Assembly: GCF_001202025.1 (NCBI RefSeq)
Contig: NZ_LGHS01000007.1
Coordinates: 1 to 46,081 of the forward strand
Length of the DNA: 46,081 nt
Source: Pseudorhodobacter aquimaris
GTDB lineage: Bacteria; Pseudomonadota; Alphaproteobacteria; Rhodobacterales; Rhodobacteraceae
Direction: 5' to 3'
Part shown: piece after piece, positions 1-46,081 of the stretch
Position numbering within the stretch: the stretch's first letter is position 1
Layout of the letters: each line of letters opens with the position of its first letter
Notes under the pieces: generated by a model
What the model saw: only the letters and a program-made list of their open reading frames with translations
Database searches by the model: none
What the model was told of the DNA's origin: nothing
Translations under genes and position numbers: made by a program

Positions 1-417
1 GTCCTCGCTCCAATCGAATTGAAACGCCTCGCCAGGCTGGAACACCAGCGGAACGAAGACCCCGCGGTCAGTCGTGTGATATGCGCGTTGCCGTTCACCC
101 TTCCAGTCCCGCACAAAGGCCGCAACCCGCTCATATGAGCCATCAAAGCCAAGCTGCACCAGATCGGCATGCATCTGCTTGGCAGTCCGCCGCTCCTTGC
201 GTGATTTGCGCTGCTCAGACAGCAACCAGGCTGTCAGCTTCTCAGCATACGGATCCAGCTTGCTCGGCCGGTCCGGTCTCTGAAACTCGGGCTCGACAAT
301 CCCAGCCCGCAGATACTTCTTGATCGTGTTGCGAGATACGCCTGTACGCCGCGCAATCTCGCGAATGGGCATCTTGTCTCGCAGCGCCCATTTCCGAATA
401 ACCCTCAAAAATCCCAT
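1..417 (-). CDS. istA: IS21-family transposase IstA, N-terminal part (runs off the window)
   Basis: The frame is open from an ATG at 415-417, preceded by a GGAGTGG-like ribosome binding site, to the window edge (139 codons). The product starts MGFLRVIRKWALRDKMPIRE. A helix-turn-helix (IREIARRTGVSRNTIKKYL) spans residues ~18-36 and an arginine/lysine-rich linker follows. The last visible residues, FQFDWSED, carry the first catalytic aspartate of the DDE/rve integrase domain. No stop or frameshift is visible, so the element could still be active if the hidden part is intact. IstA catalyses strand cleavage and transfer and works with the ATPase IstB, which should follow outside the window. Confidence 0.88.
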   Translation of the reverse strand, partial: MGFLRVIRKWALRDKMPIREIARRTGVSRNTIKKYLRAGIVEPEFQRPDRPSKLDPYAEKLTAWLLSEQRKSRKERRTAKQMHADLVQLGFDGSYERVAAFVRDWKGERQRAYHTTDRGVFVPLVFQPGEAFQFDWSED

Positions 418-470
418 GTCTACCACTCCAATAGCCCCCAGCTGAATCAAGCAGGGGCAAGGTTGCACAT

Positions 471-530
471 GGGTCAATTCTCAATGACAATTTCTGCTGT
501 TGCCGGGTCAGTTCTCAGTGACAATCAACA
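471..530. repeat. IS21 terminal end with two 20-bp repeats
   Basis: gggtcaattctcaatgacaa (471-490) and gggtcagttctcagtgacaa (505-524) differ at two positions. With the terminal TGTTGA at 525-530 they form the multi-repeat end typical of IS21-family elements, where the transposase binds. Confidence 0.8.
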
Positions 531-539
531 GGTGAACGC

Positions 540-1052
540 TTGCGCGGTGAAGGGTTCGAGCTTGGTGCGACTGAGCGACAGCGTAGATTCCAAGAGCAGG
601 CCCAAAAGCGCATGTTTTTCAACCGCTTTCAGTCTGACATCATCATCGAAGAACCTGTCGACGGCCTGGTGCCTCTGTTTCAGGAGGTCAAGTCTCTTGA
701 TCAGTTCGCAAAAAGACTAAAGATCACACGACGTGACGCCATTTACACTCTAAAAACGGCTGGGTTTGATGTTCTGGAAAGCATTGCGAAGGAATGGGAA
801 AACGGTAAATCACTTAGAATCTTGAGCAAAAAGCATGGGCCGACGCCCCAGACGATATCCAAGTGGATCAAGTCTACCGGGCGCCAAATCAAGCCGCGAA
901 ATTCGAACGAGAAATATGATCGTGCCCGGATTAATGAGCTTTTTGATGACGGCTGGACGACAAACAAGATCGCGAAAGCCTTGAACCTCAGCTGGAACAC
1001 GGTGCAAAAATGCAAGAAAAGTTGGTGGGAGGCTAGGCAAAGGCAGGCTTAA
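540..1052 (+). CDS. Helix-turn-helix protein of unknown function, probably 5'-truncated by the IS21 element
   Basis: The frame is open from 531, the first base after the IS21 end, to a TAA at 1050-1052. The only starts are a TTG at 540 and an ATG at 612, neither with a convincing ribosome binding site, so the true N terminus may have been lost to the insertion. Two helix-turn-helix-like stretches are visible: around residues 91-115 (SLRILSKKHGPTPQTISKWI) and around 137-160 (GWTTNKIAKALNLSWNTVQK). Both resemble the DNA-binding parts of recombinases or small regulators. I do not recognise the family. It reads in the same direction as the Gabija pair 228 bp downstream, so it might be a regulator or part of the same island, but nothing shows this directly. 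It looks more AT-rich than the core genes. Confidence 0.5.
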   Translation: MRGEGFELGATERQRRFQEQAQKRMFFNRFQSDIIIEEPVDGLVPLFQEVKSLDQFAKRLKITRRDAIYTLKTAGFDVLESIAKEWENGKSLRILSKKHGPTPQTISKWIKSTGRQIKPRNSNEKYDRARINELFDDGWTTNKIAKALNLSWNTVQKCKKSWWEARQRQA

Positions 1053-1119
1053 CCGAGATTCGCTCCTGCGACCCGCTCTGACCGTCGATATCGGATACTG
1101 CGCCCAGCAGATTCGGTGG

Positions 1120-1181
1120 GAAGCGGTCATTCGCTGCGGAAGCGAATACTCTGCACTTTGGACGCGAAGCTGTCATTCGCG
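1120..1181. repeat. Pair of 15-bp direct repeats with a 7-bp hairpin
   Basis: gaagcggtcattcgc (1120-1134) and gaagctgtcattcgc (1167-1181) match at 14 of 15 positions, 47 bp apart, in the intergenic stretch upstream of gajA. The first copy overlaps a perfect inverted repeat, attcgct (1129-1135) with agcgaat (1142-1148). The role is unknown. It could be an operator for the defence genes or a relic of a dispersed intergenic repeat. Confidence 0.5.
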
Positions 1182-1280
1182 AACCTACTGGCACGTTCTC
1201 TGCGGGTGTATCTTTATCGAAATAAACGGTTAGGGTTGCAGGCATAGATCATCGGTAAGAACTTTAAATTGAGGTTTGGC

Positions 1281-3071
1281 GTGCATTTATCGCGTATAAA
1301 GATTGAGAATTTTCGGAACTTCGCCGACCTCGATGTGAGGTTGGGCGGCAATCTCGTCGTCGTGGGCGAGAACCGAGTCGGAAAGAGCAACTTACTTCAT
1401 GCACTACGGCTGATTTTCGATCCGTCCCTTCCCGATAGCGCGCGGCAGCTTGGACTAGCGGACTTCTGGGATGGGCTCGAAGAGCTCACCAAGGAGGACA
1501 GGATACGGGTCAGCGTCGAGATCAAAGACTTTGAAAATGATCCCGACATCCTAGCGACGCTCACCGACTATCGGCTCGATGATGATCCCGAAACCGTTCG
1601 TCTGACCTACGAGCTTAGACCATTAGCCGATCTCGAAGGCGAGCCTGGGGCGGCCGAGGACTTCGAGTTCATTTGCTATGGCGGCGAAAGCGAGACGAAA
1701 ACCTTCGGCCACAAGCTCAGACGGCGGATCACGATGGACGTCCTGCCAGCGCTTCGGGATGCCGAGAGCGACCTTTCCGTTTGGCAGAGATCGCCGCTGA
1801 GGCCGCTCATCGAAGAGGCGTTCAAGGGCGTTGACGCTGAAGAGCTTGCGGAAATCGGAGAGGTCATCGAAGAAGCGACGGCGAAGATCACGCAGTTTGA
1901 TGAAGTTGCGGCGCTCGAAGAAAGCATTGCTGATCTCTTCAAAGAAATGAGCGGCGAAAAGCAAGATATCCATCCAAAGCTTGGCTTTACCCCGACTGAC
2001 CCTGCACGGCTCTACCGCGCCGTGCGGCTATTGATCGACGAGGGTGAACGTGGGATTAGTGATGCCAGCCTCGGATCAGCTAACCTGGTTTTCCTCACGC
2101 TGAAGTTTCTCGAACTACGCAAACTCATCGAGGAAAATCACCGCGATCATACTTTCCTAGCGATTGAAGAGCCGGAAGCCCATTTGCATCCGCATCTTCA
2201 ACGGTCGGTCTATCGTCACGTATTCACGGAAGCGCAGGAAGGCGGCGCGCCCCTTTCGATTATTTTGACGACGCACTCGCCGCACATCGCAAGCGTTGCG
2301 CCCTTACGATCCATCGTGCTGCTCAAGGACGAAGGGGATAATGGAACGAAAGGCTATGCAACGCAGTCGATTAGGCTTGCGGCGAAAGAAGTCGACGATA
2401 TCGAGCGATACCTAGACGTTACACGCGCTGAAATCCTGTTCGCGCGCGGCGTTTTGCTCGTAGAGGGCGATGCCGAACGCTTTCTAATTCCTGCATTCGC
2501 AGAGGCCTTGGGCAAGTCGCTCGACGAACTCGGCATAACCGTCTGCTCGGTTGCGGGTACGAATTTCCGCCCCTACACTAAACTCTTGGTCGGTCTCGGC
2601 ATCCCGTTTGCTGTCATCACCGACTGGGACCCAAGGGAGAAGAAGAGTCCACTTGGTTGGAATCGATCCCTGCGGCTCGTCGAAGACATAGAGACGCAGC
2701 GTACGGGGGATAAGCCTGAAGCACTGATCGCAGAGCTAGACGATCTCGATGATGCGGATGAATTCGCCACGCGCTGTGAAGAATACGGGATATTTTCAAA
2801 CAAGAAGACACTAGAGGTTGACCTGTTTTCCGATGGTTTTGCCCCTGCAATTATTTCGGTCATGAACGAGTACAAGTTCAGTGCGTCGCGGAAGGAGAAA
2901 ATTGAGTCCTGGGAAGCTGATCCGACCAAGCTTGACGCTGAAGAGCTGCTAAAAATGATCGATACCATTGGCAAAGGCCGGTTCGCGCAGCGAATGCTCT
3001 CTTATATCGATGGCATCGCCCCTCCAGGCTACATCAGCTGCGCCATAGAGTTCGTTGCTGATCGTGTCTAG
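1281..3071 (+). CDS. gajA: Gabija anti-phage system protein GajA-like: OLD-family ATPase / TOPRIM nuclease
   Basis: A 596-residue overcoming-lysogenization-defect (OLD) family protein. Residues ~1-370 form an ABC-type ATPase. Walker A is GENRVGKSN at 29-37, the signature-like stretch is LGSANLVFLTLKFLELRKL, Walker B is FLAIEEPEAHLHPHLQ near 292-307, and the switch histidine lies in TTHSPH. The C-terminal third is a TOPRIM domain with VEGDAERFLIP near 392 and the metal-binding TDWD near 446. In Gabija, GajA is a DNA-nicking nuclease held in check by nucleotides and unleashed on phage DNA together with GajB. The start is the GTG at 1281: GAGG lies 6 nt upstream, whereas the in-frame TTG at 1269 has no such site. 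The stop overlaps the next gene by 17 nt, so the two are probably co-translated. Assignment to Gabija, rather than a lone OLD nuclease, rests on the adjacent helicase. Confidence 0.85.
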   Translation: MHLSRIKIENFRNFADLDVRLGGNLVVVGENRVGKSNLLHALRLIFDPSLPDSARQLGLADFWDGLEELTKEDRIRVSVEIKDFENDPDILATLTDYRLDDDPETVRLTYELRPLADLEGEPGAAEDFEFICYGGESETKTFGHKLRRRITMDVLPALRDAESDLSVWQRSPLRPLIEEAFKGVDAEELAEIGEVIEEATAKITQFDEVAALEESIADLFKEMSGEKQDIHPKLGFTPTDPARLYRAVRLLIDEGERGISDASLGSANLVFLTLKFLELRKLIEENHRDHTFLAIEEPEAHLHPHLQRSVYRHVFTEAQEGGAPLSIILTTHSPHIASVAPLRSIVLLKDEGDNGTKGYATQSIRLAAKEVDDIERYLDVTRAEILFARGVLLVEGDAERFLIPAFAEALGKSLDELGITVCSVAGTNFRPYTKLLVGLGIPFAVITDWDPREKKSPLGWNRSLRLVEDIETQRTGDKPEALIAELDDLDDADEFATRCEEYGIFSNKKTLEVDLFSDGFAPAIISVMNEYKFSASRKEKIESWEADPTKLDAEELLKMIDTIGKGRFAQRMLSYIDGIAPPGYISCAIEFVADRV

Positions 3072-4851
3072 TCGAGGGCTGTATCTTCGAGCCGCCGAGG
3101 AGCTTCGCCCGAATGAAGGCCAGTGGGCAGCGTATGAATCCGAAGGACACTGCGTTGTCATTGCTGGGCCAGGGAGCGGCAAGACGAAGACCCTGACCGT
3201 CAAACTTGCGCGCATTCTTTCAGAGGATGTGCATGAGCCGCGTGGCGTGGCCTGCATCACCTACAACAACGAGTGCGCACGTGAGTTAGAGCAGCGCCTC
3301 CAAACACTTGGCATCGAGGCAGGCGAAAGGGTCTTCATCGGAACGGTTCACTCCTTCTCCCTGACGCAGATCATTCTGCCCTATGCAAAAGTTGCTGGCA
3401 TGGGGCTGCCCGACGATTTCCAAGTCGCATCCAACCGCGAGCAACGCGGTGCATTGGAACGTGCTTACGACCGTATCATCGCGGAAGGAGACGATCCGCA
3501 CGCGCGCTGGAGGAATCAGCTTGACCGTTACCGCCGCCGTTACCTTGATCGCGACAGTCCCGAATTCTTGGAGACCGATGCCGTCCTGGCTGAACTCGTG
3601 CTGGCCTACGAAGAAGAATTGCGTGCGGCAGGGCTCATCGATTTCGACGATATGACACTACTATCGTTGCGCGCCCTTAAAGAGCACGAATGGCTTCGAG
3701 AGGCGATAAAGGCGAAGTATCCCGTCTTGATCGTGGATGAATACCAAGACCTCGGGCGCGCTCTTCACCATATGGTCATGGGCTTGTGCTTAACTACAGG
3801 TATCCGCCTCTTCGCGGTGGGCGATGTCGATCAGTCAATCTATGGCTTCACGGGCGCAGCACCCGGGCTGCTCCAACGCCTATCGGAGCGCGATAATGTC
3901 GAGAGCGTCAGGCTGCGCCTGAACTATCGCTGCGGCTCGGAGATCGTACGTGCATCACAATTCGCTCTTGGCGAAGAACGCGGTTACGAAGCCCCCGAAG
4001 ACGCTGCCGAAGGCACGGTCTATTTTCACCCTCTTCAAGGAAGATACGAAGCACAAGCCGCATACGTTTTCGACACACTTCTGCCAGAAGCATTGGAGAG
4101 GCATCCCGATCTACAGCTGGGTGATGTCGCGATCCTTTACCCAGCGGCATGGCTCGGAAACATACTCGCCGAAGCCGCCGCCGAACGCGGCCACGCGACC
4201 ATTCGAGCTGACAACCAGGCGATTTATCCGCGTTCCAGCCGCTTGATGCGCTGGCTTGAACAGAGCGCAACTTGGTGCTGCGATGGATGGAGATCAGGTA
4301 ATCCGCGCTTTTCGCGGATCGTGGGTGAAGCCAATAGGATGTTTTCCGAGGCCTTGCCGACCGATGCAGCCCGCATGGAGTTCCAGAGAACCCTCTTAAG
4401 GCTCTTGTGGGAACGGCGCGACAGCACACTTAGCCTTCACGACTGGCTGGGCGCGCTGCGGCAAGAGCTTCTGGTCGAAGTCTTTAATCGTTCGCGAACA
4501 CTCGTCGATGAGAGCGAGAAGCTTGACGATCTGATTGCAAAAACAGCGCCTGGAGAACCGCATGAAGGAATGAGTCTCGGCCAGTTTTGCGGGCATGGCG
4601 AGGGCAATAACCGCATCAACTTGACAACTCTGCACAGTTCGAAGGGCAGAGAGTTTCGGGTAGTCGTGATGTTCGGAATGGATGAGGGCGGCATCCCAAG
4701 AAAAAGGCCGAGTGAACGAGAGATCATGGAAGCGCGCCGCCTGTTTTATGTCGGGTTCACCCGCGCCGAAGAAGAAATTCACATTGTATGCACGAGGGAT
4801 AAAGCCTCGCGTTTTGCAGTGGAGTTAGCGAAAAGGCTGAACGAAAAATAA
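3055..4851 (+). CDS. gajB: Gabija anti-phage system protein GajB-like: UvrD/Rep-type superfamily 1 helicase
   Basis: A protein of about 598 residues with the full set of UvrD/Rep helicase motifs: Walker A AGPGSGKT (37-44), DEYQD near 227, GDVDQSIYGFTGA, NYRCGSEIV, TLHSSKGREF near 525, and LFYVGFTRAEEE near 563. In Gabija the partner GajB is a UvrD-like protein that senses DNA ends or unwound DNA and activates GajA. At ~600 residues it is about 100 longer than the well-studied Bacillus GajB (about 500, from memory). The start is uncertain: TTG 3055 has AGAG four bases upstream, and GTG 3064 is also in frame. It overlaps gajA by 17 nt, indicating a two-gene operon. No partner gene follows before the tRNA-Arg gene. 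Confidence 0.83.
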   Translation: MLIVSSRGLYLRAAEELRPNEGQWAAYESEGHCVVIAGPGSGKTKTLTVKLARILSEDVHEPRGVACITYNNECARELEQRLQTLGIEAGERVFIGTVHSFSLTQIILPYAKVAGMGLPDDFQVASNREQRGALERAYDRIIAEGDDPHARWRNQLDRYRRRYLDRDSPEFLETDAVLAELVLAYEEELRAAGLIDFDDMTLLSLRALKEHEWLREAIKAKYPVLIVDEYQDLGRALHHMVMGLCLTTGIRLFAVGDVDQSIYGFTGAAPGLLQRLSERDNVESVRLRLNYRCGSEIVRASQFALGEERGYEAPEDAAEGTVYFHPLQGRYEAQAAYVFDTLLPEALERHPDLQLGDVAILYPAAWLGNILAEAAAERGHATIRADNQAIYPRSSRLMRWLEQSATWCCDGWRSGNPRFSRIVGEANRMFSEALPTDAARMEFQRTLLRLLWERRDSTLSLHDWLGALRQELLVEVFNRSRTLVDESEKLDDLIAKTAPGEPHEGMSLGQFCGHGEGNNRINLTTLHSSKGREFRVVVMFGMDEGGIPRKRPSEREIMEARRLFYVGFTRAEEEIHIVCTRDKASRFAVELAKRLNEK

Positions 4852-5134
4852 CCCAGCTTCCCAATTGGTATGCGTGAATGTCTGGATTAGCGTGCCGCAT
4901 TGCAGCGACGAAAGCAATCGTCCAAGGCCGGATTGGGCCGTTTGCGCGCAAAACCAGCGCCGACATTGTATGCGACGCGTTCTGTGCATGGTCGTCCCAA
5001 AGATCTTGTAAGGCATCAAGTGGAGAGGAGTCGAACCGGACAATCGCGGTTTGGCCACAAACATCCGGTTCGCGGTGATTGGGTCGCTTTTTGACGCAAA
5101 AGCCAATTTCGCTTGACGTCTTACATAAGATGAA
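4852..5134. other. Gene-free stretch between gajB and tRNA-Arg
   Basis: No convincing reading frame is seen; the short open frames here lack ribosome binding sites and recognisable content. The stretch lies between the defence genes and the 3' end of tRNA-Arg, where an island junction would be expected. It contains an inverted repeat (5032-5072). It also has a short segment (about 5020-5040) that on the minus strand resembles the end of a tRNA T-arm (GGTTCGACTCC). No integrase gene is visible. Confidence 0.4.
5032..5072. repeat. 9-bp perfect inverted repeat
   Basis: cgaaccgga (5032-5040) is the exact reverse complement of tccggttcg (5064-5072), with 23 bases between. It has no T-run, so it is not a clear terminator. 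It lies ~60 bp from the 3' end of tRNA-Arg. Confidence 0.45.
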
Positions 5135-5211
5135 TGGTGCACCCGGAGCGATTCGAACGCCCGACCCTCAGATTCGTAGTCTGATGCTCTATCCAGCTGA
5201 GCTACGGGTGC
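5135..5211 (-). tRNA. tRNA-Arg (anticodon ACG), CCA encoded
   Basis: Read on the minus strand, the 5' acceptor strand GCACCCG (5205-5211) pairs with CGGGTGC (5139-5145). It is followed by discriminator A and an encoded CCA (5135-5137). The D arm contains AGCTCAGCTGGATAGAG. The anticodon stem-loop is TCAGA-CTACGAA-TCTGA with anticodon ACG, and the T arm contains GTTCGAATC. The ACG anticodon is normally converted to ICG by TadA and reads CGU/CGC/CGA. The 3' end faces the Gabija genes, the usual geometry for an island integrated at a tRNA 3' end. Confidence 0.95.
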
Positions 5212-5212
5212 A

Positions 5213-5235
5213 GTGGGGGCGATGTACCGCCCCAC
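5213..5235 (-). terminator. GC-rich hairpin between the histidine kinase gene and tRNA-Arg
   Basis: On the minus strand GTGGGGCG pairs with CGCCCCCAC across a short loop, with one bulged base. It lies just 5' of the tRNA-Arg gene. There is no T-run, so it may be a weak terminator for the upstream kinase operon or a processing structure rather than a classic intrinsic terminator. Confidence 0.35.
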
Positions 5236-5414
5236 GGCTCTGGGCGCAAGAGGTTAAAAGCAAAACTCTCGAAATTTCTGCGATCTTTTTTCTCCAGCGG
5301 TTACATTCAATAACTTTGCCCCCCGCCGATCATATGCAGCGGTGTATTTTCCGATCTCTCAAGACCTGTGGGGGTGGCCGCGACTGATACACGAGACGTT
5401 TGGCCCGTTACAAG

Positions 5415-6920
5415 TTACAAGTCGCCCGAACTGCCGTGTTGAGCAGTATCCTCCAAACCATCCGTCTTGGGCAAATGGATCACGAACTCGGTCCCGGCCT
5501 CGTCGCTGCGCAATAACTCCAGGCGCCCACCGTGGCCGCGCACCAGCTCAAAGGCGATTGCAAGCCCCAAGCCGGACCCCCCTTTGCGCGCACCCCCCTG
5601 AAAGGCAGTAAACAGATGCTCACGCGCACGGGGCGGCAGACCGGGGCCGGTATCACCGACCTTGATCCACCACTCGTCGTCCGTCTCGCCCGCCGAAACC
5701 TCTATGATGCCGCCTTGGCCCGCCACCTCCAAAGCCTGCATTGCGTTGCGCATCAAATTGGCCAGAACGCGGTATAATTGCTCGGCATCCGCCCGCAGGT
5801 TCATCCCCGCAGATATATCGACCAAACAGCTGACGCCCTGCCGCTCGCCCAATGCCTCGGCCTCTATCACCTCTTCGACCAAGGGCGCCAAGGCAAAGCG
5901 AGACAACCGCGGTGAGGGCTCTTCGGCCTTGCCAAAGGCCAATGTAGATTCGCACAAGGAAACCGCGCGGGAGATTGAGCCGACAAGCTTGGGCGCAATG
6001 CGGGTAACCACCGGATCGACGCTATGTTCGATTCTATCCGTAAATAGCTGGGCCGTCGTCAGGATATTACGCAGATCATGGCTGATTTTTGCAACAGCCG
6101 ACCCAAGCTGGGCCAAACGCTCCTTCTGCCGCAGCGCCCCTGTCAGTTGCGTTTGCAGGCTTTGCAAGGCCTCTTCGGCCTCACGCACCTCGGCCACGCC
6201 CGAGGTCGGGGCGATGACGCGGCGGGCATCCTCGGGGGCATCAGCATAGAGCGTCATGTGCCGTACCACACGGCGAATGGGGACAACCAGCAAACGACGA
6301 ACGGCAAAGAACAGCAGCGCAGCCGTCACCACCGAAATCAGTGCCGACAGCAGGAAAATCCGCAACCCGTAGTCGAGCATTGCCTGACGCAAGGGGGCCG
6401 TTGGCATGGTGACCTCAATCAGGAAACCCGCATCCTGTACCGGACGGCCAATCACACGAACGGTACGGTCCTGATTATCAATCAAAACCACCAAAGCATC
6501 TCGCATCAGGCGCAGCGGCGTTGCCACGCGCAAATCATGGGTAGCGATAACATCGCTGTCGACCGGAGAGGACAAAATCAGCTGCCGGATCTGATCACGC
6601 CAAAGTACCACGTTATACACATCAGCATTGGCCAGAAGCTCTGCCTCCAGCTCCGTGCTGATCATGCCATCGGTTGCCAGAAGAGCCAAAGAGGCGATCT
6701 GTGCTTTTTCCAGCCGCAATTGCAGGTAATCCTGACGAAACCGCGCAATGGAGGGTACGAAAATCAGCACCTCGGCCAGCATTACAAATACCACGGTCAG
6801 CAGTAAGAAACGCCCCGAAAGCGTGTTCAAAAAGCCGAACCGTTTTTGTGCCAAATCCGCACCTGCTTTCTTTTTTGTTCCGTTAGCCCGACGGGGGTAA
6901 TCAATCCCTATCAGACACAA
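5415..6920 (-). CDS. Membrane sensor histidine kinase with HAMP domain
   Basis: A product of about 501 residues. The first membrane segment is around residues 32-57 (LLLTVVFVMLAEVLIFV), followed by a periplasmic sensing region of ~125 residues. A second membrane segment lies near 187-210, then a HAMP-like linker (VPIRRVVRHM). The phosphoacceptor is in KISHDLRN (His near 282). The ATPase domain has an N box (NLMRNAMQAL), a G1 box (GDTGPGLP) and a G2 box (GGSGLGLAIA), so it looks catalytically complete. It autophosphorylates and should pass phosphate to a response regulator, but none is encoded nearby. It starts 3 nt after the flavoprotein gene, so co-transcription is likely. The TTG start at 6918-6920 has no clear ribosome binding site; another in-frame TTG about 25 codons later, behind AGGTG, is a candidate. 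Ligand unknown. Confidence 0.82.
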   Translation of the reverse strand: MCLIGIDYPRRANGTKKKAGADLAQKRFGFLNTLSGRFLLLTVVFVMLAEVLIFVPSIARFRQDYLQLRLEKAQIASLALLATDGMISTELEAELLANADVYNVVLWRDQIRQLILSSPVDSDVIATHDLRVATPLRLMRDALVVLIDNQDRTVRVIGRPVQDAGFLIEVTMPTAPLRQAMLDYGLRIFLLSALISVVTAALLFFAVRRLLVVPIRRVVRHMTLYADAPEDARRVIAPTSGVAEVREAEEALQSLQTQLTGALRQKERLAQLGSAVAKISHDLRNILTTAQLFTDRIEHSVDPVVTRIAPKLVGSISRAVSLCESTLAFGKAEEPSPRLSRFALAPLVEEVIEAEALGERQGVSCLVDISAGMNLRADAEQLYRVLANLMRNAMQALEVAGQGGIIEVSAGETDDEWWIKVGDTGPGLPPRAREHLFTAFQGGARKGGSGLGLAIAFELVRGHGGRLELLRSDEAGTEFVIHLPKTDGLEDTAQHGSSGDL

Positions 6921-6923
6921 AAT

Positions 6924-8342
6924 TCAAGGCAAGTAGCGCTGCACCAGCCCCACCACACGCTTTACCATTGGATTATCAAATAGCTTAGGCGAAAAATAGG
7001 CACCCGCCGCACGTTTGGACACTTCGGACAACGTTGGATAGGGCAAGACGGTTCCTGCAATCGCGCTGATTTTTATCTTGGCCGCAATGGCCATCGCCCA
7101 AAGCCCGATCAACTCACCTGCCTGCGCGCCCGCAATGGTGGCGCCAATGGGCCGCCCCTTGACCACCATCACCTTGATCAGGCCTTCGGTTTGATGCATC
7201 GCACGGGCGCGGTCGTTCTCGGCAAACTCGAACCGCAGCACGGTCAGCGCATCGCCATGGATCTTGCGGGCCTCGGCCTCGGTCGGGCCGACCTGGGCCA
7301 GCTCGGGGTCGGTATAGGTTGCCCAAGGGATATGCGCGGTGCTGGCCTTGAATGGCAGCCCAAAGAGCATCTGACGGATTACAATCCCCGCGTGATAGCC
7401 CGCAACATGGGTGAACTGAAGCCCCCCCGCCGCATCGCCCACCGCATAGACCTTGCGGTTGCTGGACCGCAGATCCGCGCCCACGGTTACCCCCTTGCGG
7501 GTAAATTCCACGCCCGCGGCCTCCAGCCCCAGACCCTCAACCGACACCTGCCGCCCCACCGCCATCAAAAGATGGGAGCCATGGACAACACGGCCGTCCT
7601 TGATCTCCACCTTGATCGCGCCCTCTTGCCCGCTGACACCTACAACCGGCGCGTCTTCCAGCACCTCGACGCCCTCGCGGCGCATCGCGGTCAGAACAAC
7701 AGCCGCCGCCTCTGGGTCGTCACGACCAAAGGCCTTGGCCCCTTCGACCACCGTCACCTTACAGCCAAGCCTGCGGTGCGCCTGTGCCATTTCCATCCCG
7801 ATCGGGCCACCGCCGATCACGATCAGATGATCAGGCCGCTCCCGTTGGGCAAAGATCGTCTCATTCGTCAGATAGGGCACCCCATCAATGCCGGGAATGG
7901 GCGGCACAAAGGGGCGTGAGCCTGTGGCCACCACAAAGCGGCGCGCCTTGATGCGGTACTCGCCGGCCTCAACCGCATCAGGGCCGGTAAATTTGGCCCA
8001 AGCCCGAATGACCCGCACACCCAGCCCTTCGAACCGTTCCTGACTGTCCAGCGGGGCGATTCCGGCGATCACCTGCGCCACGTGATCCTTGACCGCGCCA
8101 AAATCCACCTCTGGCGTAACGGGTGCAATGCCGAACGCGGCGCCCGTGGTCATTGCATGGGCATGCTTTGCCGATGCAATCAACGCTTTGGAAGGAACAC
8201 AGCCCGCATTGAGGCAATCCCCGCCCATCTCTCCGCCCTCAATCAGCACGACCCGCGCGCCCATCTGCACAGCACCCGCCGCAATCGACAGCCCGCCAGA
8301 GCCTGCTCCGAGGATACAGATATCGGTTTCAATCATTTCCAT
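6924..8342 (-). CDS. FAD-dependent pyridine nucleotide-disulfide oxidoreductase (mercuric reductase / dihydrolipoamide dehydrogenase-like)
   Basis: 472 residues. FAD-binding ILGAGSGGLSIAAG sits at the N terminus. The redox-active pair is in GGDCLNAGCVPSKAL (~42-56). The NAD(P)-binding motif is VIGGGPIGMEMA (~176-187), AVGDAAGG is the second FAD contact, and a dimerisation domain follows. Two differences from the named relatives are visible. The dihydrolipoamide dehydrogenase motif HPTLSE reads YPTLSE, so the active-site base His is Tyr. The C-terminal cysteine pair that delivers mercury in MerA is absent. It is therefore probably neither enzyme, and the substrate is unknown. It lies between a TVP38-type membrane protein and a histidine kinase, all closely spaced on the minus strand. 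This suggests a membrane-linked redox function. Confidence 0.85.
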   Translation of the reverse strand: MEMIETDICILGAGSGGLSIAAGAVQMGARVVLIEGGEMGGDCLNAGCVPSKALIASAKHAHAMTTGAAFGIAPVTPEVDFGAVKDHVAQVIAGIAPLDSQERFEGLGVRVIRAWAKFTGPDAVEAGEYRIKARRFVVATGSRPFVPPIPGIDGVPYLTNETIFAQRERPDHLIVIGGGPIGMEMAQAHRRLGCKVTVVEGAKAFGRDDPEAAAVVLTAMRREGVEVLEDAPVVGVSGQEGAIKVEIKDGRVVHGSHLLMAVGRQVSVEGLGLEAAGVEFTRKGVTVGADLRSSNRKVYAVGDAAGGLQFTHVAGYHAGIVIRQMLFGLPFKASTAHIPWATYTDPELAQVGPTEAEARKIHGDALTVLRFEFAENDRARAMHQTEGLIKVMVVKGRPIGATIAGAQAGELIGLWAMAIAAKIKISAIAGTVLPYPTLSEVSKRAAGAYFSPKLFDNPMVKRVVGLVQRYLP

Positions 8343-8345
8343 GGG

Positions 8346-9089
8346 TCAGCCTGCTTTCCTGCGGTAAATTTTCAAAAGGATCGGGAGCGCAGAAAGCGCC
8401 GCCAGCCCCAGAATTGGCCCCAGCACATGCGGGGCAAAGATAATCGACAGGTTCGGGGTCTCTCCGCGCGCGAAAACCGCGCCCAGCCCTGCCCCGACCG
8501 AGGTATAGACCAGCCCACCGGGCATGATGCCAAGGAAGGTCGAAATCGCAAAGCGTGACAGTTTGGTTCCCACAAAGGCCGGCACCAGATTGGCAAGGAA
8601 AAACGGCACCACCGGCACCAGCCGCATCAGGAACAGCACCGACCATTCATTTTCACGCAAGCCCGCCTGAAGCTTGGCCACCGCGCCACCCTTGCCCTCA
8701 ACCTGTTGCGAAAAGCGTGCGCCAAATCCGCTGCGGGCCGCCAGAAAAATCGCAATCGCGCCGATGGTCGCACCCGTCACATTGAACAGGACCCCCGGAA
8801 AGGTCCCGAACAGAAATCCACCCGTCAGCGTGGCAATCAAAGCCCCCGGCAACGAGAACGCCACAAGAAGCGCATAGGCGGCCACAAAGCCAAGTGCTGC
8901 AAGCAAGTAATGGGCATCGCGGTAGGCAATCAGGGCTTCGCGGTTCGCCGCAAGCGCCTCAAAGCTGATGAGATCGCCCAAAAAGAACGCCCCCATTGCC
9001 GCAACGGCCAGAATGATCAGAATCGGCATCTTTCGCGCCCATCCCGCTTTGGTATTTGGTTGTATCTGGCCCTCGGGCATATTTATCAT
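8346..9089 (-). CDS. TVP38/TMEM64 (DedA/VTT superfamily) membrane protein
   Basis: About 247 residues. A membrane segment near 23-45 is followed by the VTT core: FSLPGALIATLTGGFLFG, then a membrane stretch with GATIGAIAIFLAA. The family region FLMRLVPVVPFFLANLV and a glycine-rich re-entrant stretch (FLGIMPGGLVYTSVGAG) come next, ending in a last membrane segment and a basic tail. Members of the superfamily act in lipid transport or flipping at the inner membrane; the role here is not known. Two adjacent ATGs exist (9092 and 9089). The second is preferred because GGAG lies 6 nt upstream. The stop is 3 nt before the flavoprotein start, so this is the first gene of a three-gene operon. Confidence 0.82.
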   Translation of the reverse strand: MINMPEGQIQPNTKAGWARKMPILIILAVAAMGAFFLGDLISFEALAANREALIAYRDAHYLLAALGFVAAYALLVAFSLPGALIATLTGGFLFGTFPGVLFNVTGATIGAIAIFLAARSGFGARFSQQVEGKGGAVAKLQAGLRENEWSVLFLMRLVPVVPFFLANLVPAFVGTKLSRFAISTFLGIMPGGLVYTSVGAGLGAVFARGETPNLSIIFAPHVLGPILGLAALSALPILLKIYRRKAG

Positions 9090-9403
9090 CATCTTCTCCG
9101 GCGATTTGCCCTAATTAGCTTTGAAGCAAGATGCGGAATATATTGCACCTGCGATACCCCTCTCACGCGGCGTTGATTGGTTCTGACAGATTCGGCATCC
9201 AGGGGCGCCCTATTGAAACATTTCACCCGCGAATGCGGCAAAAAACGAAGGGTTGGCCGGAAATGTTGCAGAAAATGCCCCCCAGCCGAATTGACTTGGG
9301 CCAATCGGATGCGTAAAGGACGGGCTTGGAATAAGCGCAACGGATCGGTTTTTGGCGAATCCCGCCTGAATGCCCGTTGTTGAACATGTGATGGAGAACC
9401 GCG
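9090..9403. other. Divergent intergenic region between the TVP38-type gene and rpmH
   Basis: About 310 bp without a credible gene. It must hold promoters for both the minus-strand TVP38 operon and the plus-strand rpmH operon. A good candidate for the latter is at 9291-9319. The short open frames here have no recognisable content. Confidence 0.6.
9291..9319 (+). promoter_or_regulatory. Candidate housekeeping promoter of rpmH
   Basis: TTGACT (9291-9296) and TAAAGG (9314-9319) are separated by 17 bp, about 85 bp before the rpmH start. The -35 box is strong and the -10 box moderate. Confidence 0.5.
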
Positions 9404-9538
9404 ATGAAGCGTACCTTTCAACCGTCGAACCTGGTCCGCACGCGGCGCCACGGTTTCCGCCTGCGTATGTCGACCAAAGCTGGCCGTTCTATCTTGAACC
9501 AGCGCCGTGCCAAAGGCCGCAAGAAGCTTTCGGCCTAA
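9404..9538 (+). CDS. rpmH: 50S ribosomal protein L34
   Basis: A 44-residue basic protein starting [20 protein letters not shown] and ending [11 protein letters not shown], the normal length and full family pattern of bacterial L34. GGAG lies 7 nt before the ATG. It is a structural protein of the large subunit. It is the first gene of the conserved rpmH-rnpA-yidD-yidC cluster and is separated from rnpA by a terminator-like hairpin, which would allow L34 to be made in excess over RNase P protein. Confidence 0.97.
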
Positions 9539-9543
9539 TAGGC

Positions 9544-9570
9544 CGGGGTGTGTTTGCGCCCCGCTTTTTG
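9544..9570 (+). terminator. Terminator / attenuator between rpmH and rnpA
   Basis: cggggtg (9544-9550) pairs with cgccccg (9557-9563), including one G-T pair. The loop is six bases and is followed by cttttt. It probably lowers transcription of rnpA relative to rpmH. Confidence 0.65.
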
Positions 9571-9583
9571 AAGGACAGATAAC

Positions 9584-10024
9584 ATGATACCGCCGAAGGC
9601 ACAGGGAAACGGCAGCGATGCCCAAACCCCACAGCCATCGGCGGTACTGTCATGCGCAAATCCTGTCACCAAAACGCCCGAAACTTTGCGCCAGCGTTCG
9701 GATTTCTTGCGCGCAGCCTCTGCCCGCCGCCAAGCCGCCCAAGGGTTCTTGCTTCAGGCGCGCGCACGTGGGGATGACAGCAACGGTATGCGGGTTGGCT
9801 TCACCTGCTCCAAGAAAATCGGCAATGCGGTGGCGCGCAACCGTGCGAAACGACGGCTGCGCGAAATTGCGCGGGCCGTTCTGCCCGAGCTGGGGCAGCC
9901 CGGCTGGGATTATGTCCTTGTCGGACGCCCCAAGGTGACGATCGACCGGGACTTTGCGGATCTCTTGAAGGATCTGGAAACCGCCTTGGCACAGATCCAC
10001 GCCCCTCGGAAGCCGCGGAAATGA
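9584..10024 (+). CDS. rnpA: Ribonuclease P protein component
   Basis: 146 residues. The RNR motif NAVARNRAKRRLRE and the upstream GMRVGFTCSKKIGNA are diagnostic of the protein that helps RNase P RNA process tRNA 5' ends. The ATG at 9584 gives an N-terminal tail of ~30 residues before the conserved TLRQRSDFLRA. This is longer than in E. coli (119 residues). A GGACAG-like site precedes the ATG, so I keep it. Its stop overlaps the yidD start (ATGA). Confidence 0.94.
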   Translation: MIPPKAQGNGSDAQTPQPSAVLSCANPVTKTPETLRQRSDFLRAASARRQAAQGFLLQARARGDDSNGMRVGFTCSKKIGNAVARNRAKRRLREIARAVLPELGQPGWDYVLVGRPKVTIDRDFADLLKDLETALAQIHAPRKPRK

Positions 10025-10260
10025 CACCGCTTGCCCATGTGTTCGCCCTGCCCGTTCGTGCTTACCGTTTGCTGCTAAGCCCATGGGTCGGCCACGGCTG
10101 CCGGTTTCAACCAACATGCTCGGCATATGCGATGGAAGCGCTGGAAAAGCACGGCGGGGTCAAGGGCGGTTATCTGGCCGCGCACCGCATTTGCCGTTGT
10201 CATCCTTGGGGCGGTGATGGCTATGATCCTGTGCCGGACAAGACCCCAAAGCGAGGCTGA
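10021..10260 (+). CDS. yidD: Membrane protein insertion efficiency factor YidD
   Basis: 79 residues with the family core GCRFQPTCSAYAMEAL and ICRCHPWGGDGYDPVP, including the conserved cysteines. It starts with a hydrophobic, amphipathic segment (VFALPVRAYRLLLSPW) that lets it sit at the inner membrane. It assists YidC-dependent insertion. The ATG overlaps the rnpA stop by 4 nt, and ttcA starts 3 nt after its stop, so the genes are tightly coupled. Confidence 0.95.
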   Translation: MTPLAHVFALPVRAYRLLLSPWVGHGCRFQPTCSAYAMEALEKHGGVKGGYLAAHRICRCHPWGGDGYDPVPDKTPKRG

Positions 10261-10263
10261 GCG

Positions 10264-11103
10264 ATGCTGGACAAAATCGACGACATTCACCCGCTTTTCC
10301 ATGGCGCGCCCAAGACCACCGAGTTCAAGAAACTGCGCAAACGTATCGTGCAAAACATGCGCGAGGCTATTGAGGTCTACGGCATGGTCCAACCCGGCGC
10401 GCGCTGGCTGGTTTGCCTGTCAGGCGGCAAGGACAGCTATACCCTGCTGGCCATTCTGCATGAACTGAAATGGCGCGGGTTATTGCCGGTTGAGCTGCTG
10501 GCCTGCAATCTCGATCAGGGGCAGCCCGGATTTCCGGCGACGGTCCTGCCGGAGTTCCTCTCGCGGATGGGGGTCGAACATCGCATCGAATATGCCGACA
10601 CCTATTCCATCGTCATGGATAAGATCGCACCGGGAGGCACGATGTGTTCGCTCTGTTCGCGGTTACGGCGCGGAAATCTTTACCGAATCGCCCGCGAAGA
10701 GGGGTGTTCAGCGGTGGTTTTAGGGCATCATCGCGACGATATGTTGGAAACTTTGTTCATGAATCTGTTCCACGGGGGGCGATTGGCGACCATGCCGCCC
10801 AAGCTGTTGAATGAGGATGGCGACCTTTTGCTTTTGCGGCCCCTCGCGCTTGTCGCAGAGGCGGATTGCGAAAAATTCGCCTCAGGGATGCAATATCCGA
10901 TTATTCCCTGTGATCTTTGCGGCAGTCAGGACGGGCTGTTGCGCCAACAGGTAAAGGCGATGCTGGATGAATGGGAGGCGCGCAGCCCCGGTCGCCGCCA
11001 GATCATGTTCCGCGCATTGCAAAATGCCAACCCGTCCCATTTGCTTGACCCGACGCTCTTTGATTTCGCGTCACTGGCGCCCCTTGCGAAAAAAGATAGG
11101 TAG
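10264..11103 (+). CDS. ttcA: tRNA 2-thiocytidine biosynthesis protein TtcA
   Basis: 279 residues. The PP-loop ATP-binding motif [10 protein letters not shown] lies near 55-64. The Cys pairs MCSLCSR near 122-126 and PCDLCGS near 217-221 are the expected iron-sulfur and catalytic cysteines. [19 protein letters not shown] is the typical family stretch. The enzyme thiolates cytidine 32 of certain tRNAs. It starts 3 nt after yidD and is read in the same direction. A 111-bp gap follows before the next gene. Confidence 0.93.
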
Positions 11104-11214
11104 AATTCTTCACAACTTACAGGCGAGCGTTAACCTTCCACTTAGCCTGTCCGCCTTAGCTTCAGATATTACAGGGGCCAAAGCTCTGTTGCTGATGACC
11201 AAGGGGACACGTGC

Positions 11215-12774
11215 ATGCCGAGACCGCAACAACAACTGACCGCCGTTTCCAGGCCCAGCCTCACCGCGCGCGTAAAGCCTTGGCTACGTCGGCCGGAGCT
11301 TTTGGTTTTTTTGCCTGCCATCTCTCTCTTTGCCTATTGGGTGGGTGGGGAGTCTATCATGATGATGACAGCCTTGGGGCTGCCTCTGATCTTTCTTTTT
11401 GCAGGTGTTCTGCGCGGCACTGACAGCTTTGGCCTGACCAGTATCGATCCCCCCGGCAGCCTCCCACATCGGCCCCAGATCACGAAGTTTCTCGATCACG
11501 CCTTGCAAGAGGCTGATATCACAGGCCGGACAACCGCTTGTTTTGTTATTCAATTCGACGACGTGGACGAACTCTTGGACCGTCACGGTCGCGCGGTCCA
11601 GACCGAGGTCCTGATGCGCAGCGCCGAACGACTGTACGCCGCCTTACGGGACGGTGATACCGTCGCACGTCTGGAGGGCGGTGGCTTTGCGGTCGCACTT
11701 GCGCCCATGCGGCGCGTGGATTTGGAAGGGATGATTCAAGTCGCCGCGCGTCTGCAAGAGGCGTTGACCCCTCCCATCAGCATCGACGCAGCACGGCTTT
11801 ATGTAAATTGCTCGATCGGCTTTTGCCTGGGGCCAAGATCGCCCCAGCCGAACGGCGCGGCCCTCTTGGATGCAGCACAGGTCGCTGCTGATGAGGCGCG
11901 GCGTAACGGCCCCAATGCAATCCGCGCCTATGTGCCCGGCATGGCCCGCAAACGCTCTGACCGTGATGCCCTGCGCAATGAATTGGAACGCGCAATGGAT
12001 AACGGCGACATTCGCCCCCATTACCAACCACAGATTTGCACAGATACGGGCGAAATCTCGGGGTTTGAGGCGTTGGCACGTTGGCACCATGCCGAGCGCG
12101 GCATCATTCCACCGTCCGAATTCCTTCCCGCCATCGAAGAAGCCGGACTAAGTGAACGTCTTGGCGAGGTCATGCTTTATAACGCTTTGGCGGCCTTGGT
12201 CAGTTGGGACAAAGCCGGATTGAATGTGCCAAATGTCGCCGTCAACTTTTCGGCAGAAGAGCTACGCAATCCGCGTTTGACGGAAAAGTTGAAATGGGAA
12301 CTGGACCGTTTTGATCTCACCCCGGAGCGGCTGTGCATCGAAATTCTGGAAACCGTGATCGCCGAGACCGATAATGACGTGATTGTCCGTAACATTCTGG
12401 AACTTTCAAAGCTCGGCTGTGGAATCGATCTGGATGATTTCGGGACTGGCCACTCCTCAATCACCAACATCAGACGTTTTGCAGTACGCCGGATCAAAAT
12501 TGATCGCAGTTTTGTTCGCAAGGTGGACGAGGATCGCGATCAACAAAAACTGGTCTCGGGCATTTTGTCTCTGGCAGAACGGATGGGATTGGAAACACTG
12601 GCAGAAGGCATCGAGACCGCAGGAGAACATGCCATGCTGGCACAGCTTGGCTGTGGTCATGTCCAGGGCTTTCTGATCGCCAGGCCAATGGCATTCGAGG
12701 CCACGCAGGACTGGATTGCCCAACACCAGTCGCAACGCGCGACCCTCCCGCAAATCGGGACACGGACCCGTTAA
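11215..12774 (+). CDS. Membrane-anchored GGDEF-EAL protein, predicted cyclic-di-GMP phosphodiesterase
   Basis: 519 residues. Two hydrophobic segments (about 28-45 and 48-66) anchor it in the inner membrane. A GGDEF domain follows, with the signature degenerated to EGGGF in RLEGGGFAVAL, so it should not make cyclic-di-GMP but might still bind GTP. The EAL domain keeps the catalytic pattern: FEALARWHH, NFSAEELRNP, EILETVI, LDDFGTGHSS, IKIDRSFV and LAEGIET. This points to active hydrolysis of cyclic-di-GMP. It sits between ttcA and yidC, both separated by >100 bp, and may be transcribed on its own. The signal it responds to is not apparent; there is no separate sensor domain beyond the membrane anchor. 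Confidence 0.88.
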   Translation: MPRPQQQLTAVSRPSLTARVKPWLRRPELLVFLPAISLFAYWVGGESIMMMTALGLPLIFLFAGVLRGTDSFGLTSIDPPGSLPHRPQITKFLDHALQEADITGRTTACFVIQFDDVDELLDRHGRAVQTEVLMRSAERLYAALRDGDTVARLEGGGFAVALAPMRRVDLEGMIQVAARLQEALTPPISIDAARLYVNCSIGFCLGPRSPQPNGAALLDAAQVAADEARRNGPNAIRAYVPGMARKRSDRDALRNELERAMDNGDIRPHYQPQICTDTGEISGFEALARWHHAERGIIPPSEFLPAIEEAGLSERLGEVMLYNALAALVSWDKAGLNVPNVAVNFSAEELRNPRLTEKLKWELDRFDLTPERLCIEILETVIAETDNDVIVRNILELSKLGCGIDLDDFGTGHSSITNIRRFAVRRIKIDRSFVRKVDEDRDQQKLVSGILSLAERMGLETLAEGIETAGEHAMLAQLGCGHVQGFLIARPMAFEATQDWIAQHQSQRATLPQIGTRTR

Positions 12775-12974
12775 GGCCGCGCTCCCCGGCGTACTGTCAG
12801 TGACCGGAACAATCGGCCGCCCGACCCCACGCCTGGCCCGGTTGGCCCGTCAATAGCTGATTTACGGACGGATTCGAAGGCGAAGAGGTCAAATCTGGGG
12901 AAAAGCCCTTGACCTTTGCCCCCCCCTATCGTTGAACCACCGCTGAACCTGAACAGGAACGGTGTGGGTCCCAG

Positions 12975-14801
12975 ATGGACGATCAGAACAAAAATCTCAT
13001 CCTCGCAACAGCCCTCAGTTTCCTTGTGATTCTGGCGTGGTTTGTGTTTTTTCCACCCGCAGAGCCGGTCGTTGATCCCAACGCGCCCGCCGCAGTCACA
13101 ACGGCGACAGAGGCAATTACCCCGCCTGCGGATTCGGTTGCGACATCCGAAACGGCAGCGGCTGCGGAAAAGGCACAAGCCCCGCGCCTTGCCATAGACA
13201 CGCCGCGGCTCAAAGGTACGATTTCCTTGTTGGGGGGGCGTATCGATGATTTGGCGATGAGCAGCTACCAAGAGACGATTGACCCTGCCTCCAAGATTGT
13301 CACTCTGCTCTCACCCGTTGGTCAGCCACATGCATATTATGCGCTTTACGGCTGGACCCCGGCCGGAAATCTCGGCTTTGAGGATGTGCCTGGTGCGAAT
13401 ACGCTTTGGTCACAGGTCGGAACCAATACACTGACCCCCGAAACGCCGATCACCCTGCAATGGGACAACGGCAAGGGGCTGGTGTTCAAACGTATTCTTT
13501 CGGTTGACGATCGCTATATGTTCAACGTCGAACAAACCGTCGAAAACCAGACAGGTGCCGAGGTTCGTCTGGCACCTTACGGTATCGTCGCGCGGCATGG
13601 CATCCCCGATGACCTCGAAGGGTTTTACCTGAGCCATGAAGGCATTGTGCAGCGAACCGACGGCACTTTGGAAGAAATAAAGTACAAGGCCGCAGCAAAG
13701 CTTCCGTTGGTAGAACGTGAAGCCGCATTGGCCGAAGTGAACCAGGCGACAACAGACGGCTGGATCGGTTTTACTAGTAAATACTGGATGACCGCGCTGA
13801 TCCCCGAACAGGGCAAGCCTTTCACCGCTGTCGCGAAATATGTCCCAAGCGCCGATATTTTCCAAACCGAAACCCGCCAACCGCTGGTCAGTGTTGCACC
13901 CGGTGCCACCTCAACGACCAACTCGCGGTTGTTCGCCGGCGCCAAAGAATGGGAGACCCTGCGTAACTACGAAAAGACCGGTGGTATCGCAGGTTTCATC
14001 GATGCAATCGACTGGGGTTGGTTCTTCTTCTTTACCAAACCGATTTTTGCTGTCTTGCATTGGTTGCATGCGATTATCGGCAACATGGGGCTTGCGATTA
14101 TCGCTCTGACCTTCCTGCTCAAGGCGCTGGTGTTCCCGCTTGCCTATAAGTCCTACGTGTCGATGGCACGGATGAAGGAATTGCAGCCGGAAATGGAGGC
14201 ATTGAAAGAGCGCGCTGGCGAAGACAAGCAGAAGCTCCAGAAAGAGATGATGACGCTCTATAAGGAAAAGAAGGTCAACCCCGCTGCGGGCTGCCTGCCG
14301 ATCCTGATCCAGATCCCGATCTTCTTCTCGCTCTACAAGGTGATCTTCGTTACGCTGGAACTGCGTCACGCGCCCTTCTTTGGCTGGTTGAACGACCTTT
14401 CGGCCCCCGACAGCTCGTCGATCTTCAACCTGTTCGGCGTCTTGCCTTGGGCCGCACCAGAGCCGGGAACAATGATGGCGTTGATCTTTATCGGAGTGCT
14501 GCCTTTGCTGTTGGGGATCTCGATGTGGTTGCAGCAAAAGCTGAACCCGACACCGACAGATGCGACACAGGCAATGATTTTTGCCTGGATGCCATGGGTA
14601 TTCATGTTCATGCTCGGTAGCTTTGCCAGCGGCTTGGTTGTTTACTGGATCACCAACAACGTGATCACATTCACCCAGCAGTTCATCATCATGAAAAGCC
14701 ACGGTCATACACCCGATATTTTCGGGAACATCAAGGCCGGCTTTACCCGCAAACCCAAGGTGGCCGCGGCTGTCGACACCAAGAAACCGGGTAAAAAATG
14801 A
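12975..14801 (+). CDS. yidC: Membrane protein insertase YidC
   Basis: 608 residues. The N-terminal membrane helix is ILATALSFLVILAWFVFF, followed by an Ala/Thr/Pro-rich linker and the large periplasmic beta-domain (~residues 75-340). The conserved insertase core begins around 350: FFFTKPIFAVLHWLHAIIGN, LAIIALTFLLKALVFPLAYKS with the conserved basic residue, then NPAAGCLPILIQIPIFFSLY and the last membrane segments. It inserts inner-membrane proteins alone or with SecYEG. The neighbourhood rpmH-rnpA-yidD-yidC is the usual one. Its stop overlaps the next start (ATGA). Confidence 0.97.
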   Translation: MDDQNKNLILATALSFLVILAWFVFFPPAEPVVDPNAPAAVTTATEAITPPADSVATSETAAAAEKAQAPRLAIDTPRLKGTISLLGGRIDDLAMSSYQETIDPASKIVTLLSPVGQPHAYYALYGWTPAGNLGFEDVPGANTLWSQVGTNTLTPETPITLQWDNGKGLVFKRILSVDDRYMFNVEQTVENQTGAEVRLAPYGIVARHGIPDDLEGFYLSHEGIVQRTDGTLEEIKYKAAAKLPLVEREAALAEVNQATTDGWIGFTSKYWMTALIPEQGKPFTAVAKYVPSADIFQTETRQPLVSVAPGATSTTNSRLFAGAKEWETLRNYEKTGGIAGFIDAIDWGWFFFFTKPIFAVLHWLHAIIGNMGLAIIALTFLLKALVFPLAYKSYVSMARMKELQPEMEALKERAGEDKQKLQKEMMTLYKEKKVNPAAGCLPILIQIPIFFSLYKVIFVTLELRHAPFFGWLNDLSAPDSSSIFNLFGVLPWAAPEPGTMMALIFIGVLPLLLGISMWLQQKLNPTPTDATQAMIFAWMPWVFMFMLGSFASGLVVYWITNNVITFTQQFIIMKSHGHTPDIFGNIKAGFTRKPKVAAAVDTKKPGKK

Positions 14802-15538
14802 CAAGGCGGCTGGCTCGCATTTGCCGCCACCCGATCAAGGCACACGGACGCGAGGATCTCGCGTCCGTTCTGCTTTCGGCTGGGGCCTGTCTTCCAGGGG
14901 ATCGCCGCTGGGCTGTCGCACATGAGGCGGCGAAACTGCGTCCCGGATGGAACCCTTGCAACAACTTTCACCGCGGCGCCAAGGCCCCTCAGCTTATGGC
15001 CATCACCGCAGAGCTACGGGGCGATGCTGTCACTTTGCATCACCCACAGCGCCCTGACTTGACATTCCGTCCCGATGATCCTGCTGATCTTCCCGGCTTT
15101 CTGGCTTGGATCGCACCGATTTCACCAAAGGAACGCGCACAGCCGACACACATCGTTTCGGCGCAGATGGGCATGACGGATAGCGCATTTCCATCTGTTT
15201 CGATCCTGTCGACCAGCGCGTTGACCGCCTTGTCTGACCGCATGAACACCCCCCTGTCAGCTGATCGTTTTCGCGGCAACCTCTGGCTGGATGGCGTTGA
15301 ACCCTTTACCGAGTTTGATTGGATCGGACGTGATATTACGATTGGCGACGCCGTCCTGACGATCAAAGAGCGCATCACCCGTTGCCGCGCCACGATGACC
15401 AACCCCGAAACCGGGCAGGTTGATGCAGACACATTGACCGCGCTGAAAACCGGCTATGGACATCAGGATTTTGGCGTCTATGCAGTGGTGAAACAGGGTG
15501 GCACAATCACCCTAAACGATGAGTGGAGCCTGTCGTGA
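14798..15538 (+). CDS. MOSC-domain protein (molybdenum cofactor-related, putative)
   Basis: 246 residues. The start resembles the MOSC N-terminal beta-barrel domain (RICRHPIKAHGREDL). The C-terminal MOSC domain contains RFRGNLWLDGVEPF and ITRCRATMTNPETG, where the cysteine in TRCRA is the expected sulfur-carrying residue. Such proteins bind or sulfurate molybdenum cofactor or use it for N-reduction; the actual reaction is unknown. It overlaps yidC by 4 nt and engB by 4 nt (GTGA), so it is translated within the yidC operon. Confidence 0.85.
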   Translation: MTRRLARICRHPIKAHGREDLASVLLSAGACLPGDRRWAVAHEAAKLRPGWNPCNNFHRGAKAPQLMAITAELRGDAVTLHHPQRPDLTFRPDDPADLPGFLAWIAPISPKERAQPTHIVSAQMGMTDSAFPSVSILSTSALTALSDRMNTPLSADRFRGNLWLDGVEPFTEFDWIGRDITIGDAVLTIKERITRCRATMTNPETGQVDADTLTALKTGYGHQDFGVYAVVKQGGTITLNDEWSLS

Positions 15539-16188
15539 CCCAACTTCCTTTTCCCCTTGCCGAAGAACCCGAAGCCGAGGCGCGTGAGGCGGGTCGGCTG
15601 CTTTTTGCGGGCAATGTCGATTTCGTCAAAGGTGTGGTTGCCATGTCCGGCATGCCGCCTGCCGACCGGGTGGAGGTTTGCTTTGCAGGTCGCTCCAACG
15701 TTGGGAAATCAAGCCTGATCAATGCGTTGACGGGGCGCAAAAACATTGCACGCGCGTCCAACACCCCTGGGCGGACACAAGAGATCAACTATTTTGCCCT
15801 TGGCACCCAGCGCTATTTGGTCGATTTGCCGGGCTATGGTTATGCCGCCGCCCCGCTTCCGGTTGTTGCCAAATGGCAGGCCCTTTTGAAAAGCTATCTT
15901 TCCGGTCGCCAAACCCTGCGCCGCGCCTTTGTGCTGATCGACGGACGCCACGGGGTTAAGGACGTGGACCATGAGATCATGACCCTTCTGGACCGATCGG
16001 CCGTTACCTTTCAGGCTGTGATGACCAAAGCCGACAAGATCAGCAAGGCAGAGCTGAACCAAAACATTGACCAAACCCGCGCCGCATTGGCAAAACACCC
16101 TGCGGCCTTTCCCGAATTGATCGTGACCTCTTCGGAAAAGGGCAGCGGAATCGAAACTTTGCGCGCCACCATCGCCACGCTGGAATAG
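15535..16188 (+). CDS. engB: Ribosome biogenesis GTP-binding protein EngB (YihA/YsxC)
   Basis: 217 residues. GTPase motifs in order: G1 GRSNVGKSSL, the switch region NTPGRTQEINYF, G3 DLPGYGYA, G4 TKADK and G5 TSSEKGSG. EngB is needed for late large-subunit assembly. An in-frame GTG at 15523 exists, but the GTG at 15535 has GGAG exactly 6 nt upstream and overlaps the MOSC stop as GTGA, so I chose it. It ends 3 nt before the convergent SDR gene, with no visible intrinsic terminator between them. Confidence 0.95.
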   Translation: MTQLPFPLAEEPEAEAREAGRLLFAGNVDFVKGVVAMSGMPPADRVEVCFAGRSNVGKSSLINALTGRKNIARASNTPGRTQEINYFALGTQRYLVDLPGYGYAAAPLPVVAKWQALLKSYLSGRQTLRRAFVLIDGRHGVKDVDHEIMTLLDRSAVTFQAVMTKADKISKAELNQNIDQTRAALAKHPAAFPELIVTSSEKGSGIETLRATIATLE

Positions 16189-16191
16189 CGA

Positions 16192-16923
16192 TCAGACGTG
16201 CTGCGCGCCGTTGACCTCTATTTCCGTGCCGGAGATATAGCTCGACTGCGGCGAGCACAGGAACCAGATCGCATCGGCCACCTCTGACGGCTGGCCCAGA
16301 CGGCGCAGCGGCAGTTGTTCCACAATCTTTTCCGTGCCGGGGCTGAGGATGGCGGTTTCCACCTCACCGGGGGCAATTGCATTGACCCGCACCCCCATCG
16401 GCCCGAAATCATGCGCCATCTCACGGGTCAGCGCGGCCAGGGCAGCCTTGGATGTGGCATAGGCCGCGCCCGCAAAGGGATGCACCCGTACGCCCGCAAT
16501 GGAAGTCACATTCACAATTGCGCCTTTTGCCGCGACCAGCTCGGCTTGCAACCCGCGGGCAAGAACAACGGAGGCAAAAAAATTAACGTGGAAGACCTGC
16601 CCCCATGTCATCAAATCTGTCGTAAGCGTGTTCAACCGCGCGCCCCCCTCCCCTTTCGGAGAGATCCCTGCGTTATTGACCAACGCGTCAAGCCTGCCAT
16701 TCACCTTTTCCCGAATCACCTCAATCGCAGCGATTGTCTTGCTAGGATCCGCCAGATCAATCTGGATATGGTTCTCTTCGCCACCCGGCCACGGGCAGCG
16801 AGGATCAAACGGCTGGCGCGAACAGGTCAGTACCCGCCATCCTTCGGCAGAGAATCGTTTTACCGTGGCGTGGCCGATCCCGCGGCTTGCCCCCGTTAAA
16901 ACCAGTGTTTTCTGCTCGGTCAT
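16192..16923 (-). CDS. Short-chain dehydrogenase/reductase (SDR) family oxidoreductase
   Basis: 243 residues, a classical SDR. The cofactor loop TGASRGIG is at 10-17, NNAG near 86-89, the catalytic serine in NVTSIAG, and the YATSK motif carries the Tyr and Lys. An arginine and NPFDP-like residues after the second strand would fit NADP but do not settle it. The substrate cannot be told from the sequence. It is transcribed towards engB and divergently from argB, with 126 bp between the two starts. Confidence 0.9.
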
Positions 16924-17049
16924 CCCGTGTCTCCCTTAGCGTTCTGGCCACAGATTAAGCTTATGCGCGGAAGGTGCAAGCACTCCTCTGGCCACTTGGC
17001 ACGGCGGCGTAAAACCGTTACCAAAAGTAAACCCAGAACGGACCCAGCC

Positions 17050-17949
17050 ATGAAAAAGCAGTTACTTAATATGCGAGATTCCATTGCCACCGCCCGCACC
17101 TTGAATGAGGCGCTTCCGTATTTGCAGCGTTATTCGGGTGCGACCGTCGTTGTGAAATTCGGCGGCAATGCGATGGGCGACGACGACGCGATGGAGGAAT
17201 TCGCCCAAGACATCGTCTTCATGCGTCAGGTTGGCCTGAACCCAGTGGTCGTGCATGGCGGCGGGCCGATGATCAACAGCCTGTTGGCCAAGCTGGGCAT
17301 CAAGTCCAAATTTCTGCGCGGCAAGCGTGTCACAGATGCGGCCACGGTCGAGGTGGTAGAAATGGTCCTCTCGGGGCTGGTCAACAAGCGGATCGTACAG
17401 GCATTGAATGATGCGGGCGGGCGGGCTGTCGGGATTTCCGGCAAGGATGATGATCTGATGGTCTGCGACTATGACGACCCGGAGCTGGGATTTGTCGGGC
17501 GCCCCCGTGATATGCGCGTGCAGGTCTTGCACGATTTGTTCAAGGCGGGGATCATCCCGGTTGTGGCGCCGGTTGCCCCCGGTGACAATGGCGAAACCTT
17601 TAACGTCAACGGCGATACTGCCGCAGGGGCCATCGCCGGTGCGCTTAAGGCGGATCGTTTGCTGCTGTTGACCGATGTCGCCGGGGTAAAGGATGCGGAT
17701 GGTGCCGTGATCACCCAACTTACCACACAAGAGGTGCGTGATCTGACAGACCAAGGCGTGATCTCGGGCGGGATGATCCCCAAAACGGAAACTGCGCTGA
17801 TGGCAATCGAACAAGGGGTGCGCGCCGTGGTCATCCTCGACGGGCGCATCCAGAATGCGTGTTTGCTGGAGCTATTTACGGATCACGGTGCGGGTTCTTT
17901 GATCCGGTCCCCCAACACGCCAGCGCGCGTCACAGCCAGCGATGGTTAA
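17050..17949 (+). CDS. argB: Acetylglutamate kinase
   Basis: 299 residues. It phosphorylates N-acetyl-L-glutamate in arginine synthesis. Visible family motifs are [11 protein letters not shown] near the N terminus, [23 protein letters not shown], a nucleotide-binding stretch [11 protein letters not shown], and [11 protein letters not shown] near the C terminus. A longer open frame reaches back to 16927. The ATG at 17050 gives the expected N terminus ([16 protein letters not shown]) and leaves room for a promoter; ATG 17071 is an alternative. The N-terminal helix before the kinase core is typical of arginine-inhibited enzymes, so feedback regulation is possible. Confidence 0.95.
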
Positions 17950-18029
17950 GCGGCGGGTCGTGCTTGCCCCCTTGCCTGCGCTTGTGCAACAGTATTGTGA
18001 CACACTGTTGATCACAAGAGGCAATAAGC

Positions 18030-18536
18030 ATGACCAAACGCCTGATCCTGACCCGTCACGCCAAATCGAGCTGGGACGACCCGCTGATGTCCGACCATGA
18101 TCGCCCGCTCAATGACAGGGGCAATATGGCCGCAGCCGACCTTGGCCAATGGCTTGCCTCGCGCGGCTATATTCCGGGGGAGGTGCTTTGCTCTGACGCG
18201 CTGCGCACGCAAGAAACCTATGCTCGTATCGCCGCAGAAATAACCGATCCTGCTGCGGTGACATTGAAGCCAGCGCTATATAATGCCGGGCCGGATGTTC
18301 TGCTTGCGGTGCTGCGCAAGGCCACTGCCGACACCGTAATGATCGTCGCGCATAATCCAGGCATCGCAGAATTCGCGGCCCGGTTGGTGGCGCGTGCACC
18401 TGCCAATACCGAATTTCACCGCTATCCCACGGGCGCCACGCTGGTTGTTGATTTTACCGAAGACGATTGGAAGGACGTGGCTTTTGGCGCAGGGGCCACG
18501 CTGGATTTTGTAATCCCGCGTGAAATAGCCGCCTGA
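18030..18536 (+). CDS. sixA: Histidine phosphatase, SixA-like
   Basis: 168 residues. The RHG/RHA phosphatase motif LTRHAKSSWDD is at 6-16 and the second catalytic histidine in VAHNPG near 111. The short single-domain form is like SixA, which removes phosphate from protein histidines. The real substrate here is unknown. It lies 80 bp after argB and is followed immediately by a strong terminator shared with the convergent bzt operon. Confidence 0.88.
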   Translation: MTKRLILTRHAKSSWDDPLMSDHDRPLNDRGNMAAADLGQWLASRGYIPGEVLCSDALRTQETYARIAAEITDPAAVTLKPALYNAGPDVLLAVLRKATADTVMIVAHNPGIAEFAARLVARAPANTEFHRYPTGATLVVDFTEDDWKDVAFGAGATLDFVIPREIAA

Positions 18537-18541
18537 CCTAC

Positions 18542-18573
18542 CAACAAACCCAGCCCATCGGCTGGGTTTGTTG
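18542..18573. terminator. Bidirectional intrinsic terminator between sixA and bztD
   Basis: caacaaacccagcc (18542-18555) and ggctgggtttgttg (18560-18573) form a perfect 14-bp stem with a four-base loop. The A-rich left arm and T-rich right arm provide U-runs in both directions. It lies between two convergent genes. Confidence 0.85.
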
Positions 18574-18577
18574 CTGT

Positions 18578-19369
18578 CTAGTGACCCAAGATCTGGCTTA
18601 GGAACAATTTGGTGCGATCCGACTGCGGATTGTTAAAGAAGTCATGCGGGTTGTTTTGCTCCACAATCTGGCCTTGGTCCATAAATATCACGCGGTTGGC
18701 CACAGCCTGCGCAAAGCCCATCTCATGGGTTACACAGATCATCGTCATGCCCTCCTCGGCCAGCTCGATCATCGTGTCCAAGACCTCTTTGATCATCTCG
18801 GGGTCCAGCGCGGATGTCGGCTCATCAAACAACATGATCCGCGGCTTCATGCAAAGAGAGCGCGCGATGGCGACCCGCTGCTGCTGCCCGCCCGAAAGCA
18901 TACCGGGGAATTTATGCGCCTGCTCTGGGATCTTTACCTTTTCGAGGTAATGCATCGCCACCTCTTCGGCCTCTTTCCGGGGGGTTTTGCGCACCCAGAT
19001 CGGGGCCAAGGTCAGGTTCTCCAGAATGGTCAGATGCGGGAACAGATTAAAGTGCTGAAACACCATCCCCACCTCTGACCGCACCTTGTCGATGTTTTTC
19101 AGATCACTTGTCAACTCGGTTCCGTCAACGATGATCTGACCTGTCTGGTGTTCCTCCAGTCGGTTGATACAACGGATAAGCGTCGATTTCCCCGAGCCAG
19201 AGGGGCCGGCGATCACGATCCGCTCTCCCTGATTTACCGTCAGATCAATATCGCGCAGCACGTGAAATGTGCCGTACCACTTGTTCATTTTCGAAATCTG
19301 AATCGCCACCTCATCGCTTACCTGCATGTGGCTGCGATCAACTGTACGTTCTGCCATGGTCTCTTGCAT
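18578..19369 (-). CDS. bztD: Glutamate/glutamine/aspartate/asparagine ABC transporter, ATP-binding protein BztD
   Basis: 263 residues. Walker A is GPSGSGKST, the Q loop lies in [13 protein letters not shown], the signature is LSGGQQQR, Walker B is [13 protein letters not shown], and the switch His is in VTHEM. This is a polar amino-acid type ATPase (GlnQ/BztD class) that drives uptake with BztA-C. The frame is open further upstream, but ATG 19369 has AGGAG 6 nt before it, right after the bztC stop. Last gene of the operon. Confidence 0.94.
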
Positions 19370-19380
19370 AGCGGGCTCCT

Positions 19381-20670
19381 TTAGCGGTGATCGGTTTTCA
19401 GCTTGCCTTCGAGGTATTGCGAATACCGGGACATGCCGAAACAGAAGAGGAAGAAACAAAGCGCGATAAAGGCGTAGAGTTCCCATATGATGCCATTCCA
19501 ATTGCTATCCGCCCGGATCGCATTGGACAGCCCGATAGGGTCCAGAATGCCGATGAACACAACCAGCGTGGTATCCTTGAACAGCCCGATAAAGGTGTTC
19601 ACGATCCCCGGAATGGAAATTTTCAACGCCTGAGGCAACAGGATAAGCCGCTGTGCCTTCCAGTAATCAAGGCCAAGCGCATCCGCCGCCTCATACTGGC
19701 CACGTGGCAGAGCGGCAAAGCCCCCGCGCACGACCTCGGCCATATAGGCCGCGGCAAACAGCGTTACCATGATGATAACCCGCAAGATGATGTCGAAATT
19801 CGTTCCCGGTGGCAGGAAGTAGTTCAATAGCAAGCTGGCCGTGAACAGCAAGGTGATCAGCGGCACGCCGCGGATAAACTCGATAAAACCGACGCAAATC
19901 CATCTGACCAGCGGCATATCCGATTGACGCCCCAGTGCCAGTAAAATTCCGATCGGCAGCGACAGCGCAATACCTGTGACCCCGATGATAATGGAGATCA
20001 TGAAACCACCGAAATCATCCGACCGGATATAGGGCAGCGCCACCGGTACGACCGAGGCAACCAGATCCCCCAAAGGACCCGCAAGCAACAGCCACCAGAT
20101 AACAGCCGCCACAACCGCACCAACCACGGCCACCACACCCGAAACCTGCTGCAACGCCCTGAAAGCGACATAGGCAACCACAAAGCCCAGCATCGCAAAG
20201 ACCGAATACCAGATGCTTCCGCCCCAAAGCAGCCAGAAGGCCAGCGCCGGAAAGATCGCGGAAAACCACATCATCTTGCGTGGCAACCCGCCAAACAAGA
20301 CCGGCGCAATCGCCACCAACATCAAAAAGAAAGTGATCGTCGGGCGCCAGTATTCCTCGGCGGGGTAAAACCCGAAAATGAGCTGGTGCCAACGGTCCTT
20401 GATAACCCCCCAACAGGCGCCGCTTTGTCCCGCAAGGATCTCGCGGCATTCGGCCAGAGAATCAGCATTCCAGATGGAGTTTTTGAACCAGGGCCCCAAA
20501 TGGACCGCCAGAAAATAAAGCACCGCAATGCCCAACAGCGTCAGAAGCGTATTGACCGGCCCCGAGAACAGGTTTTCCCGCACCCAACGCATTGCCCCGA
20601 CCTGACTGCTTGGCGGGGTTTGTTCCGGCAACATTTCCGTACGGACGAAAGAGATCATTTTATCACTCAT
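19381..20670 (-). CDS. bztC: Glutamate/glutamine/aspartate/asparagine ABC transporter permease BztC
   Basis: 429 residues. It is longer than ordinary His/Gln permeases because extra N-terminal membrane segments (~residues 35-60, 105-225) precede the permease core, as in the Bzt/Aap family. The permease domain has [20 protein letters not shown], the EAA-like loop ([19 protein letters not shown]) and [26 protein letters not shown] inside the end of bztB precedes the ATG, so translation is coupled. Confidence 0.93.
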
Positions 20671-20671
20671 A

Positions 20672-21925
20672 TCAACGCTCCTTCAATTTCACGGCACTGT
20701 TGTACACATTCATCCCGCCAGAGATGACCAGGCTGATGACCAGATATGTCAGCATCATCAACAACATACTTTCCAGCTCTCGTCCGGTCTGGTTCAGCGT
20801 GATACCGCCTAGCGTGGCCCGAAGGTCCATGTAGCCCACCGCAAGCGCCAGCGAGGTATTCTTGGTGATATTGAGATATTGCGAAATCAACGGCGGAATA
20901 ATCACCCGCAGGGCCTGAGGCAAAACCACAAGTGACATTGTCCGCCCCGGCCGCAAACCAAGGGCAAAGGCCGCCTCAGATTGCCCGCGCGACACCGCAA
21001 GGATGCCGGACCGTACGTTCTCGGCAATAAACGCGCCGGTATAGACCGTAAGCGCCAGCCACATCGCAATGAAGGAGTTGCGGATGTAACCACCGCCTTG
21101 AAAGTTGAACCCCTTCAGCGCCGGATATTCCAGATGGGCCCCCATCGCCATCAAGGCGATAGTCAAAGGCAATGTCAGAATCAAAAGTGATTTCCACCAC
21201 GTCGTCGGGCGGATGCCGGTTGCTTCCTGTTGTTTCAACGCATCGCTCTGCAACTTGCGGTATCCCCAGATGCTGCCAATAAGGACGAGCAAAAGGATAA
21301 AGTAGTTGGTACTGACGGTGATCAGCCCCAAGTTTACATCGCCAAGGCTGCGCCCGAACAGCAGGCTTGGGATATATGTGCCACGGTTGGTCACCGCAAC
21401 ACTGTCAAACAAAAGCATCGACGCGCTTGGCGTTTCACCGCGAAAGGCATTCGGCGCGGGTGTAACCTCGGTCAGAACCGCGAATATGACGATAATCCAA
21501 AGCAAAAGCGGCACATTGCGAAACAGTTCCACATAGACCGTCATCAGTTTAGACACGATCCAGTTTTTTGAGAGCCGCAAAACCCCCGCGATGACCCCGA
21601 TCACCGTGGCAGTGACACAGGCACAAAAGGCCAGCACCAGCGTATTTAAAAGTCCGACAATCCAGGCGCGCAAATGGCTGCTGTCATTGGTATAATCGAC
21701 CAGCCGCTGATTGATATCATACCCGGCACGCATACCAAGAAAGCTGAAATCAATGTCTTTGCCCTTTTCGGCAAGGTTCGTCAAAGTGTTATCCACCAAC
21801 CAGGCAAAGCCTGCCATGAACAGAAACAGAAAGACTATCTGGATGGTTATTGATCGGTAGCGTGTATCATAGATGAGCATGCTCAGCCGGAATGAGGCAC
21901 CCGGAATTTCTGACGATGTCGCCAT
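20672..21925 (-). CDS. bztB: Glutamate/glutamine/aspartate/asparagine ABC transporter permease BztB
   Basis: 417 residues. The first membrane segment is at ~28-46, and there is a long insert between membrane segments (~150-210), as in BztB. The permease core includes NTLVLAFCACVTATVIGVIAG, the loop GILAVSRGQSEAAFALGL, and PQALRVIIPPLISQYLNITK. It pairs with BztC to form the membrane channel. It starts 133 bp after the bztA stop, with an intrinsic terminator between, and ends 2 bp before bztC. Confidence 0.93.
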   Translation of the reverse strand: MATSSEIPGASFRLSMLIYDTRYRSITIQIVFLFLFMAGFAWLVDNTLTNLAEKGKDIDFSFLGMRAGYDINQRLVDYTNDSSHLRAWIVGLLNTLVLAFCACVTATVIGVIAGVLRLSKNWIVSKLMTVYVELFRNVPLLLWIIVIFAVLTEVTPAPNAFRGETPSASMLLFDSVAVTNRGTYIPSLLFGRSLGDVNLGLITVSTNYFILLLVLIGSIWGYRKLQSDALKQQEATGIRPTTWWKSLLILTLPLTIALMAMGAHLEYPALKGFNFQGGGYIRNSFIAMWLALTVYTGAFIAENVRSGILAVSRGQSEAAFALGLRPGRTMSLVVLPQALRVIIPPLISQYLNITKNTSLALAVGYMDLRATLGGITLNQTGRELESMLLMMLTYLVISLVISGGMNVYNSAVKLKER

Positions 21926-22013
21926 TATATTCTCCCTGTGTCCGGTCCGGCGCGTTTTCGCGCTCTGATGCCGGTGGGCCAGCCCTCAGCATTACCAGAC
22001 ATTCGATTGTTTC

Positions 22014-22041
22014 AAAAAAGGGCGCACCTGAAGGTGCGCCC
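22014..22041 (-). terminator. Intrinsic terminator between bztA and bztB
   Basis: On the minus strand a 10-bp perfect stem (gggcgcacct with aggtgcgccc, 22020-22041) is followed by CTTTTTTG (down to 22014). Partial read-through would give more binding protein than permease. Confidence 0.85.
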
Positions 22042-22058
22042 TCTTCTATCGTTGTACC

Positions 22059-23081
22059 TTACCGGAAAGGTGGGGAGTACTGCAGGCCACCTTGGGTCCA
22101 CAGCGCGTTCAGGCCACGTGCCAGACCGATCGGGGTGGATTCGCCGATATTGGCCGCGAAAATCTCGCCATAGTTGCCACCGGCAGAAATCGCGCGCTTG
22201 GCCCATTCCTTGTCCAAGCCGATCATCGCGCCCAGATCATCGTCAGAGGCCCCGAGGATACGGTTGATTTCCGGGTTGGCGGTGCCCTTGGACAGCTCTT
22301 CGATATTGGCGGACGTAATGCCAAGCTCTTCTGCTGCGACCAAAGCGTTCATCGTCCAGCGAACGATATCGCCCCATTGGTCATCCCCATGCGCCACCAA
22401 AGGCCCCAGGGGCTCTTTGGAGATGATCTCGGGCAGAACGGCGTGGTTTTCCGGATCGGCAAAGGTCGCACGCGTCGCGGCAAGGCCCGAAGCATCGGTG
22501 GTGTATACATCGCATGCGCCGGCCAGATATTGCTGCTGCGCCTCGGCGTTGGTCTCGATCGGAACCGGCTCATAGGTCATGTTGTTGGCTTTGAAGTAGT
22601 CAGCCAAGTTCAGCTCGGTCGTGGTGCCGGTCTGGATACAAACAGTCGCACCATCAAGCTCCTTGGCCGAAGAAACGCCAAGCGCCTTATTCACCATAAA
22701 GCCCTGACCATCGTAATAGTTGACACCCGCAAAACTAAATTTCAGGTCGGCGTCACGGCTCATGGTCCAGGTCGTGTTCCGCGTCAAAATATCGATTTCA
22801 CCCGATGCAAGCGCGGAGAAACGGGTTTGACCGGTGGTGCTGGTAAACTTCACCTTGTTCGGGTCGCCCAACACAGCCGCGGCAACCGCGCGACAAATCG
22901 CAACGTCAAAGCCCTGCCATTCACCCGTCGAATCGGGTGCCGAGAAACCGTTGACACCGGTCGACACGCCACAGTGCAATTCACCACGGCCCTGGACCTC
23001 TTCCAATACGGTCGCAGATGCGGCGCCGGCAACCAAGGTCGTGGCGGCAGCCATCGCTCCAACAAATACGGTTTTCTTCAT
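22059..23081 (-). CDS. bztA: Glutamate/glutamine/aspartate/asparagine ABC transporter substrate-binding protein BztA
   Basis: 340 residues. A Sec signal peptide, MKKTVFVGAMAAATTLVAGA, has a likely cleavage after ASA (residue 23). The mature protein has GVSTGVNGFSAPDSTGEWQG, FDVAICRAVAAAVLG and FTSTTGQTRFSALASGEIDI, typical of the AapJ/BztA class of periplasmic receptors for acidic and amide amino acids. It is the first gene of the bzt operon. The terminator after it suggests it is made in excess over the membrane parts. Confidence 0.95.
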   Translation of the reverse strand: MKKTVFVGAMAAATTLVAGAASATVLEEVQGRGELHCGVSTGVNGFSAPDSTGEWQGFDVAICRAVAAAVLGDPNKVKFTSTTGQTRFSALASGEIDILTRNTTWTMSRDADLKFSFAGVNYYDGQGFMVNKALGVSSAKELDGATVCIQTGTTTELNLADYFKANNMTYEPVPIETNAEAQQQYLAGACDVYTTDASGLAATRATFADPENHAVLPEIISKEPLGPLVAHGDDQWGDIVRWTMNALVAAEELGITSANIEELSKGTANPEINRILGASDDDLGAMIGLDKEWAKRAISAGGNYGEIFAANIGESTPIGLARGLNALWTQGGLQYSPPFR

Positions 23082-23101
23082 TTAATACCTCTTCCTGATT
23101 G

Positions 23102-23128
23102 CCGCCCAGTTTCAGGCGGTATTTTTTT
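23102..23128. repeat. Hairpin with T-run in the bztA leader
   Basis: ccgcc (23102-23106) and ggcgg (23115-23119) form a short stem followed on the plus strand by tattttttt (23120-23128). It would act as a terminator for plus-strand transcripts running away from bztA, but no plus-strand gene precedes it. On the minus strand it lies in the bztA 5' leader. Function unclear. Confidence 0.35.
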
Positions 23129-23315
23129 GCTCCCTAGCCCCTGTTGAGGACAAACTGATAACAAAATCCCTGCCTCAGTTTAAGGCAGTTTCCCCCGAAC
23201 CTCTTTAAAAGGTCAAGCGGAACCCTACGAAACCCGACAAAAACCATGATTTTATCAGTTCATTCAACGTATTTAGGAATTTGTCATCGTCATAGCGGGG
23301 CTTCTTGCAAGATTG

Positions 23316-24023
23316 TTACCCACACAATTCAAAAAACCGCGCCGCATGGGAAATACTCTCGCGTTTCAGTGCCTCGAATGCGGCGGCCTCATCATCGACA
23401 CCCCACAAGCCTGATTGCCAATCCTCATCTATGCGCGACAAGGCAAAACCCTCATCCGGCGTCAGATGCCCCCGCGCGATGGCAAGTCCCAGCACCAATG
23501 ACCCCGAAATCGCGACCAGATCATGAAAAGCCGCAAGCTGAAACGGTGTCAGCGCATGGACGGCCTCCGTCAGGGATGCACCACATTCGGGGGGTTGCTC
23601 TATCGGCATCAGGCCCCGCGTCACCCTCAGTCTGGCCCCGAAAGTTTGCGCTGTCCAGTCCAGCAACGGGTCCCAGGCCTGCGCCTGACGGGCCACCAGT
23701 TCCTGTGGCGCATCCGCGCGGTAGCACAGCAAATCCGACCCGCCATAGGCCGCCAGCATATCCGCCACAGCGGCAAATTGCGGCGCGACCTTGTCCAGCG
23801 CGGAATTAGCCGTGCGAGTATAGGGCATGGTTTCGGGGCGCACGAGATCCTCTTGCGCCTGCCATTCCCGCGCGACTTCCTGCGCCAAGGCCATGCTTGG
23901 CACCCAAAACGCGGTCTTGCCCGGTGTTTTTAAAACCCGCCCGTCGAGCGTCACAGTATAGCCTTGTTCAGCCACAACCGCTTCTGCCTCTTTCCAGAAC
24001 CGTTTTGGCGCCCAACTGCTCAT
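23316..24023 (-). CDS. ATP12-family F1-ATPase assembly chaperone
   Basis: 235 residues. The pattern is that of the ATP12 family: KRFWKEAEAVV near the N terminus, VTLDGRVLKTPGKTAFWVPS, AQEVAREWQAQ, TRTANSALDKV, and in the second half LLCYRADAP and WDPLLDWTAQTFG. In mitochondria Atp12 chaperones the F1 alpha subunit, and alphaproteobacteria carry homologues presumed to do the same. The start overlaps the rluC stop by 4 nt. No F1 genes are nearby. Confidence 0.9.
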   Translation of the reverse strand: MSSWAPKRFWKEAEAVVAEQGYTVTLDGRVLKTPGKTAFWVPSMALAQEVAREWQAQEDLVRPETMPYTRTANSALDKVAPQFAAVADMLAAYGGSDLLCYRADAPQELVARQAQAWDPLLDWTAQTFGARLRVTRGLMPIEQPPECGASLTEAVHALTPFQLAAFHDLVAISGSLVLGLAIARGHLTPDEGFALSRIDEDWQSGLWGVDDEAAAFEALKRESISHAARFFELCG

Positions 24024-25066
24024 GCATTGCCCCCAAACGGATCGGCGGGCACATCATTAACGCCCCAATCAAGCGCCTTCCACGTCCGCGCCATATGGTC
24101 CGGCAAAGGTGCGGTAAAGGTCATCATCTTCTTGGTGATCGGATGTTCTATCGTCAAAGATCGTGCGTGCAGATGCAATTTGCGGCTAACCTCCCCGCCG
24201 ATCGACGCGCCCCAGCCATCGCCCTGATTTTCCGCACCGGAGCCGCCGTATTTCCCGTCGCCAAGGATCGGGTGACCCAGCTCGGCCATGTGGGCGCGCA
24301 ACTGGTGGGTGCGGCCTGTCACCGGCTCCAGCGCCATCCACGACAGACGCGTGCCAAGGAACCACAGCACAAAGAAATCCGTATGGGCGCGCTTGGCATC
24401 GGGGTAGTCATTCATCTTGGCAGGATGAACGCAAATCATCTTTTCGCCCTCACCGCCCCGGCCCCTGCCGCCCGATTTCATCAAACCGTATTTGATGGAG
24501 CCCTTGCGCGGCGTCGGCACGCCTGCGACCGCGGCCCAGTAAATCTTGCGCGTATTGCGGTGTCGCAAAGCCTCTGACAGGGCGCGGGCAACGCGGTCGG
24601 TGCGGGCCAGCATCAACAGCCCCGAGGTGTCCTTGTCCAGACGGTGTACCAGCTTGGGCCGGTCCTTGTAGCCGAATTTCAACGCCTCGGTCAGCCCGTC
24701 AACATGGCGGTCACCCTGCCCCGAACCGCCCTGACTGGGCAGGCCCGGCGGCTTGTTGATGATGATCAGATGCTCATCCTTAAAGACCACACAAGATTGG
24801 ATCATCTTTTCATCAGCAGCCGTAATCCGCCCCGCGGTGGGACGCGAGGGCGCGTCAGCCTTGGGCAAAGGCGGCACACGAATTTCCATCCCCGGCGCCA
24901 CACGGTCCGAGGCCTTGGCCCGTCCGCCATCGACCCGCACCTGCCCCGTGCGGCACAGCTTTTCAACCGCCCCTTGGGTCAATTGTGGAAAGCGCCGCTT
25001 GAACCAGCGGTCAAGGCGCTGCTCGCCCTCATCCACCGACACGGTCAATAGTTTTACCGCACTCAT
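24020..25066 (-). CDS. rluC: Ribosomal large subunit pseudouridine synthase, RluC/RluD family
   Basis: 348 residues. An S4 RNA-binding domain at ~15-60 (QRLDRWFKRRFPQLTQGAVE) is followed by the RluA-type catalytic domain with VHRLDKDTSGLLMLART, where the Asp after RL is the catalytic residue. GRTHQLRAHMAELGHPILGD is the other family block. It isomerises uridines in 23S rRNA. ATG 25066 overlaps the crcB stop (ATGA), which fixes the start, although the frame is open further up. Confidence 0.92.
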   Translation of the reverse strand: MSAVKLLTVSVDEGEQRLDRWFKRRFPQLTQGAVEKLCRTGQVRVDGGRAKASDRVAPGMEIRVPPLPKADAPSRPTAGRITAADEKMIQSCVVFKDEHLIIINKPPGLPSQGGSGQGDRHVDGLTEALKFGYKDRPKLVHRLDKDTSGLLMLARTDRVARALSEALRHRNTRKIYWAAVAGVPTPRKGSIKYGLMKSGGRGRGGEGEKMICVHPAKMNDYPDAKRAHTDFFVLWFLGTRLSWMALEPVTGRTHQLRAHMAELGHPILGDGKYGGSGAENQGDGWGASIGGEVSRKLHLHARSLTIEHPITKKMMTFTAPLPDHMARTWKALDWGVNDVPADPFGGNA

Positions 25067-25440
25067 GCCAGTATCCCCCGCATTGTTAAAATTCCTGCAA
25101 TCAAAGCCGCGATCGACACGATGACCGAGCCGAACACATAGGCCCCGGCCAAGGCCCCCTGTCCGCGTTCCCATAGGGTAAACGCATCCAACGAAAAGGC
25201 CGAAAAGGTGGTAAACCCGCCCAAAAGCCCCGTCATCAACAAGGGTGCATAGCGCATGCCCCCCTTATGCGCCAATGAGACCACCAGCACCCCCATCAGG
25301 AACGACCCGACAATATTGACCAGAACCGTGCCATAGGGGAACCCCGGCCCGATCCAGCGCATGACTGCGGTATTCGTCAGATAGCGGGCCGAAGCCCCCA
25401 AGGCACCACCAAGCGCCACTTGAAAAAGCGTTATCATCAT
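25063..25440 (-). CDS. crcB: Fluoride ion exporter CrcB/Fluc
   Basis: 125 residues, four membrane segments. GGALGASARYLTNT, GTVLVNIVGSFLMG and GLLGGFTTFSAFSLD carry the residues of the dimeric fluoride channel. The start is ATG 25440 (MMITLFQ); the frame extends to 25479, but that would add residues not seen in the family. No fluoride riboswitch is evident, since rarA ends only ~50 bp upstream. Its stop overlaps the rluC start. Confidence 0.92.
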   Translation of the reverse strand: MMITLFQVALGGALGASARYLTNTAVMRWIGPGFPYGTVLVNIVGSFLMGVLVVSLAHKGGMRYAPLLMTGLLGGFTTFSAFSLDAFTLWERGQGALAGAYVFGSVIVSIAALIAGILTMRGILA

Positions 25441-25492
25441 CGCCGCTATCTGTGCTTGTGGGGACCTTTTGTCAACCACACAAGGCCGCCCC

Positions 25493-26800
25493 CTAGGATT
25501 GGCGCTTGGCCCGTAGCTTAGCGAAATAGTCGATCCGCTTGTTCAGCTCGCGTTCAAACCCGCGCTCGGGGGGGGAGTACCAGATCGGACGCTTCATGGT
25601 GTCAGGGAAATAGTTCTGCCCCGAGAACCCATCCTCGGCATCATGGTCATAGGCATAGCCCGTGCCATAGCCGATATCCTTCATCATCTTGGTCGGCGCA
25701 TTCAGGATATGCTTTGGCGGCGGCTCCGATCCGGTCTGCTTGGCCGCAGCGCGCGCCGCCTTATAGGCCGTATAAACCCCGTTGGATTTGGGCGCGAGCG
25801 CCAGATAGACCAAGGCCTGCGCCAGCGCCAACTCCCCTTCGGGGCTGCCAAGCCGCTCATAGGTTTGCCAGCTTTGCAGGCAGATGTCTTGGGCCTGGGG
25901 ATCGGCCAAACCGATATCCTCAACCGCCATCCGCGTGATGCGGCGCGCCAGGAAACGCGGGTCCTCGCCGCCCTCAAGCATCCGCGCGAACCAGTACAGG
26001 GCGGCATCCGGGTCCGAGCCGCGCACCGATTTATGCAGCGCCGATATCAGATTGTAATGCTCCTCACCCGATTTATCATATTTCGCCGCACGGCGCATCA
26101 ATCGCGTCGCAAGCTGGTCGCGGGTCAGGTGGCTGTCCAGCTTCCACGCCGAGATCTGTTCAATCAGATTCAGCAACGCACGGCCATCGCCATCGGCCAT
26201 CTCCAGCATCGCCTCTCGCGCATCGCCCTTGAGGGGTAAGGCAGCGCCCAGTTCATGTTCGGCGCGTTGGGCCAGCAGCTCCAGCTCTGTCAGTGTCAAC
26301 CGTTCCAGTACAATCACCTGAGAGCGTGAGAGCAAAGCTGCATTCAGCTCAAAGCTGGGGTTTTCCGTGGTGGCACCGACCAAAAGGATCGTGCCATCCT
26401 CCATATAGGGCAAAAATCCGTCTTGCTGGGCTTTGTTGAAACGGTGAATCTCATCGACGAACAACAAAGTGCCTTGGCCGTTTTGCCTCCGCAAGCGTGC
26501 CGATTCGAAAACCTTGCGCAACTCTGGAACGCCAGTGAAAATCGCCGAGATCTGCACAAAGGAAAGGTCTGTCTCATCGGCAAGCAACCGGGCAATCGTG
26601 GTCTTGCCCACACCCGGCGGCCCCCAGAGAACCAAGGACGACAAGGAACCTGACATCAGCATCGATCCCAGGGGCCCATCCTCGGCCAAAACCTTTGCCT
26701 GCCCGATCACCTCGGACAACTTGCGCGGGCGCAAGCGGTCCGCCAAAGGGCGCGGGCCGGTTGCTGTGGGCAGAGGGGTTTTGTCAAAAAGATCGCTCAT
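25493..26800 (-). CDS. rarA: Replication-associated recombination protein RarA (MgsA), AAA+ ATPase
   Basis: About 435 residues. Walker A GPPGVGKTTIARLLA, Walker B LLFVDEIHRFNKAQQDG, sensor 1 GATTENPSFELN and the C-terminal MgsA-type tetramerisation region (YWFARMLEGGEDPRFLARRI, APKSNGVYTAYKAA) are all present. It acts at stalled replication forks. The ATG at 26800 or a GTG at 26806 could be the start; neither has a strong ribosome binding site. It probably forms a unit with crcB-rluC-atp12, as spacing is short all the way. Confidence 0.93.
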   Translation of the reverse strand: MSDLFDKTPLPTATGPRPLADRLRPRKLSEVIGQAKVLAEDGPLGSMLMSGSLSSLVLWGPPGVGKTTIARLLADETDLSFVQISAIFTGVPELRKVFESARLRRQNGQGTLLFVDEIHRFNKAQQDGFLPYMEDGTILLVGATTENPSFELNAALLSRSQVIVLERLTLTELELLAQRAEHELGAALPLKGDAREAMLEMADGDGRALLNLIEQISAWKLDSHLTRDQLATRLMRRAAKYDKSGEEHYNLISALHKSVRGSDPDAALYWFARMLEGGEDPRFLARRITRMAVEDIGLADPQAQDICLQSWQTYERLGSPEGELALAQALVYLALAPKSNGVYTAYKAARAAAKQTGSEPPPKHILNAPTKMMKDIGYGTGYAYDHDAEDGFSGQNYFPDTMKRPIWYSPPERGFERELNKRIDYFAKLRAKRQS

Positions 26801-26827
26801 AGCCACGATCTTACGCCCCCCGTATCA

Positions 26828-26861
26828 GGTTAGGAAGGGCAATTTAGCGCCCTTCCTGACC
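26828..26861 (-). terminator. 13-bp stem-loop between luxI and rarA
   Basis: ggttaggaagggc (26828-26840) pairs with gcccttcctgacc (26849-26861), one G-T pair, with an eight-base loop. There is no T-run on the minus strand. It lies just after the luxI stop and probably ends or stabilises that transcript. Confidence 0.55.
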
Positions 26862-26879
26862 ATACCGAAACAATCACCC

Positions 26880-27467
26880 TTAATGCATTTTTGGCGCCAT
26901 ATTGATGGTGACGCAAACACAATCCACACCGTCAATATCCATGATCGGGCCCGCTGGCTCACATTCCAAGCCGACCCGGCGGCCAAGCCTGCGAGAGTTT
27001 TCCGGGATAAGCCCCAGAACCGAGCTTGCGCCCAGACTGCGTGCGGAAATGACCATCTCATGGCGCAGCTGAAGCTGTACCCGCAGGCGCATATTGGCCG
27101 GAACCAAATCCGACACAAACACCCGGCTGCTTTCCCAGATGTGATCGGCAACGGGGGCCTCATCATAAAGCAGATTTCCCGGAATAGAATTCAACAGCCC
27201 CAACTGTGCATCACGGATCATATAGGAATAGATCCCACAGCGATGTGTGGTCGGTGTCAGCCGGATTCCAGCAAGCACCTGCCCGTTTTCATGCACGGCA
27301 ACCCAGCGGCTTGCCGGCGTGTCGTATTGGTCAAACTCCATCCCGTTGGCCTGTGGCAAATCCCATTTGTTTTGCAGGATAAAAGACCGGTGACGGGCAC
27401 GAAACATATTCGCAAACAGTTCACCATGATTGTGCAGATTCTCATACGAGAGTGTAGTGACTTCCAT
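26880..27467 (-). CDS. luxI: LuxI-family acyl-homoserine lactone synthase
   Basis: 195 residues. The conserved autoinducer-synthase residues are there: Arg and Phe in FRARHRSFI, Trp in NKWDLP, Asp in EFDQYD, AGIRLTPT, and Glu and Arg in WESSRVFV. The enzyme makes an acyl-homoserine lactone from S-adenosylmethionine and an acyl carrier; the acyl chain cannot be read from the sequence. ATG 27467 has AGGAG 7 nt before it, while the longer open frame has no such site. It follows luxR by 51 bp on the same strand. Confidence 0.93.
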   Translation of the reverse strand: MEVTTLSYENLHNHGELFANMFRARHRSFILQNKWDLPQANGMEFDQYDTPASRWVAVHENGQVLAGIRLTPTTHRCGIYSYMIRDAQLGLLNSIPGNLLYDEAPVADHIWESSRVFVSDLVPANMRLRVQLQLRHEMVISARSLGASSVLGLIPENSRRLGRRVGLECEPAGPIMDIDGVDCVCVTINMAPKMH

Positions 27468-27518
27468 TGTAGTACTCCTTCTGGGGTTGAAAACCGACTG
27501 AAAGGGCGCCATTCGCCC

Positions 27519-28130
27519 TTAAAGCAACCGATATTCTCGCGCTTTGCGCAACGCTTCGGAAGTGGTTCGCGCTTCAAGCCGCGTTCGCGCCGATGTAAGG
27601 CGCGCCTTGAAGGCACTTTCCGATATCCCCAGTTTTGCTGCCGCAGCAGTGTGGCGGTCACCATTCGCAATGCAATGCAATGCTTCTATTTGTGCTTTGG
27701 TCAGTTTCGTCGGCGGTCTGGCCTCAATGTGCAAGCGCGCGGTGATCTCGGCCAGCCGGGCCAAATCATCATCCGAGAATTCCCGATCAGAGCTACAAAT
27801 GCCCGCCATAGAGCGCGATGTGATCGGACCATAAGAAGACACAGCCCCAAATTTCAGCCCATATGTGGCAGCTTTTTTAAGCACATTGAACGGATCGGGA
27901 AGCTGGATCTCGCTCCAGCGGGCTGTACCTGTCGTTCCAATTCCCCAAAACACCAATGGGTCACGCAAGTAATAGGAGTTTTCATTGTAATAGGCGACCC
28001 ATTCCTCAGGGTAGCGACTATGGTAAATCATCGGGGACGCAAAGCGGATATGCAAACCAACAGCGTAACCTTGAGGCGCAAGGTCACCAAGCTCCGCATA
28101 TAAATCTGAAAGTTTCGTTTGCAATGACAT
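27519..28130 (-). CDS. luxR: LuxR-family quorum-sensing transcriptional regulator
   Basis: 203 residues. An autoinducer-binding domain (~1-135) contains EEWVAYYNENSYYLRDP and TARWSEI, giving the Trp, Tyr, Asp and Trp pattern of ligand contacts. The C-terminal LuxR helix-turn-helix (~140-200) reads LTKAQIEALHCIANGDRHTA, AAKLGISESAFKARL. It is shorter than LuxR of Vibrio (about 250) but complete at both ends. An 18-bp palindrome ends 22 bp upstream of its ATG and may be its own operator. Together with luxI it forms a self-contained pair. Confidence 0.9.
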   Translation of the reverse strand: MSLQTKLSDLYAELGDLAPQGYAVGLHIRFASPMIYHSRYPEEWVAYYNENSYYLRDPLVFWGIGTTGTARWSEIQLPDPFNVLKKAATYGLKFGAVSSYGPITSRSMAGICSSDREFSDDDLARLAEITARLHIEARPPTKLTKAQIEALHCIANGDRHTAAAAKLGISESAFKARLTSARTRLEARTTSEALRKAREYRLL

Positions 28131-28151
28131 CGTTCCCGAAAAAGCCTTTCT

Positions 28152-28169
28152 AGTACCTTGACTGGTACT
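28152..28169. promoter_or_regulatory. Candidate lux box upstream of luxR
   Basis: agtacc-ttgact-ggtact is a palindrome with two perfect 6-bp arms, 18 bp in all, close to the ~20-bp size and dyad form of LuxR operators. It lies 22-39 bp upstream of the luxR start codon, close enough to overlap the promoter or the start of the transcript. It could serve for autoregulation, either activation or repression. Confidence 0.6.
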
Positions 28170-28299
28170 GAAGCATCACGCGTAGGCTACCACAATCTTC
28201 ATTAATTTTCTGTTTAGGGCAACCAGAAGCACCAAGTAATATATGGCAGCCAGAGGGTAAAAAAAGGGCCTATATACTTAACGCCACCTCTTGAATCGC

Positions 28300-28915
28300 C
28301 CCGGTTCACCGGACACCTTTCGCTTCACTTCACGCCTACTATCGAGCGGGTTGTGCTGTGTATAAAAGTTCTGTTCGGCCTGCTGGCGGTATGTTTCCGA
28401 TGGGGCCAAGCAGGCGCCGGCGATTAAGCCAATCGACCCGGCAGAGTGTCGCCATTTTCAGGTCCTGCATGTTGCATCACGGTCCTTGACGATGGACCAA
28501 CTCGGTTTTGCAGAGGCCGTTCATCGTCTCAGCGAGGACATTGTATTGGGGCGCGGATGTGTCCGGGATCGTTGCTTTGACACCCTTTCCACGCACCGCA
28601 CCACGGATGCCGATCTGCTTTTTCAATCTTTCCACCGTGCATCTGGCCACCTCAAAGCCTTCCCGCTTCAACTGATGCCACGCCTTGCGCACGCCGTAGA
28701 CCTGTTAGTTTGCATCCCAGACCCGTTTGATTTCTGGGCGCAGCTCCGTATCTTGCTGATGCCGGATCGAGGCTGTGAAAGGGGCGGCCTGGCACACCAA
28801 GCGATGGTAATAAATCGACGGCGCAATCGGCAGCACCCTGCAGATCGACCCGACACCGCAAACAATGCGCTGATCTGCAATGAAGGCGATCATCGCTTCA
28901 GTGGACGGTCGAGGT
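28300..28915 (-). pseudogene. IS3-family transposase OrfB remnant
   Basis: Conserved pieces in order on the minus strand are MIAFIADQRIVCGVGSICRV, LPIAPSIYYHR, RPEIKRVWDAN, KAWHQLKREGFEVARCTVER, AVRGKGVKATIPDTSAP, then ETMNGLCKTELVHRQGP and PIGNIPPA. Stop codons and frame changes break it. Most of the DDE integrase core between TIPDTSAP and ETMNGL is deleted, so it cannot encode an active transposase. Confidence 0.8.
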
Positions 28916-28916
28916 C

Positions 28917-28957
28917 CCGCTGCCCTCTTGCGGTTTGACTTCAAACCGCAAGAGGGA
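28917..28957. repeat. Palindromic ~41-bp repeat, copy 1 (inside the first IS3 remnant)
   Basis: ccctcttgcggtttga (28923-28938) and tcaaaccgcaagaggg (28941-28956) form a perfect 16-bp stem with a two-base loop, preceded by ccgctg. It splits the orfA tail (ending LRKAPAYFAQ) from the LDRPLKR-like end, so it is an insertion. It matches copy 2 at 31 of 41 positions. Confidence 0.75.
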
Positions 28958-28959
28958 CC

Positions 28960-29195
28960 TGTGCAAAATAAGCTGGCGCCTTGCGCAATATCTCATTCGC
29001 TTGGGGGCAGCTCTCAAGCCTCCCTTTCAAGAGCTTTGATCCGGTCACGCTCATCGGTAGTGACGCCATCGCGCAGGCCGCTGTCTTTCTCGGCCCGTTT
29101 GACCCATCCGCTCAAGGAGTGCGAAATACAGCCGATCTTCGGGGCAATGGCCACGATCGCGACCGCCTGCGTTTCGTACGAGCCTAAAGGTGATA
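28960..29195 (-). pseudogene. IS3-family OrfA remnant
   Basis: On the minus strand GSYETQAVAIVAIAPKIGC, SLSGWVKRAEKDSGLRDGV and TTDERDRIKALEREA are recognisable IS3 OrfA sequence. After a stop and frameshift ANEILRKAPAYFAQ follows. The first ~35 codons are missing next to the element's left end. Not functional. Confidence 0.75.
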
Positions 29196-29249
29196 GTCTT
29201 TGACAAACCCGGGGCAATTCAGCCCACCGAGTGGTACAAATTAAGTGTT

Positions 29250-30450
29250 ATTGCGTGGTTTACCTTTGGTCTATTGGTATGATGCTCTTTGGTGCCGGTG
29301 GGCGGTAACCTAAAGCGCTATGTGGCCTGACCGTGTTGTAGTGTCGTCATCTCTCGATGAGGATATGTGCCTCACGCAGCGCGTAGAAGACCTCACCATT
29401 GATCAGTTTGTCCCAAAAACCTGAGTTGAAGCTCTCGCAGTAGCCATTTTCCATGGCTATCGCGGGGCGATGAACGCTGTTTTGGCACCAGGGCGCCGAT
29501 CCAAACGCACACCTTATTGGCGATAAATTTCGGGTCATTCTCCGCTGCCTTCTCGCGGTTTGCAGGCAAAGCGCGAGATGGCGATTTTTGTGTCTTCCGG
29601 CGGGCCCCGCAGTATGAACAGATCAGTCAGTGCGTCGACCACATATGCTGAATTGAGTTTTCGATTGACGCGGATCATCCCGTCGACAGGCAGGCGATGC
29701 TTGCACCGCCTAGAGGGCCCTCCTTCGTAAACCCATCAATGCTATTCAGCGTGCGATATCCGCGTCCTTCGTGGGTCCGCTCCTGAACAAAGTCATAGAA
29801 AAGACGTGGTTCGGATGCTCAGGCCGCAGCCGAACGCACGATCCGTCATTCAGCCAAAGAGGATTCTTATTGGGTTGTTTTCGCCAGAGTTTCAGCTCTT
29901 CCCGCCGCCAAATTCGCTACCGTTGCCCTCTCGGGATCTTGCTGCGCAAGGCCTTGCGGTACAGCGCATAGCGTCTAACCTCTTGTGTCAGTGCGATGGT
30001 GTTCTCGGTCAGCCGCTTTTCGTCCCGCAAGCCACAAGGAAGCTTGCGGCTCACATCGAACGATACGGCCCAAGTGTCCGGCAGGCCCGGCGCTCAGATG
30101 CGCCGAGAGCCTGCTGCACATGATAAATGCACTGACGGCGCCGAGAATGGCTTAGAAATGTCGCTGTGCGGACCTTTGGTTCCCCGCGCAGCCTCAGTGA
30201 GGACCACCTTGCCCAATATCAAATCCGACACTGCCCGCATGAGCCGGGTGTTCCAAGTCCCAAGCGATTTGGAGCGATTGAGCTGACCGTGGCTCATACC
30301 GCCATACTCTTTATGCCACCTATAATAGCTCTGAACCGTCACACCGATCTGACGCACAGTTTTCGCCGTCGACCTTCCTTGTCCTTGCAGAACATCAACT
30401 TGTCACGGTTGCAGCACGGTATCTTCCGGCTTGCCTCGTTTTCCAGCCAT
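29250..30450 (-). pseudogene. Degenerate IS3-family OrfA/OrfB transposase
   Basis: OrfA begins at ATG 30450 (MAGKRGKPEDTVLQP, then a stop). It continues as QVDVLQGQGRSTAKTVRQIG, VTVQSYYRWHKEYGGMSHGQ and MRAVSDLILGKVVLTEAARG. OrfB pieces follow in broken frames: RVNRKLNSAYVVDALTDLFI, then DPKFIANKV, MENGYCESFNSGFWDKL and ALGYRPPAPKSIIPIDQ. The catalytic block after LTDLFILRG is replaced by a palindromic insertion (29542-29582). Multiple stops make it inactive. Confidence 0.8.
29542..29582. repeat. Palindromic ~41-bp repeat, copy 2 (inside the second IS3 remnant)
   Basis: The sequence ccgctgccttctcgcggttt, then gcaggcaaagcgcgagatggc, forms a stem with two mismatches. It starts with the same ccgctgcc as copy 1. 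Two stem positions differ from copy 1 on both sides so that pairing is kept (T-A to C-G, and A-T to C-G). It interrupts the orfB sequence just before the ..NGPEFIA-type block. Confidence 0.7.
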
Positions 30451-30630
30451 TTTTTGCTCCTCCTGCAATCGGGATAAACATACCCCGGCGGGTGGACCAC
30501 TTCAGAGGGGGCATTCCACCTCGCATAAGCAAAGTGTATCTGACGTGACACAAAAATATCGTACTGGAATTAAACTTTCCAAAGTTAATTGACGCAGCAG
30601 GCCGTTTTTCGTGGAGAAATTATATAGACC

Positions 30631-30660
30631 AAAAAAGGCCCGCCATAAATGGCGGGCCTT
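30631..30660 (-). terminator. Intrinsic terminator of the alpha operon (after rplQ)
   Basis: An 11-bp stem (aaggcccgcca with tggcgggcctt, 30635-30660) has a four-base loop and is followed on the minus strand by TTTTTT. It lies 23 bp after the rplQ stop. Confidence 0.88.
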
Positions 30661-30683
30661 GCAATATCAGCAACAGAGGCGTC

Positions 30684-31103
30684 TTAGCCTTCGTCGGCTT
30701 CATTCGCTGCGACGCGTGCCTTATCAGCAGCACCCTTGGCATTCGGATCACGGTCAACGAACTCGATGATCGCCATTGGCGCCATATCACCGTAACGGAA
30801 ACCTGCCTTCAAAACGCGCACATAGCCGCCCTGACGCTCTTTGTACCGTGGCCCGAGAATTTCAAACAGGCGCGCAACATATTGCTCTTGCTTCAACTGA
30901 GCAGAGGCCTGACGGCGCGCGTGCAAATCACCACGTTTTGCCAACGTGATAAGTTTTTCGATGATCGGACGCAGTTCCTTTGCCTTCGGCAAGGTTGTCT
31001 TGATCTGCTCATGCTCAATGAGCGAGCCGCACATGTTGGCAAACAGCGCTTTGCGGTGTTCATGTGTACGGTTTAGACGGCGGTAACCACGAGAGTGACG
31101 CAT
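30684..31103 (-). CDS. rplQ: 50S ribosomal protein L17
   Basis: 139 residues. It starts [20 protein letters not shown] and has [20 protein letters not shown], the usual L17 pattern. The C terminus has a short charged tail beyond the conserved domain. It is the last gene of the supercluster, 154 bp after rpoA and followed by a clear terminator. Confidence 0.96.
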
Positions 31104-31257
31104 TTAAATATCTCCTAAAGTCGCGTTTTACTTTGTCCGGCGGGTCCTGCTTTTGGGCCCACTCACCTTGGGGTCATAGGACCCGGTCATTCCCCATCAA
31201 TATGGGCATTTTAAGAGTGCTGTGGCACCGATCCAAGCTGACCGGTACCACGGCAAA

Positions 31258-32274
31258 TCAAAACTGGTCTTCGAAGCGTTTGGCCAAATCTTCGATATTT
31301 TCTGGCGGCCAATCCTCAACATCCATGCCAAGATGCAAGCCCATACCAGACAGCACTTCCTTAATTTCATTCAAGGATTTGCGGCCAAAGTTAGGCGTGC
31401 GCAGCATTTCAGCTTCGGTCTTCTGGATAAGATCGCCAATATAAACGATATTGTCGTTCTTCAGGCAGTTTGCCGAACGTACCGAGAGTTCCAGTTCGTC
31501 CACTTTTTTCAGCAACAGCGGATTGAATTCCAACCCGTCATCAACATCCGAACGTGTGGCCGACTCCGGCTCTTCAAAGTTCACGAAGATCGACAGCTGG
31601 TCTTGCAAGATGCGCGCAGCATAGGCCAAAGCGTCATCCGGCGTCAGCGATCCGTCGGTCTCGATCTTCATAGTCAGCTTGTCATAGTCCAGAACTTGAC
31701 CTTCACGGGTCGGCTGCACTTCATAGCTGACTTTCTTTACCGGCGAGTAAATCGCATCGATCGGAATCAAGCCGATTGGCGCATCTTCCGGACGGTTTTT
31801 GTCTGCCGAAACATAGCCCTTGCCGGTATTAACGGTCAGTTCCATGAACAGATCAGCACCGTCATCAAGGTGGCAAATCACATGCTCTTTGTTCAGAACA
31901 TCAATCCCGGCGGTTTCCGTAATGTCCCCTGCGGTTACAACGCCCGGCCCTTTGGCCGAGATCGAAAGCCGCTTCGGGCCCTCAACCTCCATACGCAGGC
32001 TGACGCCCTTCAGGTTCAAAACGATGTCGGTAACATCTTCACGCACACCGGCAACGCTGGAAAACTCATGCAAAACATTGTCGATCTGCACAGAGGTGAT
32101 GGCGCCACCCTGCAAAGATGACATCAGCACGCGGCGCAAAGCATTGCCCAGCGTCAAGCCAAAGCCGCGCTCCAGCGGTTCGGCGATAACAGTCGCGGTA
32201 CGCAACGCATCTGCACCGGGGTTTACCACCAGTTGCGTCGGTTTGATCAATTCGGCCCAATTTTTGTGGATCAT
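31258..32274 (-). CDS. rpoA: DNA-directed RNA polymerase subunit alpha
   Basis: 338 residues. The N-terminal dimerisation domain starts [16 protein letters not shown] and includes [20 protein letters not shown]. The linker is followed by the C-terminal domain with [15 protein letters not shown] and [14 protein letters not shown], which contacts promoters and activators. ATG 32274 has GGAGG 8 nt upstream; the longer frame to 32289 is not needed. A 119-bp gap with a hairpin separates it from rpsK. Confidence 0.97.
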
Positions 32275-32347
32275 GCGGATAGCCTCCATACCTGTCTTCT
32301 GCCCATGTCCCTAAGCAGTCGACGCCCGAGGATGTAAAATGCCGAAA

Positions 32348-32378
32348 CCGGGCAGAGCGCAAAAAGCACCCAGCCCGG
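32348..32378. repeat. Hairpin in the rpsK-rpoA gap
   Basis: ccgggc (32348-32353) pairs with gcccgg (32373-32378) around a loop whose inner part can also pair (GC around five Ts on the minus strand). It lies ~75 bp upstream of the rpoA start and could attenuate or regulate rpoA. Confidence 0.4.
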
Positions 32379-32393
32379 CCGAATAGAGATCTT

Positions 32394-32783
32394 TTAGACG
32401 CGGCGACGCTTTGGCGGACGGCAGCCGTTGTGTGCCATTGGCGTCACGTCACGAATCGATGTGATGTTCAGACCAGCAGCAGCCAGAGCGCGCAGTGCAG
32501 ATTCGCGGCCCGAACCAGGGCCCTGCACTTCAACCTCAAGCGTCTTCACGCCATGTTCCTGCGCCTTGCGGGCTGCATCCTCTGCTGCCATCTGGGCGGC
32601 ATAAGGTGTCGATTTGCGCGACCCTTTAAAGCCCATGGTGCCCGAAGAGGACCAGGAAATTGCATTGCCCTGAACGTCAGAGATCAGGATTTTTGTGTTG
32701 TTGAACGAGGAATTCACATGCGCAACGCCAGCGGCGATGTTTTTGCGCTCCTTACGCTTCATACGAGTCTTTTCGCGTGCCAT
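32394..32783 (-). CDS. rpsK: 30S ribosomal protein S11
   Basis: 129 residues. [20 protein letters not shown] and the C-terminal [20 protein letters not shown], then RRV are diagnostic. It is part of the small-subunit platform. It starts 13 bp after the rpsM stop. Confidence 0.97.
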
Positions 32784-32796
32784 ATCTCAGTGCCCC

Positions 32797-33165
32797 TTAT
32801 TTCTTCTTGCCGGCAATGGCCTTTGCGGGGCCTTTGCGGGTGCGAGCATTGGTATGTGTACGCTGACCGCGAACCGGCAGGTTACGACGGTGACGCAGGC
32901 CACGGTAGCAACCAAGGTCCATCAAGCGTTTGATGTTCATCGAAGTTTCACGACGCAAGTCACCTTCAACGGTGAAGTTGGCATCGATATGTTCGCGGAT
33001 CGCAAGCACTTCGGCATCCGAAAGCTCGTTTACGCGACGGGTGCGGTCAATACCAACAGCCTCGCAGATCAACTCTGCGCTCTGGGAGCCGATCCCGGTG
33101 ATATAAGTCAATGCGATGGGGACACGTTTCCCCGTCGGAATGTTTACGCCAGCAATACGAGCCAC
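32797..33165 (-). CDS. rpsM: 30S ribosomal protein S13
   Basis: 122 residues. It starts (M)[19 protein letters not shown] and ends in the basic tail [20 protein letters not shown]. The longer frame begins at 33213, but the GTG at 33163-33165 gives the exact family N terminus and has AAGGA 7 nt upstream. The start codon is therefore GTG, unusual for a ribosomal protein. Downstream genes are rpsK, rpoA and rplQ; a promoter candidate lies upstream at 33300. Confidence 0.94.
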
Positions 33166-33299
33166 GCGCGCTTCCTTTCGTTGCGGTTCCGTCATGCCAG
33201 AACCTTTTTTCACAACCCAGGAACGGCGAGTCCGTCCCTGATGTTTTCGTTTAAAATTATCGGAATTCCGACTAAAACGATTCCCCTAGGGGACGCTGT

Positions 33300-33328
33300 G
33301 CAATATGGGGTTTTGCACGGCCCGTCAA
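33300..33328 (-). promoter_or_regulatory. Candidate promoter of the rpsM-rpsK-rpoA-rplQ unit
   Basis: On the minus strand TTGACG (33323-33328) and TATTGC (33300-33305) are separated by 17 bp, in the 178-bp gap between adk and rpsM. It is about 135 bp before the rpsM start. A 12-bp palindrome (tccccTAGGGGA) lies in the leader. Confidence 0.5.
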
Positions 33329-33343
33329 GGCCGGGCGTAGCAA

Positions 33344-33997
33344 TTATTCGACACCGTCCAGAACGGCGGCAATTGACCCTGCGACAGCATCCATTTCAGC
33401 CAAACCGTCAATCGATGTCAGATCACCTTTTGCATAGTAATAACCCAACAAAGGCGACGTTTTCTTATAATATTCCATCAGACGTGTCCGCAACGTATCA
33501 GCGTTGTCATCCGCGCGCCTCACCATTTGCGTAGCGCCGCAATCATCGCAGACACCCTCAACTTTAGCAGGGCGGGTCTGATCATGATAGACCGAACCAC
33601 AGGCACCACAGGTATAGCGCCCCGTGATCCGCGCAACCAAGGCCGCATCATCGACCTGCATCTCGATCACCGCATCAAGGTTCTGGCCGACCTCTGCCAA
33701 CAGCTCTCCCAAGGCATCGGCCTGCGCCAAGGTCCGAGGGAAGCCGTCAAAGATGAAACCACCACCCGCAGCCCCGGCGAGTTTTTCACGGATCAAGCCA
33801 ATCACGACTCCATCGGTGACCAACTCCCCGCGTTCCATGATGGCGGCAACCTTGCGCCCCATCTGGGATCCCGACGTCTTGGCTTCACGCAGCATATCAC
33901 CGGTTGAGAGTTGCACCATATTGCGCGCCTCAACCAAACGTTTTGCCTGCGTACCTTTTCCGGCCCCCGGCGGGCCCAGCAAAATTATATTAGTCAT
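33344..33997 (-). CDS. adk: Adenylate kinase with a four-cysteine LID
   Basis: 217 residues. P-loop [10 protein letters not shown] at 8-17, STGDMLR near 31, and [10 protein letters not shown] near 84. It interconverts ATP+AMP and 2 ADP. The LID contains four cysteines (C130, C133, C150, C153) in the arrangement that binds a structural metal ion. Many Gram-negatives lack these, but they are known from Paracoccus adenylate kinase. It starts 9 bp after secY. Confidence 0.96.
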
Positions 33998-34006
33998 GGA
34001 TTCCCC

Positions 34007-35362
34007 TTAGCGCCGAGCTGAACCGGACTTGCCACGCTTCTTGCCGCGCAAGTTGGACTTCTCGATAAGCCCTTCATATTGATGGGCAAGCAAATGCGAT
34101 TGGACCTGATTGATCGTATCCATCGTCACCGACACCACAATCAACACCGACGTCCCGCCGAAATAAAAGGGAATGCCCAACTGATGGCGCAGCACCTCGG
34201 GCAATAGGCAGACCAATGCCAGATAACCAGACCCAAGGACAAGGATGCGATTGACCACATATTCCAGATATTCCTCGGTCCGTTTGCCGGGACGAATACC
34301 AGGCACAAAACCGTTCTGGCTTTTGAGGTTCTCAGCCACATCTTCCACCTTGAAGGCCACATTGGCCGTGTAGAAATAGGCAAAGAAAACGATCATCGCG
34401 ACAAAGAACACCAGATAAAGCGGCTGCCCCGGCCCGAAATAAGCCAGGATCGTCGACATGATCGGACCAGTTTGTGTGCCCGAGAACGTAGAGATCGTCG
34501 CAGGCAACAACAGCAATGATGAGGCAAAGATCGCAGGGATAACACCGGCCGGATTCACCTTGACCGGCAGATGGCTTGACCCACCATCATAAACCTTCAT
34601 CCCCACTTGGCGGCGTGGATATTGGATATGGATCTTCCGCAGTGCGCGCTCCATGAACACCACAAAGGCGATCACGGCAACAACCATCACCAGGACCCCG
34701 ATAATGATCGCAGGCGACAAGGCGCCAGAGCGCCCCTGGCTAAAGAATTGCGCCAAGGCTGCCGGGATTTCCGCCACAATACCGACGAAGATGATCAAGG
34801 AAATGCCGTTCCCGATACCGCGCGCGGTGATTTGTTCGCCCAGCCACATCAGGAACATAGTGCCGCCGACAAGCGTAATCACACAGGCGCCGATAAAGAA
34901 CCAACCAGGCGATGTCACCAGGCTGCCGCTTTGCAGGCTGATCGCAATTCCATAGGCTTGAAACGACGCCAAGAGCACCGTGCCGTACCGCGTATATTGG
35001 TTGATTTTCTTCTGGCCTTGCTGGCCTTCTTTCTTCAGCTGTTCCAAACGCGGCACCATCGCTGTCAGAAGCTGCACAATGATGGAGGCCGAGATATAGG
35101 GCATTATCCCCAGCGCAAAAATTCCCATGCGGGAAATCGCGCCGCCGGTAAACATGTTGAGCATGCCACCGATGCCGGTCGTCAGATCGGCCATGAAATC
35201 ACGCAACGCCGTGCCATCAATGCCCGGCACGGGGATATAGGTCCCGATACGGTACACGATCAGCAAACCGATGGTGAAAAATATCCGTTGACGCAGGTCA
35301 GACGCTTTTCCAAGCGCCCCCCAGCTAAGATTTGCCGCCATTTGTTCCGCAGCTGAGGCCAT
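34007..35362 (-). CDS. secY: Preprotein translocase subunit SecY
   Basis: 451 residues with ten predicted membrane segments. It starts MASAAEQMAANLSWGALGKA and includes IPVPGIDGTALRDF, MPYISASIIVQLLTAMVPRL and the conserved loop FVPGIRPGKRTEEYLEYV. It forms the channel of the Sec translocon with SecE and SecG, which are not in this window. The position after rplO is the standard spc-operon location; 112 bp separate it from rplO. Confidence 0.97.
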   Translation of the reverse strand: MASAAEQMAANLSWGALGKASDLRQRIFFTIGLLIVYRIGTYIPVPGIDGTALRDFMADLTTGIGGMLNMFTGGAISRMGIFALGIMPYISASIIVQLLTAMVPRLEQLKKEGQQGQKKINQYTRYGTVLLASFQAYGIAISLQSGSLVTSPGWFFIGACVITLVGGTMFLMWLGEQITARGIGNGISLIIFVGIVAEIPAALAQFFSQGRSGALSPAIIIGVLVMVVAVIAFVVFMERALRKIHIQYPRRQVGMKVYDGGSSHLPVKVNPAGVIPAIFASSLLLLPATISTFSGTQTGPIMSTILAYFGPGQPLYLVFFVAMIVFFAYFYTANVAFKVEDVAENLKSQNGFVPGIRPGKRTEEYLEYVVNRILVLGSGYLALVCLLPEVLRHQLGIPFYFGGTSVLIVVSVTMDTINQVQSHLLAHQYEGLIEKSNLRGKKRGKSGSARR

Positions 35363-35474
35363 GGTTAACTATCTCCGCAGGCACTAAAGGAAGCGCCACC
35401 AAACCGTTTTCCGGTCGGCGGCGCGAGAAAACTTAACCGAAGATGTAAGCCGTCTTGCGCCGGCTCACAACCTC

Positions 35475-35954
35475 TTATTCTGCTGCAGCCGTTGCAGGTG
35501 CAGTAACAGTAAGGCTGCCCCCCGCTTTTGCCACCAGGTCAACCGCCGAAGCAGAAGCGCCCGTCACGATCAAAGTGATCTTGGCTTTCAGCTCACCCTT
35601 GGCCAAAACACGGATCCCATCCAGCTTGCTCTTGGTCAGACCGGCCGCAATGATCGCATCTTCGGTGATGTCAGCTTTGATGTCCAGCTTGCCAGCGTCG
35701 ATAAATTTCTGGATCAGGCCCAGATTTACCACAGCATAGTGCTTTGCATTCGGCTTGGTAAAACCACGCTTTGGCAAGCGGCGATAAAGAGGCATTTGCC
35801 CGCCTTCGTAACCACCGATTGCCACGCCCGAACGTGACTTTTGGCCTTTGATACCGCGGCCACCCATTTTACCCTTGCCCGAACCCGGGCCACGCGCAAC
35901 GCGTTTTTGCTTCTTGGCCGCACCGGCGTTGTCGGAAAGTTGATTCAGTTTCAT
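35475..35954 (-). CDS. rplO: 50S ribosomal protein L15
   Basis: 159 residues. [40 protein letters not shown] and [15 protein letters not shown] are typical. ATG 35954 with AGGAG upstream is the correct start; the frame runs open to 36083 without meaning. It is separated from rpmD by 254 bp that hold a terminator and a promoter candidate, so it seems to head its own unit (rplO-secY-adk). Confidence 0.95.
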
Positions 35955-36049
35955 GTCGCTTCTCCTTTTGCCGGATGTGACCCCCAGCGACGGGAGTGGC
36001 CAAACACGGCGTTTCTTGATTCTTTCGGGCCGAACAGACCACTGAAAGC

Positions 36050-36077
36050 GTATAAGCCGTGCCCGCCAGGGTTTCAA
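36050..36077 (-). promoter_or_regulatory. Candidate promoter of the rplO-secY-adk unit
   Basis: On the minus strand TTGAAA (36072-36077) and TTATAC (36050-36055) are 16 bp apart, or 17 bp if TATACG is the -10 box. It lies downstream of a terminator and ~95 bp before rplO. Confidence 0.6.
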
Positions 36078-36131
36078 GCACAACTATCTAGTCTACCCGA
36101 TACAAATCAGGGTCACACCCCCTGCCCCGTA

Positions 36132-36168
36132 CCAAAACGAAAACGCCCCACGGCTTCCCGCAGGGCGT
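36132..36168 (-). terminator. Intrinsic terminator after rpmD
   Basis: On the minus strand ACGCCCTGCGG pairs with CCGTGGGGCGT around GAAG (two G-T pairs), followed by TTTTCGTTTT. It lies ~40 bp after the rpmD stop, inside the supercluster. Confidence 0.75.
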
Positions 36169-36208
36169 CTTCAAAACACATCATGTGGATAAATTCCACA
36201 GAGGCCAA

Positions 36209-36415
36209 TCAGCCGCGCTCTTCGATGATCTCAACAAGATGCGAGATCTTGCTGACCATGCCGCGCACCGAAGGAGTATCCTCCAGTTCACGGGTGCGGT
36301 TCATCTTATTCAGGCCAAGGCCCTTCAAAGTTGCTGTCTGGATTGCCGGACGGCGTGCTGCAGAACGAACCTGCTTTACGACGATGGTCTTACCAGCGGT
36401 TTTCTTGTCAGCCAT
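36209..36415 (-). CDS. rpmD: 50S ribosomal protein L30
   Basis: 68 residues with [20 protein letters not shown] and [20 protein letters not shown], the L30 core; the N terminus has a few extra basic residues. It starts 2 bp after the rpsE stop and is followed by a terminator. Confidence 0.95.
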
Positions 36416-36417
36416 GA

Positions 36418-36981
36418 TTATGCCTCCACAGTTTCAGCAGGGGCGTCGTTCTTGCCGAGAATGTCAGCCACCTTCTTGCCGCGGCGCTGCGCGACTTGAC
36501 GTGGGCTGGATTCCTGCTTCAAGCCATCGATGGTCGCGCGGATCATGTTATACGGGTTCTGGGAACCGGTGGATTTCGCCACCACGTCCTGCAATCCCAA
36601 CATTTCAAAAACAGCACGCATCGGACCACCAGCGATGATCCCGGTACCGGCAACGGCGGTCCGCATGACCACTTTACCCGCGCCGTGACGGCCTTCCATG
36701 TCGTGATGAAGCGTGCGGCTGTCTTTCAACGGTACACGAATCATCTGACGCTTGGCCTGCTCGGTTGCCTTACGAATGGCCTCCGGCACTTCTTTGGCTT
36801 TACCTTTGCCAAAACCTACGCGGCCACGCTGATCGCCCACAACCACGAGGGCTGCGAAACCAAAGCGCTTACCGCCTTTAACGGTTTTAGACACACGATT
36901 GATCGCAACCAGACGATCTGCGAATTCCGGGGTTTCTTCGCGGCTATCGCGACGGTCCCGACGGTTTTCTTCTCTTGCCAT
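36418..36981 (-). CDS. rpsE: 30S ribosomal protein S5
   Basis: 187 residues. A charged N-terminal stretch ([16 protein letters not shown]) precedes the conserved [38 protein letters not shown] and [19 protein letters not shown]. It works in decoding fidelity. Spacing to rplR and rpmD is 2-11 bp. Confidence 0.97.
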
Positions 36982-36992
36982 CTGATTACTCC

Positions 36993-37352
36993 TCAGAACT
37001 TCAGGCCGCCTTCACGGGCAGCGTCGGCCAAAGCCTTGATCTTACCGTGAAAGAGGAAACCACCACGGTCAAAATAGCATTCTTCGACCCCAGCCTTCTT
37101 AGCCCGCTCGGCAATCGCCGCACCGATTTTCGTCGCCGCTTCGACGTTGTTCTTGCCCAAACAGCCCAGATCCTTTTCGAGGGTCGAAGCTGCGGCCAAA
37201 GTAACGCCGTTTACGTCGTCGATCAACTGTACGCTGATATTCTTGCTGGACCGATGAACGGAAAGACGCGCACGTCCATTCGCCATCGCCTTGATTTTGT
37301 TCCGAACGCGCAAGCGGCGCTTGAGGAACAGCTGTCGTTTTGTGTTCGCCAT
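36993..37352 (-). CDS. rplR: 50S ribosomal protein L18
   Basis: 119 residues. [34 protein letters not shown] and the C-terminal [20 protein letters not shown] are typical of L18, a 5S rRNA-binding protein. It lies 11 bp after rplF. Confidence 0.97.
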
Positions 37353-37363
37353 TTTTACGCCCC

Positions 37364-37897
37364 TTACTTCTTCTTGCCTTCTTTGCGGAACACGAATTCA
37401 CCCTTATAGCGGATACCTTTGCCTTTATAAGGCTCGGGCTTACGCCATTCACGGATGTTCGCAGCAACCTGGCCAACAACCTGTTGGTCAATGCCTTCCA
37501 CAACGATTTCAGTTTGCTTCGGAGCCGTCACAGTTACGCCAGCGGGAACAACAAAGTCCACATCGTGGCTATAGCCAAGTGACAGTTTCAGAACGTTGCC
37601 AGCCATTGCGGCACGGTAACCAACACCCTGAATTTCCAACTCTTTTTTGAAACCCGTTGTAACACCGGTTACAAGGTTTTCAATTTGCTTACGGGTCATA
37701 CCCCACTGCGAGCGTGCGCGCTTGGACATGCCGCGCGGTGTAACCGTCACAACATTGTCCTCGATCGCGATCGTCACATCGTCGGTCGCACCGAAAGTAC
37801 GCGTGCCTTTCGGCCCTTTTACTTCGATGGTCTGGCCGGACAGGGACGCGGTAACGCCCTTGGGCAGCTCGAGCGGTTTCTTGCCAATACGAGACAT
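37364..37897 (-). CDS. rplF: 50S ribosomal protein L6
   Basis: 177 residues, starting [20 protein letters not shown] and ending in RKEGKKK, with the typical [22 protein letters not shown] 37897 has GAGG upstream. The open frame to 38104 runs back into rpsH and is not real. Confidence 0.96.
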
Positions 37898-37907
37898 CTT
37901 GCCCTCC

Positions 37908-38306
37908 TCAGAACACGGTGCAGAGCACTTCGCCACCAACATTGGCGGATCGTGCAGCTGCATCGGACATGACGCCTTTCGACGTGGAGACGATTGAGAC
38001 ACCAAGGCCGTTACGAACCGAAGGAACATCCTTCGAACCCATATAAACCCGGCGACCCGGCTTAGAGACGCGCTTAAGCTCACGAATGACTGGCGTGCCT
38101 TCAAAATACTTGAGGCTGATCATGATTTCGCCCTGACCGTCAGCGGTCTCGGCCTTCTCATAACCCCGGATGTAGCCTTCATTGGCCAGCACATCCAACA
38201 CCCATGCGCGCAGCTTGGAAGCTGGCGTTTTAACGGTCGATTTGCCACGCATCTGCGCATTGCGGATACGTGTCAGCATATCGCCGAGAGGATCGTTCAT
38301 CATCAT
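37908..38306 (-). CDS. rpsH: 30S ribosomal protein S8
   Basis: 132 residues. [20 protein letters not shown], and the C-terminal [20 protein letters not shown] are diagnostic. Three consecutive ATGs start the gene; the first (38306) has GGAGG 7 nt upstream. In E. coli S8 is the translational repressor of the spc operon; whether that holds here is not shown. Confidence 0.96.
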
Positions 38307-38318
38307 CGTGCGACCTCC

Positions 38319-38624
38319 TTACCAGCTGGATTTGACCATGCCGGGGATCTGGCCAAAGGAGGCCAAATCACGCAGCATGATGCGCGAAAGTTTAAGCTTG
38401 CGGTAATACGCATGCGGACGACCCGTCAACTGGCAGCGGTTGTGCAGACGCACAGCCGACCCGTTACGGGGAAGCGATGCCAATTTCAAAGTCGCCTTGA
38501 AGCGATCTTCCATTGGCAAGTCTTGATTGTTGATAACCTCTTTAAGTGCAGCGCGTTTGGCAGCATCACGTGCAACCATCTTTGCGCGTTTCACTTCGCG
38601 GTTTACCATGGATTTTTTAGCCAT
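38319..38624 (-). CDS. rpsN: 30S ribosomal protein S14 (zinc-free type)
   Basis: 101 residues. [20 protein letters not shown] and the C-terminal [20 protein letters not shown], then SSW. It lacks the CXXC pairs of the short zinc-binding S14, so it is the long form found in most proteobacteria. Confidence 0.97.
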
Positions 38625-38641
38625 ATCTCTCTTCCTCCCGC

Positions 38642-39202
38642 TTACGCCGTGAAGGGCATGTTGAAGTTTTTCAACAGTGCCTTCGCTTCCGCGTCGGTAT
38701 TCGCGGTGGTGCAGATGATGATGTCCATACCCAGAACTTCGTCGACAGTGTCGAAGTTAATCTCCGGGAACACGAGCTGTTCTTTCAGGCCCATCGCATA
38801 GTTGCCACGGCCATCGAACGAAGTCGGCTTCACACCGCGAAAGTCGCGCACGCGCGGCAAAGCGATAGTGATCAGACGATCGAGGAATTCGTACATTTTG
38901 TCGCCACGCAGGGTCACCTTGCAGCCAAGCGGCATTTCTTCACGCACGCGGAAACCAGCGATGGATTTCTTTGCATGGGTGACGACAGCTTTTTGACCGG
39001 CGATCAGGCTCAGCTCTTCAGCGGCCTTTTTCACCTTTTTAGTGTCCTTAACAGCTTCACCAACGCCCATATTGATCACGATCTTGTCCAGACGCGGGAT
39101 CATCATGTCGTTCTTGTAGCCGAATTCTTCCTTGAGGGCCGCGCGGATTGTATCCGTGTAAACACCCTTCAAGCGCGGGGTATAAGTTGCTTGGTCCAGC
39201 AT
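38642..39202 (-). CDS. rplE: 50S ribosomal protein L5
   Basis: 186 residues. [40 protein letters not shown] and [20 protein letters not shown] are typical of L5, which binds 5S rRNA. Its start overlaps the last base of the rplX stop. Confidence 0.97.
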
Positions 39203-39507
39203 CAGATTGCGTCCCCCGTTGTCTTGGCAAAACGCACTTTCTTGTCGTCTTCCATACGGAATCCGACGCGCGTTGGTTTACCGTTCGCATCAACCAACGC
39301 AAGGTTGGAAAGCGCGATCGGCATTGCCTTGGAAATGCGGCCGCCCTGGTTGCCCTGGCTTTGCTTGGTGTGGCGGATGGCAAGATTCAGGCCATCAACA
39401 ACAGCTTTACCGGCAGTCGGGTTAACAGAGGAGATTTCGCCCTCTTTACCCTTATCCTTGCCCGTAAGCACGACGACCTTGTCGCCTTTTTTAAGTTTCG
39501 CAGCCAT
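39202..39507 (-). CDS. rplX: 50S ribosomal protein L24
   Basis: 101 residues with the KOW motif [20 protein letters not shown] at the N terminus, then [20 protein letters not shown]. It starts assembly of the large subunit. Both neighbours overlap by a single base. Confidence 0.97.
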
Positions 39508-39875
39508 CAGAGCACCTCCGGAGCCAGCGAGATAATCTTCATGAAGTTTTTTGCGCGCAGCTCACGTACCACTGGCCCGAAAATACGAGTACCAACGGGC
39601 TCACCCTGATTGCTCAGGATAACAGCGGCGTTGCGGTCAAAACGGATTGCGGTGCCGTCTTCGCGACGGACTTCTTTGGCGGTACGAACGACAACGGCTT
39701 TACGCACGTCACCCTTCTTAACACGACCGCGCGGAATGGCTTCTTTCACCGACACTACGATAATGTCGCCGACCGAAGCATACCGACGGTGTGAACCGCC
39801 CAGAACCTTAATGCACTGAACGCGACGAGCGCCGCTATTGTCAGCAACATCCAGGTTGGTCTGCATCTGGATCAT
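39507..39875 (-). CDS. rplN: 50S ribosomal protein L14
   Basis: 122 residues, exactly the normal length. [20 protein letters not shown] and [20 protein letters not shown], then LAPEVL are diagnostic. A 69-bp gap with a G/C hairpin precedes it. Confidence 0.97.
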
Positions 39876-39893
39876 TTGGTTTCTCCCGACCTT

Positions 39894-39910
39894 TGGGGGC
39901 CCATCCCCCA
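39894..39910. repeat. G-run/C-run hairpin just upstream of rplN
   Basis: tggggg (39894-39899) pairs with ccccca (39905-39910) around five bases, in the rpsQ-rplN gap and just before the rplN ribosome binding site. It could slow or regulate rplN translation. No T-run. Confidence 0.4.
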
Positions 39911-39944
39911 GGGTTTCGTAAAATAGCTATGGATGGATTGGCGC

Positions 39945-40178
39945 TTACGCGTCCAGAACCACCGTCCAGCGTTTCGTTTTCGACATCGGCGCGCATTCTT
40001 GAATACGCACAGTGTCACCGATCTTGAACTGGTTCGCCTCGTCATGCGCACGGTATTTCTTGGACTTACGAACAGTCTTTTGCAGAAGTGGGTGCTTGAA
40101 GCGGCGTTCAACCGATACCGTGATGGTCTGGTTGTTCTGGTCGCCAGTTACGGTGCCTTGCAGGATGCGTTTGGGCAT
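39945..40178 (-). CDS. rpsQ: 30S ribosomal protein S17
   Basis: 77 residues. [40 protein letters not shown] and [18 protein letters not shown]. Normal length for S17. It lies 12 bp after rpmC. Confidence 0.97.
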
Positions 40179-40190
40179 AATCTAGGCTCC

Positions 40191-40442
40191 TTAATTCGCG
40201 ATGGCGGCTTCGGCCGCCTTTTGGTTCAACACCGTCATAACACGTGCAACTTCACGGCGGACGCTGCGCATACGAGCGGTATTTTCAAGCTGGCCAGTCG
40301 CCTGCTGGAAGCGCAGGTTGAACGCTTCTTTCTTCAACGCGACCAACTGATCGCGCAACTGGTCAGGCGTCTTTGCGACCAATTCAGATGCTGCCGAGCT
40401 TGCAGCGCCTTTCTTGGCTTTCGCGGTGGCTTTTGCGGCCAT
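40191..40442 (-). CDS. rpmC: 50S ribosomal protein L29 with an N-terminal extension
   Basis: 83 residues. The conserved L29 coiled coil starts near residue 23 ([40 protein letters not shown]). It is preceded by a lysine/alanine-rich extension of ~20 residues ([19 protein letters not shown]) not found in E. coli L29 (63 residues). GAAGGAAAAAGGT lies before the ATG, so the extended start is supported. Head of a unit that follows a terminator and promoter candidate. Confidence 0.93.
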
Positions 40443-40552
40443 GTACCTTTTTCCTTCTTCACATCACCGGAGGGCCCGTAAGGGTCACCCTGTATCCGAT
40501 GGAGACAATAAAAAATCACCGAATCCGGAAACCCGGAATCGCAAGATGGCTT

Positions 40553-40581
40553 CGTATAGGGCCCTAGCCCCATAAGGGCAA
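40553..40581 (-). promoter_or_regulatory. Candidate promoter of the rpmC-rpsQ-rplN... unit
   Basis: On the minus strand TTGCCC (40576-40581) and TATACG (40553-40558) are separated by 17 bp. It lies in the 295-bp gap between rplP and rpmC, downstream of the rplP terminator and ~110 bp before rpmC. The rest of the gap holds no gene. Confidence 0.55.
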
Positions 40582-40670
40582 GGGAAGATTAAGCCCCCAG
40601 CCAATCAAACTTCATCACGCTACATGAGCGCCTCATACCAACCAAACACCAGTGCACTTGGGAGTAAAAC

Positions 40671-40698
40671 GAAAAACCCCGCCAAATACGGCGGGGTT
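40671..40698 (-). terminator. Intrinsic terminator after rplP
   Basis: A 9-bp stem (aaccccgcc 40675-40683 with ggcggggtt 40690-40698) is followed on the minus strand by a T-run. It lies ~40 bp after the rplP stop, inside the supercluster. Confidence 0.85.
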
Positions 40699-40737
40699 CC
40701 TCAATTTTCTGATCAGGAAATGTTACCCCGATACGAC

Positions 40738-41151
40738 TTACCAGTCTTCGCGTTCAACAACACGCGTTTGCACTGGAAGCTTCATCGCGCCAAGGCGAAG
40801 TGCCTCACGTGCGATCACTTCGGAGACGCCGTCGATCTCAAACATCACGCGGCCAGGTTTAACCTTGGCTGCCCAATAGTCGACAGAGCCTTTACCCTTA
40901 CCCATCCGCACTTCGGTCGGCTTGGACGAAACTGGAACATCTGGAAAAATCCGGATCCAGACACGCCCTTGACGCTTCATGTGGCGAGTGATGGCACGAC
41001 GTGCAGCTTCGATCTGGCGCGCGGTAACGCGCTCAGGCTGTACTGCCTTCAGGCCGTAGGTCCCGAAGTTCAGCAAAAAGCCGCCCTTGGCTTCACCACT
41101 GATCTTGCCTTTGAACTGTTTGCGGAACTTGGTCCGTTTAGGTTGCAGCAT
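40738..41151 (-). CDS. rplP: 50S ribosomal protein L16
   Basis: 137 residues. [40 protein letters not shown] and [20 protein letters not shown] are typical. It lies 12 bp after rpsC and is followed by a terminator rather than by rpmC directly. Confidence 0.97.
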
Positions 41152-41163
41152 CTTTTTGCTCCC

Positions 41164-41874
41164 TTACGTGCGTTCGCGGCGCGGTTGACGCGGAACAGCG
41201 CCTTCCTGTGCCTCGGCGTGACGACGATCATGTGCCTGCGGATCGTGCTCAAGGATTTCGCCCTTAAAGATCCACACTTTCACGCCGATGATGCCATAGG
41301 CAGTCAGCGCTTCATGATGGGCATAGTCGATATCAGCACGCAATGTGTGCAGGGGAACGCGGCCTTCGCGGTACCATTCAGTACGCGCAATTTCAGCGCC
41401 ACCCAAGCGGCCAGCCACGTTCACACGGATGCCCAAGGCCCCCATGCGCATCGCGTTCTGCACGCCACGCTTCATGGCACGACGGAAAGAAACCCGACGC
41501 TCCATCTGCTGTGCGATCGATTCTGCTACCAGCTTGGCATCCATCTCCGGCTTGCGGATCTCAACGATGTTGAGGTGCAGTTCGGAGTCTGTAAACGCTG
41601 TCAGCTTCTTGCGAAGCGTCTCGATGTCAGCGCCTTTTTTGCCAATGATGACGCCCGGACGTGCAGTGTGAATGGTCACACGGCACTTCTTGTGCGGACG
41701 CTCGATGATGACTTTGGAGACGCCCGCCTGGGCGCAATCCTTGTGGATGAATTCGCGCATACGCAAGTCTTCCAGCAGTAGGTCGCCATAGTCTTTCGAC
41801 TCAGCGAACCAACGGCTGTCCCAGGTACGGTTAACCTGGAGGCGCATACCGATCGGATTGACCTTCTGACCCAT
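41164..41874 (-). CDS. rpsC: 30S ribosomal protein S3
   Basis: 236 residues. [20 protein letters not shown], the KH domain around [17 protein letters not shown], and [20 protein letters not shown]. It binds mRNA at the entry channel. Start and the rplV stop overlap by one base (TAATG). Confidence 0.97.
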
Positions 41875-42254
41875 TATGCGGACTCCCCTTTTTGCCGTAC
41901 CAAAATCGTCAGCTGGCTGAACGGCTTCATGATCTTGCCAAAACGGCCACGTGCGCGTGGACGGCCACGCTTCAACGTCAGGTTCTTACCGCAATAAGCT
42001 TCGGCAACGATCAACTCGTCCACGTCAAGACCGTGGTTGTTTTCTGCGTTGGCGATAGCCGACTGCAAGCATTTCTTCACGTCCTGAGCGATACGCTTTT
42101 TGGAGAAGGTGAGGTCGGCCAAAGCCTTGTCAACTTTCTTACCGCGGATCAGACCGGCGACGAGATTAAGCTTTTGCGGCGAGGTACGAAGCATTTTGGC
42201 GACTGCCATTGCTTCGTTATCGGCCACGCGGCGCGCATTTTTTGCCTTGCCCAT
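41874..42254 (-). CDS. rplV: 50S ribosomal protein L22
   Basis: 126 residues. [40 protein letters not shown] and the basic loop [18 protein letters not shown], which lines the exit tunnel. Normal order after rpsS. Confidence 0.97.
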
Positions 42255-42257
42255 GAC

Positions 42258-42536
42258 TTATTTCCTCTTGGCTTTTTTGTCGGCGGCGTGACCGTAGTAG
42301 GTCCGTGTCGGCGAATACTCACCAAACTTCTGGCCGATCATTTCTTCACTCACGTTAACAGGAACGTGCTTTTTACCATTATAGACGCCAAACGTCAGAC
42401 CGACGAACTGCGGCAGAATGGTAGAACGACGCGACCAGATCTTGATCACTTCGTTTTTGCCACCTTCGCGCGACTTTTCGGCCTTTTTCAGGACGTAGCC
42501 ATCAACGAAAGGGCCTTTCCAGATTGAACGTGCCAT
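42258..42536 (-). CDS. rpsS: 30S ribosomal protein S19
   Basis: 92 residues. [40 protein letters not shown] and [20 protein letters not shown]. Full length. It lies 3 bp after rplB. Confidence 0.97.
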
Positions 42537-42539
42537 GGA

Positions 42540-43379
42540 TTAACGGCCCTTCTTCTTGGCGTGACGCGACCGGACAATATACTTGTCGGTGGTCCGGTTC
42601 GAACGGGTACGGTTGCCCTTGGTGCCCTTGCCCCATGGTGTAACCGGGTGACGACCGCCAGATGTACGGCCTTCGCCGCCGCCATGAGGGTGATCGATCG
42701 GGTTCATTGCCACACCGCGAACGGTCGGGCGCACACCCTTGTGACGCATACGGCCCGCTTTACCGAAGTTCTGGTTCGAGTGGTCAGCGTTAGACACGGC
42801 ACCAACGGTAGCCATGCATTCCTGACGCACCATCCGCAATTCGCCCGAGGACAAACGGATCTGCGCGTAACCACCGTCGCGACCTACAAACTGGGCGTAG
42901 GTGCCAGCAGCACGAGCAATCTGCCCGCCTTTGCCCGGCTTCATTTCGACATTATGAACAATCGTACCGATAGGCATGCCGGAAAACGGCATCGCATTCC
43001 CAGGCTTCACGTCCGTTTTTGCACCAGCGACGATGCTATCACCAACAGCAAGACGCTGCGGTGCGAGGATGTAGTTAAGCGTACCATCCTCATACTTCAC
43101 CAAAGCGATGAAAGCCGTGCGGTTGGGGTCATATTCGATCCGCTCAACCACCGCTGCCATGTCGTGTTTGGTGCGCTTGAAATCCACGATACGGTAAAGG
43201 CGCTTTGCCCCACCGCCCTTGTGCCACATCGTAATACGTCCGGTGTTGTTCCGGCCACCTGTCTTGGTCAAACCCTGAGTTAGGGCTTTGACCGGGCGGC
43301 CTTTCCACAGCTCCGAACGGTCGATCAGAACCAACCCGCGTTGGCCAGGCGTCGTCGGTTTGTACGACTTGAGTGCCAT
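42540..43379 (-). CDS. rplB: 50S ribosomal protein L2
   Basis: 279 residues. [35 protein letters not shown]-like text (here [20 protein letters not shown]), and [20 protein letters not shown], the peptidyl-transferase-near loop. It follows a terminator and a leader hairpin, so it may start a new transcription unit. Confidence 0.97.
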
Positions 43380-43404
43380 GCTCTCTGTCTTCCGTCAGCT
43401 TAAG

Positions 43405-43421
43405 GGCCACAAAATGTGGCC
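43405..43421. repeat. Hairpin in the rplB 5' leader
   Basis: ggccaca (43405-43411) pairs perfectly with tgtggcc (43415-43421) across three bases, ~26 bp upstream of the rplB start. A TATAAC box-like sequence lies just 5' of it on the minus strand, so it could sit at the start of the rplB transcript. Confidence 0.4.
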
Positions 43422-43494
43422 AAGGTTATAGGGCTCCGTAGATCCCCGGGGGTCTTTGCAAGTCAGGCATCGGTCGCCTACACCCTGCATCGCG

Positions 43495-43530
43495 AAAAAA
43501 TCCACGGCCCCGAGAAGTCCCGAGGCCGTG
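43495..43530 (-). terminator. Intrinsic terminator after rplW
   Basis: On the minus strand CACGGCCTCGGG pairs with CTCGGGGCCGTG (G-T pairs included), followed by GATTTTTTCG. It lies 18 bp after the rplW stop and cuts the cluster between rplW and rplB. Confidence 0.8.
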
Positions 43531-43547
43531 AGATTCGTTGCCTTCTA

Positions 43548-43844
43548 TCAAAGCCCGGTAGAGACGTCGATAGTATTTCCCTCTTCGAGGGTCACATAGG
43601 CTTTTTTCTTGTCGGAACGAACGCCGGGGCGTCCCTTGAACCGCTTTACCTTACCTTTGGTGATGGTCGTGTTCACGGCCTTCACCTTGACGCCAAAGAC
43701 AGCCTCAACAGCTTCTTTGATCATTGGTTTGGTTGCATCCATCGCCACCTGAAAGACAACAGCATTGGCTTCAGAAGCCATGGTTGCCTTTTCGGTGATG
43801 ATCGGCTTGCGGATCACATCGTAATGGTTTGGTTTCACGCTCAT
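43548..43844 (-). CDS. rplW: 50S ribosomal protein L23
   Basis: 98 residues. [40 protein letters not shown] and [14 protein letters not shown]. It is the docking site for trigger factor at the tunnel exit. Its start overlaps the rplD stop (ATGA). Confidence 0.96.
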
Positions 43845-44461
43845 TTCAAACGAGCCTCCAGTGCTTCGATACCTGCTTTGGTGATCACCAACTGATCCCG
43901 CTTCAGGATATCATAGACGTTCGCACCCATGCTTGGCAGCACATCGATGGACTCGATGTTACGGGCCGCAAGGGCAAAGTTACCGTCAACTTCGGCACCG
44001 TCGATGATCAGCACGCGCTTCCAACCCAGTTCCTTTGCCATTTTGGCAAGGGAGGAGGTCTTGGCATCGGCCATCGTCGCCGCGTCCAGGATGATCAGCT
44101 CACCCGCTTTGGCCTTGGCCGACAGCGCATGACGCAGACCAAGCGCACGGAACTTCTTTGGAAGCTCATGTGCGTGGCTACGCGGGGTTGGACCCTTGTA
44201 GATACCACCGTGACGGAAGATCGGCGCGCCTTTGTCACCGTGACGTGCGCCACCAGTGCCTTTTTGGCGATAGATCTTCTTGGTCGAGTAGCTCACGTCC
44301 GAACGACCCAGCGTCGAGTGTGTGCCAGCTTGGGCGCGTGCCCGCTGCCAGCGCACCACACGGTGCAGGATGTCAGCGCGTGGCTCAAGGCCAAACAGTG
44401 CTTCGTTCAGGTCGATGGAACCGGCTTTGCCGCCGTCCAGCTTGATGACATCAGCCTTCAT
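43841..44461 (-). CDS. rplD: 50S ribosomal protein L4
   Basis: 206 residues starting [20 protein letters not shown]. The loop [40 protein letters not shown] is typical. ATG 44461 has GGAGG 8 nt upstream, inside the end of rplC, giving an 11-bp overlap. The frame runs on to 44623 inside the rplC tail without meaning. In E. coli L4 regulates the S10 operon; no such leader is proven here. Confidence 0.95.
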
Positions 44462-45299
44462 TTTTATCGCCTCCATCAGTCTGAGCCGGAGCATCCGCTG
44501 CCGCTGCTGCCTCTGCTGCATCTTCGGCGGCTGCCGCTTCTGCTGCCAAAGCTGCCGCGCGGGCTGCTTCTTCTTCCGCTGCTTCATTTGCTGCGGCTTC
44601 CGCTGCTTTCTTCGCAGCTTCACCAGCCGAACGCAAAGCTGCTGGCAGGATCACGTTTTCAGGCACGGCTTTCTTGACCGCATCCTTAACCGTAACCCAG
44701 CCGCCTTTGGAGCCTGGCACGGCGCCTTTGACCATGATCAAACCGCGCTCGCTGTCGGTTTTCATCACTTGCAGGTTTTGCGTGGTGATACGGGCAGCAC
44801 CCATATGACCAGCCATCTTCTTACCTTTGAAGACCTTGCCCGGATCCTGACACTGGCCCGTGGAGCCGTGTGAACGGTGGCTGATCGACACACCGTGAGT
44901 GGCCCGCAGACCCCCAAAGTTGTGACGCTTCATCGCACCCTGGAAGCCTTTACCGATGGATGTTCCGGCGACATCCACATACTGACCTTCAAAGTAATGG
45001 TCAGCAGTGATCTCTTCACCAACATCAATCATGCAATCCGCGGTGACGCGGAATTCGGCAATCTTGCGCTTGGGCTGAACGTTCGCCTTCGCAAAATGGC
45101 CGCGCATCGCAGCAGTGGTCCGCTTGGCTTTGGCCAAACCAGCACCCAACTGAACGGCGGTATAACCGTCGCGATCAGCGGTACGCTGTGCCACAACCTG
45201 CAGGTTGTCGAGTTGAAGAACGGTTACAGGGATCTGTTTGCCGTCTTCGAGGAACAGCCGGGTCATGCCCAGCTTCTTTGCAATAACGCCAGAGCGCAT
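44451..45299 (-). CDS. rplC: 50S ribosomal protein L3 with an Ala/Glu-rich C-terminal tail
   Basis: 282 residues. The conserved part (about 1-225) includes [34 protein letters not shown]-like [20 protein letters not shown] and [20 protein letters not shown]. The last ~55 residues are low-complexity Ala/Glu sequence ([20 protein letters not shown], then [19 protein letters not shown]), absent from E. coli L3 (209 residues). The rplD ribosome binding site is inside this tail's end. Confidence 0.95.
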
Positions 45300-45313
45300 A
45301 ATCTGATGCCCCC

Positions 45314-45622
45314 TTATACTTTGATTTCGACGTCAACACCGGCAGCGAGGTCGAGCTTCATAAGCGCGTCCACGGTCTGGGGTGTTGGATCGACGATATC
45401 GAGAAGACGCTTATGCGTACGGATTTCCCACTGGTCGCGCGACTTCTTGTCGATGTGCGGGCCACGAAGAACCGTGAATTTCTCAATCTTGTTGGGCAGC
45501 GGAATCGGGCCGCGCACGGTGGCGCCAGTACGTTTCGCTGTGTTTACGATTTCCTGTGTGGACGCATCCAGCACCCGGTAATCGAAGGCACGCAGCCTGA
45601 TACGGATCGTTTGACTTGACAT
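45314..45622 (-). CDS. rpsJ: 30S ribosomal protein S10
   Basis: 102 residues. [40 protein letters not shown] and [20 protein letters not shown]. It is the first ribosomal gene of the S10 part, 77 bp after tuf. AAGGGC precedes the ATG. Confidence 0.97.
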
Positions 45623-45637
45623 ATTTATTGCCCTTTA

Positions 45638-45679
45638 GGCCTGGCGGGAAATCAGGCCCGGCACTGCATGCAGTACCGG
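45638..45679. repeat. Two adjacent hairpins between tuf and rpsJ
   Basis: ggcctg/caggcc (45638-45643 / 45653-45658) lies next to a near-perfect 22-bp palindrome, ccggcactgcatgcagtaccgg (45658-45679). They share one base at 45658, so they may compete. Neither has a T-run. They lie in the leader of rpsJ or the trailer of tuf. Confidence 0.5.
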
Positions 45680-45699
45680 ACCCGATCCCTCTGCCAATA

Positions 45700-46081
45700 T
45701 TAAGCGATGATTTTCGATACGACGCCGGCGCCGACGGTACGACCGCCTTCACGGATGGCGAAGCGTAGTTTTTCTTCCATGGCGATTGGGGCGATCAGTT
45801 CGACTTCGAACTTCAGGTTGTCGCCTGGCATAACCATTTCAGTGCCTTCCGGCAGAACAACTGTCCCGGTTACGTCCGTGGTGCGGAAGTAAAACTGTGG
45901 ACGGTAGTTTGCGAAGAACGGCGTGTGACGACCGCCTTCATCTTTCGTCAGAATGTAGGCCTCAGCCTCAAACTTGGTGTGTGGCTTGACCGAACCAGGC
46001 TTACACAGAACCTGACCACGCTCGATGCCCTCACGGTCAACACCGCGCAGCAAAAGACCAACGTTATCGCCGGCCTCACCC
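45700..46081 (-). CDS. tuf: Elongation factor Tu, C-terminal part (runs off the window)
   Basis: 127 codons are visible. The frame is open to the window edge ([20 protein letters not shown]). The domain 3 text [40 protein letters not shown] and the C-terminal [19 protein letters not shown], then IA are unmistakable. The start lies beyond 46081. EF-Tu delivers aminoacyl-tRNA. This is the usual str/S10 junction. Confidence 0.97.

Follow-up and report, generated by a model that had tools for sequence, protein, structure and literature searches.

In a 46,081-nucleotide stretch of Pseudorhodobacter aquimaris DNA (the window), short palindromes interrupt two insertion sequence (IS) remnants of the IS3 kind. 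We consider it likely that they are members of a family of palindromic, non-autonomous mobile elements of the Rhodobacterales, most of them 37–43 bp long, which have fixed ends and a variable stem-loop whose pairing is kept, and which move as single-stranded hairpins. Copies split sequences that run on unbroken in relatives; the junctions are precise to one or two bases, show no target duplication and lie preferentially 3′ of the tetranucleotide YRTC. The elements probably represent a new non-autonomous element of REP-like type with an unusually clear record of target and empty sites, the hairpin being moved by a single-strand enzyme.

Hairpins interrupting two IS3 remnants

A preliminary description of the window reported two palindromes at 28917–28957 and 29542–29582 with 31 of 41 identical bases, and both are present as claimed. 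The 20-base core that it proposed matches just these two places in the window with up to three mismatches (none in 100 shuffles). When 53-base pieces were folded, both copies were more stable than each of 200 shuffles, with z scores of −7.4 (copy 1) and −3.8 (copy 2). A stem of ~16 bp with a two-base loop had been assigned to both; a perfect stem of this kind can be drawn for copy 1, whereas that of copy 2 contains two mismatches (T–T and G–G). The two base pairs reported to differ on both sides between the copies (T–A/C–G and A–T/C–G) are visible by eye.

The surrounding DNA consists, as proposed, of two different IS3 remnants, and these run in the same direction. Remnant A (28292–29185, minus strand) is ISDsh1-like with a large internal deletion, and aligns at 76–79% DNA identity with ISDsh1 and plasmid relatives. 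Remnant B (29223–30521, minus strand) is another IS3 element, closest at 69% identity to an IS of Loktanella salsilacus, which has one uninterrupted transposase gene. Redrawing the borders placed the palindromes at 28918–28956 (w1) and 29543–29581 (w2), 39 bp each on the plus strand, the adjoining base belonging to the target. The w1 palindrome sits by the orfA/orfB junction of remnant A, in agreement with its earlier placement near the end of orfA, and ISDsh1 itself (locus L013) is uninterrupted here. Judged by eye from the alignment, the w2 palindrome separates the S codon from the D codon in the SDNG block of orfB; it had been located in the catalytic block of this frame. It is absent from three relatives, namely those of Loktanella and Tritonibacter, in which a single annotated transposase gene runs uninterrupted, and that of Marinovum, a copy annotated in pieces. 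Because relatives of both remnants are without w1 or w2, the hairpins are additions to the IS DNA rather than parts of it.

One further element in remnant B, and a probable second one, had been overlooked. For searches we used two models, R1, built from four copies, and R2, built from 67 copies of a 42-nt class. The third element (w3; 29926–29966, minus strand) belongs to this common class, is partly decayed and adjoins sequence missing from remnant B; it scores 28.7 bits with R2 (E = 4.5e-6, filters off; E = 0.0068 in the whole genome). A probable fourth and degenerate member (w4; 29681–29717, plus strand) is an insertion relative to the same three relatives, with an R1 score of 6.7 bits (E of about 1). 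With R1, w1 reaches E = 0.011 (filters off) and w2 reaches E = 0.54. At 30160–30179, a further ~20 bases of remnant B are missing in the same three relatives.

A Sulfitobacter plasmid and contig 46 of the P. aquimaris genome itself have other hairpins at the site of w1, the ends being shared and the stems different. At least six such hairpins are found inside ~1.2 kb of one ISDsh1-like remnant in contig 46. In the Sulfitobacter locus (L014), an Rfam match to the ALIL frameshift pseudoknot (870–976) abuts the element (973–1010); ALIL also matches at L006:1711–1906, and the insertion site is common to the w1, contig 46 and Sulfitobacter copies. Over eight loci, the element is matched by no Rfam family that reaches its gathering score; the ALIL match falls on the IS3 frameshift region. 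Copies of several species lie within a few bases of each other in this region, which may be a hot spot. A Ruegeria sp. PR1b plasmid (L012, alignment columns 970–1025) has a different hairpin-like insertion at the w1 site, in which the family ends are absent.

Near-precise junctions beside YRTC

We fused the flanks of 179 copies and compared the joined sequences with all fetched loci. Of the 179, 126 aligned across the junction, and in 112 of the 126 the alignment is that expected of a near-precise insertion with no target duplication. The best-hit net difference was +1 in 85 cases, +2 in 17, 0 in 10 and another value in 14; the last do not fit, and five of them, showing 9 or 10, are probably self-matches. 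A net difference of mostly +1 means that the inserted unit is the model match shortened by roughly one base. In 26 of 42 clean cases the final base is the same as that of the target, leaving one base of doubt at the 3′ border. Identity reached 90% or more in only 7 of the 112 fitting empty-site pairs.

These junctions bear on whether the hairpin is a miniature inverted-repeat element (MITE) of some DDE transposon. A symmetric copy at L067:2136–2177 does have perfect inverted ends, which speaks for such an origin. In the common form, however, the two ends do not make up inverted repeats along their length, the net difference is +1 at 85 of 126 junctions, and the joined-flank alignments show no target duplication of the usual MITE kind. 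We therefore regard this origin as improbable. The preliminary view of a small mobile hairpin, REP- or MITE-like, stands as regards inserted DNA, many copies and a REP-like size and shape, but not as regards a Y1 transposase (see below) or MITE-type duplication.

YRTC stands directly left of 62 of 166 distinct junctions, compared with a background of 1.8% in the flanks (p = 3e-63), CATC being the commonest version; the other 104 junctions are without it. The 166 are the 179 copies minus eight matches shorter than 37 nt, the Kitasatospora copy (L152) and repeats with the same 12-base flanks. As copies at homologous sites are not independent, we repeated the count on single representatives: YRTC stands at 45 or more of 115 junctions when each homologous site is represented once (p = 2e-47), and at 22 or more of 60 when copies with any similarity between their flanks are grouped and each group is represented once (p = 3e-23). 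The motif is likewise found in 29 of 101 element-free homologues (p = 1e-26). Since the letters already stand in homologues without the element, YRTC is the target rather than a part of the inserted unit. Left of the window copies are GTCC (w1), TCTC (w2; TGTC in relatives), TATG (w3) and ATCC (w4), so that only w2 fits YRTC, and only by the letters of its relatives. Relatives with whole transposase genes are without the element, and the direction of change would thus be insertion and not precise loss.

Fixed ends and a variable stem that stays paired

The common form reads CRYTGCC-C-GGCA-[variable stem-loop]-GAGAGGG and is mostly 37–43 bp long. When it is folded, CCC and GGG form base pairs, GGCA and GAGA lie opposite each other in an internal loop, and the sequence of the inner stem differs between copies. 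Since either the ends or the models served to find the copies, the conservation of the ends is partly built in. We analysed covariation in two length classes, whose aligned copies had been picked with a structure model. The 38-nt class (39 copies; 3 of the 42 copies of this length were left out, namely a symmetric copy in L067 and those in L116 and L172, which did not seem clear copies) has 95.4% of pair cells paired and 55 both-side changes, compared with 12.5 in shuffles. In the 42-nt class (67 copies), 97.3% are paired, with 96 both-side changes compared with 23 in shuffles and 25 distinct 5′ arms; two of five covariation measures were reached by some shuffles (9 of 500 and 57 of 500). Because of the structure-based picking, we repeated the test on copies chosen by their ends only (70 distinct gaps, 66 loci). 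These have a mean of 3.11 consecutive basal pairs, compared with 1.05 when arms were swapped (maximum 1.53 in 500 swaps).

The 42-nt class also carries a bulged base on the 3′ side, which is T in 59 of 67 copies and in 52 of 57 clear cases. This bulged T is absent from the 38-nt class and from the 40-nt copies inspected. An alternative 5′ hairpin, pairing CRYTGCC with GGCARYG, has 85.3% of cells paired, and its covariation score and double-change cells exceed those of all 500 shuffles; the number of its pairs with both-side changes was reached by 440 of 500 shuffles, and 15 of 39 copies lack pairing at its outermost position.

Boxes, an internal loop, an extrahelical base and a variable stem are features of attC sites. 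A tyrosine recombinase, attC- or Xer-like, could accordingly recombine the folded single strand by recognizing its shape. The element resembles this architecture (PMC2727003), and its fixed ends around a variable, pair-kept stem also speak for such a route. Against it, no attC-like core is seen by eye in the consensus, and only the hairpin is inserted, unaccompanied by a cassette; we judge this route rather unlikely.

Symmetric variants, in which TCTC-like letters replace GGCA, comprise w1, w2 and places in loci L067 and L076. In w1 and w2, the 5′ GGCA arm may have been rewritten later by template switching to match the 3′ GAGA arm, yielding a near-perfect palindrome. The palindrome of a symmetric copy at L067:2130–2185 extends into both flanks, forming a near-perfect inverted repeat of ~50 bp. 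Four copies form a 35-nt subclass with a GGCGGC..GCCGCC-like stem and a common AAAATA-like left flank (L097:7539, L138:4632, L146:1353 and L166:960), three of them in Leisingera; this subclass perhaps reflects terminator-like reuse.

Copies across the Rhodobacterales

In the P. aquimaris genome, R1 matches 27 places and R2 matches 26 at E ≤ 0.01, with a union of at least 49 places among the best 150 of ~2,000–4,000 candidates scored in each search, so that further copies may have been missed. A single multi-copy IS accounts, through its repeats, for a large part of the 49. The expectation that the genome holds further copies is thus borne out here and in relatives. The consensus proposed for such a search performed poorly, returning only the two original copies and two places with three mismatches (four in total, compared with three for a reversed control), and a 53-base query of copy 1 matched nothing in plasmids. 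The consensus finds few places because both of its source copies are atypical symmetric variants; w1 and w2 also score poorly with the models, and the 49-place union includes w3 but not w1, w2 or w4.

All nine genomes of the genus that were searched match at E = 0.01 (own genome included), one of them, a four-contig assembly (G007), at 42 places. At E = 0.001, at least 8 of 61 genomes of the family and at least 3 of 142 of the class match, again with the own genome included; these are lower bounds, as the wider searches used stricter filters and a narrow model. A two-end pattern recovered at least 120 stretches from public genomes, 80 of which we took as loci. Among the 80 listed, 76 bear Rhodobacterales names, counting some genera that we take to belong to this order; the remaining four come from Labrenzia, Kitasatospora and two alphaproteobacterial bins of no assigned place. 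Two or more elements occur in 30 of the 80 loci.

Host sequences and passenger spread

Host DNA was sampled as 40 open pieces, two beside each of 20 elements; the list of 40 of the 80 loci was shuffled and its first 20 entries were used. Transposase or integrase-core domains lie beside 13 of the 20 elements, two of these matches (L141 and L163) being below the Pfam cut-off. They include IS66, rve, several DDE, IS110 and Mutator families. Apart from these, Pfam gave only helix-turn-helix domains on two of the loci with a transposase and, in L163, a match to an antitoxin domain below threshold; 7 of the 20 sampled elements have no Pfam match beside them. In ten plasmid regions, hand-picked from the listed matches, seven elements lie outside the listed genes, two within fragments of transposase genes and one within a hypothetical gene, according to a gene table that is incomplete and omits pseudogenes. 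Broken transposase genes belonging to several kinds of IS thus harbour elements in these samples, often with more than one per locus. Insertion into transposase genes, as suggested in the preliminary description, is frequent in the samples, and may reflect either a preference for them or mere survival there.

Rickettsia palindromic elements (RPEs) insert in frame in genes, and the same could be proposed for the hairpins. One case fits: in the P. aquimaris genome, a 219-residue open frame with an rve domain, belonging to a multi-copy element, runs through a copy (PLTVCLQTVAGQR). This copy lies near the end of the transposase, and the same hairpin occurs at ~10 places, mostly near contig ends. 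The net length (match length less one) is divisible by three in only 24 of 179 copies, so that most would shift the frame, and the sampled hosts are mostly broken genes. Both disfavour an RPE-type origin, which we consider very improbable.

Multi-copy IS elements of the P. aquimaris genome (L021, L024, L028 and L049), found at many contig ends, carry one or several hairpins, and related IS copies have several of them. As some elements sit in IS that have themselves multiplied, they also travel as passengers.

Search for a mobilizing enzyme

The REP-like shape had suggested a REP-associated tyrosine transposase (RAYT), yet no Y1 domain (PF01797) was found in the P. aquimaris genome. Y1 was found in one of nine genomes of the genus, as a weak match, and not in G007 in spite of its 42 element matches. 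Of 61 genomes of the family, 6 gave Y1 matches, namely two of eight element carriers (G015 and G063) and 4 of 53 non-carriers, a small apparent trend; G015 combines 19 element matches with a full-length Y1 gene. Five stretches around Y1 matches (5 of 27; one each in G015, G052 and G002 and two in G063) contain no element at E = 0.1.

A classical REP, moved by a RAYT since lost from the P. aquimaris genome, is one alternative. Size, hairpin, clusters and an unpaired foot next to the stem are in keeping with it, as is the trend among carriers. The foot, however, is GGCA and not GTAG or GTGG, G007 is without Y1, and the five Y1 stretches, from four genomes, are without the element. Movement by a RAYT is not supported by these searches, and we hold it to be unlikely.

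We favour instead a route in which the element would fold as a single-stranded hairpin and be handled in trans by an HUH-type or similar single-strand nuclease, by analogy with the ends of REPs and IS200/IS605. The hairpin would then go in 3′ of YRTC, near-precisely and with no target duplication. This reading rests on near-precise insertion by a tetranucleotide, the lack of duplication, a hairpin with an unpaired base and a fixed foot tetranucleotide. Since Y1 matches are scarce and none of the five examined has the element beside it, a single-stranded route would probably depend on an enzyme other than Y1 or on one acting from outside. A guide role for GGCA is not a clean fit, as its pairing partner is TGCC of the element itself and not YRTC. 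More tentatively, the element may be a minimal Rhodobacterales mobile hairpin, ~40 nt long and geneless, which a single-strand enzyme of the host or of a phage would place next to YRTC, recognizing its shape and fixed ends.

Comparison with known systems

More than 100 copies have an element-free homologue, from which the borders, the target and the absence of duplication can be read directly, making a search for the mobilizer possible. For annotation, the hairpins are a cause of interrupted transposase genes in a large bacterial order. Among the papers listed in our literature searches, which mostly left out subscription papers, none was seen to describe these elements.

The closest parallels are among REPs, which may be non-autonomous mobile DNA (PMC8266576, PMC3733652, PMC3116915). 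GTAG REPs are defined by a GTAG or GTGG tetranucleotide 0–2 nt 5′ of the stem (PMC6006769). Like GTAG REPs and REPINs with their RAYT (TnpA_REP), the present elements are palindromes of 20–40 bp with a fixed unpaired foot 5′ of the stem and many copies. They differ in the foot, which is GGCA or a close variant in the 39- and 67-copy alignments, in that no Y1 was found in the own genome and few in carriers, and in their frequent position inside transposase genes. For both REP and IS608, a guide tetranucleotide and unpaired stem bases are described, and E. coli REP makes little demand on the loop sequence (PMC8266576, PMC6006769). The hairpin shares with the IS200/IS605 ends, as in IS608, the unpaired base, a tetranucleotide 5′ of the foot and, by a strong though partial preference (62 of 166 junctions), insertion by a target tetranucleotide (PMC6006769, PMC8266576); it differs in being a single hairpin of ~40 bp with no tnpA. 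Rickettsia palindromic elements are similar as small palindromes inside genes, and dissimilar in that lengths here are mostly frame-breaking.

Palindromic repeats without a dedicated transposase are known, and their manner of movement is described as an open question (PMC3733652). Among them, the CGTC-tagged REPs are mainly alphaproteobacterial, stated for all alphaproteobacterial orders, and include the Neisseria dRS3 and Rickettsia RPE-4/6 elements (PMC3733652). Their tag is often TGTC or CCTC, and their definition includes a stem of 8–9 bp beginning with AT and a CCA-like tail (PMC3733652). As all alphaproteobacterial orders are said to carry them, Rhodobacterales by implication, a related repeat may already have been described. 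The main text of PMC3733652, its species-listing Figure 2 apart, contains none of ten genus or group names, among them Rhodobacter, Ruegeria, Roseobacter, Dinoroseobacter, Paracoccus, Phaeobacter, Jannaschia and Silicibacter. The elements described here resemble CGTC REPs in being alphaproteobacterial and without a dedicated transposase, and the TGTC/CCTC tag is close to YRTC. They are unlike CGTC REPs in that the stem base varies (GGG, GTG, GGC, GCG and others), the 3′ end is GAGAGGG with no CCA tail and an internal loop is added. As regards an unpaired CGTC-like tag, YRTC precedes 62 of 166 copies and also stands in element-free homologues, as a target would. Should the minimal mobile hairpin proposed above be correct, the CGTC/TGTC tags on transposase-less palindromes elsewhere might likewise be pre-existing target sites, which would explain the spread of this superfamily.
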